DNA of 64,000 bases, taken from assembly GCA_030374765.1 (NCBI GenBank), contig JARGXX010000117.1, positions 930,001 to 994,000 of the forward strand, read 5' to 3'. The stretch is from Agarophyton chilense (Eukaryota > Rhodophyta > Florideophyceae > Gracilariales > Gracilariaceae). The notes beneath the pieces were generated by a model. It was not told the origin of the DNA, searched no databases, and worked only from the letters and a program-made list of their open reading frames with translations. The translations under genes and the position numbers were made by a program. Of this stretch, positions 1 to 64,000 are shown in pieces; position 1 is the stretch's first letter; the number at the start of each line of letters is the position of its first letter.

Positions 1-711
1 CACCCCGTAATAAAATTCATTTTGCTTGTGAAAACCGTATAGTGGGCTTCGTATGTCTGGACCGAGCAAAAGAAAACATTCCCCGGAGCGTGGGATTTGT
101 ACAAATATCCTATCAGCCGGATCAGAGAAGGGCCCGCAAAAACGCACGGCACCTCCATTGTAAAACGGTGTCCAGGCCCGAGGCGTTTTTTGTTGGTGAA
201 AACTAGTGGCTAGAAACAGAGGTTTCGCGGCAGTCTCAAAGGAAGGATTCTGTACAAGATTATTGTCGGGTAGCGTGAAAACTGGAATGCGACACACTGT
301 GGTTCGCTGCTCTACAACAGCTACGTAAGACGTATCTGATTGCAGGCCTTCGGCGTTGTACAACAATGTCTGAGTTCTGTTTAGCGTTGGAATGCTAACA
401 AAAGTGGAAGCAATGGGATCAGAAGGGACACCCGCTACTTGAAGATATATGGTAAAGTTCCCGGGGCGGGGGAGACGAATTTGTAAGGTAAGTTCCGTAG
501 CCGAGGCCTGTATTTGTCGAATGCAGGTGTAGCCGAGAGGACGAGGTCTTAGTCGAAAGCGATGCAGCGGCTCGCATTTGTTGCTGATCAAAGGTGGGGA
601 AGTTTGAGGCGCACTGTATCGCTCAGGATGCGGAGGCGAGGTATAGTGATGCAAGAAAACATGGATCAGAACAGCGAGAACGACAGCCAGGAGTGGCGGT
701 AGCGAGTGCAT
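1..711 (-). CDS. partial secreted or type II membrane protein with carbohydrate-binding-like module
   Basis: The complement strand is open from the left window edge to an in-frame stop at 730-732, with the only in-frame ATG at 709-711. The product therefore begins here and its C-terminus lies outside the window. After a short leader there is a hydrophobic segment (LLAVVLAVLIHVFL, about residues 7-20) that could be a signal anchor or signal peptide. Further in, the motif NLVQNPSFE (about residue 145) followed by a W- and Y-containing stretch resembles the start of galactose-binding-like beta-sandwich modules (DUF642/CBM type). I infer a secretory-pathway protein with an extracellular or lumenal sugar-binding module. 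The family is not firmly recognised and a catalytic domain could lie beyond the edge. The long frame free of stops and the sensible signal sequence support it being real. Confidence 0.6.
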   Translation of the reverse strand, partial: MHSLPPLLAVVLAVLIHVFLHHYTSPPHPERYSAPQTSPPLISNKCEPLHRFRLRPRPLGYTCIRQIQASATELTLQIRLPRPGNFTIYLQVAGVPSDPIASTFVSIPTLNRTQTLLYNAEGLQSDTSYVAVVEQRTTVCRIPVFTLPDNNLVQNPSFETAAKPLFLATSFHQQKTPRAWTPFYNGGAVRFCGPFSDPADRIFVQIPRSGECFLLLGPDIRSPLYGFHKQNEFYYGV

Positions 712-891
712 CGAGTGTCCGTGAGCAGATTAGTTGTGTGCAGAGAGGGGGCGAAGAAAGAGGGAGAAGCCGGCGAATTGTGCGAGCAAAGTGAGACAGA
801 ATCGGGCCATGCTGAGCGACGCAGTGGGAGAAACGAGCAACCGTCTGGCACTGTGCTGTTCTGTGAGCCCCTGAGAAGATATAACTGGGAC

Positions 892-918
892 GGGGGGGGG
901 GGGGGGGGGGGGGGGGGG
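892..918. repeat. G27 homopolymer run
   Basis: An uninterrupted run of 27 G on the plus strand, in the spacer between the edge gene (-) and the URI-like gene (+). Such a run can form G-quadruplex structures and its length is error-prone in sequencing. Several long antisense reading frames across it are low-complexity artefacts. Confidence 0.95.
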
Positions 919-1286
919 CGGGGCGAAGAGAAGGAGAGCGTCGAGCGCGGGCGGGGCAATGACAGATCAAGCGGTGAGCATTGGGGAAGCTGCCAACGCA
1001 CCGTTGCGCGAATGAAATCGCTCTGCCCTGCGCAGCCGCGCTGGCATGTTTGTTGCATAACACCATCACGGGACACGTCGACGTCATCCGCACAAATACC
1101 GCGCTTCAAAAACAAAAACCCGCCCCGTGTAAAACTATCGCGCGCGCATATTCAACGATAACATCTCACCTGTGGCGACCGCACCTGCGCGATCGTTCAC
1201 CGCTCGCCGTCGAAGCGGCACCCCCCTCCCCCCATCCATCAGCGCCGCGCTTGTTATGAGCCGCATTCGCATCCCTATCTATCAAA

Positions 1287-2879
1287 ATGGCAGAAGCCCT
1301 AACCCCCCAATCCGCGTTGCACCCGCCGCAAACTTCCGTGCACGATCGTCTCTTAGCTTTGGAGACTAAGCAACTCGCATATCGCAGTCTGTCGCATCGT
1401 CTGCTGCAGCTTCCGCACAAACTTCGTCGCCGCGCTTTGGTTCCCGTCGGTCCTCGTTTGTATCTACCTGGCGAACTGGTGCGCACAAATGAAATTCTTG
1501 TTTTGCTGGGTTCTGCGGGCGAGGCGACGTACTTTGCAGAACGCTCTGCGTGGCAGGCTCACGAGATTGTGCGTCGGCGGTTGGGAAGGGTTGAGCGTGG
1601 TTTGCGCGAGTTGTTGGACGACGTTGACTCCGAGTTCAACGTGGATGAGTCTCTCGGACACAGCAATGACGTTGGAAGAAGCAAGGCACCTGTGAAGTCA
1701 GCTGATAACAGCCCGGAACGCGTGCTGGTTCACAGTGCCAACAACGTGGCTCATTCTCAAGTTGTCCATAGTTGCGCTCAGTCGGCCCCGTCTGCTCATA
1801 TTGATGAAAGCCAAGCGGTCGAAACCGGCACTACAAACCAAGTCGTGCTTTCGAGAGAGGTGCAACCAGTTAGCGTCCTCAAGACAAAAACACCACAACC
1901 GTCTCCGGCTAAACAAAAGAGGAGAGTCAGATTTAGTGATCCTCTCATACATCCTTGCCTCCACTCAACACCACAACCATGTTTCCTCTCGCCGCCAAAA
2001 CTGAACACAAAGGCTAAGAAAAAGAATATGGCCTCATCCTCCAGCAAGAAAGAGGAGCTGTCTAGTGAGCAAAACGAAGAGCATGAAACACTAGTTAGTG
2101 CTTCTGGGCATGTCAAAAAGGCGGAAAGTGATGCAAACGCTGAGGAGCTGACAAAAGCAAAAGTAATGGAGCAATTTCGATTGGCAGTCGAGAACGCTCA
2201 GAGACAGGTGCTTGACGACGGAATCGTGAACATTACTGAGGTCTACGAAAAGGATGAGGAAACGCCGAGTAGAGTTGTGCTACCACCCGGCTTTGAGCCG
2301 GACAAGAACGTGAGTTTTGCTGATGGCAGCGACGAGTTCTTGGATATGAGTGGTACAACCGAAGAAGTCGCTGAGGGCGAAGTTTCTCGGCAGGATTATT
2401 TTGATGCCCTAACTGAGGTTGAAAAGGAATCAAAGGCCGAAGAAGAACGCCAAGAGACTGAAAAGAGAAGAAACGATCTAGAACGAGAGAAAAGGGAGTT
2501 TGGAAGGGGGTTTTCAAAGGGGTTCTTCGGAGCAGCGCCAAAGAAACGGACGCAAATTGAAAAAGAAAGTATGTCGAAGTGTGAGAGGACACCTAGCGAA
2601 ATTCCGAGCACACAGGTGGTGAACTCAAGTTCGACATCGGTTATGGCTGGGGTGGTGGAGAGGAAGCCGTCTCGGAAGTCAAAACGGCGGAATCGAAGGC
2701 CCCGCTCGGGCACAGTTATGTTTCCGCCATCGGTGCCGACTGCGCTTCTGAGAGCAGACGCGGTGGGGAACATGGAGATTGAGGGTCTGGGACAAGGTGA
2801 GGAGGAAGGTGAGGGAGAAAGCGAAGGGTCGATGTTTCGAAGGCTACGGGACTTGCAGCAGAGGCAAGGCACAGTCTAG
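1287..2879 (+). CDS. URI1: URI1/Bud27-like unconventional prefoldin
   Basis: A 530-residue protein. Residues about 15-125 look like a prefoldin-alpha fold: a helix, then the hairpin VPVGPRLYLPGELVRTNEI with VLLG, then a second helix with alternating charges. This matches URI1, in which the segment reads as a 'P-G-x-L-V-x-T-N-E' turn. The remainder is disordered and charged, with two short conserved-looking patches (VRFSDP near residue 213 and NVSFADGSDEF near residue 342) and a basic-aromatic patch FSKGFFGAAPKKR near residue 410 resembling the C-terminal conserved box of URI/Bud27. Known URI proteins join the R2TP/prefoldin-like chaperone complex and bind RNA polymerase subunit RPB5. That role is inherited from the family and not shown here. 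The ATG at 1287 is the first in frame and precedes the domain directly. It is intronless. Confidence 0.65.
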   Translation: MAEALTPQSALHPPQTSVHDRLLALETKQLAYRSLSHRLLQLPHKLRRRALVPVGPRLYLPGELVRTNEILVLLGSAGEATYFAERSAWQAHEIVRRRLGRVERGLRELLDDVDSEFNVDESLGHSNDVGRSKAPVKSADNSPERVLVHSANNVAHSQVVHSCAQSAPSAHIDESQAVETGTTNQVVLSREVQPVSVLKTKTPQPSPAKQKRRVRFSDPLIHPCLHSTPQPCFLSPPKLNTKAKKKNMASSSSKKEELSSEQNEEHETLVSASGHVKKAESDANAEELTKAKVMEQFRLAVENAQRQVLDDGIVNITEVYEKDEETPSRVVLPPGFEPDKNVSFADGSDEFLDMSGTTEEVAEGEVSRQDYFDALTEVEKESKAEEERQETEKRRNDLEREKREFGRGFSKGFFGAAPKKRTQIEKESMSKCERTPSEIPSTQVVNSSSTSVMAGVVERKPSRKSKRRNRRPRSGTVMFPPSVPTALLRADAVGNMEIEGLGQGEEEGEGESEGSMFRRLRDLQQRQGTV

Positions 2880-3313
2880 CAAGGGAGGTGTGGAGAAACA
2901 TGTAAATGTAAAAAACGGGAGCGAGGGTGCGGATTTCAGTGCTCCAGTTAGCTCTAGAGAGCTAGAGAGGGCGAGGAAGAAGGGAGGGCGCGACGATGAG
3001 GGCAGCTCGACGAAGGATCAAGAAAGCATTGCGAGTTGAGTTTCCAACAGGGCAAATTTTTTGGGACGCCCCGTGATCGTGATGCTCAGCAGATACTGTA
3101 ACCTTACGCAGGCGCGTGTCGTGCAAGCGTGCAACGCGTGCGCTACACGCACTGTAGCCAAAGCGCGCGGCGACGCGGCTCTGGCTGTTTTTCACCACGC
3201 GACTTTTGCTTTCGACGCGTTGCGCTGGCCGAACACAGACGGCGTGTCGCCGTTTCTTCATCTGCCCCCTCACTCCTTCTTCCTCCTCCCTCCTCCCTCC
3301 TCCGTCGCTTAGC

Positions 3314-4351
3314 ATGGCGCCGCATCGCCTCTCCGGCCGCTTTGGCCCTACTGACGTTCTTGTGCAAACCGATGCCGTCCCTTCCTCCCAGAGCGCCGAC
3401 GATGCCGAGTTTCCCGACTTCCTGCCCGTGCCTTTTCAGTCCGTCGCTCACCACTTCAGCTTGGCGCGCTTCCGCCCCCACGACCCTGACTTTCTCACCG
3501 ACGCTGGTGTGCCCTCACCGGCCCAATCCGACGACGCAAGATGCGAAATCTGTTTTCATCCAGATTCGTCCCCTTTACGCCCATGCCCGCAATGCCGCGC
3601 CACCGCCTGTCATCACTGTCTCCGCTCGTGGCTTCGCGTCAAAATCGAGGACGGTGATGTCAACCATCTCTCCTGCTTTCTGTGCCATGAGCTCATCCCC
3701 GACGCCGAAGTGAGAAATATCGTGGGAGAGCTCGAATTCAAAAGGTGTCTTTTCTTTCGCTCCAAGATTCAGCATGGAAGCGACCCTACCGCAGCATGGT
3801 GTCCAAAGGTGGGATGTTGGAAACTGTTGCGGTGCAATGTGCGTAAACTATGCGTCAATACCGCGAACATGACCTGCCCGGATTGCGACACGCAGGTGTG
3901 CCCTCGATGTTTCAGCGAAGGTCATGGAGATGACAAGTGTCCAGTACCTACCGTCGCCGTCCGAGAAAAGACACTCTCCCGTATCTGGGAGAGGGTTCAC
4001 ACCAAAAAGTGTCCAATATGTCGCGTGAAAATAGAACGAGCGGGAGGGTGCTCGCTCATGCGCTGTGCCAACTGCAGAACCAAGTTCTGCTGGAAGTGCA
4101 AAGGTCTCATCAACAGTGATGACGAGCACATACGTCCGAATCGACGTTTCCTATCTCACAGATGCTACTGCACCAAAATGGATAACGTTCTCATGTGGAT
4201 ATCCGTCACTGGTGGAATTGTCCTTGCGTTGCCTGTGGCAGTCGTTGGCTTCATCTTAGTTGCCCCACCCGCTCTCATCACGTACGCAGTGCTTCCGAAG
4301 GAAAAGAAAAAAATTGTACGTGCTCAAATGTCCGAGGCATTAACCTTGTGA
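3314..4351 (+). CDS. RBR (RING-IBR-RING2) E3 ubiquitin ligase with C-terminal membrane segments
   Basis: A 345-residue protein starting at the ATG at 3314. An in-frame ATG at 3206 would only add a low-complexity S/P/L leader, so I prefer the later start. RING1 begins at CEICF (residue 77), followed by an IBR with paired cysteines (MTCPDCDTQVCPRC) and RING2 starting KKCPIC (first Cys 233). The RBR catalytic cysteine is expected at C246 in GGCSLMRC. Most Ariadne/RNF144 proteins have GGCNHM there, so Leu replaces the usual His. A hydrophobic region at about 291-326 suggests one or two C-terminal helices, as in RNF19/RNF144-type ligases, placing it on an endomembrane. It transfers ubiquitin from an E2 through the RING2 cysteine. 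The substrate is unknown. Confidence 0.8.
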   Translation: MAPHRLSGRFGPTDVLVQTDAVPSSQSADDAEFPDFLPVPFQSVAHHFSLARFRPHDPDFLTDAGVPSPAQSDDARCEICFHPDSSPLRPCPQCRATACHHCLRSWLRVKIEDGDVNHLSCFLCHELIPDAEVRNIVGELEFKRCLFFRSKIQHGSDPTAAWCPKVGCWKLLRCNVRKLCVNTANMTCPDCDTQVCPRCFSEGHGDDKCPVPTVAVREKTLSRIWERVHTKKCPICRVKIERAGGCSLMRCANCRTKFCWKCKGLINSDDEHIRPNRRFLSHRCYCTKMDNVLMWISVTGGIVLALPVAVVGFILVAPPALITYAVLPKEKKKIVRAQMSEALTL

Positions 4352-4590
4352 ATGTTTGCCGCGGTGGAATCGATCACCACTGTGGTCTTCACGGCTTTCT
4401 GTTCATGGTTCAGATTCATTAACTTGACTTTTTGTTTTAACACTGACGAACATCTTAACTGCTTAGTCTTGCAGAGACAAGTACTAGCAACGAGCAAAAT
4501 CGAAGTGACACCTTCGCGTAAAGTTCTTTGATCAATATTCTTGGCTATACTAGCCTCTTTACTGCAAACCCACAAAAAATATATCTGTTC

Positions 4591-6198
4591 TTAAAGATCA
4601 ACTGTGGTATTGATTGTAGGTTGAATCCGGAAGAACGGCACTTGACCTTGTCCTTCTTGTTCAGCGGCATCCTTGTCATTAACTAACGTGAACTGCATGG
4701 TATGCGGACCGCGCGCATACCCGGTGATAAGTTGAAAGTTTCCAAAGCCACTTGGGCGACATGCAGCATTGAGTCCAAGGCCGAATTCAATATTTCTTTG
4801 TCGAGGAGGGGCACGCTGCGCTTGCCTTTCCATTTGCTGCATTGCTTGCAGTTGCGCTGTTGGGGAGTTTGCAAAGCCCTCGCCATACGTATGCAGCGCA
4901 TTCTGCACCTCCTGCCTTGCCGATCGGAATGAAAGACGCATTGATGGCACAAGCAAACTCTCGGCATTTCTAGCGAACCATTCATCCACAGTGCGTAGTG
5001 CAACGGATGTTACAGTACCAGACATGGGGTTCGTGACCTTGGACAACAAAATTTTCTTGAAGCGCTGTAGTGCTGCATTCTGTAACAAGAGTATTTGCTT
5101 GTTGAATAGTGAACGGACACGAGATTGTAACGATGATTGCAATTCTGATCTTTTCTTCGCGCGGATGGGAGAGGAAGCATGAGACAAAGTGTCTCGGTCG
5201 TACTTCTCCAAAGCTGAGTCCAGCAAGTTGGAGGCCTTCACACCAAAAGCCTGTACGGTGTTTCCTCTGTCAACTTCGGAGGTCCAGCGATTCAGCTGAG
5301 TTAAAGACGGACGCTGCTGCGCATCATACGCTACATCGCACCTGTACGCCGCAACCAGGTCCTTTTTTCCCGGGAGCTCGACCGATTTGTCTTGCTCAGA
5401 ATCCTTCCATACAATATCGGCATAGGTGTAGAGCCCTTCTATTGGAACCTTTCGGGAGAATTCGGAATCCAGCAAGTATTGTGAGTGGTTCGGGTTACAG
5501 AAGCGCTGCGATAAATCCTCGATGGCTTCGTCGAATTGGGTCTTACGATGGCGGATGTGAGGCAAAGATACGAATTCGAACTTAAACATGTCAGAAAGCG
5601 GTGCTCCATTTGCGTTAATATCCTTCCACAAAGACTCAATATCACTCATTAGAATACTCTTCAGAGAATCCAGAGGAGAATCATCATCATGATCACGAAT
5701 TACAAACACAATTAAGGACTTGACAGGCTCTCCCTGGAAGATACGAATGTGTTCTGTGAAAATGGATCTCAACAGAGAATAGCCAGCAGCCTCATAGCGA
5801 CCAAGATCAGCAGCCCACAAATTGAATATGAGAGCATCAGCGAGGGTAAGCGCTAAGGTACTCACACGAGCGACCTTTTGATTCTCACCGTCACGCCCAT
5901 CTGAGCCCTGTGAATCCAAAATGAGGAAATTTGACGAAGAAACGGCAGCGACGCAACCCTGAGTGCCGCGACCGGCAAAAGGGCGAGCCACATCAAAATC
6001 CGTACCAAAAAGACGGTTGGCCAAGGTGCTCTTCCCCGAACTACGAGGGCCCAATACTGCTATGGTGACAAGATTGGTGTCCTGATCGGTCTGATCCTCT
6101 TGGAAATGCTGTATGACAAACTTTTCGAACTCGTCTGAGTTGAAATCACCGCGTGAGTTGACAAGCTGTAGTACAGACTGCTGCGAGGAAATGTCCAT
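4591..6198 (-). CDS. RHD3/SEY1-like large GTPase without a visible membrane hairpin
   Basis: About 535 residues from the ATG at 6196-6198; an upstream in-frame ATG at 6232-6234 would add 12 residues. The P-loop GPRSSGKST is followed by a switch Thr in GRGTQG, a G3 motif DSQGSDGRD, a helix with NLWAADLGR and a G4-like RDHDDDSPL. This order and wording match the RHD3/SEY1/atlastin group that fuses ER tubules (RHD3 has a DLEGTDG and an RDK segment). The middle is helical. The family normally has about 750-850 residues with a transmembrane hairpin near the C-terminus; here the chain stops early and no hydrophobic pair is seen. The last 65 residues look beta-rich. Membrane fusion is therefore uncertain. 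It converges with the RBR gene (239-bp gap) and diverges from G6PD. Confidence 0.65.
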   Translation of the reverse strand: MDISSQQSVLQLVNSRGDFNSDEFEKFVIQHFQEDQTDQDTNLVTIAVLGPRSSGKSTLANRLFGTDFDVARPFAGRGTQGCVAAVSSSNFLILDSQGSDGRDGENQKVARVSTLALTLADALIFNLWAADLGRYEAAGYSLLRSIFTEHIRIFQGEPVKSLIVFVIRDHDDDSPLDSLKSILMSDIESLWKDINANGAPLSDMFKFEFVSLPHIRHRKTQFDEAIEDLSQRFCNPNHSQYLLDSEFSRKVPIEGLYTYADIVWKDSEQDKSVELPGKKDLVAAYRCDVAYDAQQRPSLTQLNRWTSEVDRGNTVQAFGVKASNLLDSALEKYDRDTLSHASSPIRAKKRSELQSSLQSRVRSLFNKQILLLQNAALQRFKKILLSKVTNPMSGTVTSVALRTVDEWFARNAESLLVPSMRLSFRSARQEVQNALHTYGEGFANSPTAQLQAMQQMERQAQRAPPRQRNIEFGLGLNAACRPSGFGNFQLITGYARGPHTMQFTLVNDKDAAEQEGQGQVPFFRIQPTINTTVDL

Positions 6199-6823
6199 CC
6201 TGGGGAGGCAAGGGTGTTGACGGACAAGTAGCAACGTCGACGGCGGTGAGGAAGTGATGAAGGGAGACGAGTGCTGTTAGTTCAGGCGTGGCTTGCCAAA
6301 GCGCAGGGCAATGAGCTCAAGAACGCAGATCGCGCTTTGGCGCGCAGATCCGTTTCGCATGATCCGTCATGACGAGCAGCTCACTGTACGAGTTGCACGT
6401 GGCATACTACTGTAATGCTGTTTCTACGCGTTGCCACTTGTGCACGTACTACACGAGACGGCCTCAATACGCTGGTGCAAATCTGATCGCCGTATCTCAA
6501 TTCGACCAACGCCAACTCAGCAGCTGGGTAGCCTCCGGTTGGCTGCGCACCCGCCTTCCAATGAGACAGAAGCCATCCAACGACACCCACGTGGCCACGG
6601 CGCAAGCCTCCTACCCTCACCACATGCAAATTGGGCTTCACCTTTCGCAATACCAATGATTCTTCGCACGGTGGGCAATCTCCGTTCGCCGTTCCCAAAT
6701 GAGTTGAGTGACCCACTGGGCCCCGTCGCGGGTGCGCTCGCAACTTGATACTTCGTGAGCGGGTTGTCTGTGCGCCTTCGCTAGTTTTTACGTCGTCTGC
6801 CACTCTTTCGGCCTTTCTTCACA
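6199..6823. promoter_or_regulatory. divergent promoter region between the RHD3-like gene and G6PD
   Basis: A 625-bp spacer between two start codons pointing away from each other. It must hold both promoters, or a shared one. Reading frames inside it (for example 6381-6803 on the minus strand) show no recognisable motif or composition of a protein. I see no clear TATA box. Confidence 0.5.
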
Positions 6824-8530
6824 ATGGCATTCATTACCCCTCAGCCGACTGGCTCCTTTTTGCCCAATCGACCTGCTTTCGTTTTCAAATCTTCTGAGAA
6901 ATCCGTCAATCCAATTCTTGTTCCGCGGGTACCACGAATGGTGGCTCTTCCGGACACCCCAAACACACCTCCAGAAACCATTCTTTCAGCAAATCCGCTA
7001 CATAGTTTCGCTAAAGACCCCACGGATCATGGTCTTGCTCTCATGGATTCTGTGCATCTCCGCAATGCAAAGGTTCGCGGCGAGCCCGTGGTCATCGTCG
7101 TTCTCGGTGCTTCTGGAGATCTGGCGAAGAAGAAGACTTTTCCTGCTATTTTCAGTTTATATTATCACGGCTTGCTGCCCACCGATTTCGTTCTGTACGG
7201 TTTCTCGAGAAGTGCCATGTCTAACGATGAATTTCGCGAGCTTATCTACGATACACTCAGTTGCAGAGTTATCGATGGTGAGAGATGTCAGGAGAGGATG
7301 GATTTGTTCTTGCCCAAGTGCTTTTATCACAAAGGCAATTATTACGATGCAGACTCCTTCGGAGCATTGGATGATGTTCTACAGAATGGCTTTGAACAAA
7401 AGCACCCAAAAACCAACAGGCTGTACTATTTAGCCATCCCGCCAAAGGTGTTCAATGCCAGCTGTTCCAACATCAACAGCAGCGGCCGTGCTGCAAGTGG
7501 GTGGACTCGAGTCGTTGTTGAGAAACCGTTCGGGCATGATCTCTCTTCGTATAGAGACCTTCGCTCTAATTTGGCTTCCGTACTGTCCGAGGAGGAAACT
7601 TTTCGCATTGATCATTTTCTTGCGAAAGAGCTAGTGCAAAATCTCATGACTCTGAGATTTGCAAATGCCATTTTCGAACCTTTATGGAACCGCTATCATG
7701 TCAAGAGCGTCCAGATTACTTTCAAGGAACATTTCGGTGTGGAAGGACGTGCCGGATATTTTGATCAAGTGGGTATTATCAGAGATATAATGCAAAACCA
7801 TCTTTTGCAAATGCTTGCCCTGTTGGCAATGGAGCCCCCAGTCAGTTTGTGTGCGGAAGATATTCGGGATGAAAAGGTGAAGGTGTTACGAGCGATCGAG
7901 CCGTTATCTGCTGAAGACTTTGCAACAGGTCAATATGCGGCGAGGGATTCTTTATCTACTGGCTACCTGGAGGATGACGGTGTCCCTCCAGATTCTCTCA
8001 CTCCCACTTTCGCATCTTGCGTGTTGCATATTAACAATGCCCGATGGGATGGGGTGCCCTTTTTGATGCGAGCAGGAAAGGCGTTGGACGAAAGGAAAAC
8101 GGAGATTCGCATTCAATTTAAGCACGTACCAGGCGCCTTGTTCCCCGTTACTGATGGTGCTGAACACAACGAGTTAGTTATTCGGGTGCAACCGGATGAA
8201 GCAATATACATGAGGATTGTATCAAAGGTGCCTGGTCTCACATCGAGAATGGAAGAGGCAAGATTGAATCTCTTCTATCGTCACGCGTGGGAAGAATCGA
8301 AAGATATTCCAGATGCATATGAGCGATTAATATTGGATGTTATTCAAGGGGAGAAGTCACTGTTCATCCGTGATGACGAACTAGAGGCTGCTTGGACAAT
8401 CTTCACACCTGCTCTTGACGAGCTCGAGGGATCTCGTGCTCCGAAACCAGAGCTTTACCAATATGGAAGCACTGGACCAGAGGCTAGTGATAGACTCGCT
8501 GGGAAGTACAATGTACAATGGTCGAACTAA
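6824..8530 (+). CDS. G6PD: glucose-6-phosphate dehydrogenase, probably plastid-targeted
   Basis: A 568-residue enzyme oxidising glucose-6-phosphate to 6-phosphogluconolactone with NADP+, the first step of the oxidative pentose phosphate pathway. The dinucleotide fold starts with GASGDLAKKK at residue 95, the substrate site is RIDHFLAKE (from residue 261), and IMQNHLLQM follows. VVVEKPFGHD and KEHFGVEGRAGYFD are also family hallmarks. The family usually has about 480-515 residues. The extra roughly 85 residues at the N-terminus, beginning MAFITP and holding Phe, Ser and Pro, look like a red algal plastid transit peptide. The ATG at 6824 follows a TC-rich leader. No introns. The N-terminal extension makes the cytosolic isoform less likely. 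Confidence 0.93.
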   Translation: MAFITPQPTGSFLPNRPAFVFKSSEKSVNPILVPRVPRMVALPDTPNTPPETILSANPLHSFAKDPTDHGLALMDSVHLRNAKVRGEPVVIVVLGASGDLAKKKTFPAIFSLYYHGLLPTDFVLYGFSRSAMSNDEFRELIYDTLSCRVIDGERCQERMDLFLPKCFYHKGNYYDADSFGALDDVLQNGFEQKHPKTNRLYYLAIPPKVFNASCSNINSSGRAASGWTRVVVEKPFGHDLSSYRDLRSNLASVLSEEETFRIDHFLAKELVQNLMTLRFANAIFEPLWNRYHVKSVQITFKEHFGVEGRAGYFDQVGIIRDIMQNHLLQMLALLAMEPPVSLCAEDIRDEKVKVLRAIEPLSAEDFATGQYAARDSLSTGYLEDDGVPPDSLTPTFASCVLHINNARWDGVPFLMRAGKALDERKTEIRIQFKHVPGALFPVTDGAEHNELVIRVQPDEAIYMRIVSKVPGLTSRMEEARLNLFYRHAWEESKDIPDAYERLILDVIQGEKSLFIRDDELEAAWTIFTPALDELEGSRAPKPELYQYGSTGPEASDRLAGKYNVQWSN

Positions 8531-9048
8531 ATCGCTCGAACTTGTCAAAGCTATGGGGCTCAATTTAACCCTTTCATCGCTGATGTGAAGATTTTGTTGG
8601 GAACTTTTTGTTGTTGCGAATGTCTCTTGCCCTTACACGCGTCAGTTAAATAGCTAGAGGCTTTCAACGTTCATACAAACTAAATACAATTCAGCTCTGC
8701 AAAAAAGAAAAGAACTACATCTGTATCTCCTGGGTTACTCTACGTCCTACAGCAAAAACGTGACCGGTCGCGTCCTTGATGCCCAACGAAGCTGCATGAA
8801 GGGAAGTTGAGGTTAGTAGGTGTAGAGGCAGTCCCTGAAGCAGGGTATCGTTGATGAATCCACATCTACGTCCTTCATGGTCATCACTTCAAACATAGTA
8901 CGGAGGAGCGAGTGTCGATCTTCTGGGATTTGACTGAACTAACTGAACTGAGTTATCTGCTCTACAAAAGAGCAAAATGATTTGTCGAAAACTGCTGAGA
9001 CAGAGTGGCTATTTCCTGCCCAATATTTACACTCTTTAGAGTTTCGTC
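8531..9048. other. convergent intergenic spacer, nothing recognised
   Basis: 518 bp between the stop codons of G6PD (+) and eIF3f (-). It holds the two 3' untranslated regions. I see no RNA gene, repeat or further reading frame of note. Confidence 0.6.
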
Positions 9049-9930
9049 CTAGTACTTCGGTGTGGTATCTACGCAAAGCAGCTTTTCAGCAACAATCAGT
9101 TGTGTTTGCGTAAGTTTGCAGAGATATGCGACCATCAGCAGATCGCGCATGTTGTCACCAAATAACCTTTCGAAATCAGATGCATTCATCCTTGGCACCA
9201 TTGTCAACGTTTCCGCCAAAAATCTTCCGGTTGTAACATCGCCTTCTATCTCTCCAGCGACAACGGCATCCACATTTTTTCCGATAGTATCCAATAGGTC
9301 TAAGAGCCTTTCCATAGATTTCTGAAGGTTTTCGATTTCGGAAGCCATAACAGGGGACGAGAGATCACCTTCCTCCCTTCGTCTGTTCTTGAAAAGGACG
9401 TCGAGACCTACCTTTTCTGCTTTCTCTGGTTTCATGCAAACAGGAATGGAGCGGAATTCGGAACTCAGAGCAAGCTCATCGATCTTGTACGCGGTTGAAA
9501 CAAAGGCACTCATATCAAATCGGTCGCTAGACAACTCAGCATCCACTAATAAATGGACTGGATTTACACACTCCCGTCCATAAAATTCATGAATGATGAC
9601 AGACTTAAGATCCGTCTCAGTTCCAGTAGCGTACCATCCAACAAGCTCCTCTGCTGAGTTCACCCTGTTGTGAAGGCCGTACATATTGTTATTGTAGTCT
9701 GTATCCACTGCGACTTCTTCACCGTTTTCAGAATGTGGTAATGGAAAAGAATCAGTTACGTATACAGTGCCTGATGCAGTGAATCGTCCCAACAACGTCC
9801 CAATCACTCGCTTTTTCCCCTCTGTCCGGCGAATGAAATGATCTAATACATTGAATAGGACAACTGGAGAAACCTGAACCTCACGAACTCCGCTATCCTC
9901 TCCGCCAAGGAAGATATCGGTTGACTCCAT
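9049..9930 (-). CDS. EIF3F: translation initiation factor eIF3 subunit f (MPN protein)
   Basis: A 293-residue protein starting at the ATG at 9928-9930. The N-terminal MPN domain starts with VQVSPVVLFNVLDHF, then RVIGTLLGRF, DTDYNNNMYGLH, VGWYATG and VIHEFYGRECVNPVHL, which follows human eIF3f segment by segment. The residues of the JAMM zinc site (HxH and the distal Asp) are not complete, as is normal for eIF3f, which is a structural subunit. The C-terminal half (after about residue 190) is the helical region that packs in the eIF3 PCI-MPN core, with LVAYLCKLTQTQ-like wording near the end. It acts in the cytosol in 43S pre-initiation complex assembly. Length fits the family. Intronless. Confidence 0.92.
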   Translation of the reverse strand: MESTDIFLGGEDSGVREVQVSPVVLFNVLDHFIRRTEGKKRVIGTLLGRFTASGTVYVTDSFPLPHSENGEEVAVDTDYNNNMYGLHNRVNSAEELVGWYATGTETDLKSVIIHEFYGRECVNPVHLLVDAELSSDRFDMSAFVSTAYKIDELALSSEFRSIPVCMKPEKAEKVGLDVLFKNRRREEGDLSSPVMASEIENLQKSMERLLDLLDTIGKNVDAVVAGEIEGDVTTGRFLAETLTMVPRMNASDFERLFGDNMRDLLMVAYLCKLTQTQLIVAEKLLCVDTTPKY

Positions 9931-10518
9931 TTTGGGTGGGTAAGCCTAGAAACCAAGGCCCTCTCTTCTGACTCAGTTGACTAGCGCTCTCTTCTTCCTT
10001 CTTTTTCCTTCGCCAATGTGTCTCGATTCAGTGAAGCACTGCCCAGACCAAGCTGTAGCGAATAGAAATGATATGCGAAGCTAGGATGATCCGAATTCGA
10101 TACACCAGTAGCGACGCCGGACGTCGCCTGCAGAATGGTTGGTGGTTTTCGACACAAATAGCGTAATGGTTTATCACAGATAAATCACTGAAATCCACGT
10201 GTAGACATGTGTGACCCTTGTGGACCAGCTCGGGGTCAACGTCTTCAAGCCCGATACCACAGCTACAAACCGAGTGGTGAATGTTGTCCGATCGGTCCGG
10301 ACCACGAGCGGCCATGGCCAGCTCCAAGCCAGCTAGGAGGAGAACGACCACCAAACAAATTGGCACCAATGCATCGTGGTACCACATCAACCTCCGCACT
10401 GCTCTTTCTGCTCCCCTTTTAACTTCATTTCTCGAGTGAACGCGTTCAACACACAAACGACGCGGGATCGAGGAGCCCCTCCTTTTCGCCTACTCCGTTC
10501 TCCGAAATTTCTCACACA
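9931..10518. promoter_or_regulatory. divergent promoter region, with a doubtful small reading frame at 10028-10456 (-)
   Basis: 588 bp between the starts of eIF3f (-) and ATP synthase delta (+). On the minus strand 10028-10456 could encode 142 residues containing a hydrophobic stretch (LVPICLVVVLLLAGLELAMA) followed by a few cysteines. It might be a small membrane or secreted protein, but no family is recognised and it would leave only about 100 bp for the eIF3f promoter. I treat the stretch mainly as regulatory. Confidence 0.35.
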
Positions 10519-11217
10519 ATGCTTTCAAGAGCTGCATTGCTCCGACGGGCGCTTACATGTGCGTCACGATTTTCAGCACCGAGACGCATGTTTGCGGAAG
10601 AGGCTGTCGCTATCGATGGAAACAAGTTGAAGTTCAATTTCTTCTTGCCCCATGATACGATCAAGAATAATGCTGAGGTGGTATGTTCTTCTATGCGCCA
10701 TACACACCAACGTCGTGCAGCGTTTCTTTGCGATATGGACGCGCTAACATAATGCGCGATTATGAACATCTCCAACACAGGACATGGTAATCGTCCCAGC
10801 CTCGAGCGGTCTTATGGGTATATTACCTTCTCATGCGCCAACTGTTGCCCAACTGCGATCTGGCGTTGTCGAAGTGCATGATGGTGAGGACAAAGAAAGC
10901 TATTTTGTTTCTTCCGGTTTTGCTTTTGTTCATAAAGATCGCACAGATTTATGTGCTGTGGAAGCTGTCAAAGTAAGTTGCTGAGCAGTCGCTTGTGAAC
11001 ATTTACTGATCGACTGACTGAATCGATGGTTTGCCTTGTATGTTTGCACAACCGATCTGCTTCATAGTTGGATGATATCGATCCGGATGCTGTTTCGAAA
11101 GGACTCTCAGAATCAGAAGCTGCCGTCGCGTCAGCGAAGGACGACCTTGAGCGCGCTGAAGCGCAAATCGGTGTTGACGTATATATGGCTATGCAAGGTG
11201 CCTTAGCGATGAAGTAA
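10519..11217 (+). CDS. ATP5F1D: mitochondrial F1 ATP synthase delta subunit (bacterial epsilon homologue), three exons
   Basis: Exons 10519-10680, 10781-10972 and 11068-11217 give 167 residues. Intron 1 (10681-10780, 100 bp) starts GTATGT, holds a branch-like CTAAC at about 10743 and ends CAG; intron 2 (10973-11067, 95 bp) starts GTAAGT and ends TAG. Both are in phase 0. The N-terminus is rich in Arg, Ala and Ser with no acidic residues until residue 27, typical of a mitochondrial presequence. The spliced core reads ...NNAEV/DMVIVPASSG, then GILPSHAPTVAQL and VSSGFAFVH, the beta-sandwich of the family. A helical hairpin with EAAVASAKDDLERAEAQ closes it. It forms part of the rotor stalk in the ATP synthase. 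Three exons are notable in this intron-poor window. Confidence 0.9.
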
Positions 11218-11434
11218 ATGGGTCTTTTCAGATAGATATCAAGAAACTGTTGAGAAAATCATTTACAATTATACCTAAAGACTTTCAAGCAGCAGTACGA
11301 ACGACTCTGGAGAGTTGAGTTCTCGTTGGCATTTTGCAACAGTGCTTGGGTAGTTTCTAGCCGAGCACGCAGTGTTTGAGTTCGACAATGAACATGAGAA
11401 TGAGATGTTGTCAATGAGTGCGCCCTCTACCTTC

Positions 11435-11845
11435 TTAGTTGTAGAACAATTCGAGTCCTTGCCCATCCTTAATCTCGTAGTCTCTAGCATGTGGCACATA
11501 AACATTCACTAGCAATGTTATTACTTGATCTTCCGATTCGTTGAAATTCTCCGACTTATTTTGAAGGACGAGCATGGATGGTTACTTACGCAAGTGTGAT
11601 GTGATCTTTGTACACGATACTCGCCCTCTGAATCCGGAGTTTCTCCGCACGCGTTCCGGTGAGAGCAGCAACCAGCAATTTCAACTGGCCTATGGTGTCG
11701 TCTGGCTCGCATTTTACGCGAACTTTTTGTCCTGTAGTTCAAACCAAGAAATATCCTGAGATTAGTTCGAATCCTTTGATCCATGATGGGTATCTTTCTG
11801 AATTCATGACGTACCAAGCCGGTCGTTGAGTATGACTTCAATCAT
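11435..11845 (-). CDS. UBL5: ubiquitin-like modifier HUB1/UBL5, three exons
   Basis: Exons on the minus strand are 11845-11815, 11731-11590 and 11483-11435, 222 nt in all, giving 73 residues, exactly the family length. Introns (83 bp at 11732-11814, starting GTACGT and ending CAG; 106 bp at 11484-11589, starting GTAAGT and ending TAG) each split a Gly or Ala codon. The pieces read [11 protein letters not shown], then [15 protein letters not shown], then [19 protein letters not shown] and a terminal aromatic-Asn. These are diagnostic of HUB1/UBL5, which lacks the C-terminal di-Gly and binds Snu66/spliceosomal HIND motifs without being conjugated. The gene is hidden because its exons are only 31-142 bp. 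The reading of all splice sites is mine; cDNA would confirm it. Confidence 0.9.
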
Positions 11846-12427
11846 TCCCGGGTGGGTGAAAGAACGAATTCGTAGCACAAAATGAACAAATTTCTCAAGA
11901 TATGACGCCGAAATTGAGCTGTGTTGTTCTGAAGAATTCCTGGTAGAAGTTTCCGTATTCAAGATGAAGCAATGTGGTGCGTCAGACTGGTAAATTCTCA
12001 TATTCGTCTACAAGAACTGCTGTGACGGGGTAAAAAGGATAGGGTTAGATTGCTAATTGGTACAGTAGCAATCGATTACTAACAATTGCTAGGATTGCTA
12101 ACCCTTTGGAATAGTTCTGTTTTACCGAAGCCAAAATACGTGTATAAAAAAAAAGTGTTAATTCTAAAATACGTTCCAGCAGAACGCATCCAAGAATGAG
12201 ATGAGCTTCTTTGATGCGAGCTATCCTCATCCATCCACGGTCAGGTTCTCCGTTACAGGAAGAGGGAATTGGGAGTGTTGTAGTCATCACTATTGTGCAT
12301 CATCAGAAATTCTCGATCTTTGTCTTCCGTAACTGCGGGATCTTTCAACCAAAAGATCGAAGGTCCACCCCCATCGCACCAATAAGGAGCCTGTTTGTTT
12401 TCCACAGGGTTTCCGTATCAAAGGATC
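11846..12427. promoter_or_regulatory. divergent promoter region between HUB1 and PSMA6, possible 5' UTR intron
   Basis: 582 bp between divergent starts. Just before the PSMA6 start, a pyrimidine tract ends TTTGTTTTCCACAG at about 12407, which looks like a 3' splice site. A leader intron in PSMA6 is possible but the donor is not identified. Minus-strand frames here (11804-12001 and 12045-12290) have no recognisable content. Confidence 0.4.
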
Positions 12428-13183
12428 ATGAGTCGCGGAAGTAGTGCTGGTTACGATCGTCACATTACCATCTTCTCACCGGAGGGGAGATTGTTTCAGG
12501 TTGAATATGCTTTCAAGGCTGTTAAAGCTCCAGGCATAACATCCATTGCAGTACGAGGCAAAGATTCGGTATGTGCTGTTACGCAGAAGAAAGTGCCTGA
12601 CAAACTTATTGATCCAACATCGGTCACGTCAGCATTTCAACTTTCAGAGAATCACGGCTGCATTGCAACGGGCGTAATCACAGATGCAAAGGCAATGATA
12701 CAGAGAACGCGTTCAGAGGCGGCTGACTTTAAGTTTGACTACGCCTACGAAATCCCTGTGGAATATCTCGCCCGCCGCGTCGCTGACGAAAATCAGGTTT
12801 ATACCCAACACGCGTACATGCGCCCTCTCGGAGTATCCATGATCATCATGGGAATGGACGAAGAAGAAGGACCATCGCTCTTCAAATGCGACCCGGCCGG
12901 GCACTACGTTGGTTACAGAGCTTGCGCTGCAGGAGCGAAAGAACAAGAGGCTCTCAATTTTCTTCAGAACAAGTTCAAAACTAAGGAGGATGAAACACAG
13001 GTTGAGTTGTCGGAGGATGACACCGTTCAAACAGCGATCGCAGCCTTGCAGAACGTTCTTTCCGCCGATTTTAAACCTGAGGAAATCGAGGTCGCTGTGG
13101 TCTCTGAAAGAACACCGAAGTTTCATCTGTTGACAGCCAAAGAAGTCGAAGACCACCTTACCGCGTTGGCAGAAAGAGATTGA
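12428..13183 (+). CDS. PSMA6: 20S proteasome subunit alpha 1 (PSMA6 type)
   Basis: 251 residues from the ATG at 12428. An in-frame ATG at 12395 would add 11 residues, but the conserved PSMA6 N-terminus is [16 protein letters not shown], so the second start is chosen. The alpha-type signature [16 protein letters not shown] is at about residues 16-31, followed by [21 protein letters not shown] and the inner pattern [22 protein letters not shown] and the terminal ALAERD, all as in PSMA6. Alpha subunits form the outer rings that gate the proteolytic chamber and are not catalytic. Length (human 246) fits. Intronless coding region. Confidence 0.95.
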
Positions 13184-13409
13184 GAAATCACACGTCTGCG
13201 GAATAGAGTGGAACGTATTTCTTTCGATAATAACCAAGCTCACTATCTGTGCTTTATAACCTTGATCATTCGTTCTTTTCAAAGTTAAGTTCTGTTCAGA
13301 CCAAGCCATTAGAGACACACGACACGTAAACTTTGTGAGGACGTTTCAATTTTTATCGTATTCTAAGACGCCTCCCACGGTGATCATAATGATATCGAAA
13401 GAAAAGTCA

Positions 13410-14410
13410 TCACCCAGGGGCAGCCTTAGTAGTGTCACTTGTTGTCTTCTTAAGTCGGTCTCGCAGCTGCTTTCTAAAAGCACGCAAATTGTCGTAAGCA
13501 GCCTTCGGCATTTCTGAAACTCGATTTGGCTGGATTGCGCCTCCAAGATTGTCTCGATTTGCAGCAAAGACGGTTCTAACGCGATGATCAGATTCACCCC
13601 CAAAGAAATTTCGGCTACTCGGAAACACTGCTGTGCTCAGCGGCAAGGGGTTGCTCTTTTCTTTCTCTTTTCTGGGTGGGCTAGAGACATCCACGCTTGG
13701 AACAGGTTGAATTGCATTAAACCTTGGTATTGGTATTATATTCGATAAGCCCCCGGCTGCCATTCTTTGTAACAAATAAACAGCAAGCTGGCGAAAGGCT
13801 TCATCCAGCTCGGATTTTGTTGTTCTGGCACGTTGCAAACGTTCTTCTATTTCGGGTTCATTCGATTCATAAAATGGGGCAATACTTGTTTGGTATACAT
13901 GACATGATACTGGAAGACGACGACCGTAACAAAGAAGCACGAGTAGAGGTGCTCTCACAAATGATATTAGGATTTTTCCGTGAAACGGTGCAAGATAGAT
14001 ATGTAAGACTTGATAGATGAACTGGACGGCGCCATGCACAGCCCAGAAACGGACAAGAACTGGTGCCATCGACGGCCCTACTGAACCAGATCTCCTTTTC
14101 ATTATATACATAAATCTGTTGCTCTCGAAACGGCAGGAGTCAGAGATCGGATAGTTCAGCATCGCAAAGGCAATAAGAGATATAAAATGACTTACGTTCG
14201 ACTTAACATAGTGGAAATGAGTAAGAAACTGATAAGGTCGCACATTAGCGATAAACGTAGCATCGAGAACGCTTGGAAAACACTCGCTGGGACGGCGGGT
14301 AACATCCGGAAGGAGGAAATTGCGCTTTGCGGAATGCCAGCCTGTTGAGTCAGCGGAGACAACTTCGCTTCTGAATAGCCGGTCCCTCGATGGGGTGAAA
14401 ATGTCGACAT
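13410..14410 (-). CDS. REEP/HVA22 (TB2/DP1) family membrane-shaping protein, two exons
   Basis: Exon 1 runs 14410-14196 and exon 2 14115-13410, joined across an 80-bp intron (14116-14195, GTAAGT...CAG) that keeps the frame; about 306 residues. The start is uncertain: upstream in-frame ATGs exist to 14515. The core at about residues 95-165 follows the REEP pattern of a hydrophobic hairpin, then a Pro-Phe ahead of the next segment (YLAPFHGKILISFV, cf. FPFYYELKIAFV) and the tail VYQTSIAPFYESNEPEIEE, matching the family's 'LYRKFVHPTLSSKEKEID' region. A helix with many Arg and Glu and a basic C-terminus follow. The family bends ER membranes. The similarity is recognisable but divergent. Confidence 0.5.
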
Positions 14411-15000
14411 TTGCAGCAAAAATGCCTGTATTGGAGATAGGCTAGTCACTTGCATAACGCTATGCGTTTTCCGTTCACTGAAAAGATGATGATAGTGTTG
14501 AATATTACTTTGCACCGAGTAGAGGTGTTGATATTTGCTAATAAGCTCGTCTGGGAAATGAGAGTTGGACTTCGGATTAAATGGAAGCAGCCAATAACGA
14601 TAAGCAATGCGGCGCTAAATCCAATTGTGACAAATTATCCCCTTACCACCGTGAGAACCTTCATAAGTAGGAAGCCAACTAGCATATATATTCTACGGGG
14701 GTGGCCGTGAGGTTCGCGACTGAGATATCTACCCACCCTTGATACTCGGTTGAAACCTGATTCGCCTCGGTTGTCGACACACAATGCAAAATGATCAATA
14801 ACATATTTTACCATTAATTTCAAAGCGTTCGTTTTGGGAGTGGAGCTTAGGAAACAATCATCCAATCGTGCAGCCTAAGAAACATTCATCCAATCGTGCA
14901 GCCCAACTTCGCATTCTAGGTAAAGGTCAGTCTTGGCCCCCAAGTATCCGGTCGCTCCCACCTTGAAAGCCACCCGTTCCTCCCTCCCCCTTCCACGACA
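14411..15000. promoter_or_regulatory. divergent spacer before the kinase gene, with a 28-bp tandem duplication
   Basis: 590 bp between the REEP-like gene (-) and the kinase (+). It contains the tandem repeat described separately and a CT-rich leader just before the ATG at 15001 (CCTCCCTCCCCCTTCC), a pattern also seen ahead of other genes in this window. Confidence 0.45.
14848..14903. repeat. two tandem 28-bp copies upstream of the kinase gene
   Basis: Copy 1 at 14848-14875 and copy 2 at 14876-14903 share the core CATCCAATCGTGCAGCC and differ at a few positions near the left end (AGGAAACAAT versus AAGAAACATT). The block ends about 97 bp before the kinase ATG, so it could duplicate a regulatory site; CCAAT is inside each copy. 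Confidence 0.8.
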
Positions 15001-17919
15001 ATGCCGTCCGGTAGAAAAAGGTTCACTCGAATTGAGGATTTCTACATTCTTGAGACGCTAGGTGTTGGTTCCTTTGCGAAAGTGCGACTGGCAATTCACT
15101 GTGGAACTCATGAACGTTATGCGTGCAAAATTCTTGACAAGAGTTTTATCCGGCAACGTGACCAAAATCGCCACGTCAAGAACGAAATAGATTCTTTAGC
15201 TCGCCTAAACCATAAGAACGTAGTGCAATTGGTCGACGTTATAAACACTGCAAAGCGCATTTATATCATCATGGAACTCGTGTCTGGCGGAGAGCTCTTC
15301 GACGTAATAACCAAGAACAGATTATCAGAACCTCAAGTTCGCTTTTACTTCCACCAACTAGTAGAAGGCTTGCACTACTGCCACAGGCGAGGGGTCTTTC
15401 ACCGTGATCTCAAACTCGAAAATATACTGCTCTCTACTGAAGGAGTGGTTAAGATAACAGATTTCGGCCTGTCTCAGCTTTGGGCCGGCCAAGGCGATGG
15501 AATGGATTCTGTCAACAGTTCGTTTTTGTTAAGCACTCGATGTGGAAGCCCATTTTACGTCGCACCAGAAGTTGTACTTGTGAAAGAACAAAGATACTCC
15601 GGAGCCAAGGCCGATGCATGGGCATGCGGAATAATTCTCTACGTCCTTGCCGCTGGCTCACTGCCCTTTCATATGAAATTCTTTGAAATCCTTTCTAATG
15701 GGAACAATGCCGTCATGCTTCAAAAATTTATCCACGGAGGCATAAACTACCCTGAATCCTTTTCTGAAGAGCTGAGAGATCTTGTTAATCACTTGCTCGA
15801 GCTTGACCCAGACAAGAGATACGCTATGCCAGCTATAAAGAAACACCCATGGTTCAATGGTCCCAGAGATGATCCCGGTCGACATCGCTCGGAGCTTCCA
15901 CAATCACAACTACCTCAGGTTGTGGCCGCGAGCTTGGGAACTGTACCTTTGACGCAGTTGCACACGTCTCTCTCGCCAGAGAAGTCCGCCACGCTTTCCC
16001 TAGAGGACGAGCTTATGGAAACCAAAGACAGTCTCAATCTTGGAAAAAGAGTGGATTCATTTGAGGGAACCGCGCCAGCAGTCTTGCTTCCAATGGCCTC
16101 GCAATATAGTGATGCGCCAGAAGTAGAGAACACAACAAATGAACAGATAGAACCTAGTTTTGACATTCAACAAGAGTCGCACGGTGTTCGCTTCTTGGAG
16201 CCGAACGCAGGGGCAGCCGGCCAAGCTGAAATAGCGCATATTGTCCCAGGTTACATAAATGGCTTACAACAGATTTTCGAACCACAAGGAGGAGCAACTA
16301 TGGATATTGGAATGGCCTTCCACAGCAAGGCTCAAGCATCACAATACACCGAAAATAATGTGATTATACATAATTGGAACGTTCTCCCATACAACTTTGA
16401 AGTAGGGGAGTACATACATCTCTTGTCAAAAGAAAATGAAGAAAGAGCAGATGATAGGGATAAATTGCTCCGAACATACTCCTCGGAAGTTCGGACAGCT
16501 CGCTCTTTGAAGCCCACCACGCTACTGGAAAAGCCAAGATCAGAACCGGTTATGAAACCAATTCCACCATCCAACCGCAACGTTCATCCGTTTCAAAATC
16601 TGTCTAAAGAGTCAAAGGAAGGTACTGTGAGACAACAGTTATGGGAGCTTTCCATGAATCAGTGGTGGTCTAAACATGTTTCTGAACCTGAAGATGAGGA
16701 ACAGAAGAAGCATTGTAAGACGAGTGTCCAAGGCAGTCCTCTGAACTCTGCACATGTCGCGGGACAAGAAGACGACGATTACCACCTAGTTGGAGATTCT
16801 GTCGAATTTGAGTTGCCGAACAAAGTATTGAAAGATTTATGGACAGATGAAGCTATTTTTGGTTTGATTCATGATAACAGAGGTGGTATGCAAGTCGACC
16901 CCATGGCTCTTCACGCCAATGCTCAGAATCATTCGGTTCTCTCTGTGCTTAAAAAGTCATTTGAAAGTATCCCCGAAACGCGACCTTCCAAACCGATATC
17001 GCTTTCGCGTGCACCTGCGGAGGCAGACATTCTACCGCATCGAAAGGAACTGAATTCTTCAAGTACCGCGCTCCGAACAGGAGATTTCAAAGCCCATGCA
17101 GAGTCATCGCGCAATGAGTCAACAACAACGACTCAGTATTCAGGAAAAGGGAGCAGTCGATCTCCAGAGATTGAAAGACTACAGCTGACTGAAAAGGAGT
17201 CATTGGGCACTCGCTATCTGCAAGGATCCTCCTCGGGTCCGGGTCGGCGATTGCCATCTTCTCCCCGTACTCCTCGAAGCAACAAAGATTCGCGAAGATT
17301 TAGGAGCGGTCACTCAGTTGAAAGGGCCTTACTTGATGTGTCCGGTGGCTTTTCAGCTGACCAAGGCACTCTACGGGAAACACATTCGGCACATCAGAGT
17401 AAGCCGGAATCATTTTCAGTAAGACGCGTCCATGAGCAAGACCACGCTCTCGTGCTAAACCCTTTCATGTATGAGCTGATTCCTGGACCTCGAGTTTTGA
17501 TCCCACGAAAGAATCCGTTCGCGTTCTTATTCCCAGAGGGAAAGAGTTACAAGACGTTTTTTTCGAAGTTCAAGCACCAGAATAAGCCTCGGCGGCAACT
17601 GCAGTTTCACACGCTCTTAGAGCCAACGGCATGCAGAAGTATCTTAGAAGACGTGCTGAAAGATTACGGGTGCACGAAAATTGATAGCTCGAAAAAGTCA
17701 GACAATCGATATAGAATCAAGTGTAGCTCCACGGGAGAAACTGTTAATTCCGCGATTCTAACGGTTTTTAAAGTGGATAAAGGCCTAAGCGGTGTCCACT
17801 TCGAAAGCGATAGTAGTGACCCGCATTATCTTCAGGGAATGTATAGCGCAGTGACGAGAGGTTTTCGAGCGAAGGCAAGTTTGAACGTTAACTCCGAACG
17901 AGAGAGCAACGACGCGTAG
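15001..17919 (+). CDS. AMPK/CIPK-type Ser/Thr protein kinase with KA1-like C-terminus
   Basis: 972 residues. The kinase domain (about 11-286) has the Gly loop LGVGSFAKV, catalytic Lys in YACKIL (K43), HRDLKLEN (D136), DFGLS (D154) and a CGSPFYVAPE activation segment, all intact. HRDLKLEN and CGSPFYVAPE place it in the CAMK/SNF1 branch with AMPK, SnRK and CIPK. A 590-residue low-complexity region follows. Near the C-terminus, KNPFAFLFPEG (about residue 838) recalls the NAF motif of CIPKs, and the last about 100 residues (FHTLLEPTACRSILEDVLKD and ILTVFKVDKGLSGVHFE) fit the alpha-beta pattern of a KA1 domain. Whether it binds a CBL-like calcium sensor or phospholipids is not shown. It is far longer than plant CIPKs (about 450). 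Confidence 0.8.
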   Translation: MPSGRKRFTRIEDFYILETLGVGSFAKVRLAIHCGTHERYACKILDKSFIRQRDQNRHVKNEIDSLARLNHKNVVQLVDVINTAKRIYIIMELVSGGELFDVITKNRLSEPQVRFYFHQLVEGLHYCHRRGVFHRDLKLENILLSTEGVVKITDFGLSQLWAGQGDGMDSVNSSFLLSTRCGSPFYVAPEVVLVKEQRYSGAKADAWACGIILYVLAAGSLPFHMKFFEILSNGNNAVMLQKFIHGGINYPESFSEELRDLVNHLLELDPDKRYAMPAIKKHPWFNGPRDDPGRHRSELPQSQLPQVVAASLGTVPLTQLHTSLSPEKSATLSLEDELMETKDSLNLGKRVDSFEGTAPAVLLPMASQYSDAPEVENTTNEQIEPSFDIQQESHGVRFLEPNAGAAGQAEIAHIVPGYINGLQQIFEPQGGATMDIGMAFHSKAQASQYTENNVIIHNWNVLPYNFEVGEYIHLLSKENEERADDRDKLLRTYSSEVRTARSLKPTTLLEKPRSEPVMKPIPPSNRNVHPFQNLSKESKEGTVRQQLWELSMNQWWSKHVSEPEDEEQKKHCKTSVQGSPLNSAHVAGQEDDDYHLVGDSVEFELPNKVLKDLWTDEAIFGLIHDNRGGMQVDPMALHANAQNHSVLSVLKKSFESIPETRPSKPISLSRAPAEADILPHRKELNSSSTALRTGDFKAHAESSRNESTTTTQYSGKGSSRSPEIERLQLTEKESLGTRYLQGSSSGPGRRLPSSPRTPRSNKDSRRFRSGHSVERALLDVSGGFSADQGTLRETHSAHQSKPESFSVRRVHEQDHALVLNPFMYELIPGPRVLIPRKNPFAFLFPEGKSYKTFFSKFKHQNKPRRQLQFHTLLEPTACRSILEDVLKDYGCTKIDSSKKSDNRYRIKCSSTGETVNSAILTVFKVDKGLSGVHFESDSSDPHYLQGMYSAVTRGFRAKASLNVNSERESNDA

Positions 17920-18511
17920 TAGAAACAGCATTTCTACTGCAGTCCGCAGCTTATCATCAATCCTCTAAGCTAACACAGTCATGTAAACTTAATCTTCTTG
18001 CAAAACAACACCTTGCAGTGGTCGGTGAACACTTCAAGGAGGAAGGCTGACACTGACCTGACCTGATGCCATCATCGACGTGCTGCGCGCGTGCAACAAA
18101 TGCAGACGTGTGCAAATGCTTGCATCAAGATCAGGATTTCTTAGGAAGGGTGAGTGAGCACCTTAATTCAAACCGTTGCTTTCACAATTTTTTACGTGCT
18201 GAGCTGCGCAGCTCCTGCGATGCAAGCAGATTTGCAAGATGCACACGGATCGACGCGTCCATTGCTCAGAGAAAAAGTGCATGCAGTCTTTCGTTTAGTG
18301 CCTCATCGGTCAAGCGGGAATCCGTAGCAGTTCCGTCGCATGGGCAACCATCGCCTTCTCCCCCCAACCGTCGTCAACACACGTTCCCCTGAGCGCGCTC
18401 ACCTCGTCGCAAATCGCCTCGGCGTAGCACGTGCCAGCACACCGTTCTTCATGCCGCACTACACGGGCCCCGTTGTCAGTCGTATTTCTCCATCTGTTCC
18501 AAGAAGAGATT
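17920..18511. other. intergenic spacer between kinase and WD40 genes
   Basis: 592 bp between two genes on the plus strand, containing the kinase 3' UTR and the WD40 promoter. Reading frames of about 100 codons in it are rich in Cys and Ser and have no recognised motif. I see no RNA gene. Confidence 0.5.
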
Positions 18512-19510
18512 ATGAGCTCCGCCACGAGTGGAGCAGATACGCTCCAATTCGACGCCAAGTCTATGTTGTACAGTCTTGGTTGGAGCTATCGCACTGACCA
18601 ACCGCCACGGTTAGCCGTTGGCACTTTCATCGAGGAGTACAATAACACTGTGCAAGTACTGCAACAAAATTCTGAATCCCTCGATTTCTTGTCTTCGTTT
18701 GACCATCCCTATCCGACCACCAAAGTTGCATGGATACCAGATGTTAATGCAACCCACCCCGATCTCATAGCCACTTCAGGCGATTTTTTGCGATTATGGC
18801 AGGTTCATCCGGAGGGTTCTCCGAGAATGAAGTGTCAGCTTGACAACAATCAGCAAAGCGAGTTCTGCGCACCCCTCACTGCCTTAGATTGGAATCAAGA
18901 AAATCCGGCATTGATCGGTACATCGTCAATAGACACTACATGCACTGTCTGGGATGTTGAGGCGCAGCAGGCAAAGACTCAACTCATTGCGCACGACAGC
19001 GAAGTATACGACTTTGCATTTGCGGCTCGAGGAACTGACGTTTTTGCCTCTGTGGGAGCAGATGGATCGGTGCGACTCTTTGACCTTCGCTCTTTGGAGC
19101 ATTCAACCATAATCTACGAATCACGAGATGTGACTCCTCTTCTTCGTCTTCGATGGAACACGAGAAACCCAAACTATCTCGCAACGGTCCAATTAGATTC
19201 TCCTAATGTTATTATACTTGACATTCGTCATCCGTCTTTGCCCTTGGCAACCTTGGACCACAGGAGTTCCACATCTGATAACTGTGTCAATGCTATATCG
19301 TGGGCTCCGCATTCTGCTGTGCAACTTGCATCAGGGGGGGACGGTTGTCTTGCTCTTATATGGAATATTGCTAACATCCCGAAACGCATCGAAGACCCTG
19401 CTTCTTCGTACGGCGCTGGTGACGCCATCAACAATATTCAGTGGGCACCAACGGATTCTGAGTGGCTAGCCATAACGGTAAGAGATACCGTCCGAGTGCT
19501 ACGCATCTAG
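18512..19510 (+). CDS. DCAF7: WD40 protein of the DCAF7 / TTG1 / LWD1 family
   Basis: 332 residues from the ATG at 18512; an in-frame ATG at 18431 would add a 27-residue leader not seen in the family. The N-terminus (YSLGWSYRTDQPPRLAVGTF then EEYNNTVQVL) is the signature of DCAF7/WDR68 and plant TTG1/LWD1. Repeats show WD-like endings: TSGDFLRLWQV, DTTCTVWDVE, ADGSVRLFDLRSLEHSTI and DGCLALIWNI. Family members are seven-bladed beta propellers acting as scaffolds for DYRK kinases, CUL4 ligases or bHLH-MYB complexes. Length (human 342) fits. It ends where a convergent small gene candidate begins. Confidence 0.88.
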   Translation: MSSATSGADTLQFDAKSMLYSLGWSYRTDQPPRLAVGTFIEEYNNTVQVLQQNSESLDFLSSFDHPYPTTKVAWIPDVNATHPDLIATSGDFLRLWQVHPEGSPRMKCQLDNNQQSEFCAPLTALDWNQENPALIGTSSIDTTCTVWDVEAQQAKTQLIAHDSEVYDFAFAARGTDVFASVGADGSVRLFDLRSLEHSTIIYESRDVTPLLRLRWNTRNPNYLATVQLDSPNVIILDIRHPSLPLATLDHRSSTSDNCVNAISWAPHSAVQLASGGDGCLALIWNIANIPKRIEDPASSYGAGDAINNIQWAPTDSEWLAITVRDTVRVLRI

Positions 19511-19588
19511 AATTCATCTCCGCATTTCCGGCCTATCCAATAATTTCGGAACATGTATAGTTTTGGTGTAAACTCATTCCTAACACAC

Positions 19589-19766
19589 TTACTGGCAACA
19601 GCTTTACGTTCTCGTGATGATGAGCAAAAGCCTCTTCTGCGGCAAGCGCCTCCCGAGCTGAGTCACGCTCCGCTGGTGTATTACGAAAACTGACAGTTCG
19701 ACGCTGTTGAAGAAAGATCTCGAACAAGATCTCGAGAACTTCGATCCTCTTGGTATTTGCAGAATC
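19589..19766 (-). CDS. possible exon of an unrecognised small spliced gene
   Basis: On the minus strand an open stretch reads EVLEILFEIFLQQRRTVSF, then an acidic-basic helix (DSAREALAAEEAFAHHHEN) and ends KLLP directly before a GTAAGT donor at about 19590. Amphipathic helical composition and a perfect donor suggest a coding exon. Upstream an in-frame stop lies at about 19775, and possible acceptors (for example ATCAG at about 19784 or CCAAG at about 19750) imply a preceding exon. The gap between the WD40 stop and the AVL9-like stop is only 484 bp, so the gene would be small. I do not recognise the family. Confidence 0.35.
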
Positions 19767-19994
19767 GATTAGATTTCAGGGTCTGATAAAGAAAAGGAAC
19801 TTGCTCAGCACCCCCATCAAATCGGATAATCAAAATAGACCAAGAAATCAGGCTTGACGTGTATTTGGTATGAGAGAGCAACCTCCCGTATGTTCACAGG
19901 AGTAAGAAGTTAATTTCCAACATTGGGTTTTGAAACAGCTGTACAAAGTATGTTCAAGTTAAACAGATACTTAAGCGAAAGTTAAAAAAGGCTA

Positions 19995-21971
19995 CTATCG
20001 AGGAGCCGACTTCGGTTCGGAACGATCGGTAGTTCTCATATCTGGCTTTCTCACACGACTAGTAGAAGCCGGTGTATGAGGAGAAGGTTGCCCTCCAGTA
20101 TCCATCCTTGCTACCTCTTGTTCGATGCGTTTGAAGAGACTTGAAAGTCCCTCTGCAGCCTTTGTGGAGACAATGCTCGAAAAACGCCCCAGCTCGGCTA
20201 CATTTTGACGCAAACCTGACAAACCCGCTGCCACCCTGTCCACGGGGATCAGAGTTTCTTCTGTAAGAGCGTCATCAACTTCGGGTTTCGGAGGCGGAAC
20301 AAATAGTCTTGAATGTATAGGACATGATCTAGACCACAACCCCGCATTTCGTGTTGTCATCCATGCGCGAACGAATTGAATGTTGTACGGTTCAAACATT
20401 GAGAAGTCAAAGTCGCTGACCATTTCAGTGCTATACGCTTCACCAGCTAGTGGACCACCTCGAACACCGTCAACGGCAGCGACCGATCGCAAAAAGTTGC
20501 TTAAATACAGTCGAAGACGCTCACGGATGTAGTCATCGGAACCAACAAAGCTACCTGTCGCACCTGAGGCAGACGCAGACGCCGACGAAGTGGCTGCAGA
20601 AACCATCAAATCCCGCATAAACCGTCGTTCTTGTCTTGTTATCCGACAGAGGGGTTCAAGCACTCCAGAGACAGAAACCTTTCCGCTAGACAGGTTAACA
20701 AGAGCATCAACAATGGGAACACCTCCGCTTGCACGTTCTGAAGCTGAGGATGGATCCAACGTCTCATCGTTTGTAAGCGCGACAGGAGTAAAGGGACTCA
20801 AAGAACTTCTAGAGCTCTCCATATATACAGCTTTTCGGCTTTTCTCAGGCGTGACAAACCCAGCTGGAGCCGAACTGGACTGATTGAACTTGCGCAATCT
20901 GTCTACGGGTGTAGCCGCCGATTTTCTCGCGGATAAAGCTTTCCTAGCTGCTGATGCGGCCGCAGAAGATAACAAAAGACCAACATTATGAGAAGTGCCC
21001 AGCAAGCATGCATTCGACATATTATTCGGAATAAGCTTGGAAATGAGAGGCAGCGGTGCGTGCGGTTGCAGAACAACACGTCCTTGCGAGGAAAAGAGAG
21101 TGAGTGGGAAGCCTGCACCGTATCTATCGGCGGCTTCAAGAGGAGGCATTGTGGGCGAAATAGAATCCAGGGCTCCAGGTAGCACGGAGGCAAGTGCAAT
21201 GACAGCATTTGAAGCGTGGTGAACCGGTTGCGAGTATATAACTACTCTACGTTCAAGAAGGACAAGCTTAATAACGGCCAACATTTGTGGCCCCAATCGG
21301 CGAATTATCGCACGCAAATCAAGTCCATGGAATAAAGTATCAGCACTATTTAAGGATGGTCTTGAAAGCGATACGTTCAGAGAATGATAGAGAGAGGATA
21401 GAACATCAGTGCGAGCAAAGTCCCCCTGGTCGAAATACGCCCGAACTGCAGGTACCAAACGATCAGATAACACTCCAAACAATGGTTTTCTGCACAAAAG
21501 AACAACAGACTTCTGCACAGACCCTCGTGCAGCGACTCCTTGTTCGTAAAGGTGGCCTGCAGAGGCAGAATGAGTCTTTGCGTCAACAGCATCAACCTGC
21601 CGAAAGCATGAAACGCAATGCACATCGGGGGGCAAGGTGAAGTAGACCAAGTCATGGTGATGCTCGTGCACACCGTCTGGGAGCGCCATAAGCGGCATAA
21701 AAGCCCATTCTGCTGGCAGAGTGCCCCATGTGCCAGAATTCTCCTGCAACCCAGACTCTTTAAGCAACTCGGTGCTAATGCGGCGTGAAATTGTGGGCGA
21801 CACATCAGCTGATATATCAGAGGTGTCTGAAATCTTTGGGGAGCGCAGAATCGGAGTGCCGCGCAGACGAGGATACGCGAATTCTATGCGATGACCCAGC
21901 TGAGCGTGAAAACCAACTACTACGACATGCGCGACGATGGAAGCGTCTGTCGACTGGGCAGTTGGGGTCAT
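19995..21971 (-). CDS. AVL9: AVL9-family protein (DENN-like, late secretory traffic)
   Basis: 658 residues from the ATG at 21969-21971; the open frame continues 121 codons upstream without domain-like content, so I choose the ATG directly before IVAHVVVVGFHAQLGHRIEF, which is the AVL9 start. Further hallmarks: LPAEWAFMPLMALPDGVHEH, VYFTLP, ISCYRQ-like VSCFRQVDA, VQKSVVLLCRKPLFGVL, LVLLERRVVIYSQPV and LASVLPGALDSI. The order is that of human AVL9. A Ser-rich insert separates these from a C-terminal helical half (YIRERLRLYLSNFLRS). AVL9 acts in exocytic transport from the Golgi and belongs to the DENN superfamily; whether it acts on a Rab is not established here. Intronless. Confidence 0.85.
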   Translation of the reverse strand: MTPTAQSTDASIVAHVVVVGFHAQLGHRIEFAYPRLRGTPILRSPKISDTSDISADVSPTISRRISTELLKESGLQENSGTWGTLPAEWAFMPLMALPDGVHEHHHDLVYFTLPPDVHCVSCFRQVDAVDAKTHSASAGHLYEQGVAARGSVQKSVVLLCRKPLFGVLSDRLVPAVRAYFDQGDFARTDVLSSLYHSLNVSLSRPSLNSADTLFHGLDLRAIIRRLGPQMLAVIKLVLLERRVVIYSQPVHHASNAVIALASVLPGALDSISPTMPPLEAADRYGAGFPLTLFSSQGRVVLQPHAPLPLISKLIPNNMSNACLLGTSHNVGLLLSSAAASAARKALSARKSAATPVDRLRKFNQSSSAPAGFVTPEKSRKAVYMESSRSSLSPFTPVALTNDETLDPSSASERASGGVPIVDALVNLSSGKVSVSGVLEPLCRITRQERRFMRDLMVSAATSSASASASGATGSFVGSDDYIRERLRLYLSNFLRSVAAVDGVRGGPLAGEAYSTEMVSDFDFSMFEPYNIQFVRAWMTTRNAGLWSRSCPIHSRLFVPPPKPEVDDALTEETLIPVDRVAAGLSGLRQNVAELGRFSSIVSTKAAEGLSSLFKRIEQEVARMDTGGQPSPHTPASTSRVRKPDMRTTDRSEPKSAPR

Positions 21972-22420
21972 GCTTCGAAACGGTTGCGGGTGTACTCGGG
22001 CGCCTCCGGGCTCGAGGGGAGGCAAAGTAACCGAAACGAAACGGAATGCCCGGGAAATGGGAGAACACAGAACGTAACCTACGAAACAGTTGCTCGGTGG
22101 CTCGGAAACAGAGAAAGAAAGGCGTGCCACGCCGTTGACACGTGTGTAGTTCTTGTTCTGCCTCCTTGGTGCTGCTATGCCATCTCCTGCTGTGCATGGA
22201 AATAAATGTATGTACGAAGGTATACACAGTATCCATCTGCTCCATTCCATTTCAATTTGATCCAAGTCGTGCATCCACTGGGCCTGTATCATATATAGAG
22301 AGAGCCATTTCGAGATATCATTCTTGCGATTCAAATCTGTGCAAAAGCACCTGATATCTATACGAGTTCGGCCTCCTCAGCTTCCACTGTGCCTTTTCGT
22401 TTCGACCCCCTTTCATCGAT
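21972..22420. promoter_or_regulatory. divergent promoter region between AVL9 and NUP93 genes
   Basis: 449 bp between two start codons pointing apart. It contains the sequence TATATAGAGAGAG at about 22293, a possible TATA-like element for NUP93, and a TC-rich leader just upstream of the ATG at 22421. Confidence 0.45.
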
Positions 22421-25021
22421 ATGGAGGATATCGTCGCGCTTTCGAACAGTCTACGGAATCGGCATTCTTCTCCGAGAGCCACGGCTCTCGACGCAATTCC
22501 ATCACTAGTCCGCACATTGCCACAGGTTCATGCTGAAACAAAGCGATTGCCTCATTTGCAGACTCAAAATCCTGCAGCCTTGCGGCTTTTCTCTAATCTT
22601 GGATTTGAAGTAGAAAATCTTGGACGTGCGATATTCCGCTTGGTTTCAACTTCAGTAGCAGAGGCCGTTCGTTTACCTGAACTTCCGTATCAACGCCCAG
22701 ATTGGCTTGCTCAGCTCGCTTCGGAAGAAACCCGCATTTGTCTTAATACAGAACTGAGACAGCTCACGGCCCAAGGTTTTCACAAAGAAACTAGGCAAGC
22801 CTCGCTTCGTTTGCTCGACAAGCTCCGGACATTGCCCCTTCCCGAAGCTCAAACATCTCTTCAAACGCCACAAACTACCAGAACTAAACTGACCCAAAGA
22901 TCTCCCTACACGCCTGCGTCTCTGATGGGCACTTCTGGCACGTCGGCCCATTTGCCTTACTTGTCAGCAATACGATCCATTGTTCAAAATGGCGATGCAC
23001 CAAGTGCCCCATCCTTAATGCATGAAACAGCCGTCGGTATAGGTGATGATGGGCATTTTGTGGAATGTCTGGCTATTGTTGCATCTGTAGCTCGGCACTC
23101 TCTGTCGAATCAGCACCCTTTGCCAGATATGGTAGTTTGGGGGGCCCGAGTTGTTCTAGAGGATCAGTTCGGCGAATACGTGCCTGGATTGCCGTCCAAG
23201 CCACGACTAGCTCGACCAGCCGCCATCATTCCACCAGTTGTAGAATTTGTGAAGCGGAAGTACAGTGAGTTTTTCGCGGACAACATTGCATGGGCGGTCG
23301 CATTCTATTGCTTACGAATCGGCCACGTAAGGGCAGCTCTTCAAGTTTTGCAGGATGCTCATCTGTCTCCTGACGAGCATGCAAAATGTATCCAATGTAT
23401 GGAAAGGTTTGTGGAAGGTAGCTCTCAGATTCAAGAAGCCTTTTTGACGAAGAAAAAAATGCTCTTAGATGATGAGCAAGCTGCCCAGGATGAGTGTATG
23501 AGAGAACGAGATCTACCAATGTCTCCGGGCTGCTTACTTAGCGAGGTGGATTACAGAGATCTGGCTGAAGAGTATCAGCGTGTTGCATGGTATGCAAGAA
23601 AACCTTTTGTTCGACTTGTATATGTTCTTATTTCTCGATTGGAACTACTACCGTATTTTGGATCAGCCACAGATACACTGCCCTCAAATCTGGAACTCTC
23701 CAAACATCCTACTCCCGGCAAACATGAACAGTTTTCTCTCGCACTCCCTGAAGAAGATGTTGCAGAACTGTTACCCTCAGTTGAAGATTATGTGTGGTTT
23801 AGATTGTGGCTATGTCGAACTCCCGCAGAATCTCAAATGCTGTCAATTTTGAGCAACTCAAACTTTGTGACTCAAGCTCAAATTCAGGAGGACATATCTG
23901 CGTACGGCTCTAGCCACTTTGATCCAGATGGTGAACAACCTCTGGTCTACGCATTTGTTCTCGTGGCCACGGGAATGTTCGAAAAAGCTTTCTCGTTTCT
24001 TTTTTCACATTCTGACGAGAGATGTCTTCAGTACGCGATACATTTTGCGATTGTATTGTATCATCTAAACTGGATAAAGGACGCAGACTCATTTTACAAG
24101 CAATTAACTGAATTTGTATCCCTTTTCTCCAACCTATATCCTGTTGAAGCTGCACTATATCTTATGATCGTCAAGGACGTAGAAGTTCTTCAGCAGAGTC
24201 TCAAGGAGCTTGTAATATCTACCGGAGAATATGACGCCCTGTTGGGGAGGATTGGACTCGACCTAGAGTCCGATAAGATAGGCGCATTGGGGGAAATCAT
24301 ATCCGCAGCTTCTGTGCCTCTGCCATCCGGTTTCAACCAAAAGCACCTTGGGCATGTTAGGACGGAGGCTGCCATCTTTGGGGCATTATCTGCTGCGTCG
24401 AAATGTGATTATGCATCCGCCACTGAGCTATATAGTTTGGCTGGAGAGCCCGTGAAGCGAGTAGAAATGGTGACTCAAAATCTTGCAGATGTGGTGCATA
24501 GGCTCTCTTCTTCGGGAAGAACACTTGCGGTGGCGGAGGGCAAGAACACGTTGCGAACCATTGAAAGGTCGACGTCATTGTGTGTTTCTCAAAAATTGTT
24601 GGAATCGCTCAAAGAACTTATTAGTATAGCTGCAGTGTTTGAAGAATATTGGACAGGGCGATATGGCAGTGCATGGGACGCTTTACGACACATTCGCATT
24701 CTTCCTCTTTCAACGGAGGGCTTTTCGGATGGCAGTCGACCTTCAGGAACAGTCGACGGGAGGTTTGACCCATGCGTCGGAAAGTGTCTCATAGAACTTC
24801 TAAAGGTCGGACTACATATCGCGGAATGTGCTCTTGAGCGCAAATCTGTTGCAAGTGATGCAAAGAAATCTAGCCAAGTATCTCGAAATCTTTATCCAGG
24901 TGAACCACGCATTCCAGATGCGAACGAAGTGAAAAGTCTCTGCATATTTGCTGCCATCCTGGGAGTCACGGATTCCACCGTGAATGAACGTCTCGTTAAG
25001 ATCGAGCTACTCCTGGCGTAA
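22421..25021 (+). CDS. NUP93: nucleoporin NUP93 / Nic96
   Basis: 866 residues, family about 820-840. The N-terminal third is variable and helical. The Nic96 domain follows with hallmarks such as WAVAFYCLRIGHVRAALQ, an ELLPSVEDYVWFRLWLCR block (human has EDYLWLKL at this place), LVYAFVLVATGMFEKAFSFL, CLQYAIHFAIVLYHLNWI and YPVEAALYLMI. These describe the alpha-solenoid of the inner-ring scaffold of the nuclear pore complex, which binds NUP205/NUP188, NUP53 and the NUP62 complex. The ATG at 22421 is the first in frame after the TC-rich leader. No introns. Confidence 0.88.
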   Translation: MEDIVALSNSLRNRHSSPRATALDAIPSLVRTLPQVHAETKRLPHLQTQNPAALRLFSNLGFEVENLGRAIFRLVSTSVAEAVRLPELPYQRPDWLAQLASEETRICLNTELRQLTAQGFHKETRQASLRLLDKLRTLPLPEAQTSLQTPQTTRTKLTQRSPYTPASLMGTSGTSAHLPYLSAIRSIVQNGDAPSAPSLMHETAVGIGDDGHFVECLAIVASVARHSLSNQHPLPDMVVWGARVVLEDQFGEYVPGLPSKPRLARPAAIIPPVVEFVKRKYSEFFADNIAWAVAFYCLRIGHVRAALQVLQDAHLSPDEHAKCIQCMERFVEGSSQIQEAFLTKKKMLLDDEQAAQDECMRERDLPMSPGCLLSEVDYRDLAEEYQRVAWYARKPFVRLVYVLISRLELLPYFGSATDTLPSNLELSKHPTPGKHEQFSLALPEEDVAELLPSVEDYVWFRLWLCRTPAESQMLSILSNSNFVTQAQIQEDISAYGSSHFDPDGEQPLVYAFVLVATGMFEKAFSFLFSHSDERCLQYAIHFAIVLYHLNWIKDADSFYKQLTEFVSLFSNLYPVEAALYLMIVKDVEVLQQSLKELVISTGEYDALLGRIGLDLESDKIGALGEIISAASVPLPSGFNQKHLGHVRTEAAIFGALSAASKCDYASATELYSLAGEPVKRVEMVTQNLADVVHRLSSSGRTLAVAEGKNTLRTIERSTSLCVSQKLLESLKELISIAAVFEEYWTGRYGSAWDALRHIRILPLSTEGFSDGSRPSGTVDGRFDPCVGKCLIELLKVGLHIAECALERKSVASDAKKSSQVSRNLYPGEPRIPDANEVKSLCIFAAILGVTDSTVNERLVKIELLLA

Positions 25022-25797
25022 CCTGCGTGTGCCATAGGCTCTTGGACTCGAACAAAGATCACTTACCTCCGACCCGGAATTCTACTTGTTTAGTGTTGCT
25101 CCCACTCGCCTGGGCTATCTAGTTTTCGCCTTGAGGGATTGGCCCTCAAAAGCGATCTGATTGCATGTCGTTGGTTTTCAAATGTTACTTTTGATAGACA
25201 TATATCTTCATCAGGGATTGCAGGTACTGCCTGTTGTGCAACGACACCGTTCCAAACCAAAAAAACACGTTCACTAACTACCTATGTACGCATATCCCCA
25301 CTTCTTTTGCCTCTTAGCCAACAAATTTTCACTTTGAGGAGTCATTGAGAACGCGGTGACTTTTCAGAAGGATGCTTGTGATTCTTGTTTCAAGTTGTCC
25401 GTATTTGTAGGCAAAGCATCAATTACATCACTTGCACACACTGTAGAATTTATTGGCCTCGACTTCGAACAGAACTTCGAACAGCGCTTTGCATGGATGA
25501 GTTCCATCACGAATGGATTTTGCAAGACTTTATTCCACGCAATCTCTCCATGGATTGGAAGGAGTTCTGCGGTTTACGATAGTAACACAAGTCACGGGCC
25601 AAGCCGTACTCCGATTGCAATCTCTGTTTCATGGACACTTCACTTAGCAAGTGCGCTATTTGACATCTTTCCACGGTTCTATAACAAGCTGTACAGTGTA
25701 AGTGCGAGGTATTTACTTCTCATTCAGCAGTCGATTGAGGCTTGTACCCAACCTCCGCACGGAGGTGACACTGGTATATGGCAGGATGAATTTGTGC
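25022..25797. other. convergent spacer with a doubtful reading frame
   Basis: 776 bp between the NUP93 (+) and SET-protein (-) stops. A plus-strand frame at 25356-25994 (212 codons) is open but overlaps the 3' end of the SET-protein gene by about 197 bp and shows no motif, so I do not call it. The stretch otherwise looks like non-coding spacer, longer than usual for this island. Confidence 0.4.
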
Positions 25798-27348
25798 TCA
25801 GTAGTTCTCATCAAAAGCGCGAGCCACTCTACCCCCACTCTCAGAATCAACGATTTCGTTCTCGTCAATGGGTCGAAGCAAGTCTAGCATTTTCAATCGC
25901 CGTTCAGCATAATACTCTAAACCATCGAGAGAATCTAATCTTCGTTGATACGCTCGTTGCACATCCTGCAGAATTTCTTTCTCTCCTTCAATAATTTGTC
26001 TAGCCATTTTTTGCCTTTCCGACATTTTAGCTGTTTCCATTCCCTTCAAATCGTCAGAGTATTCATCAAGCAAATCTGCGCAGGCATTGATAACCAATTC
26101 ACACATAGCCATCTCGTTGTCGGCACTCACCGGTAACGCCATGAAGTCCCATACTTCTCCTCGAAACACTCCTTCCAGAAGAAAGGCGTCCGCGCCAGTT
26201 AGGCAAAGTAGACGAAGAAATGAGTCCATGTCATCTGGCGCTTCATATTCGCCCGATTTACTTCCACCAACAATCTCAAACTTCGGATTTGTCTCAACAT
26301 CAGATGCCTCCAGGACGTCCCGTTTGTCATCGTAGAAACGGTCTAGAGAGGATATTTGGAATGAAAGGAAGAAAGAATTATAGCGTGAATCGTCTATCGT
26401 CAGCCCTTTTGCAAAAGCGAGTTCAGCGTTTCTCATGCTTCTTCGGTAGCTCACGGTGACAAATTCTCGATCATTCATGTCTCGGTTCGCTTTCAAGGTA
26501 AGCTTTTTCTTCGCAAAAAACACGCCTCCATTGATTTCTAGTCTAGCAGTTTGAGTAGAATCTGGCTTGACGGGCGAAAACAGGTTTAGAATTGGTGCAA
26601 GTACCGTGGGTTCTGACTGACTGACATACAAGCCCCGAGAAGAGGTTAAACACAATGCCCATCGGTAAGCCTTTAAAGAGAAATGTTCTTCAGGGAATGC
26701 ATGCCTACCCTTCTGAAAAATTCTTCCATCAAGAGCTGCCCACTCTTCTTTTGTGTTCTCCAACCAGTTCATCACATCCGTATGAACTGCAGAACCGCGA
26801 AGCATCTCATGCTCTTCATTGTTCCACACAGGTAGACAATCTAAATTGTTCTGTTCAGGAAACGTTTTCAAGAACGGCGCAAAGAATGAGTCTGAACCTT
26901 TGCTTCTCTCGAGCAGCAGAGCTAATGCTAGGAAGTCCCCTGCTTCTCCGACAACACCACAAGAAGAAAGCCCCGGATACGCTTCATCGAGGAGCTTCTT
27001 CGCTTCTTTCACGCCGATATAAGTTCCTTCTGGAAGACTGACCAGTTCCGTTCTTTCTAGCACTTTGCTTCCAGTCGATATGCAGACTCCTCTATTCGAG
27101 CGTGTGTCCATACGTGAGAAGTTCAGCACATTGTTGACTTTTCCAGAATTTGCGGTAAGCCATGAAATGCACTCGTCAATTCCGCCCGCCTCCATGGACA
27201 AGAGATGCCGTTGATATGTCACTGGCTTCTTAATGCGTTGTGCCCTACATGGAGAACGGCCTGTATGCGAAGAACGAAAAGGTGAACGCCTCACATTCCA
27301 CCCTCCTCCGGTCGGATCCAGCGTTATGAGAGATACAAAGGCGCTCAT
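25798..27348 (-). CDS. Rubisco-LSMT-like SET-domain protein, plastid-targeted
   Basis: 516 residues from the ATG at 27346-27348, chosen because MSAFVSLIT followed by Ser/Arg-rich sequence looks like a red algal plastid transit peptide; the frame stays open 23 codons upstream. Family hallmarks of the SETD3/LSMT class are the split SET: RGVCISTGSKV, the inserted helical segment FLALALLLERSKGSDSFFAPF with LPVWNNEEHEMLRGS, AYRWALCLTSSRGLYV and then SYRRSMRNAELAFAKGL with a later SRYNS. A helical substrate-binding domain makes up the C-terminus. The NHS motif that binds AdoMet is not recognisable (LAPILNLFSPVK stands where 'lvPlaDmiNHs' is expected), so catalytic activity is doubtful. Known relatives methylate Rubisco large subunit or aldolase lysines. 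Confidence 0.72.
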   Translation of the reverse strand: MSAFVSLITLDPTGGGWNVRRSPFRSSHTGRSPCRAQRIKKPVTYQRHLLSMEAGGIDECISWLTANSGKVNNVLNFSRMDTRSNRGVCISTGSKVLERTELVSLPEGTYIGVKEAKKLLDEAYPGLSSCGVVGEAGDFLALALLLERSKGSDSFFAPFLKTFPEQNNLDCLPVWNNEEHEMLRGSAVHTDVMNWLENTKEEWAALDGRIFQKGRHAFPEEHFSLKAYRWALCLTSSRGLYVSQSEPTVLAPILNLFSPVKPDSTQTARLEINGGVFFAKKKLTLKANRDMNDREFVTVSYRRSMRNAELAFAKGLTIDDSRYNSFFLSFQISSLDRFYDDKRDVLEASDVETNPKFEIVGGSKSGEYEAPDDMDSFLRLLCLTGADAFLLEGVFRGEVWDFMALPVSADNEMAMCELVINACADLLDEYSDDLKGMETAKMSERQKMARQIIEGEKEILQDVQRAYQRRLDSLDGLEYYAERRLKMLDLLRPIDENEIVDSESGGRVARAFDENY

Positions 27349-27978
27349 GGGTGAGTCCCAAAATCCTCTTCTCCGCTCGAGTATGGATTGAAACTGGAAT
27401 GGTTGTATCAAAGTCACATTGCTCCTACATTGCGCGAGCTGAGCTCAATAGACTTGAATCACAAACCACTCTACATCTGCGGCTCATCCCAAAGTAACCT
27501 TTAGCCCCAAAAATATAAACTCAGAATTTGATATACAGTATTAAGTTAGCTATTCAGCACAAGAGAATCAAAATGCACAGCCGACCCAGAACTGTACGAC
27601 GTCAGTTTCGGGTATTCCTACTAGAGCTTCCGCTGACTGAGAACTTCATAGTTTTTCACTACGACAACAAAAACGATAAACCATTACGTGTTGCGATCGT
27701 TGTGCCGAGGCATCACCATCAACCTATTGTTTGACGGAGGGCGACGATGGCGGATGGGACCGATGCGGCGAAAACATGAGCATCAATTGGTATTGTGCAC
27801 TGTAAGTTGGTCGGGGAGATCATCTCAATTGGGGCTGATGAAATGGATCATGTGAGCACCTTTATTGGTTGTGGACTATATTTTCGGGAACATGCACAAG
27901 TTCTCGAAAAGGTCACCGCGCGTAGTACAATGCACCGCCGAAAAGCAAACAGCCCAACTTTTACTTCATTCATGATGA
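27349..27978. promoter_or_regulatory. divergent promoter region before the glycosyltransferase-sulfotransferase gene
   Basis: 630 bp between the SET-protein start (-) and the fusion gene start (+). Short open frames occur (27528-27734 on the plus strand and 27795-28229 overlapping the next gene), without protein-like features. No clear core promoter motif. Confidence 0.4.
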
Positions 27979-30900
27979 ATGACGCGCGCAACGGCACGCC
28001 TTCCATTCGACAGCAAATCCATGACGCGCAGCAGAAATCGACAAGCGCATTTCCCACCCGCTCAGCTGCGCTCCTTCGACAAGCGTCTGTTGAGACTGTC
28101 TCGACTAGCGAAACGTTGGTGCCTTCATCACCCCGTCTACGTACAACGCACACTTCTCCTCGCTCTCTCACTCGTGCTGCTAGCCGTGCTCACGCGCTTC
28201 GCATCCTTGTTTCACGGTTCACGCCATGAGCAAATACGCGTGCAATCTCCTACCTTACGTCGCTTTCAACTCGTGCCGAATCTCACCGACAGCTTGCGCG
28301 ATGAACAAACGCTGGCGCGGAAGTTGTGCGCCAGACATATCTTGTCTTCACAAATGGAAGAGCTTCGAACATGCAACCAGTTTGAACACACAACTGCGGG
28401 CAAGGTGGTGGCGCTTGTTGAGCTGAGGAATGTACACTCCACACTGTATCCATTTCTATCATCGTTGTCCACATACACCCATTCCATTATTGCGCTTGAT
28501 GATCATAGTACGGATGAAACGCGCAACCAACTGCTCAGGTCGCCGCACGTAGAACTCATTCTCAATCGCACAGGAGAATGGCGACGCGACGAACTTGCAG
28601 ATCGTCAAATGCTACTGGAGGCCGGTCGAAGGGTTGGTGGCACTCACTTTGTATTACTAGATTACGACGAATTTGTTTCTCACAACTGCGTACCCTGGAT
28701 TCGCGACGAAATCCTCAAGCTGAGGCCCGGCGAGAGCCTGTTCATCCCGTGGGTCGAAACTTGGAAAACGCCATATAGTCAAAGAGTGATGAAGCATGAC
28801 CCGCAAATGAACTTTCTCACAAGACGTCAAACGGTGATTTTCGCCGACGATCGATTCTTTTCGTACAGCGCCGACAATTCGCTTGCCAGAACGCTCTCTA
28901 ATAACGCCTCGCTGCATGTTTTACGATGCCCCAGAAGTGTATGTCCGCCGCCTGGTGCATACAAGGGTGCCTCCACTAACTTTGAATTCCCGCCATCTGT
29001 GAAGGTTCTGCGAGAGTGTCGCATCCTCGAAATGAGGTTTCTGAATTTCGACAACGTGTTGCTCAAGGCTGCGTGGTACGAAGCTCTCGGACGAGTGCTA
29101 GGTGCTGCAGACGGCGTCACCAGTGGGAAAATGATGACTCGTATGTTTTCCAGCTCCGAGCAGTTGTTGGCGAAGGAAGGAGTGTTCTTAAGTGAAGTGA
29201 ATCACAAATGGCTCGCCGATGATGCGTATGACGTGTTTAAACCGTTCCAGTTCATCGAGACGTGGAGAGCATCCGAGCTTTTGCACTGGATTGGCATATT
29301 TGGTGCCGATCACTTTCGAAAGCTGCCTGTCATGAATTCGATTCATTTTGGAGAGCTGCGTTTGGCGATGCGACGTGCCAGATTGCAAGATGCGCCGCTC
29401 CGCATGGTACCGAGACGGAAGAGCGACGTGATAGTGTTCGCTGTGGAGAACCAGTTATTTCCCGCGCTCTCGCGATTGCTGGATGCAATGGGCTTTGAAT
29501 CACTTGTAGCGAACAATGAGTCTTCTGCGCACTCGACAAATCAAGGACGACAATTTGTTCATATAAGGGCAGAGCTGGACGCCATGAGACAACGCCCATT
29601 ACCTGCTTCGCACACTGCACGAGTATATGTGTCGTTTGCACACGTGAGTGAACAGAATCAACTGATGTTGCTAAGGTACGCGAAACACGAGCTGCGGAAC
29701 GTGCATGTCCTGCTAGTTTTCGCAGACTGGCACAGCGCAATGGGAGACACGGAGCTCTCCGAAATGTCGCGCGCAATGGCAAATGAAGCGGGTAGTCATG
29801 TCCATTTGATAGACATGTCCCTACAGGCATTCGGTTCGTTCGCGGCATTGCGATGGCTATCAAAACGTATATGCTCTATACCGACGGCGGGCGTTGGTTC
29901 GCGCATATCTGATGAGCAACTACTTGCGCTCGCGGAACAGAATCATGCGGGTTTTGAAGCAATGAGAGAGCGTGGAGCTGTATCATCGCATAAAAAGCCG
30001 CATGATTCTGTTGACGTAGTTGAGCGTCTGCTTCCGGTAGCTCGATTGATGTTCTCGCTAAATGTAGGACGAAGTGGATCGCGGTATTTGGCGGATGTAT
30101 TGGATACAGCAGATGATCCGATCATTGCTTTGCATGAGCCGCGATGTTCGGCGGGAAAGTGCTCTGGTGGCGGTGCTATGCGAATGCAAGAGATCTTGTT
30201 AAAACAGTCGTATGAGGAACGACAACGCATCAAAATACCTATGATCATGAGCAGCGTTGCGTCCGTGTTTAACTTGTCGATAGCACGTGCGTGGCACAGT
30301 AGGACCGTAGAATGTTCTATGCTGGAGAGGGGGCGGTGGGTTGGGGTTCAGGAGGGCGCGACGGATTTGAAAAGCTCGAGACCGGTGTTGGAGGTGAGTG
30401 GGACGGGCGAATGTGTAGTGCATGAGGTGAGGGATGTAGTATTCGTGGAGACGAATCCGAACTTCAAGGCGTGGATGTATGATGTTGTGTTGGAGCAGTT
30501 TCCGAAACGTGGATATGAAGTGACAGTGGTGGTGGTGCGACGCTATGTGGCGGCGGTGGTGTGTAGTCTGTATGAAACGGGCTATTTTACAAAGCGAGAT
30601 GGGTATAATTGGATGGAGACGGCGGCGGGAGTGAACTCGAGGGTGCGGCTGAAGGAGCTTACGGATGACTCGAAGTTGGATGCGGTAGAGAAACTGGTAT
30701 CGTATGTGGCGAATGCAGAGGCGGTATTTCGAGAGGTGTTGCGACGGTATGTTCGGAATGGGGAGCGGGTGCGGGCGGTACAGGTGAGGTCGGAACGGAT
30801 TTTCGAGACGGGGGGAATGAGGGAATTGATGGAGGAGTTGGGACTGAGTTGGTCCCCCCGGACGACGGCTGTGGCGGGAGTGGTCCGCGATAAATATTTG

Positions 30901-31044
30901 AATGAGACGGGGGGGAGGGCGGTGCGCGAGATGCGGGTGGAAGAATGTGAGCGACGGATTGAACAGTTCGAGATCACGTTATCGAAAGAAGCGAGAACGG
31001 TGGTGCGTGATTTGTTGAGTGAGTGGACTAGGTTGGATGACTGA
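27979..31044 (+). CDS. bifunctional Golgi glycosyltransferase (GT2-like)-sulfotransferase fusion
   Basis: 1021 residues in one exon. A basic N-terminus is followed by one hydrophobic segment (residues about 58-78, TLLLALSLVLLAVLTRF), the layout of a Golgi type II protein. Residues about 140-330 form a GT-A-like domain: VVALVELRNVHSTL, IIALDDHSTDETRNQL and HFVLLDYDEF with the metal-binding DxD-like motif at D228-Y-D230, as in GT2/GT92-like transferases. After a linker, residues about 687-1000 look like a sulfotransferase: the 5'-phosphate PAPS loop MFSLNVGRSGSRYL (R698-S-G-S-R) and a 3'-phosphate element VVVVRRYVAAVVCSLYETG (R854-R855). I infer sugar transfer and sulfation by one chain, plausibly in sulfated galactan assembly. 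Acceptor and linkage are unknown. A second ATG at 28021 is also possible. Last gene of the island. Confidence 0.75.
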   Translation: MTRATARLPFDSKSMTRSRNRQAHFPPAQLRSFDKRLLRLSRLAKRWCLHHPVYVQRTLLLALSLVLLAVLTRFASLFHGSRHEQIRVQSPTLRRFQLVPNLTDSLRDEQTLARKLCARHILSSQMEELRTCNQFEHTTAGKVVALVELRNVHSTLYPFLSSLSTYTHSIIALDDHSTDETRNQLLRSPHVELILNRTGEWRRDELADRQMLLEAGRRVGGTHFVLLDYDEFVSHNCVPWIRDEILKLRPGESLFIPWVETWKTPYSQRVMKHDPQMNFLTRRQTVIFADDRFFSYSADNSLARTLSNNASLHVLRCPRSVCPPPGAYKGASTNFEFPPSVKVLRECRILEMRFLNFDNVLLKAAWYEALGRVLGAADGVTSGKMMTRMFSSSEQLLAKEGVFLSEVNHKWLADDAYDVFKPFQFIETWRASELLHWIGIFGADHFRKLPVMNSIHFGELRLAMRRARLQDAPLRMVPRRKSDVIVFAVENQLFPALSRLLDAMGFESLVANNESSAHSTNQGRQFVHIRAELDAMRQRPLPASHTARVYVSFAHVSEQNQLMLLRYAKHELRNVHVLLVFADWHSAMGDTELSEMSRAMANEAGSHVHLIDMSLQAFGSFAALRWLSKRICSIPTAGVGSRISDEQLLALAEQNHAGFEAMRERGAVSSHKKPHDSVDVVERLLPVARLMFSLNVGRSGSRYLADVLDTADDPIIALHEPRCSAGKCSGGGAMRMQEILLKQSYEERQRIKIPMIMSSVASVFNLSIARAWHSRTVECSMLERGRWVGVQEGATDLKSSRPVLEVSGTGECVVHEVRDVVFVETNPNFKAWMYDVVLEQFPKRGYEVTVVVVRRYVAAVVCSLYETGYFTKRDGYNWMETAAGVNSRVRLKELTDDSKLDAVEKLVSYVANAEAVFREVLRRYVRNGERVRAVQVRSERIFETGGMRELMEELGLSWSPRTTAVAGVVRDKYLNETGGRAVREMRVEECERRIEQFEITLSKEARTVVRDLLSEWTRLDD

Positions 31045-31849
31045 GGCGTGTCAGTACTGCACCTCTGTGCAGCCGTCAACACAGCTGCCGGGAGGGATCA
31101 AAAATACACAATGTAAGCTATGTACACAGGACCCCTAGTGTCTACACGCCCGAAGGATTGGCCTCATATGAGGCCAGTTCTATTTTCCAAAAAATTAATA
31201 AAAATCGCCGGTTTCCATGCTGCAGCGGCGTATTCGATTTTCTAAGTAAAAAACAAATTTTCGAACCATGGTCCACCTGCTTCACAAGTACATTCTTTAG
31301 ACAGTTGTCTTCAGTAACATCAGCTTAGTGGTTTCACGACCGCTCGGAGACTGATAAACACACAGTTCAAACTTCGCTGAGTTCAGTGTAACTCGAAAAA
31401 TCTTACGGAAGCTTGACTCTTCCTAATAATTATTATGGTCTAAGAACACATATTCATCCTCTTGAACAGTGAACCGAATAAGATGACATCTGCTAAAGAG
31501 ATAGCTTCTTCAAAGACGATAATATATCTAGCCACTTGAATATATCGAATTTAATTAGTAGAAGACTTAAACTAATTTGAACTTTTTGCTTTCAAATTTT
31601 TAAAAATGTCTCTAAAATAATTTAAAACGCATTTTAACACACGAAAATCATTTTTGTTGACATGAAACATGCAACTGATCAAGAAAACAATCACAATCGA
31701 TTTCACTGTTAAATTTACAAACATCTAAAAATAAATGTACTTTTTGTATTCTGAACAAACACATTTTCAGTTGTTAACAGTTTTGAAAACCATGCATCGT
31801 CCGTTATCTATTTTACATGTCAAAAAGTCATCTGATTTTCTTCGTTTAA
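31045..31849. other. AT-rich gene-free boundary between gene island and repeats
   Basis: Base composition turns abruptly AT-rich here compared with the genes to the left. No open frame of note, RNA gene or repeat is visible; it may be decayed flanking sequence of the piggyBac-like element to the right. Confidence 0.5.
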
Positions 31850-32815
31850 GATTTGTTTCCACTAAATGAATGCCAGTATCAGCCATATATGGATTTTCTA
31901 TTTTATCATCCTTCTTATAATTTTTTTTCATTTTTTGAAAAGCATTTTATTTGTTCCCTATCAATCCGTCTGCAAGGTTACAATGAAAATTATGCGGTGT
32001 AAGATTCTATTTTTTCTTGTAATCTTCTTGTAAAGGTTCCAAGCATTAACCTCAGTCATTTCAAGCAAAACTCATTAACTCTAAAAGACCATTTTCCACT
32101 TCGAACTTCTTTTCTATATTCAAATCATCTAGACGTGATCTATTATGCTTATCAGTTCTTGAACAATAAAAAAATCACTCCTCAAAAGCTTCTGTAATAG
32201 CAATAGAAAGCGAAATATTTTCATTTTTATACCATCAGTTGTCCTCCATCTTTCACGAAAATGGGACTTCTTGGTTCGATATTGCTGCAAATTCTGATGG
32301 AATATCTCCTTTCACTGTCCATTCAGAGCTCCAAAATCATCTTTTGCTGTATTTCAGGCAGTGTGGCGATCATTGACACGTGCTAGCTTCGTGCCGTAAT
32401 CATAAGTTCGGAACGATGTTTCATAGGGAACCTTCTGGAAGCTGTTTTTACAACCGCAATAAACCGCATTCCTATTTATAAAAGTTCTTCAGCTGTTTCA
32501 ACAGATGCAAAATATGAATCGGTACAAATGATTCGATCAGTTTCGAACCAATTTCCAATAAGTCTCACGAAAACAGCTTTTCTCTGCACATGTTTCGACT
32601 CAAAAGGCTTTAAATCTTGTTGCGACGCTCCTATCGTGATTTCAATTTCGAAAATTATTCCACTTCTTCCACAACACACTTTTTTATTTCACGATCATTT
32701 TCAGGTTTCTTATGAAGAGCATTGTAGTATAACTATCCAATTTCAATCCGGTTGTCCCCGAGTCCATACCAACGTAACATACTTTTGTCCACGCCCAATG
32801 TGGTATTCCACCAAA
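31850..32815 (-). pseudogene. decayed piggyBac-like (DDE_Tnp_1_7) transposase
   Basis: On the minus strand, fragments in shifting frames follow the order of piggyBac transposases: VDKSMLRWYGLGDN (the first acidic residue codon at 32787-32789), then HKKPEND, then a frame at 32476-32679 ending ICTDSYFASVETAEELL (second Asp), then FIAVVKTASRRFP, and RTDKHNRSRLDDLNIEKKF (third Asp at 32151-32153). The coding frame is broken many times by stops and shifts, so it is inactive. The N-terminal part is missing because the Gypsy B-family LTR at 32816 abuts it about 26 bp from the first conserved Asp. Terminal inverted repeats were not found. The left limit is approximate. Confidence 0.7.
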
Positions 32816-33681
32816 TGTAGGACAACGCTTGGAGCGGAGACACCACGAAGATGTTCGGGATCTTCCTCTCTTGACAGACACGCCTCAGGCGGAGGAGACG
32901 CGTCCCAGCAAAGCACAGAAACAGAGCCACTCTGGAAAGGCACGACGAAGTCGGGTGTAAGACCGAGGCCAATCCGGCGGGATATACCTAGAGTGTTTAG
33001 GTGAGCACGGCACAGTCCGAAGTGTGACCAATCCTAGGCGGAGCGGTACCATGGCGATTTTCGGAAAAGGAGCGAGGAAACACTCGTATGAGGTGGACGA
33101 GCGGGGTGAGTGCGGCGGCCGCTCCCGAGAGCCAACAAGGAGAACAAGAGGAAACGGGGGCGAACCCCTATACAGGGGCGAGGCTACGACAAGTGTCGGC
33201 GATTAAACATGAACCCACGGTGGTGGTAGCACTCTGGTCGACAGAGGGGTGGATGAACTAACTTGCGACGGGCGCTCACGCAGTATGCGGTGAAGACCCG
33301 CGGAAGGCGAAGAGTTCAGAGCCAAGACCCCCTCCTTGAGATCTCCCAAGAGGGTGTTTACTGGGGAGCAGTGCTCAACCTCCTAAGTAGTGTGGGGCGT
33401 GGCCCTGACAGTGGGCGCGCGTCCGAAAAATAAGTACTAAATATCTAGTGCATAGCCAAATAATTACTAAATAATACTAACCATTATGTAGAATCTGGGC
33501 CACGTGTGGCACGCCTCGCACTCGAGCGTCGGCATCCGTGCAGTCCACGTGTTCCACCAGTGTGCACCTCCGGCCCTAACCGGCCGTCGGCACGCAATAG
33601 CGGTATAGCTTGTCATAGACCAAGCTAGTCCTCAAGCGAGCGAAACTTCTAAGTCCTGCGAAGAAACCCCCTTGGAAGGCA
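32816..33681 (-). repeat. inverted solo LTR of Gypsy family B
   Basis: Read on the minus strand it starts TGCCTTCCAAGGGGGTTTC and ends GTTGTCCTACA, matching along its length the two LTRs of element B at 49435-50312 and 59674-60548 (5' TG, 3' CA), including the repeated AGTATTATTTAGT block. It is 866 bp against 878 and 875. The left neighbour is the piggyBac-like fossil and the right neighbour is gag of Gypsy A in the opposite sense. No internal sequence of its own and no matching target-site duplication is seen, so it may be a rearranged solo LTR. Confidence 0.88.
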
Positions 33682-35027
33682 TTTTCCTTCATCGCCGAGA
33701 ACCCACGGTAGCAGCGCGTTTACGAGAACTCCTCACCAGGGCCACCTCTATGTCAGAAACAACACAAGTAGAACCCCATAAGATCGAAGTAATTAGAGAG
33801 AATATTCCCACAGGGCTTGCTGGCCTTCTCTGGCCCCATCTCCGAGAGCTGTGTGCAGCCCACGTGGATTCCATTGTGGACATGCGACTCGCTACGGCGA
33901 TCGCTGATCATATGGATTACCTGGTTACGCGAATCGTCCCCAAGGTCATGGGGTCTGGACTATTCTTAGACTCCCTCTTTTAGGCCATTCAAGGAGAATT
34001 CCCCAGCCAGTCAGGCAAAGCGGTCCCTAGGACCACTCTACAAGTCAACCATCCGGCTTCCATATGGCAACCCTCTACTGAACCCCCAGGAGTGGCGACA
34101 TTACCCGCCCCTCGCCGGGAACTCCATCAAGAAAATCCAATGGAAGGACAATCGAGGAGCAGAAGAGAGGCTCCGCGTCTAGATGAGCGACAGATTGCCC
34201 TACCCAAATAACAATTTGAGGTACAGCGACCTCAGGGCTCCATCAGATCTGATATAGAGATCGATCCTTTAGGTACGTATTCCACTGGAGAGAAAAGAAG
34301 TAACCACAGGAGAAAGAAGAACAGAAGAAGCAAAAGAAGAGACCATTTGGACACGATTGATTCCGAATCGGCCTCGACCGAAAGGACCGACTCTGAAGTA
34401 GATGAGGCTGACGTTCGAGGCCTCAAACCAATGACAACCACAAACAAACTTTTCCTTAAGGTTCTAGACTACCTGAATAATTGGCTGGCCGACAGGTCTC
34501 CAAAATATTCTAATTCGTTGCCTCGAAGAGTCGCCAAGTGGGCCAGATGGATGCAACCAACCATTACGTACAAATTTTCGGGTTCCGATCCAATTGCGGT
34601 CCTTATGTTTCTCAGTTTCTTCCGTACGGTCTGTGATCAGAGCGGTGGCCACGAGGGCATCGCTGTGTCCCTATTTCAATTCTTTCTTACAGGAAAGGCG
34701 CGTGACCGACTGGTTTCGAATCTATCATGCACAACTGACCTCCTGGATGCTCAAGACCGTGAGCTCCTAAGGCCATACCCTCAGGAGGTTGTTCATTACC
34801 TCTTGGAAACTTACGCAAAGGATGAAGTTATAATGGATGCCCACCAGGAAGTCATCTCCTTTAGGCAGAGCTCCAACATGACCGAATCGGCTTTCGCAGA
34901 CGACCTATGGAAGAAAGTTCACCGATGTCGAAATTTTTTCTCCGAAGGACGGCTCAAATGGCACTTCATCATGGGATTACTCCCTGACATTCGGACAGAT
35001 GTCTGCAATTACCCCACGGAAAATTAA
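33682..35027 (+). pseudogene. gag remnant of Gypsy A
   Basis: One frame stays readable through two in-frame stops (TAG at 33981-33983 and TAA at 34208-34210). The later part, 34347-35027, contains TTTNKLFLKVLDYLNNW, KFSGSDPIAVLMFLSFF and FFLTGKARDRLVSNL, wording typical of Ty3 gag capsid helices. A polybasic stretch (KRSNHRRKKNRRSKRR) precedes it. It would have formed the particle of the element. No zinc knuckle could be found after it, perhaps lost in the disrupted 35028-35850 stretch. Confidence 0.65.
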
Positions 35028-35849
35028 CAATACTCCTTCCGAAGGCTCGTTACGTATGCCGAGGGTTATGGCCAAACCTACAGAACTTCCAGGCGGAATA
35101 CTGATATATATAGAGCACACGCAATTCCATTGTGTAAACCCAACCAAGCCTATTTGGTTAGCTCCACGAAAGCGGACATGGATTCACGACTCCATTACGC
35201 CGATTCTGGAGATGTCCTCCCGGTCAATTTCAGTGCTCCTCCGTCTGGACCCCCATCATATACCTTCCAGGGAAATAAAGGGACCACTGGACCACCCACA
35301 CCCAAGTATTCTCCTTTTCCGCCCCGCAAGGACGTTTTGTGTTCGAGCCCCAAGGCCTTGCTTCCTCTGCCTTTCCATGGCCCGCCCAACCTTGTTACTG
35401 CAAGAGGTATCTACCTTAGGACGCACGATAAAACTTCTTAGCTTTTAGAGATGAGAAAATTTTCGAGTGCGGAGATCCGAAGGAATGTTTCACAGGGCAC
35501 AGCAACGAACCACAGGGACCCCTGGAAGCTCACGCTATGTCAAGCGTCCGAATACTTTGATCAAAGCCCTACAGGTCCACGCCATTGTAGATCTTACGGA
35601 CGACCCCGAAGAGGAAACCTATCCTCAGGAAGAAACGGAAACCCCATCGGAAAACTCTTAGAAGGTCGATGCGAGGTAAATCCTCCCTCTTTAAGCCCGT
35701 GCCTCAACCAATTGCACGGTCATGAGCCAAAGAGCTCTTCACCACCCAATACAAACCACCCAGAATGGACCACTCAGGTTGAAAAACAAATAGAACACAG
35801 TAACGACCCTGCCTGTATCCTCAGGAAAGAGAATTCCGAAGTTTGAGTA

Positions 35850-37981
35850 ATCATGGGACTTCGTTCGAACAACTCTCGAGTGCCCACAGCCGTATTGGAC
35901 ACTGGCTCTGGTCGCAACTTGGTCCTTCCTAAACTATTCCCGTTTGGCTGGCACAAGTTCAGTCAGGATAAGGAACATCCCCAGAAATATCGATGCATCA
36001 CGTAGACCAATGGACATTAAAGGAATAGTACCTTTTTACCTACAATTACGACAATTTAAAGTCCGCACGTTGTTCCTTGTATGTCCTAACTTGGGCGCTG
36101 AGGCAATCCTTGAGGCTTTCTTTATCGATCGATTCATTAAGGCCATTTATCCAGGCCTTAAGAAAGTCGCGATCTACCGGGCACCTTTTATGTCCATAAC
36201 TGGTTCCGCCCCAGGGCCAGAAGCGAGCCGGAAACGAGCGGTTGTCTCCGAGAACAAGAAGTCCAATAAGGTTCGCCTTTCAAAGGCCATAACGATACCC
36301 CCGATGAACCCAATCGCTGTATCGGTCGATTCCCAGTTTTCAGGTCTCGTAAAGACTCAAAACCACCTGAAAACTGTTTTGAAGCATCTTACGTTGAAGG
36401 CCAATGAAGTAATGGACATCCCCCCCAACAGGCACTTCTTGGTCACAATCAGTCACTTCGGAGATAAACCCGTACGGTTATTTAAAGGTACAGTGATTGG
36501 CATCACTCTACACACGCCCGTGGTTGTCATGGAGGCCCAAATGAATAACTTTTCAACGCGAATTCTCGACGAGGACAGGGACTCTTGGGAGGGGAGAGTC
36601 GCTATTGGCGCAGAATTCGAAGCTTATAGGCCCCAGGTACGCGATCTTCTCAGGAAATACCCGGCCATGTGGTCAGGTAGATTGGGCAACATTAGATCCA
36701 TTACACACCGCATTGACCATCAGGATGATGCTAGACCACGGTTCCGCACCCATGCCGTACAGGCCTTAAGGGTAGGGAAATGGTCGCCGACAGATGGACA
36801 AGATGCGCAAAGCTTAAGTCATAGAGCTGGCGCCCCCGAACAAATCTAAATGGGCAAGTCCCCTTGTCCTCGTGGCGAAGAAAGATGGCTCCGTCATGTT
36901 CTTTGTCGACAACAGGAAGCTGAACGCAGTAATCAAGAGGGACTCATACCCACTACCACACATGAATAACTGTCTGGATTCCTCGGGCGAAGCTGTCGTA
37001 TTTACCACACTGGGCGCTAGCTCCGGATATTGGAAAATCCCTTTGGCCGAAGATTCGAGAGCGCTGACAACCTTTACCACCCATGAAAGTCTGGTCAGAT
37101 TTACTCGTATGACCCTTGGTTTAAAGAATGCACCATCAACTTTCCCACGGGTAATGGACATCATACTGTCCACAGTCAAATGCAAATCCGCCTTGGTCTA
37201 TTTCGATGACGTTTTAATCTTCTCATAGACCGTAAAGAAACCCCTTCGCCACTTGAGGAAGGTGCTAACAATCATACAGGACGCTATAGTAACACTGAAA
37301 CTCCGCAAATGTGCTTTCTTCCAGGTCTCAGTGGACTTTCTCGATCACGTCGTTCTCCCAGAAAAGCTAAAGGTAGCCACAGGGACCACAATTGCGATTC
37401 GCAAGGCTAATCCTCCTAGTATTCACACGGAACTACGATCCTTCGTGGGCTTGTGCAATGTTTACCGACGGTTCGGGCAAGGGTTTGCCACGATCTCGGC
37501 CCACCTTAACGCTATGCTGAAGAAAGAAACACCTTCGGAGTTCGAAGCTCTCATCGACGACCAGTACGAGACATTTCAGACCCTAAAAGACAAATTGCTG
37601 AACCCCCCTATATTGGCTTTACCAAACCCCGAGAGGCCCTTTGTTGTGGATACAAACGCCTTTGATGTACAAGTGGGATGTGCACTGCCACAGGAACAGG
37701 AGTCACCGAAGGACTATCGACCTACTGGATATTGGAGCAAAACGCTCACCAGCGCGGAGTGTAACTACAGAACTACCGAAAAGAAATGTCCAGCCTTCGT
37801 ATGGTCCGTATTAACACTCCGTCCATACCTAGAGGGAACCAGGTTTACCATTAGGACAGATCATGATTCACTTCGCTGGTTACTCAATATAATCGATGCA
37901 TCAAGTCGCCTCGCTACGTGGCTCCTCAAGCTGTCAGAATATGACTACGTCAGAACCTGTAAGCCAGGCATCAAGCACTAA
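35850..37981 (+). pseudogene. protease, reverse transcriptase and RNase H remnants of Gypsy A
   Basis: The protease active site VLDTGSGRNLV is at about 35892-35920. A frame at 35944-36849 carries the protease-RT linker, ending near a RT entry block. RT is at 36872-37228 with DNRKLNAVIKRDSYPLP, LGLKNAPSTF and catalytic YFDDVLIFS, then a TAG stop. Immediately after, 37253-37981 reads RT thumb and RNase H: SFVGLCNVYRRF, PFVVDTNAFDVQVGCAL (Asp-to-Asn changes in the first catalytic block, usually TDAS), EKKCPAFVW and TDHDSLRWLL, ending in a TAA just before a recognisable ADALSR. The stops make the enzyme non-functional. Confidence 0.8.
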
Positions 37982-38401
37982 GCAGCAGATGCCCTGTCGC
38001 GAATCATCGTCGGTGGAACAGATGAAAGTGCATTGAAAGACCTAATTCCTACCCCCTTCATAGATGATGGACCTCAGGGTTATGTGGAAACCGATGACCT
38101 TATGGGTAGGATCCAATCGGATGATCCTGAGGTAAAGAAGAACGAAGTATACCTATTGGACTTGGAGACAGTACTGCCCAATTCGACACCACCTTAGATT
38201 ATTGCAATAGCCCCGGAGGAAAAAGAGCCCGCCCCTCAAACTATTGCGGAACTCCTACAGGCGCAGGTCGAAGACAAGTACTGCATGAAAACAGCCCAAT
38301 TGGTAGGAACCCCTGGATGCATATTCGACTGAGACCGATTTAGACTACTGTGTCGCCGCTCACCACTGAATAGCTCACTCCAACCGATAGTACCAAGACC
38401 A

Positions 38402-39140
38402 TTGAGGGCGCCATTCCTATACCTCGCCCATTTCCCTCGCTTGGCTGGTCACCCTGGAGGCCGACGAATGTACAAGACCCTAAGGAAGTTCGTCTACTGC
38501 CCACCAATGGCGCAGAACCTATGGAAAACTGCACGGAACTGTACATCGTGCGCACATATCCGAGGGTCTCGCGCCAACCATCAGGCCGAATTGAAGCTAT
38601 TTTCCGCCGCAGGTCCGATGGAATTTGTATCAATGGATGTACTTGGGCCTTTGCCTAGGTTGTTCCATGGGAAACGGTTTGTTTTGGTTATAACCGATAG
38701 GTTTACCAAACTCACCCGAGCCCTACCCCTAGGGAGGACAACGGCCACGGATTTCGCCACGGCCTTCTTTTCCCACTGAGTATATCCATATGGCATGCCC
38801 TTCTACCTCCCTACGGATAACGGCAGCCTGTCTGTATCCAAATTCTTCTCACACATGTGCTACCTTGCGTATAAAACATGTGACCACCACGGCGTACCAA
38901 CCGCAAACCAATAGGCAAGCCGAACGCTTCAACCGCACCCTTCTGGACCGACTGGCACACTACGTATCGGAGCACCAATTGGACTGGGACGATTATGTTG
39001 AGCCACTGGTTTATGCCTACAACGTGCAAGTGCACGCTTCTACGGGAGACACACCTTTCGATCTAACGATAACAAGGTCGCCAACGGCGATAGCTGTTGA
39101 CCTTCAGGATTCCATTATTCCCCAGGACATAACCGAATGA
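38402..39140 (+). pseudogene. integrase remnant of Gypsy A
   Basis: The zinc-binding part reads HFPRLAGHPGGRRMYKTLR with later CTSCAHIRG, followed by the catalytic core SMDVLGPLPRLFHGKRFVL (first Asp) and a TGA replacing the Trp of the usual HWVYPYG-like turn. The second frame (38790-39140) carries YQPQTNRQAERFNRTL with the third catalytic Glu, then a helical tail. A second acidic residue lies in the disrupted bit between. At 39141-39377 the post-core AQRRYKINFDKAVW and a GDLVYL element remain. Confidence 0.78.
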
Positions 39141-39744
39141 ATGACTCCTACTCAGGCGAAACGCTACTCGCGCCGACGCATCGACCGCATTATCCAATCG
39201 ACCCAAACTATACAAACCAAAGCCCAACGGCGCTACAAAATCAATTTCGACAAAGCCGTTTGGGACACACCGACCTTTGGGAAAGGAGACCTGGTTTACC
39301 TGGACCGGCTACAGAAGAACAGTGAAAAACTCGAGAACACTACGCGGAAGCTCTTACCCCGCTCTACGGGACCATAAAAACTCCTTGAGGCCAATCAACA
39401 TACCATTACGTTACTAATTGAGGGCTTACAAGACACCGTATCTATTGACCAGGTGACACGAGCCCCCAGCTCTCCCGGACCACCAAAGTCCCAGTCCCCT
39501 GGCCCAACGGAATCACTACGACCTCTGGTCGACGCTCCAGTCCCCAAACCCTCTCAGGCAGATCTCGCGGACCCCAATAGCCCCATCGACCCCATGGTCA
39601 ACGCCACTGACGATGACCCATCTCTTCCAATCAACTCCAAAAGGATTCGCCCCTCTGGATCACACTCTTCTTCCGGAGAATGAAGATCAACCGGAATACG
39701 TGATTTAGCGCATCATCTCCGCCGGTCGGGGAGAAGTTGGAACT

Positions 39745-39966
39745 ATGCGCTATACCGTTCTTTGGTTAGGCTACACACCTGACGAAGACACTTGGCAAGA
39801 GCCTCAAACCATTCCGGATAATTCTATCGCCCGCTATTGGCGCAAAATCGGCAACATGGAGCGCAGCCTTCAGGAGGCGTCAACGATTGGCCCGAATACT
39901 CCCAAAACGTCTCCCGACACGACGGTTCGCCGTAGCTCCCGCACAAGGGAACAAATTAAGTCTTAA
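39745..39966 (+). pseudogene. chromodomain remnant of Gypsy A
   Basis: RYTVLWLGYTPDEDTWQEP followed by an IP and a helix matches the last half of a chromodomain (usually YLVKWKGYxxxEDTWEPxxNL). Chromodomains at the end of integrase steer Ty3 chromoviruses toward heterochromatin. The N-terminal strand is separated from it by a stop. Confidence 0.7.
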
Positions 39967-40830
39967 GGCGACACATGAGGAAGACCGGAGACGCTCTCAA
40001 GGTTGAATGACGTCCCGGGTCACGCATGTCTGAGAAACAGGAGCGGCATTCGGAAAGCACAATCATTACTTTGTTTGAATAACTGACAGGGGCCTAACAG
40101 CCCTCAGCACGACCTCAAAGTTCGCGGAAGCGCTCTGAAAACCAACAGAACTCGCTGGGGCGGCGCAGTAAAAACTCTGTCGTCTTCATTGAAACCTGCA
40201 GCGGGGAAACCGGGACTAGAGTCACCTGAGAAGCCTACCGTACCAATGGGACCGGCTCCAGCGATCCGAGCACGCTAATACGGCCGAGATTCACCTGAGG
40301 AACTGTTGTCACCATCGGAAGCCTCCCAGTCGCCCAAATGTCGACCATGCCGCGCATCCAAGTCGGCAGTAACCCTCTGGGACATCACTTGGGCACTCTG
40401 TTGCACGATCTTGACCATAGCGGTCTTCCCATCCTGAATCTGTTGGACGACTACGCGCCCAGAAGAAAGCTTCCCTTAGGACTGCCGCAATGTCCATCGA
40501 GTCCGTAATACCAACTGTACGGCAGACACGACGGAGATTTAAAGCGGCAGCCGTGACCGAAGCAGAAAACTGTGGCAACGAAGAGGACGGAGCGATGTCG
40601 ACGCCCACAATGAACGTTTGAGCCAGCGCATCACCCACAGGACTTTTGGCTTTGACAGTAACCTCGCCAGGAGGGATGTCCACTTGGGCGACGGGCAGCT
40701 CATATTAGAGTTCAGCCTCAGGAGCAGTCCTCGAAGGAGATGAATGAGGGGAAGCGGGCGGCAACAAACCTGCGGACTCGACGGGAGGGTTTCCGGCCTC
40801 CACTGATAGAACGAACCCAACCGTCTCACC
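39967..40830. other. unassigned stretch with a minus-strand reading frame at 40309-40683
   Basis: After the Gypsy A chromodomain there is no recognisable LTR. On the minus strand 40309-40683 encodes 124 residues (for example VRRVCRTVGITDSMDIA-like helices) with GC content above the surrounding repeats, and a second overlapping frame at 40539-40931. Neither is recognised. They could be fragments of a host gene or of another element. Confidence 0.35.
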
Positions 40831-40867
40831 ATGAGCAATGCCGAACTCGCCGTGTGCTTTCGGCTCT
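40831..40867 (+). repeat. 37-bp direct repeat, left copy
   Basis: Starts ATGAGCAATGCCGAACTCGC and ends TTTCGGCTCT. The second copy at 42398-42434 differs at only a few positions (CCAAACACGCC, GTGTTTTC). The pair flanks the decayed hydrolase gene at a distance of 1567 bp. Confidence 0.7.
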
Positions 40868-41207
40868 TTCTATTGATTCGTGGCTTTGTGAAGCGCAGAT
40901 TGAAATTCGCCCAGAACAGGTCCCCGCGCAAGTAAATGCCGTTTTCTTCGACATTTCGCCCACGTGGCGCCCCACCGCCACCGCCACCGCTGTCGCCACT
41001 GTCTCAACGCCAACCTTCTAGCCCGCGCCCGTCTTCCACCTGAGCGTAGTGTTTCGGCGACGTGCCCATCGCGCGCCGTCGAAATGTGCCACTACGATGG
41101 GTAAGCGAACAAAGCTGTTGTGACGACGACGGCAGCGGCGGCGGCGACAGGAGAAGAATGAGGAAAAGAAGGCGTGCCGTAAGTTCTTCTGTATATATTC
41201 ACGCGGC

Positions 41208-42330
41208 GAGAGTTTCGGTCGCTTTCGGTTTCAAACGCCCACCTACAGACGATTCAAGCGCAACTTGTACCCGCAGGCGCAGGTCGTGCGTAACGAGCGT
41301 CTTCAGCTGCACACGGAAAACTGAGGGGTTTTGTTGCAATTTGACGAGGAAGACGGTGCATCGTCTATTCTGCACGAGCTTTTGCATCCGTCGCCCGACA
41401 CTGTGTGCCAAGTACCTTCCGAATTCGACCCCAAACGAGTGCCATCGTGGCACGCGCCGCGCGCTTTGCCCGTCGCCGTCGTGCTGCACGGGCTCGAGTA
41501 TAATTCGTTCGGAATTGTCACGCGCCGCTTCGTTGCAGGGCTACAGTGCGACTCATTCAAGGTCGTCGCGTTGAATTTTTGCTTCTGCGCTGAGCATAAG
41601 GCCCCGCCAAATACGCTTCGCCTCCACCACACTAGCTTTTCAGAAGATGTCGAGATGCTCTTGCTTGCAGTTCGCCACGCTGCTTTCGATTGATTGCATT
41701 GACCAACGCAATTATATCCCTTCGGGTATTAGTTGGGAGCATACATCGACTCTCAGTTATTTAAAAACCACAAGCACCACGACACCACTCAATACGGTTT
41801 TTGGCTGCAGCAGCAGCAGCCTGCGTCCAGTTCGATGCATCCGCCTGTCAGAACAAGCTTCACAGGTGTTTTCGGGGCGCTCTGTACAGCTCTAGGCTTG
41901 TCGCAGCCATGACAGCAAAGTTTGAGAAAGCTCTTGAGAATGGTTTTAACCCATATCCCGTCGACCTAAAACAAGTGCTCTGCGTCAATCTTATAGAACT
42001 CATCGATGATCTCTCGATCTCGCCAGTGTTCGGTTCCTGCGATCGCTTCGGCTACTATTGTCAGGTATGTACCCTATCTCTTGTAAATTCTTGTCATCGC
42101 ACGTGCAATCCAATCCCTCACAACCCGGCTGACCATTTGTTGTTGCCTCCACCTCCCCGTCCTGCTTGAGCAGATAGAATCCCGCCACGCGCTCAAGCAC
42201 ATATCTGTCCTCACCCACATCATCAATGCTGTTGATGGTTTTTTCTTCGAACATCAATATAGCTCCAACCGTCCCACAAGAGAAGACACAGCGTCTGCAC
42301 CAGTTTTTTAAACGTTCTCGACCATTATCT
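41208..42330 (+). pseudogene. decayed YheT/EMB8-like alpha/beta hydrolase
   Basis: Fragments follow the YheT/ABHD1-3 order in three frames. Frame one (41208-41690) reads FQTPTYRRFKRN, VVRNERLQLHTEN, a TGA, LLQFDEED, then VAVVLHGLEYNSFG and FSEDVEMLLLAVRHA. A second frame gives SGISWEHTSTLSYL (equivalent to the nucleophile GxSxG elbow) with TTTPLNTVFG. A third (41801-42064) reads NKLHRCFRGALYSSRLV and ends at a GTATGT donor, with intron 42065-42173 ending CAG, then SRHALKHISVLTHIINAVDGFFF, near the expected 'VPTLxINAxDDPF' Asp loop. A CAG repeat sits at the frame change. It looks inactivated by frameshifts, though more introns could explain some breaks. Confidence 0.6.
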
Positions 42331-42397
42331 TCTTCTCCAAGTTGCTGGCTCCACTTCATTGAGATACCCTTTCTCGGCGCTCCCGAAATTTCTCTCA

Positions 42398-42434
42398 ATG
42401 AGCAATGCCAAACACGCCGTGTGTTTTCGGCTCT
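42398..42434 (+). repeat. 37-bp direct repeat, right copy
   Basis: Starts ATGAGCAATGCCAAACACGC and ends TTTTCGGCTCT; partner of 40831-40867. The two copies enclose the decayed hydrolase. Confidence 0.7.
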
Positions 42435-42697
42435 CCACGGCATTCCCTAGGAAATATTTCAACTCGAGGCTCTGCTCATCCCACGTAACCCCAGTGAAAC
42501 AAAGCGCGCGCGCGTGAAGGCCACTTTGATCCGCCATGACTGTCTCTCCGTTCTCATAGCTGCGGAGGGGCTCACGACGGGAACTCTGAGTAACTAGATT
42601 ATGCTGTAAGAGCTTCTCCACGCATAAAGGTACTCTGCTGAAGTGTGGAGTTGTATTGGCAAAGCACTATCAATGGGTTTCGTTCTTCATTTACATG

Positions 42698-44159
42698 TTA
42701 GTTATAAAGAATGCTTTCTCCGGTGCGGAATGCTTTCATTTGCGCGTCTTTGATGGCTCTCTCTGTTTTTTTGTCCATTGCGTTTGTCATAGAGTTTCGT
42801 GATGAATTCGTAATGTATGGAAAGGACTGCGATTTGGTACTTTTCCGTACTGGAGAAAATTTAGAGGCATTAAGAGGAAGAGAGTCAACTTCAGACTCGG
42901 TTTCGCGACATATTCGGGCTTTCTTTGCAATAAACTCAGTGAAATTCCGCTCTCGCTTTGTTGCCTTCACTGATGCATGATTTCGTGGTGTAGTAAACGG
43001 CATCAACTCATGAGTTCCTTTTCCATACCAATTGATTTGTTGATCTTTTGCATTGCTCTTCTCCCCTCCAGTGATATTGACTTCTTCGAGAAAAGCAGAG
43101 TTTGGAATTTCCAAATTAACAATCCTTTGAACTGGTTTTGCAAGAAGATCTTCGACTTTTTTAACGTTAGAGACCCGAATCCGGATGCCAACCGATGAAG
43201 TTTACCGTACAACGCTTTCCCCTTGGCCCATTTGACATAGATTCGTACTTCTTTCTCAGTCGCATTGTGAATGAAAGCATCGACATCTATTATCGATGTG
43301 CTTTGACCTTTCATAGCGTGTCGAATGTTCTCCTTCAGCTCCTTCACATCAAAAACTCCGCACTTCTTTCAAAGCTTGAATACACTATCGAAAAAAGCCC
43401 ATTTCCGCTTGACTTTCAGTAAGGATTAAAGAATGTTTTGATCTCAATGTATTCATCAAGAATTTTTTTAGGTTGAGGTAGAATGATTATGTCTTCAATG
43501 TACGAAAACACACATTTCATTATGTGCCTGCATAGAACACCCATAGACTCCATCTTCTTACAGTCACATGCGGCTACCAGCGGGCTCTCTCTCCCTTCAT
43601 CTTCAACGGTTTCTTTAAGGGCGTAGAGCACTTTCAAATGCGTAGATGTTCTGAGAGATTTAGGGGTTTCCAGCTTACCAATAAGATGAACACTACAAGA
43701 GAGTTCGAAACGAGCAATAGACCGAATTTATGGACCCGTCGTTCAATTGAAGTTCAGGCCAGTGCATATTGTTCAATTTGTACAGGTAGGCGATTTGGAC
43801 ACCGTACTGTTTTGACGCATCTGTGAAAGTCTCCTTAGAATTTGTTAAAACGTAGCTGGTATCCTCTGATATAATCTCATCGAGAAGTTCGGGAAGAATT
43901 GGAAAGCGGCAATCGCGAATAGAACGATAACGTGAGCTCAGTTCCGTCATCGAACGTATTCTAGACTCATTCCGGGCCTGTGTTCGTTTTCTTGTTATCA
44001 TCTTTAGATGCTTTGGAATGATACTGAATGGGACTTTTTGGCCAGAACAAACGCCCGATAACCGGAATTTGACGCCTTTGTGTATCCGGTTCCTTGAAAA
44101 AGGAACAAGTTCGGGACGGCAATACTTCGGAAACAAGCCACAAGACGTTGTGGTCTAAT

Positions 44160-44194
<35 letters not shown>

Positions 44195-45146
44195 GTATAC
44201 CAAACTGGAAGTTTATTTGTGAACCCTCTAAAGTACTTTTATACGAATTCAGCACACCGGTCCGTGAAGATAAGTAGCGCTTTGGACCTTCTCAACTTCA
44301 ACAAATCTTTGGAAATATCGACGCACTAAGTACCTCTTCCATGTGTTCACATCAGGCGACTACAGTTTCTAGTTGGTTCTGGGGAACATGCCACTCACCC
44401 AATACAATAAAGAACTTCTCGAAGATGTTTTGGTCGCGGCGATACAGGCAGCGCTTTGGTCCATTCATATTAGTGCAGGACACTTAGGTATCATTTCATT
44501 AAATGCATTAGAATATCTACAACGTCAGCATCTGTCTCGCCGCTGATGAACCCCATAAAGAAATATAAAGTGAAACCGTCATTTGCCCTCCCGTTGATCG
44601 TGAAATATGGAAACCCATAGAGATTTGCGACAAATTTACAATCCGAAGAGATGTCAGGCACAAAACCGAATGCTTTATAGTCGTCGACTCATTCCTTACT
44701 CGACGAACAGGCGGCCGTCATTCTACCTTCCGAGTCACAACTAAAGAAAAAGTTATTATAGAGGTCTTCTTTATGTAATTGGACCAATTTCTCGAAAAAC
44801 TTTGAGCATTTCAAGTACTTTTGATTGCTTGCGTAGCGTTCAATTCCAATCATCTGCCGGAGTAATCTTAGCGTAATCAATATATTCTACTTGTCTTCCA
44901 GATATCTTACGGTATCCAGAAGTGACATGTGCAGAGAGTATGTCATACAAAGCGCCTCTTTACGCATCTTGGGTGGTAACGTCTGATCACGGCTTTGTTT
45001 GTAGAAGGTAAGTGATAGTACTTGGCTTTTCGGAAGTCAGCAACGTACGACCTCCCCTCTACTTCCTTCTCTGGCGTCAATACTTTGATTTTCAGAGAGA
45101 ATCCACAGATATTATTTTGACATACATTGTGCATTTGGATATACAT
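42698..45146 (-). pseudogene. decayed MULE/FAR1-type transposase
   Basis: On the minus strand, successive broken frames run from about 45146 to 42698. At about 44560-44640 the block YGFPYFTINGRANDGFTLYF followed by ETDADVV resembles the MULE DDE core, where FGDVVxFDATYKTN and 'N..g.pL....G' appear in the family. At 43517-43572 CDCKKMESMGVLCRHIMKC is a SWIM-type zinc finger (CxC...CxH) that ends MULE and FAR1 transposases. Downstream frames (43003-43347, 42698-43114) carry Lys-rich C-terminal sequence. No single ORF is long enough to be functional and terminal inverted repeats were not located. Limits are approximate. Confidence 0.6.
44158..44200. repeat. AT/GTAT microsatellite
   Basis: A run of about twelve AT dinucleotides followed by four GTAT tetramers, inside the decayed MULE region. 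It is low-complexity and shows as poly-Ile/Tyr in antisense frames. Confidence 0.9.
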
Positions 45147-47083
45147 TTCAGAAAGACACGGTTATCACCTACAACTCCATAGTCCCGCTGAATATCTTGC
45201 CTACAAAGATAGAAGTCCTACATCGTACATTGTACCCCATGCTTTTTGTAATGTACCGCACTTCTCGGGCTACATCACGACCTGGAGCATTAACCGGAAG
45301 GCTTCTGAAGCAAGAGATGATAGCTGCCTTGAAACAGTCGTCCACTTGCATCTTGTCTTCTGCAACGTCTCCATTTCTTTCAGAATCGTTAGAATCTTAG
45401 TCCTGAGCAGGAGACTTCTCGCTCCCAGTTTCTCCTCTAGTACCGTCTTTTGGTAGAACCACCCTAGTTCTTTCCATGCCCGAGACATGTAAGAGCTCCA
45501 AGGGCACATCATCGTTCTCATAGAGGTAAAGAAAACGCTGAACGAGATCTGAGTCAACAATACCCCCAGGCTTTGAATGTTTTTCCGTCTCCTCCTTGTT
45601 GAAATCAATTCTCGGTAAAGCTGAATTAAAGGTATCACGTTCCAAAGAGTTGATTTGTAACACAGGGGCCTTCACCGTCTTGGATATATCTTGTTAGTTC
45701 TCAGACCGCGCTTTCGTAAATAAGCCGTTGTCGATATCAGCGCAGTTGACTTCACTGACGTCAAACCCCATGCCATGAACGACTTCATCGACCTTGTATT
45801 CAGAGCCAAAACGAACTACCACATCTTGTACTGCACGGGGTAATAATCTTGGAGGCTTTTGTAGAATACATTTCATAGTCTTCATTCTACATGAATTTGC
45901 GCTTGGACCATGTCAGTCGGCCTAAATGTTTCATGTCTTACAATAAAACAATCATTAAAGACATACACTGCGTCTTCAGTGTGTTTTTGTATTTTAAAGC
46001 CCACTGTATTTTCGTGGAAGCACTTTTGGCCAAGGGAATCCCAATAATACAATTTCTTTCACCATTTCTTGTGTTTCCAAGTCTGAAACATGCTGTTCTT
46101 CATATTCCTCAGAGCCTCTTATCTATGGATCAAATTGATCTCGAGGAACTCAGTGGCATGGTTTGAATGTTTGAGATTAACAACTACAGTCCATTTTGAT
46201 GTACTACTCTTTAAAGAAACCACGACAGTAGAACTGCATATATGGTTCCTGTGCTGAAAACTGTTAAATCTTGCGTTGATGAGGCAATCACCTTTTTTCG
46301 CTCTCTTCACGACACACCTGAAGTATTGAAGATAATAAATAAATTCTTTTGTGCGCGCTGTAGAAGAGAGGAGCTCTAAAATATCGACGACCTAGCGTGG
46401 CTCATCTTTAAGAATAGACACAAAATTTTCATCTAGATTGCTTTCCACACGCTCTAATTTACAAGACTTTCGCTTAGAAAACACATCTTCCAAAAACTCA
46501 CAAAGAATCGATCGCACAACACTGTAGTTATCTTCGAACTTTTTTTTGCGTTTTGACTTTCGAGGAGGAAAAGAAAGCGTTTTTGCTTTCAAGTAACATT
46601 CTTTTGCCTGTACTTGCTAACGCACCTTACGTCGACGAAATATACCCAGAAACCGCAATGAAAAGCTGTCGAAATCTGCTTTATCTCCGTCATCCTTGGA
46701 GTCCAATTTTCATTTCATCTCAGCGTTTGGACAAACCCTCTCACAGTCGAGAACCTCGCGTATTGTTTCTTTTTTTGATAGATTCTGGCAAGATCTCCGT
46801 GGCGTCTGACACATTTGCAGGACTACACATTAATTTCTCCAAAACTGGTCTCTCTTTAACCTCAGAACTCGTGGTAATGACAGTCTTCAATCCACTCAGA
46901 ACACTTTTCCGAATCTCGAATTTAAATTCTGACCTTTTCAAAACCCGGCGGCGCGATTGCTTTAGTCGAGAAAGACAATCACCACAAAGTTGGAAGTCCT
47001 CTTCTCGACGTTAAAGGCGATGTTCAGACAGCATAGTTTCAGATACACTGTTTGTATGGAAGTGCGAGTCTGATTCGATATCC
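45147..47083. other. AT-rich debris, probably 5' part of the MULE
   Basis: Several minus-strand frames of 60-120 codons (45169-45885) with phrases such as DFNKEETEKHS and ENDDVPLELL look like a broken N-terminal region of the MULE-like transposase, but I cannot anchor them to a motif. From 45886 to 47083 short frames occur on both strands without recognisable content. Confidence 0.35.
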
Positions 47084-48460
47084 ATGATCGACGTAGGCTT
47101 CCTCAGTTACATTCCGGTTGAGAAGTTCACCTCTTCGATAAAATACATAGACTCTACTTTGTACTGTCTATCGGCTGTGACCCTTGAAAAGTCACCCTGG
47201 TCTGATGTCAAGGCCACTGTGGATAAAGTCCACAAACATGTCTGCGGACATGCATGTTTCAGTGACTTCAAGCTGCTGTTGCAACGCAATACTCTATGGA
47301 AACATACGGTTGCAAGGTATGTTGCGGACACCGTGGCTAGCTGCACAGCCTGTCGATCAACTGCAGTTCCTCCACCAACTCGGAAAGTGTCGATATGCAC
47401 TCTCTCGAAGTCATTCAATGACGTAGTGTGCATCGATCAATTGTTCCTAGATCAACTGTGTCTCTTGCACATTATGGATCTGGTGTCGAGATACTCCACA
47501 GCCTACGTTGTGTCAACAACTGCTCTTCAAGAAGCGGTCATAGCATTTGAAGGAAGTTGGGTGTCGGCTTTCTGGTACCCCTATGCCATACGTGGCGACA
47601 AAGCCCTCATGTTAGGCGCATTTCGAAATTATTGTGACTCGCTCGGAATACCCCTGCACCCAGTTGAAACCCGCCGCCTTGCTAAAAACGCAATAGAATC
47701 TAAACACACGATCATAAAGAGCGTGTTTCTCCGCCTCAAGGCAGAGGCGGGCGACAATTTTGATACTATTCTATCGACCTACAAATGTGTGACCATCTCC
47801 AACGATCTCTACGGTAAGGACCAACTCTCGGCATTCAAATTGGCAAAAGGGTTCACGAAACCTGTGAAAATTAAGCCAATTGACACCTCCATTCCTGCTG
47901 AAACAATTGAAGCAAGAGACCAGTTCATTGCTCGAAGAAAGTTAGCACGGATTCTCAGTTCAAAGTCGATCATCGAAGTACCCATATCGACTGGAGACAC
48001 TGTAGAGGTTTTCATCAAGAAGGACAAGGAGAAAAGGGGTTATTGGTCCACCCCGAAGACAGTGACATCTGTCGACACACTGGCACGCTCCATCACGGTG
48101 CCAGGTAAAAACGGCAGAGAGATGACAGCTGCTTTTCAAGACACTCGGTTGTCGCTTCCAGATACTAACTTCTCAAAGCTCGTACAAGATGGCCTGGAGG
48201 CCATCAGCAAGGCGAATGACATTGAGCCAGTACTACCAATCATCAATGAGACCGAGCACAGCCGAGATGATGCTGACTCTCATGGCTTGGATGCCAACTT
48301 TGATGGTGATGACTATGGGAACAATGCCAACGTTGGAGATAGAGTCGAGGTCTTCTGGCCTCTTGACAACACCTGTTACCCGAGGACTGTACACTCTGAA
48401 GCTACGGAAGGGCATGTCAATCTATATTACGACGATGGTGAATTGAAGTGCTGGATATGA
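47084..48460 (+). CDS. Copia E pol part 1: integrase
   Basis: 458 residues open, no true start expected because pol is translated as one polyprotein. A pre-integrase zinc-like region (HKHVCGHACF, CTACRSTA) is followed by the core with acidic residues in CIDQLF, then IRGDKALM and a Glu in ETRRLAKNAIESKH, in the order D, D, E. The tail has a beta-rich 'TGDTVEVF' element and ends LYYDDGELKCW. The reading is then lost: the last codon before TGA should continue into DMTKQ, so one base (a G in a GG run near 48455) has been deleted. Confidence 0.7.
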   Translation: MIDVGFLSYIPVEKFTSSIKYIDSTLYCLSAVTLEKSPWSDVKATVDKVHKHVCGHACFSDFKLLLQRNTLWKHTVARYVADTVASCTACRSTAVPPPTRKVSICTLSKSFNDVVCIDQLFLDQLCLLHIMDLVSRYSTAYVVSTTALQEAVIAFEGSWVSAFWYPYAIRGDKALMLGAFRNYCDSLGIPLHPVETRRLAKNAIESKHTIIKSVFLRLKAEAGDNFDTILSTYKCVTISNDLYGKDQLSAFKLAKGFTKPVKIKPIDTSIPAETIEARDQFIARRKLARILSSKSIIEVPISTGDTVEVFIKKDKEKRGYWSTPKTVTSVDTLARSITVPGKNGREMTAAFQDTRLSLPDTNFSKLVQDGLEAISKANDIEPVLPIINETEHSRDDADSHGLDANFDGDDYGNNANVGDRVEVFWPLDNTCYPRTVHSEATEGHVNLYYDDGELKCWI

Positions 48461-49434
48461 CAAAACAATTTTTGAACTACACTGATAGCTTGCCTGCCAG
48501 CTCAAGCCAAGTGGCTGTGCCACTGGAAGTGGAAAGCAAAAAAGACAAAGTCCTAAAATCAATGCTTGATCACTTCGGAAACAAGCCTTTCCTTCAGCAT
48601 CAGGCGCAAGGGTTGGATCAGTATCCAATGCACAATGCGTACACCAAAGAAGAAGACAGCTTCCTCAAAACTGCTAAGCCAGTGTTTCGCCGGCTCGTTC
48701 CGCCCGGCTCCAACATAATAAGTAGTCATACCCTATATAAGATCAAACATAATGATGACGGGTCCCTGAAACTTAAAGCACGTATCGCACCGCATGGCAA
48801 TGAGGATGACATGAAAGATGAGCTTAGCAAAGACTGTGCAACTTGTCCTCCTACCGGTCTGCGCATCCTGGAATCGATAGCGTCGCTTCATGCCTGGACG
48901 CTACACAAGTCCGAGGTAACAGCTGCTTTTCTACAAACGGGAGAGACACAGGGGGATGTAAACGTAATGCCACCCAAAGAAAGTAGAATGAAGTCTACTC
49001 ATGTTTGGCTACTCTTGGCTGCTGCCTATGGATTGGTGAATGCCAACGCGAATTGGCAGAATGCGTCTGACACCGTGATGCGACAAATTGGCCTCTCACA
49101 GTCTGCATACATACCGCAGCTCTTCTACCAGAAAGAGAATGGAAGAACGGTTCTGATAGTAGCCAAAATCGTAGATGATCTCAAGGTGACTGGCGAAGGA
49201 GACCGTGCGAAAAGGTTCCTAGAAGACTTCAATGATAAGTTTAAGTTTGGCGTCATCAACAATGGCCCAGGAAAACTACGGTTCTTTGGAATTAACACCA
49301 TCCAAAACAGTGACTTTACCATCGATACAAACGTCGAAGACAAGCTTGGAGGTGTCATGGAATATCCCATCTCGCGTCCGCGACGAAACGAGTCCGCAGC
49401 AAGCCTCAACAAGATTGAGAAGTCTAAAGGTCAA
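48448..49434 (+). CDS. Copia E pol part 2: reverse transcriptase (truncated)
   Basis: The RVT_2-type RT is recognised from FRRLVPPGSNIISSHTLYK, KLKARIAPHGNED, LHAWTLHKSEVTAAFLQTG (with the HxxDV-like block) and YQKENGRTVLIVAKIVDDLKV, the catalytic IVDD. The frame then runs LRFFGINTIQ and stops making sense at about 49430, where the LTR of Gypsy B begins and the rest of RT and RNase H is missing. The usual right half is not found beyond the right LTR at 60549. Confidence 0.8.
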
Positions 49435-50312
49435 TGCCCTTCAAGGGGGTTTCTTCGCAGGACTTAGAGAGTTCGCTCGCTTGAGGACTAGCTTGGGCTA
49501 TGACAAGCTATACCGCTACTGCGTGCTGACGGCCGGTTAGGACCGGAAGTGCACACTGGTGGAACACGTGGACTGCACGGATGCCGACGCTCGAGTGCGA
49601 GGCGTGCCACACGTGGCCCGGATTCTACCTAATGATTAGTATTATTTAGTATTATTTAGTATTTATTTGGCTACGCTATCGCTATTTAGTGTCTATTTTT
49701 CGCGGGCGCGCCCACTGCCAGGGGCCGCGCGCCACGCTACTTAGGAGGTTGAGCACTGCTCCCCAGTAAACACCCTCTTGGGAGATACCAAGGAGGGAGT
49801 CTTGGCTCTGAACTTTTCGCCTTCGGCGCGTCTTCACCGCATAATGCGTGAGCGCCCGTGGCACGTTAGTTCATCCACCCCTTTGTCGACCAGAGTGCTA
49901 CCACCACCGTGCGTTCATATTTAATCGCCGACACTTGTCGTAGTCTCGCCTCTGTATAGGGTTTCGCCCCCGTTTTCTTCTTGTTCTCCTTTTTGGCTCT
50001 CGTGAGTGGCCACCTCACTCACCTCGCTCGTCCACCTCATACGAGTGTTTCCTCGGTCCTTTTCCGACAATCGCCGTGGTACCGCTCCGCCTAGTGTTGG
50101 TCACACCCCGAACTGTGCCGTGTTCACCTAAACACTCTAGGTATATCCCGCCGGATTGGCCTAGTTCTTACACCCGACTTCGTCGTGCCTATCCAGAGTG
50201 GCTCTGTTTCTGTGCTCCGCTGGGACGCGTCTCCTCCGCCTGAGGCGTGTCTCTCAAGAAAGGAAGATCCCGAACATCTTCGTGGTGTCTCCGCTCCAAG
50301 CATTGTCCTACA
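49435..50312 (+). repeat. 5' LTR of Gypsy B
   Basis: 878 bp starting TGCCCTTCAAGGGGGTTTC and ending GCATTGTCCTACA. Same family as the inverted LTR at 32816-33681. Contains a block of AGTATTATTTAGT units and a CATATTTAAT sequence at about 49917, a possible TATA-like element for element transcription. Confidence 0.93.
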
Positions 50313-50315
50313 AAC

Positions 50316-50335
50316 TGGTCTCCCGACTTAGAAGT
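50316..50335 (+). other. candidate primer-binding site of Gypsy B
   Basis: Three bases after the LTR end the sequence TGGTCTCCCGACTTAGAAG begins with the TGG expected for a tRNA primer site. The matching tRNA could not be named from the sequence alone. Confidence 0.3.
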
Positions 50336-50462
50336 TTGAGTCGGGCACACTCAGTCACGATTAATCGGAAAGAGGACTCACAGATTGAGGTTGATCTCAG
50401 TTGCCCTCTTTGAGGAAGTTTCTTTGCCCCACTAGCCGATCGGGTTTGGATATTCACGTGTA

Positions 50463-52538
50463 ATGGATTCTGATCTCATGTCGTCCAAAGATTGTCCAAG
50501 GACGCGGAGTCAAACCGGTGCACCGGAACCCTCCCAACCATCCCGTATTCCGGACCGTTCACGGTCTTATACCGGTGGATCGACTGGCGTGCCAAGTGAA
50601 AGGACCTCGAGACCTCCTGTCTCTGATTCGAAAGCCCCAGCAAGTGGAGCAGGACCGGCGTCTGCCGCCGCCCAGATGCTCTCTCCCGCTAGGGACGTCA
50701 CTCTCCATCTCTGCTTTGCAGCTGTGGAAGAGCAACTCCACTCTATGCGGGAAGCTCAAGTCATCCTTGCAGAGGAGTTCGATTCCCTTCGCAATAAGGC
50801 AAATGACACTGCTACGCAGGATTTTTCTGAGGACCTCCGTGTCCTCCGTGCGGATGTGAACTCGATTCTAGAGTCCCTTGGTGGACCCTCTGCCTTTGTC
50901 AAGGACGTCGCGGACAAGTTCTCGCGCGTCCAAAGCCGTCTCGAGACGTTGGAACAAACGCTAATGTCGGGGGATGATCCGGCCGAGCCGGTTGCAGTAT
51001 CCCACAAGGGAAGAAAGGAAGAGAGCCGCCAGGCTCGAAAGAAGCGAAGGAACACGGATCCCGAACCGTCAGACTCCTCATCCTCGGAGTCCGACTCTTC
51101 CGATTCATCAGTGGAAGTAGCTCGCCGTGAGCGTTCCTCACGCTCTAAGCGGTCAACAGCCACCCATGGTGTGATCCGCGCCCGCACGAAGGGAAGGACG
51201 CACACAGGTTTGAAGGAGCTGAAACCGACCAATTCGCTCTTTAAGAAGCTCTTATCATACCGGTACTACCGTTTGGAGGACTTCTCTTTGGATCGTACAC
51301 CCCGTGGTACAGGAGGAGTGAAGGACTGCATTAAGCGAATGCAGTTCTCACTACGAAACCAGTTGTTTTCTGGAAAAGACCCAATACTGATGTTGGATTT
51401 CTTGGCACGCTTTGTCGCGGAAGCTGACATCCTTGGAATGAACGATGGACAGGCCTACATTGCCCTACCGTACTTCTTACGTGAGCTTGCAGAAGACCAG
51501 TATCACTCTGTCAGAGGTACATCACGCGCGTCCGAAGGAGGAGTAACCTGCTGGCCCGAAGCAGTTCAATACCTCCTGAGGTCGTATGCTACTAACTCCG
51601 CCATTCAGCAGGCGATACGCGCCCTGCGGGAAACTCGCCAACGTCCACGCGAGTCGGAAACCGATTATTCGTCGCACCCTAACAAGGCCTTCCAACGCTG
51701 TGGCAATATTTACCCCGCTGAAGAGCGTTGTACCATGTTTGGCGATGGTTTGGACCCGGCGATCCGGACTCTTGTTGCTCGACGTTGAGAAGATAGACCT
51801 AAAGCCACGTATTTGGAACTGGTGCAGTTCACTCATGCAGAAGGTGAAGCCCTGCTCGCACGCACTCCTGGATCCAGGCTAAGGTCCGCAAAAGGGTTGA
51901 TGTTACAACCGGGTACCCCGTCAGCTTCGATGATCGACGAACAGGCCTCTCGAAGGGATTATGATAACGTGCAGCTAGCCCATAGCGATGTTCATCCCAT
52001 CCCGACAACGGAGTTACCCTCAACCTTGGACGAATCGCAATACGTGATTGGGGATGACACGCTACTCTATGCGGATAATGGTCGCGTCCGTGCGCCACGC
52101 GTCCCACACGAGAGTGGTAATGTCTGCTTTTCGCGTCCTGGTTGGAGAGATACCCGCCCCGCGGTGAAGTTCGCCGAGCCTCGCCACCAAACGCCAGCTT
52201 CTGGTCTGATTTGTCATCTCTGCTACAAACCAGGCCATACTTCTCCACAATGTGTGTTGTCTCTCCGAGAATGGGCACAAGTCGTAGTCAATTACGAGGC
52301 TCTATCCCCGGAGGACAAAGCAGCTGTTCCGATTGCATCGTATATCCGTGCTCGAACGGATGTTCCACGTCACGTGTCACTTCCCCGAGGTCGGGTCGTA
52401 CCTGCACCGGAATCCCGTGTCACAGACGTGGTCGGTCACCCCACCGCTTCTGCGGAACCTTCTCGACCTGATGCCCCGGTGTTGCCTGCTCAACGTCCTG
52501 AGCAGCCGCCTCCGGCGGAGCAGGCCCAGAAAAACTAA
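50463..52538 (+). pseudogene. gag of Gypsy B, one in-frame stop
   Basis: Frame 0 from the ATG at 50463 to TAA at 52536-52538, about 690 codons with one TGA at 51786-51788. The N-terminal part is disordered and Ser/Arg-rich, then a coiled coil (VEEQLHSMREAQVILAEEF), a basic-Ser stretch, and the capsid core with TNSLFKKLLSYRYY, LFSGKDPILMLDFLARF and LPYFLRELAEDQY. A CCHC zinc knuckle, CHLCYKPGHTSPQC, is at 52212-52253. The tail is Pro-rich. Its job is the structural capsid and nucleocapsid. The TGA (LVARR-stop-EDR) would truncate most gag before the zinc knuckle. Confidence 0.82.
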
Positions 52539-52594
52539 ATTTTGGAGTCTCCTCTCAAGGAGGGGCGCCCTCAGAGTCGAGGTCGACGGCGCCC
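52529..52594 (+). promoter_or_regulatory. candidate -1 ribosomal frameshift signal between gag and pol
   Basis: The gag frame ends CAG AAA AAC TAA. The heptamer G AAA AAC (52529-52535) sits directly before the stop and a -1 slip there continues in the pol frame, which is open from this point to the protease. Downstream are potential stems: CTCCT/AGGAG (52549-52553 with 52558-52562) and GGGCGCC/GGCGCCC (52563-52569 with 52588-52594). The first base of the heptamer is G rather than A, so slippage may be weak. Confidence 0.45.
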
Positions 52595-55500
52595 GAGGCG
52601 TCCAAGCCTCGCTCCCCGGTCAAAATCCTTTCAAGGAAAGAGGCCGTCAGTGACGTGAACTCGGAACACTTTAGTGTTCTGCGTCGTCCGTGGAAACGTG
52701 TTTCCCATAACCGGTTCACGGATAGAGTTCTGGTGATGGCCAAGAGAAACTACAAGGTCTATGCCGACCTTGGCCTTTCACCCCAGTTTATGGTGCGACA
52801 CCTTACCGCCTTAGACACCGGTGCCGGTCCGAACTTTGTCGTGTAGGAAGTGTTATCGCCTGCATTGCAGTCTAGGATCCGCCGCGACCACGTCCCGGAG
52901 GTCGCTGACGGGAACAACAAACCGTTGGATACGGTGGGGTTCATAAAACTGGTAGTCCGCGTTGGCGCTCGCGTGGTGAAACTCGACTTCGTCGTATGTC
53001 GGAAATTAGCCGCCCCAGTCATCTTGGGCTGCGAGTTTTGCGACCGCTTCGTCGAAGCGATCTTCCCCCGCCAACGGCGTGTCGAGATGGAGGATGGATC
53101 GTCCACTCCGATCGTTCGTCGTCCGCTTAGGCGTGCCACGAAGAAGCACGTCCCGCTACCGGCAGCACAGGAACCTGGACCGGATAACCGTGAATCTTAT
53201 AAGCTCCGCGTCGCAGCGTTTTTGTGCATCCCGCCTGAGTACCAAATGATGGTGAAAGTAACCTCCCGTCAACACGGACTCCGGGTCTTGCAACCATTGT
53301 CGTCACTGTATGACAGGCACAGCCTTGCAATTGCGAATGGAATCGTCCATGTGGAGCCAAACCAACCGTTTCACGTGCTGATCGCCAATCTAGGCACTGT
53401 ACCCCAGTATCTGGTGAAGAACCAAGTGATAGAGTCCGTCATGCCGCACCCCATCGCTATGGTGCCGACAAAGCAGACCGCAGCTGACGTTCTCGGACTC
53501 GTTCACTCTAAGGAGGGGGACAGCCCAAAACCCGTTTCATCACCGGTACCCCGGGTTCAACCTGTAACATTAGGGACGCAGCCCGTTTCAAAGAGTGGTG
53601 ACCGCCCCGATCCAGTCCAAGAACTCGAGGACCTGGATCTTAGCCACGTCCCGGAGTCATGCAGCCATCGATTGCGAGAACTTTTAAGGGACTTCACCAC
53701 TATGTAGGACGGCTTCCTTGGTGAGATTGCCAGTACGGAACACCGGATTGATTTGCTACCGGACACCCGATCCATCTCTCAGCAACCATACCGTGCCGGA
53801 CCCGCCGCACGCGCGGAGGAAAAGGCACAAGTGGATAAAATGCTTCGGACAGAAGTCATTGAACCCGCTCAGTCGCCGTAGGCTTCTCCAGTAGTAGTGG
53901 CTCCAAAGCAGCATGGTTCCTGGAGGTTTTGCGTCGACTACCGTCGGTTGAATGCCGTCACCGTCAAGGACGTGTATCCAATCCCAATAATGGACGAGTA
54001 CATTGACTCGCTAGGAACCGCAACCGTCTTTACAACCCTGGACGGCAATTGGGGATACTGGCAAGTTCTGGTAAGGAAGCAAGACCAGGATAAAACCGCT
54101 TTCGCGTGTCACTCCGGTTTCTACCGTTTCAAATGGATGCCTTTTGGTCTTACCAACGCCCCCGCTACTTTCCAGCAAGCCATCGACATCCTATTGGCCT
54201 GCTTCAAATGGCGTACCTGCCTGGTCTACCTGGATGACATAATCGTCTTCTCAGATAATCTGGACAAACATCTCACTCAGGTGATGGATATCATGACCAC
54301 GCTACGAGATGCGGGTGTCACTCTTAAGTTGAAGAAATGTGACTTCTTCACAAACACCGTGAAGTATCCTGGCCATGTTATCCGTCCAAGACGTGTTACA
54401 ATCGAGGAGACTCGTGATAAGTCACTCAAAGAGGCTAAAGAACCGCGGACGCAAACCGAGCTTCGTTTCTTTCTGGGACTCGCGAACGTCTACCGACGAT
54501 TCATCCCGCACTTTACGGACAAGGCTGCACTGTTAAACGCGCTTTTGCGGAAAGGCCAACCACCAAAACTGGACCCCTTCACCCCCGTTCAAACGGAATC
54601 TTTCAACTCTCTTAAGGATTCTGTCGTCTCCGCCCCGATCCTCTCGTTTCCCAGGCCTGGAAGGCCCTTCACCGTAGATACGGACGCCAGCGACTACCAA
54701 GTAGGTTGTGCCCTGTTTCAAACTGCACCCAATGGCGAAAGACGCCACGTAGGGTACTGGTTCCGATCGCTCAACGTCCACGAGAAGAATTACTCCGTCT
54801 CGGAGAAGGAATGCCTTGCAGTAGTGTGGGAATTACAAAGGTTGCGCCCCTATCTCATGGGTAATCATTTCACCGTTTTTACGGACCACGCATCACTTCG
54901 ATGGCTACTTTCCATCTCGGAGCCTTCAGGCCGCTTGATGCGTTGGCTTCTCCGTCTAGCGGAATTTGACTTTGACGTGCAGTACCGAAAAAAATCGTGC
55001 AAAACCCAAGCCGATGCTCTCTCCCGCCTGGTCACTACTGGCGAAGCATTACCCGTCAAAGACGATGAAATACCATTCTTTGCAGTGAATGGCGACGACG
55101 CCACCATCGAGGACGAGGAACGAGACACGGTCTCTTCAGATTCCGGTTCCGAATTGGACGACTTTTTTCTCTCGGAAGATTCCGAGAAACCCTTACCAGG
55201 GAACTTCGTGCCTATTACTCCAAAGGAGATGATACGGAAGCAATTCGCTGACCCGTTCTGCGCGAAGGTCCGCGCTCAACTCAATGGTGGAGGTACTCTC
55301 CCCTTTTGGGTGAATGACGCCGGATACCTTGTACGGACCGTCGGATGGCCCCCACATATCGTGGCACCACATAACCTCCAGTCGGGAGTCTTGAGGTTGT
55401 CGCACTGCTCCAAACTGAGTGGCCACGTCGCGGGACGGAAACTTTACCTCACCCTACGCCGTAACTTCTACTGGCCTGCCATGACAGTGGACTGCTACGC

Positions 55501-57547
55501 AACGGCGCGGTTTTGTACCGATTGCGCTCGGAACCGTGTCAAGCTCCGCCGTCACGCGACGAAGTTGAAGCTGTTTCCAGCTCGCGCTCCATTGAAGTTG
55601 GTGGCCATCGATGTACTCGGTCCCTTCCTTATCACGAAGCGGAATTACAAGTTCTTACTCGTAATTTCGGATCGCTTCTCAAAGCTGGTCCGGACTGTAC
55701 CATTACGGAAGATCTCCGCTATGAGCGTGGCTCAAGCCTTCGCCCGACACTGGGTCTTCGTCTACGGTCCACCGGTCAACCTCCTCTCCGATAGCGGGAG
55801 ACAGTTCGCCTCTCATTTCTTCGAGGATGTATGTCGCATCTCGGACATTAAGAACCTGTTCAGGACCACTTACCACCCCCAAACTAATGGGCAGGCCGAA
55901 CGGTTCAACCGGACATTACTTGCGACACTCCGTTCATACGTTGCAGACCACCCCAAAGATTGGGACTTGTTCACTGATGCGCTCACCTTTTCGTACATTA
56001 CACAGGTGCACAGGACAACTGGATTAATACCCTTCGAGCTGGTACTGTCCCGTACCCCACCGCCCGTGGCGCTGGAACCACAGCCAACGCTGGATACCTT
56101 TCCATCACCGACTGCTTACGGCGAAGCGTGGAAAACTTGGCTCACGAAGCTCGTTCCCGCCGCACGGCGTTCCATGGGCCGAGCCCAGGCCGCTTACAAG
56201 CGTAACTTTGATACCAAAGCCCCTCGCTCGCCGCCACGTCTCGCCCCCGACGGTTATATATTCATCGGCAAGGAGTATTGGAACCCAGAGAAGGAGAAAC
56301 GCCACAAGCTGTCACGCGTTGCCGACGGCCCCTATCGGGTTATTTCGGTGGCTCCCGACACTGTCGTTGTTGACCTCGCTGGTAATCACGAACCCATCTT
56401 TCGTGATCGCGTGGTATCGGCTCCTCCGCCGTTAACATCTCAACCTACTGGTGTTACTGCTCCCGTTGAAACGGGTTCCTCGACCCCCTTACCCCAGGTC
56501 CACCCGCGTCCCTACGCGTTACCACACCCATCTCAGGGTTTGTCTGACCTTCCGCTACCCGCGGCGCCCAACCCGCAAGGAATAGTGTCGCGCATTCGTC
56601 GCTCCTCCCCAGTCCACCCGACGGACACCAAACCCGGTGCATCGTCTAAGGAGGGGAAGGCGCCCGACAGCCGTCGTAATCCGGCCAATACCGTCGCTGG
56701 AAGCGCCGCACCGTCGCGTGTCATTCTTCGCCCATCAGGGGTGCCTGATACTGACGTCCTGCACGACTCGACGCAGTCGCTATCCAAGCCTCAGACCGCA
56801 GCTGCGGATAACGCCACCAACACTCGCCGAGGTGTCACCACACGTGCAACACGGAATGAAAATGCGCTCGACGCACCGCAGCCTGATACAGTACGAGTGG
56901 ACGACGCACTGCCAAGTACCCCGCACAGGGAGGCGGATACATCCACGGCGCCGACGCCGGACAGCCAGCCATTCAAACGCTCACGTGACTACACGAAACC
57001 TCGCCGAAAGACAGAGAAGTGCGACAATGCGCCACCGCCCCAGCGAATCTCACCGCCGAAGCGAGCCTCACCACGCCGAATAGCGGAACGTTTACACGGG
57101 CTACCCGCTGGTGTGGGCCCTCCAACCGGAGTGGGAAGCGCCGAAACAAGCCCGGCACTTGGGGAAAATGAACCGCCGAACTCGGGTCGACATTCTACTC
57201 AGCCGAGGACTGCCTTGCGCGCTACACGGTCCGACCGGAGCGAAGCCGCCCAACGCGTGATCACTTCGGTACCCCCTGGCTCAGGACGGGTACCACCCGA
57301 AAATAGTGACACCGTCATACGGGATGGCCGAGAAGTGTACCGACAAGAGTTCGTGGTCGGACGCATTTTGGAGCACCCCTACCACCCAGAGGGGTATATC
57401 CAATACTTGGTCCGTTGGTACGGGTACGGCCGCGAATGGGATTCAGACGAAGCGATAGAGCACCTACCTCGGTCGAAGGTGGTACTGTATCATCGTCGTA
57501 CTATCACGGCTTTGCCGGCTACCATAGACCGAGCCCAAGTGGGATAA
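52541..57547 (+). pseudogene. pol of Gypsy B: protease, RT, RNase H, integrase, chromodomain; three TAG stops
   Basis: Pol lies in frame -1 to gag. Protease DTG is at 52814-52822. In-frame TAGs occur at 52844-52846, 53705-53707 and 53879-53881. From 53897 1216 codons are open (residue numbers from there): RT motifs FTTLDGNWGYWQV, GLTNAPATFQ and YLDDIIVFS (residues 111-119); RNase H with VDTDASDYQVGCALF and TDHASLRWLL; integrase zinc region (HCSKLSGH, CTDC), catalytic D572 (AIDVLGPF), D632 (LLSDSGRQF) and E668 (GQAERFNRTL), a D-D-35-E pattern; and after a Pro-rich linker a chromodomain at about 1148-1200 (QYLVRWYGYGREWDSDEAI). All catalytic residues are present. Only the stops and the lack of pol start prevent a complete protein. 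Confidence 0.88.
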
Positions 57548-57759
57548 GAAGACACCCGATGGGGATAAAGGAACAGAAGATCTGGATAGGGACCCTTGGA
57601 AGAAGGAGAAGATGAAAAAAAGACCTGGAGAAGGACACTCAGAAGAAGTGGAAGAGACGAAAGAAAACAAATACGTCATAGACAGAAGCAGTTTACTAGT
57701 TTCGAAGTTGCTGCACACACTACCACACAGCGGGATATACTAACCAAGATCAAAAGGGA

Positions 57760-59628
57760 TTAGTTGAAAGAACCCGGATTGCCGTGCGCGCAAACCGAAT
57801 CGCTAGCAGAGTTATTCCCGACGATCAGGCGTGCCACGAAGGCGTCTCTCATCGCACCGATGTATCCGCTCGCCACTTGCGTGTTCAGTCCAACACCCCG
57901 AAAGAACTGGGAGATCACGACCGCCTCTACACGTATGGGAACCTCAATAACTTCCGGTTCGTCCTGCAACGCCGCCGCCACTGGATCGATGACTTCACCT
58001 GCGTGAATCGCTCCCTGCGCCAGCTGCGCCGTAGTATCGGCACCATCGGGATCTCCAACGTCTTCCATGACCTCGTCGCCACGGTATTCACCCTCCTCCT
58101 CCGGGAGATCATCACCGCCATAGGCGTAGTAGAAGTCATCCGAGTTGACAAACCCCACGGGTTGCGGGTATGGTATGCCTCGCGGAGCCATCCGGAGTGC
58201 CGACGCCTCCGCCTCGAAGATCTCTTGCTGCTCCCATGGGTTAAAGAAGATGAAATCTCCCGCCAACAGCGTGCGACGCCCCGGAGATCGATCAGCCCCA
58301 CCGGCTTCTTGTCCACGGCCGCTCTGCCGGAAAGGCAAGACAGCCCAGTCGACACGCCCAATGACGTCGATGAGCTCCTGAGCTTCATCAGCGTTATTGA
58401 CACCTCCAAGAGGGAGTTGAAGGTCCAGCTGCCGGATGTAACCACGCAAACGCGGAGGAAGATACCACAGTCGATACTGGTAGTAGGCTTCCCACAAGAT
58501 GTACGCCGCGGCGCGGACTGCCCATCCGGTTAGGACCACGGACCGTAAGCCGGAGTGCGGATCCTTGATGAGGTACGAGCCCAGATAGGAGACGACTGGA
58601 GGCCACTCCACGTAACATCCCCGGCACACCTCGACGAAGGACCACCACCCAGGCAGGCGAACGTATCGCCCGAACTGATAGAAGGGACTAATCCGGTTTA
58701 TCTCCGTGTTCTGATAAGGGACAAGGAACCCAAAGCGGGATCTGCCCCGACGCTCCTCGCAGATGGAGTTCTGTAACCACCGATATTGGGACTCACGACG
58801 AAGGTGACGGAACTCGGCACGGATGATCGGACGAACCCAGCAGATTGCTTCTTGACGCGCTCGCGGTCGACCGCGCCATGCGTAAGTTTCCAACGCCGGA
58901 AGGCGGTCACAATAGCCGATCTCACCCTGAGTCCGGTACATCCGTAGGTCGAAGCCGAGTTCGTCGGGGATGGGGTATTGGAAGTTCGCCCGGCTGATCC
59001 GTGAGTAACCGATGCGGACGAATATACAATGCGCCTCTTCCGCCAACTCGCGCCTTCGCCGCAGAATCGCGTGAATGGGAACCGCCCCACGGCGTCGCCA
59101 GTCCCACGAAGTGGTGATCAAAGCCAGCAGCTCGCCCGGTAGACGCGCATTGCCATCAGCATACGCTGCCACGAGTTCTTCGTCGAAGATCGCTGTCGGA
59201 TGGAACCACGGAGCTCTCCGGAGAATCGCCGCAAGTTGACGCGGGTTTAACCCGACGAGTTCGTCGTAACTGGGCCAGGTGTCCTTCGCAGGAATGGTGT
59301 GGCTTGAAGCTTCAACGGGACCCCGGGATCGGCTCGGCGTGGTTGAAGAGACACTCTCCCGTGGAAGGGGAGCCGAATGGAAACTGGAGAAGTAACCCCG
59401 GCGGGGATTGTTACCACCGTTCATCAGGAGTACTGGTCGCCGAGGTATCGTGATGTGGTCGCGGGAAGTTAACGTACGATGTGGAAGAGCGCTCGAAGTT
59501 CGAGGAGTGGCTACCGCGTTGGTGAGTTTGTTGTTCGGTTGTGCAGCTCTGCCTTTGACAGTCGAGTGGTCGCTGGACGCGTTACGCGGCTTGCTCTTAT
59601 GTCGGTTCGAACGTTGCCTCCCCGCCAT
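57760..59628 (-). CDS. antisense ORF inside Gypsy B, unknown product
   Basis: About 622 residues from the ATG at 59626-59628, open without a single stop between pol and the 3' LTR, opposite to gag-pol. The upstream frame reaches the LTR border but has no ATG. The N-terminus is basic (RSNRHKSKPR), the middle is unusually rich in Trp, Tyr and Arg (QYRWLQNSICEERRGRSRF, AYYQYRLWYLPPRLRGYIRQ), and the C-terminal third is acidic (DDLPEEEGEYRGDE). No family is recognised. Antisense ORFs beside pol are known in some plant Ty3 elements (for example Grande), so a real accessory gene is plausible. Its intact frame contrasts with the stops in the sense genes. A transcript from within the 3' LTR or the PPT region would be needed. 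Confidence 0.6.
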   Translation of the reverse strand: MAGRQRSNRHKSKPRNASSDHSTVKGRAAQPNNKLTNAVATPRTSSALPHRTLTSRDHITIPRRPVLLMNGGNNPRRGYFSSFHSAPLPRESVSSTTPSRSRGPVEASSHTIPAKDTWPSYDELVGLNPRQLAAILRRAPWFHPTAIFDEELVAAYADGNARLPGELLALITTSWDWRRRGAVPIHAILRRRRELAEEAHCIFVRIGYSRISRANFQYPIPDELGFDLRMYRTQGEIGYCDRLPALETYAWRGRPRARQEAICWVRPIIRAEFRHLRRESQYRWLQNSICEERRGRSRFGFLVPYQNTEINRISPFYQFGRYVRLPGWWSFVEVCRGCYVEWPPVVSYLGSYLIKDPHSGLRSVVLTGWAVRAAAYILWEAYYQYRLWYLPPRLRGYIRQLDLQLPLGGVNNADEAQELIDVIGRVDWAVLPFRQSGRGQEAGGADRSPGRRTLLAGDFIFFNPWEQQEIFEAEASALRMAPRGIPYPQPVGFVNSDDFYYAYGGDDLPEEEGEYRGDEVMEDVGDPDGADTTAQLAQGAIHAGEVIDPVAAALQDEPEVIEVPIRVEAVVISQFFRGVGLNTQVASGYIGAMRDAFVARLIVGNNSASDSVCAHGNPGSFN

Positions 59629-59650
59629 GTCGACAGCGTGTTCGTCACCT

Positions 59651-59661
59651 AAGGAGGGGGA
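59651..59661 (+). other. candidate polypurine tract of Gypsy B
   Basis: AAGGAGGGGGA begins 23 bases before the 3' LTR, with a further purine-rich stretch to the LTR border. It fits a plus-strand primer site. It overlaps the 5' side of the antisense ORF. Confidence 0.5.
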
Positions 59662-59673
59662 TATGAAGGACAA

Positions 59674-60548
59674 TGCCCTTCAAGGGGGTTTCTTCGCAGG
59701 ACTTAGAGAGTTCGCTCGCTTGAGGACTAGCTTGGTCTATTACAAGCTATACCGCTATCGCGTGTTGACGGCCGGTTAGGACCGGAAGTGCACACTGGTG
59801 GAACACGTGGACTGCACGGATGCCGACGCTCGAGTGCGAGGCGTGCCACACGTGGCCCGGATTCTACCTAATGTTTAGTATTATTTAGTATTATTTAGTA
59901 TTTATTGGCTACGCTATCGCTATGTAGTGTCTATTTTTCGGGCGCGCGCCCACTGCCAGGGGCCGTGCGCCACGCTACTTAGGAGGGTGAGCACTTCTAC
60001 GCAGTAAACACCGTCTTGGGAGACCAAGGAGGGAGTCTTGGCTCTGAACTTTTCGCCTTCGGCGCGTCTTCACCGCATAATGCGTGAGCGCCCGTGGCAC
60101 GTTAGTTCATCCACCCCTCTGTCGACCAGAGTGCTACCACCACCGTGCGTTCATATTTAATCCCCGACACTTGTCGTAGTCTCGCCCCTGTATAGGGTTT
60201 CGCCCCCGTTTTCCTCTTGTTCTCCTTTTTGGCTCTCGTGAGTTTCCGCCTCACTCACCTCGCTCGTCCACCTCATACGAGTGTTTCCTTGCTCCTTTTC
60301 CGACAATCGCCGTGGTACCGCTCCGCCTAGGATTGGTCACACCCCGGACTGTGCCGTGCTCACCTAAACACTCTAGGTATATCCCGCCGGATTGGCCTCA
60401 GTCTTACACCCGACTTCGTCATGCCTATCCAGAGTGTCTCTGTTTCTGTGCTCCGCTGGGACGCGTCTTGTCCGACTGAGGGGTGTCCCTCAAGAGAGAA
60501 AGATGCCCATTATCTTCGTGGTGTCTCCGCTCCAAGCGTTGTCCTACA
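59674..60548 (+). repeat. 3' LTR of Gypsy B
   Basis: 875 bp, starting TGCCCTTCAAGGGGG and ending CGTTGTCCTACA; differs from the 5' LTR at scattered bases and by small length changes. Position after the polypurine tract fixes the orientation. Confidence 0.93.
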
Positions 60549-62300
60549 TCTTTGATGTCTTTGGTCATGGCCTTCTGCGACTTCTCCGAACCCTCCGTGA
60601 GAGAAAGGATCCTCTGCATTTTGCTGGAGTGGGCAGTAGGTTATTTCTCTGAGTCGGAATCTGGAGCGGTATCAGACTCGTAGTCATTCGAGGAACCACC
60701 CTCTTAGCCCCCCGGTGTGCGTTTAGAACGCCCTCGGGGTTCTAGATCCAAGACAGTTACAACTCCAGTACTCACTACTCTCCTTGAAGATCCCGCCTTC
60801 CACAAACTTCCCCTGACAATGATTGCGTAAGTTTTATCTTCAATGCAACATATTAATGTGTCCACTTCAACCTCTTCAGGGATCCCTGGTACCCCATTCC
60901 TAATTCCACGAAGGAGATCATTTTACTCTGAGAATTTTCTCCAAGGTAAGCTGAAAGATCACCCCGAAAAGGTTCTCTTACGATGCCCAAGGCATCCTAC
61001 CCAATGCCCTAGATCTTCTTCCCGAGAGCATTGCTGTTTGATATTTTATATGTTGTAGGTACATTACCTTTGAAAACGCTCAACCCATTCCATTCTCGAG
61101 AATACTCTGACCAGCACTGCAGGATTGCCGTTTTGGGAGGGCTGTGCCCAGTTGAGCGCGCGACCAAAATAGGTCCAGCCTTCACCTGACCTTCATGCAA
61201 GTTGAACTAGGTCTAGCCCTCGTATCCGCCAGATCCCTGAGATTCGTTCCTCGACAACCCAAATCACAGTTGTTACTAGACAGACCTTGGTGATTGAAAC
61301 ACCCTGCCCTGTTTCATTACGTAGGAAGCATGGCACAGAAATATGAACAATAGTTTTTCAGAAAACCCTTCAAAGAATTAAACACTAATATCACAAAAAC
61401 CGTTAATTACAATATAAAACTTCAAAAAGCATTACAAGACTCGATTAAAAGACACATAGAACCCCCAGACAGATGCAACCTTCACGCGATCTCCCATATT
61501 GAACTGACGATAAACTTACACACATGGAAAAACACCCTGATCACCAAAGTAAAGAAATACTTTACATAATTCTGTTTCCGGACTCCCAAACAAGTAACGA
61601 CAGGAACGCTCAACGGACAACAACAAATACGGGAACTCACCATAGCTCTGCGCTTCCTCGAACTTAGACATAAAGAATAACTTTCACCAGTATATCGCAA
61701 CGCCGGGCCATGAAACAGCGGTAATTTAAGTATCCAAGAAAAACGAAATAAGTCTCAAGAATTCTGAGAAACACACCAATCAAATAGAAATCTACGGCCT
61801 AAGAAGCCTGATTACTTCCCCCTCCAACAGGGATCCCTCCCTGATTTACTTCGATAGTCCGCTTACGCGATCCAGTCGACACCGAGAGGACGTGGAGTAA
61901 AGCTTTAGTCGACCAAACGCAGAAGTGTCAATGTCTTGTTATGTCACTGGAAATAATTATTCCTATGCAGGCTCTGCATTAAAACAATATAAGTCGAATG
62001 GTAGAATGAATAAAAGAACTATTGAAGTTCTTAATCATATCGGTAGAGCTTGTATTAGACTGAGTGGCAGTGAGCATGAGAAAGACTGATTTGGTGAAAA
62101 CGAGACAACGGAAGTGGAGGACTACAAATATTAACATTTGGATCAACAGTCCTTCTTTTATACTGAACAGAGGCATACGAAACCGTTCAATTACGAATTA
62201 TGTGGTCTTCTATACAAACACATATACAAAACCAACAGAGATCACGAAAGCAGTATAGGAACGAGTTTTTCCATAACACAAACTTTTAAGTACATTCAAA
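60549..62300. other. repeat debris with AT-rich sequence
   Basis: From 60549 to about 60720 the minus strand carries a short acidic-Ser coding-like piece (ESDTAPDSDSEK and SLTEGSEKSQKAMTKDIKD) that could be a gag fragment of another element. Beyond it, to 62300, the sequence is AT-rich with no frame or RNA gene that I can support. The remaining half of Copia E is not found here. Confidence 0.4.
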
Positions 62301-62335
62301 GTAACTGAGATTATCCATCATCAAGTACAGATGAA

Positions 62336-64000
62336 ACGTGGAGAGATGTTCTATGTAGTAGAAACAGATCTTTTATCAGAGACTTGGAAACTATATCGGC
62401 TTGGTTGTCCTGAGACGGAACGTGATGAATAGCTTTAAATACTTGATTTAGAGCATTTAATATGTGACTATGCCTTAGATGTAATGTGCTACACTTTTCT
62501 CAAACCAAATTCAGTCTTTATCCATTTAATTGTACCAAGATTGCCCTGGTACAAATTAATTGGGTAGTTAAATACCAATCTCAGTTCATTGAGGATGTTC
62601 TAGATAGAAGTCTGTTACTTGATGTATTCCGAGATAGTATAGAACTTCACTTCTGCCGTCGAGAAAGACGTCAATTTAGAGTGCCGAACTTTAAATCCAT
62701 GGAACACAACGAATGGTGATGAAATGACCTTCCATAGCCAACGATTGTCTCAAACAAGACCCCAATCGGCATCGGGCCAAGATGTGACCGACAAAGTGGC
62801 GTTGTATGGTATTTTAAAGCCATAATGCTTCGTTGCAACCAAGTACCCTACGATCTATTTTATTCATTGCCAATGTTCAAGTAAAGGATTAGAGAAAAAG
62901 CTTACTAGCATGGACAGAGCTGTTTCCAAATCAGGTCGGGTGCCGGTATTCAGGAAAAGTATTAATCCCAAAACATCCTTGTATTGGGCATTCCTGATTG
63001 GAAAGCAATTCTTTCAGAACTGCCAATTCATCATACTGGAAATGTGTTTGAGAAAGAGAAAATCAACGAGTGTTGCCGTATCAATGTGAGACAGTCAGAC
63101 AATTTGTCAATAACTGGTCGTTGATGAAGCAATTTCCATACTTGTTTTCATTAATAAAAACACCAATTTATAAATGAGTCGGTCCAAGATCGGAAATATC
63201 GTACTTAGTGCATCGTTTTTTCATTAGACATGTAGTCGTCTGAGCCTGTCCAAAAAGGCTGAGATCATTTACATAGGCCATAAAGATAGCTATATCTGCT
63301 CCTGTTCTGAGATATAAAACGCAAGGGGTACATTGACGTGGTTCAAACCCGATGGAGAAGAGATAAGAAGAAATGTTTTCAAACCAGACTCTGGGGGGTT
63401 TGCGAGTGCCATACAGTGATTTGATGAGCTCCACAACACGAATTCGGCTTCTGGTACGTCTTTAATTGTAGGGAAATTAATGAAAATGGGATGTTTCGGT
63501 GGCATAGATGCATGTAAATACGCTCCTTTGACATGAATATGTTCGCGATCCCCTTTAATAGTAGTGGAAAGAACTTTTATGACACAAAAGATTTCAAATT
63601 TGAATACCGATGCGTAGAGACTGTCCTCCTCAAATACGGTATGAAAAATTCCTCGTCCAACTAAAACAGCTTTAAAATGTAATAGCTAGCATTTGCGATC
63701 GCGTTTGAGACGGAAAATAAATCTGGAAGGAATTGGTTTATCATGGCCAGAGCTGGCAGGCATCCTCGTATGGGAGGAGATTTAAAATATCGTAAGATTC
63801 AGTACGGAAAGCGTCCGCCCAATGGCTGGCATCTCAAGACGAGAGAGCGTGAAGTAGTGAAGGTTCTACAGATGTACTTCTTTCTGCAGTAAGTGCTCGT
63901 ACTACATTTTCCACCTCTGACTCGTAGTCAGATTCAGAAAGGGCTAAGTTTGGATCATATATAAACGGTTTCTCCGGATAATGAATGAGTTCCAGGCCAC
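62336..64000 (-). pseudogene. decayed Copia element D pol (RT and RNase H), runs off the right edge
   Basis: On the minus strand, right to left, the window edge begins with ASHWADAFRTESYDIL (copia RT entry, W..A...E), then GDREHIHVKGAYLHA (in place of the usual VDVKGAY), FPTIKDVPEAEFV, LIKSLYGTRKPPRVWF, the catalytic region FMAYVNDLSLFG (YVND, not YVDD) and KKRCTKYDISDLG. Farther left, RNase H is recognised by SFSTAEVKFYTISE at about 62650-62690 and HHVPSQDNQADIVSKSL at about 62336-62430. Frames are broken by several stops. Asn in place of the second RT Asp and the missing Asp of HVKGAY add to its being inactive. Confidence 0.8.

What the first reader, a model, noticed from the sequence alone, without database searches (positions are those of the whole stretch)
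57760..59628. Intact 622-codon antisense ORF between pol and the 3' LTR of a red algal-like Gypsy element
The ORF is longer than gag's intact part and has no stop, whereas gag-pol on the sense strand has four. Its composition (basic N-terminus, Trp/Tyr-rich middle, acidic tail) is protein-like and the codon frame is on the opposite strand to everything else in the element. Antisense ORFs are described in a few plant Ty3 elements but I know of none like this in red algae. It could be an accessory protein affecting silencing, packaging or integration, or a captured host gene. The contrast of intact antisense and broken sense genes suggests selection on it or a very recent, lucky copy.
Basis: partly seen in the sequence, partly recalled or inferred. 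Interest (0 to 1): 0.8.

Follow-up and report, generated by a model that had tools for sequence, protein, structure and literature searches.

The report
Antisense accessory gene in algal retrotransposons
A jumping gene in what looks like a red alga carries an extra protein gene on its opposite strand that selection has preserved across several related families, resembling little-understood antisense genes known from plant jumping genes and some retroviruses.

Summary
In detail: a stop-free 622-codon ORF lies antisense between pol and the 3' LTR of a Ty3-type element (57760-59628, minus strand). It is a conserved protein gene. The same genome has at least 236 copies in three families, and two outside proteins match: Gracilariopsis chorda BWQ96_10156 (41%) and an unnamed one (50%). 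Where pol was found beside the ORF it lay on the opposite strand: 59 of 60 loci, 58 of 58 and 39 of 39 pairs. Between families, codon positions 1 and 2 are conserved while position 3 is near saturation (dN/dS about 0.1-0.3). Within the window family, widely shared changes show constraint (omega 0.475), copy-private ones little (0.93).

[quoted passage not shown] This protein family has no significant Pfam or PDB relative. Function is unknown; I favour an LTR-transcribed regulator of the element.

The parts
49427..50312 (+). 5' LTR (alignment bounds; the true start is probably a few bases later, at TGCCC)
   Evidence: local alignment with the 3' LTR, 837 of 883 identical
50463..52538 (+). gag frame, one premature stop
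   Evidence: Retrotrans_gag hit just below the Pfam cut-off; stops
53897..57547 (+). open part of pol: RT, RNase H, integrase, chromodomain-like C-terminus; three premature stops lie in the pol frame upstream of this part
   Evidence: Pfam, stops
57760..59628 (-). antisense ORF, 622 aa, the subject of the finding
58129..59220 (-). conserved core of the antisense protein (residues 137-500), rich in Trp, Tyr and Arg
   Evidence: invariant columns in alignments A1 and A2; codon-position test
59650..59661 (+). polypurine-tract-like sequence next to the 3' LTR; the antisense ATG lies about 20 nt inside it (about 30 in a family-3 copy, about 65 in a family-2 copy)
   Evidence: sequence read in one copy of each of three families
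59666..60548 (+). 3' LTR; presumed site of the antisense promoter (inferred)
   Evidence: promoter not tested

Best explanation
It is a conserved antisense accessory gene of a Ty3-type LTR retrotransposon lineage with a chromodomain-like pol C-terminus, probably of red algae. Shown: the protein is conserved, its antisense frame has been under purifying selection in lineages that replicated, and in three families it lies opposite to pol wherever pol was found. In the one copy of each family inspected, it starts next to the polypurine tract and LTR start. Inferred: the message starts at an antisense promoter in the 3' LTR, because the ATG is only about 20-65 nt from the polypurine tract in those copies. 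Also inferred: the protein is a soluble factor that regulates the element's own expression or counters host silencing, as proposed for plant aORF-3R proteins and as known (in part recalled) for retroviral HBZ. I put about 0.95 on a selected protein gene and about 0.4 on the regulatory role; the single figure below is for the whole statement.
For: At least 236 non-overlapping copies in three families. Outside homologues P0001 and P0002. Pol on the opposite strand in 59 of 60 loci (the 60th, L018, has no pol match in its flank), and in 58 of 58 and 39 of 39 pairs. Between families, nucleotide identity at codon positions 1/2/3 is 0.54-0.67 / 0.65-0.73 / 0.34-0.39; NG86 dN 0.39-0.61 against dS 2.2-5.5, saturated. 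Window family, 30 copies: omega 0.93 for alleles in one copy, 0.66 in 2-3, 0.475 in 4 or more; stop-making changes 40 of 979, 2 of 245, 0 of 60; Fisher, one copy against more: p 0.0036 for N/S, 0.0015 for stops. Family 2, 30 copies: 0.81, 0.62, 0.50. The pol C-terminus in the family-1 copies, as positive control: 1.18, 0.93, 0.58. No stop within the matched stretch in 54 of 77 family-2 rows and 61 of 88 family-3 rows; these are the best-scoring rows, so they lean towards intact copies. No transmembrane-like stretch in 8 proteins (KD19 at most 1.44).
Against: No transcript or protein evidence. No significant known domain, no PDB relative, and structure models too poor to use (pLDDT 30 and 35), so the regulatory role rests on analogy. 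No basic cluster shared across families that would suggest a common nuclear signal. The within-family test is not wholly frame-specific: the opposite-strand frame that shares its wobble position with the ORF also shows low omega for alleles in 4 or more copies, 0.69 in family 1 and 0.36 in family 2, the latter lower than the ORF's own 0.50; I read this as a shadow of the shared wobble position. Whether P0002 lies in a Ty3 element was not tested. LTR pairs were identified only for the window copy.
Confidence: 0.5

Rival explanations
1. The antisense protein is a structural or trafficking partner of the particle or pre-integration complex (packaging, nuclear import or target choice), expressed from the antisense strand but working with Gag and Pol.
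For: It accompanies gag, RT, RNase H and chromodomain-like sequence in the copies of families 2 and 3 read at length (L061, L062) and in the window, and it is kept in forms whose RT-to-ORF spacing shows loss of the integrase core (26 of 58 family-3 pairs; 5 of 39 family-2 pairs).
Against: A particle component would be more simply made from the sense strand; there is no domain or structural evidence.
Confidence: 0.25
2. The antisense transcript itself (dsRNA or interference with sense transcription) is the function and the protein is incidental.
For: Antisense RNA roles are proposed for such elements (PMC7264820, passages).
Against: Codon-position pattern and amino-acid conservation across families and depletion of shared stops show selection on the protein. 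An added RNA role is not excluded.
Confidence: 0.04
3. A captured host gene carried as cargo.
For: The gene is antisense, like an independent transcription unit; this is weak.
Against: It lies opposite to pol in three families whose cores are only 41-54% identical; no other homologue appeared among the candidates scored in three searches. An ancient capture stays possible; eukaryote genomes other than the own one were not searched.
Confidence: 0.06
4. Envelope-like protein.
For: Position between pol and the 3' LTR.
Against: Wrong strand; no hydrophobic span of transmembrane strength in 8 proteins.
Confidence: 0.02
5. A chance or neutral open frame in one lucky copy, as the reader's own contrast alone would allow.
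For: Stops are scattered across sibling copies and copy-private changes are near neutral.
Against: Conservation between families and outside proteins.
Confidence: 0.01

Closest known systems
Antisense additional ORFs between pol and 3' LTR (aORF-3R): maize Grande gene23, rice RIRE2, Silene Retand, bean PvRetro13, Botrytis Boty (PMC7264820 and PMC11963269, passages seen)
   Same: Long ORF, antisense, between pol and the 3' LTR, conserved across related elements, role not determined
   Different: No TRP28 (PF04195), SMC or other significant Pfam domain here; the host looks like a red alga; the pol C-terminus is chromodomain-like, while Retand is described as non-chromovirus
HTLV-1 HBZ and related retroviral antisense genes (as mentioned in passages of PMC11963269 and PMC7264820)
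   Same: Antisense gene near the 3' LTR, presumed LTR-driven
   Different: No sequence relation seen; HBZ's bZIP domain (recalled) would have shown only through the Pfam scans; promoter and function untested here
Gracilariopsis chorda hypothetical protein BWQ96_10156 (P0002)
   Same: Homologous protein, 41% identity over 76% of the query
   Different: Its genomic setting was not seen, so membership in a Ty3 element is untested

Membership tests
Ty3-type LTR retrotransposon | LTRs plus pol in the order RT, RNase H, integrase | tested here: met
   LTR pair; RT, RNase H and integrase zinc-binding domain above cut-off, integrase core slightly below it (28.7 against 32.6 bits), in that order
Chromovirus | chromodomain at the pol C-terminus | tested here: inconclusive
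   PF00385 E=0.0094, below the curated cut-off; no RT phylogeny was made
aORF-3R class | ORF antisense to gag-pol between pol and 3' LTR | tested here: met
   window; pol opposite in 59 of 60 loci, 58 of 58 and 39 of 39 pairs; polypurine tract and LTR start beside the ATG in one copy each of families 2 and 3
aORF-3R class | present in all or most copies of the element and in related species | tested here: inconclusive
   at least 236 copies and two outside homologues, but the searches started from the ORF, so copies lacking it were not counted
aORF-3R class | transcribed from the antisense strand | not testable with these tools
   no RNA data
Retand lineage | antisense protein with TRP28 domain (PF04195) | tested here: not met
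   no PF04195 hit in 7 members at E up to 10 or in the family-3 protein at E up to 1
Env-like sense aORF | sense orientation and transmembrane segment | tested here: not met
   antisense; KD19 at most 1.44 in 8 proteins (the usual threshold of about 1.6 is recalled)
HBZ-like retroviral antisense regulator | promoter in 3' LTR and nuclear transcription-regulating protein | not testable with these tools
   only the position of the ATG next to the polypurine tract fits

The most novel reading that the evidence does not exclude
An ancient antisense protein family, unrelated to the plant and retroviral ones, is a core third gene of a red algal Ty3 lineage and works mainly for the copy that encodes it. 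Integrase can be lost and borrowed from relatives, giving amplified integrase-less forms, while the antisense gene is kept open on each copy, for example as a local anti-silencing factor.
Probability: 0.2. Interest if true: 0.75.

Novelty: new member of a known kind. Interest (0 to 1): 0.52.

Why it matters
Antisense accessory genes of LTR elements are described mainly in flowering plants, with a fungal case and some retroviruses, and their function in LTR elements is open (PMC7264820, PMC11963269, passages). A conserved and apparently unrelated protein family in the same position in a probable red algal lineage suggests that such genes arise and persist repeatedly. One genome with at least 165 copies in families 2 and 3, of which 115 have no stop in the matched stretch, and with natural integrase-less forms makes the question of what these genes do testable.

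Tried and rejected
Structure prediction of the whole protein and of its core from three sequences failed (mean pLDDT 29.7 and 35.0), so no fold search was run. Pfam, NCBIfam and PDB searches with the antisense protein gave only non-significant hits. Two scans of viral contigs found no relative. Three protein searches gave the same two homologues; each scored only the 7991 or 7992 candidates sharing most words, so more distant relatives may be missed. The other Gypsy remnant of the window carries no detectable copy. My first codon analysis was invalid because the loci were not oriented and was redone. A first pairing of family-3 hits used 65 of 130 RT rows and was repeated with all 130, with the same result. 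Nine answered paper searches showed in their listings no report of a red algal Ty3 element with an antisense gene; the library lacks most subscription journals. Of the papers I saw passages of PMC11963269 and PMC7264820, and listings with starts of abstracts of the others.

Full report
OBSERVATION. The minus strand of 57760-59628 holds a stop-free frame of 622 codons from ATG, open a little further into the 3' LTR. Randomised sequence with the same dinucleotide tendencies never reached this length (0 of 2000, maximum 451). It lies in an element of about 11 kb: LTRs at 49427-50312 and 59666-60548 (K2P 0.054), a gag frame, and a pol with RT, RNase H, integrase and a weak chromodomain. The ORF begins about 20 nt from a polypurine tract and ends 212 bp short of the pol stop, so it overlaps no sense gene. 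The sense frames hold four premature stops, one in gag and three in pol.

IS THE WINDOW COPY SPECIAL? No. The genome (79.76 Mb, 135 contigs) has at least 71 copies of this family, the others at 82-86% protein identity to the window. In the 30 best-scoring of these 71, the window copy included, 44 stops are spread over 24 copies and 6 copies have none. The mean of 1.47 predicts about 23% stop-free copies by chance; 20% are seen. Intact antisense against broken sense is therefore what luck gives. The 30 copies were the best-scoring and so lean towards intact ones.

IS THE PROTEIN REAL? Yes. Three protein searches found the same two outside homologues: P0001, unnamed (source code 'lgn'), 50% identity over 75% of the query, and P0002, Gracilariopsis chorda BWQ96_10156, 41% over 76%. 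With these as queries on the own genome I found two more families: family 2 with at least 77 copies and family 3 with at least 88. The 236 places do not overlap, and all counts are lower bounds, since only the best candidates were scored. In the core (residues 137-500) the window protein is 41% identical to a family-2 copy and 54% to a family-3 copy, with nucleotide identity at codon positions 1/2/3 of 0.54/0.65/0.34 and 0.67/0.73/0.39. Selection on the antisense protein is the straightforward explanation. dS is saturated, so the ratios (about 0.1-0.3) are rough.

WITHIN-FAMILY TEST. In the window family, changes private to one copy (mostly after insertion) give omega 0.93, changes shared by 2-3 copies 0.66, by 4 or more 0.475. 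Stop-making changes fall from 40 of 979 to 2 of 245 to 0 of 60 (Fisher p 0.0036 for N/S and 0.0015 for stops). Family 2 repeats this: 0.81, 0.62, 0.50, with stops 16 of 474, 1 of 74, 0 of 32. Of the five other frames, four stay near or above 1 for alleles in 4 or more copies. The fifth, on the opposite strand with its wobble position on that of the ORF, is low too: 0.69 in family 1 and 0.36 in family 2, the latter below the ORF's own value. I take this as the shadow of the shared wobble position, but it means that this test alone does not single out one strand; and the protein homologues do. The C-terminal part of pol in the same family-1 copies, a positive control, gives 1.18, 0.93, 0.58. Related copies are not independent, so the p-values are guides.

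ARRANGEMENT. Pol matches lie on the opposite strand in 59 of 60 fetched loci (the remaining one, L018, has no pol match in its flank). They lie opposite and on the stop-codon side in 58 of 58 paired family-3 places (58 of 88 found a partner among 130 RT rows) and in 39 of 39 paired family-2 places (39 of 77 among 138 rows). The polypurine tract and LTR start read alike in one copy of each family, with the antisense ATG about 20, 65 and 30 nt away in families 1, 2 and 3. A message for the ORF would then start in or very near the 3' LTR; this is inference.

INTEGRASE-LESS RELATIVES. The distance from RT/RNase H to the antisense ORF is two-peaked: in family 3, 26 of 58 at about 1866 bp and 32 of 58 at about 3150 bp; in family 2, 5 of 39 at 1670-1772 and 34 of 39 at 3018-3273. 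The short-form copies L061 and L062 match the window's RT/RNase H and chromodomain-like parts but not its integrase, and the frames given to Pfam show no integrase domain. Among the 130 family-3-like RT rows the two commonest open frames, 1847 and 1419 aa (8 and 6 rows, counted by eye), differ by 428 residues. The antisense frame has no stop in the matched stretch in 22 of 26 short and 20 of 32 long forms (Fisher p 0.08, not significant). So an amplified form has lost integrase and kept the antisense gene. This fits a gene that matters to its own copy, but the short forms may simply be young; their age was not measured, and only two of them were read.

HOW IT MAY WORK. The protein has a variable N-terminus, a conserved Trp/Tyr/Arg-rich core, an often acidic linker and a short C-terminal motif. 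It has no transmembrane-like stretch, no significant Pfam, NCBIfam or PDB relative and no usable model. By analogy to Grande gene23 (nuclear, transcribed antisense from a promoter upstream of it), Retand TRP28 proteins and HBZ, as described in passages of PMC7264820 and PMC11963269, I favour a regulator of the element's expression or silencing (about 0.4), then a particle or nuclear-import partner (about 0.25). An RNA-only role, an Env and a recent host capture are unlikely.

NOVELTY. The kind is known: aORF-3R, reported in plants and in Botrytis Boty (PMC7264820, passages). New here, as far as I could see, are the protein family, the probable red algal host and the evidence of selection. Nine answered paper searches showed no report of it in their listings; the library lacks most subscription journals.

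Noticed in passing
L062 (G000:C68:3137900-3146900), L061 (G000:C34:370200-379900); places: Families 2 and 3 each have a short form that lacks the integrase core but keeps gag, RT, RNase H, a chromodomain-like C-terminus and the antisense gene (read in one copy each); by spacing it makes up 26 of 58 paired family-3 and 5 of 39 paired family-2 places.
   Followed up: partly
G000:C68:3138517, 3147714, 3156911; G000:C77:296228, 305477: Head-to-tail family-3 antisense ORFs at 9197 and 9249 bp spacing with equal scores within each array, suggesting tandem elements that share LTRs.
   Followed up: no
window 34347-39584: A second, decayed Gypsy element (pol 39% identical over the matched part) with no detectable antisense ORF of this family.
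   Followed up: partly
window 47084-49540: Decayed ORFs that by eye look like integrase and reverse transcriptase (Copia-like) directly upstream of the 5' LTR; the Gypsy element may be nested in them, yet the bases flanking its two LTRs show no obvious target-site duplication.
   Followed up: no
window 57548-57670: Purine-rich sense strand just after the pol stop, in the gap between the convergent pol and antisense genes (seen by eye); role unknown.
   Followed up: no
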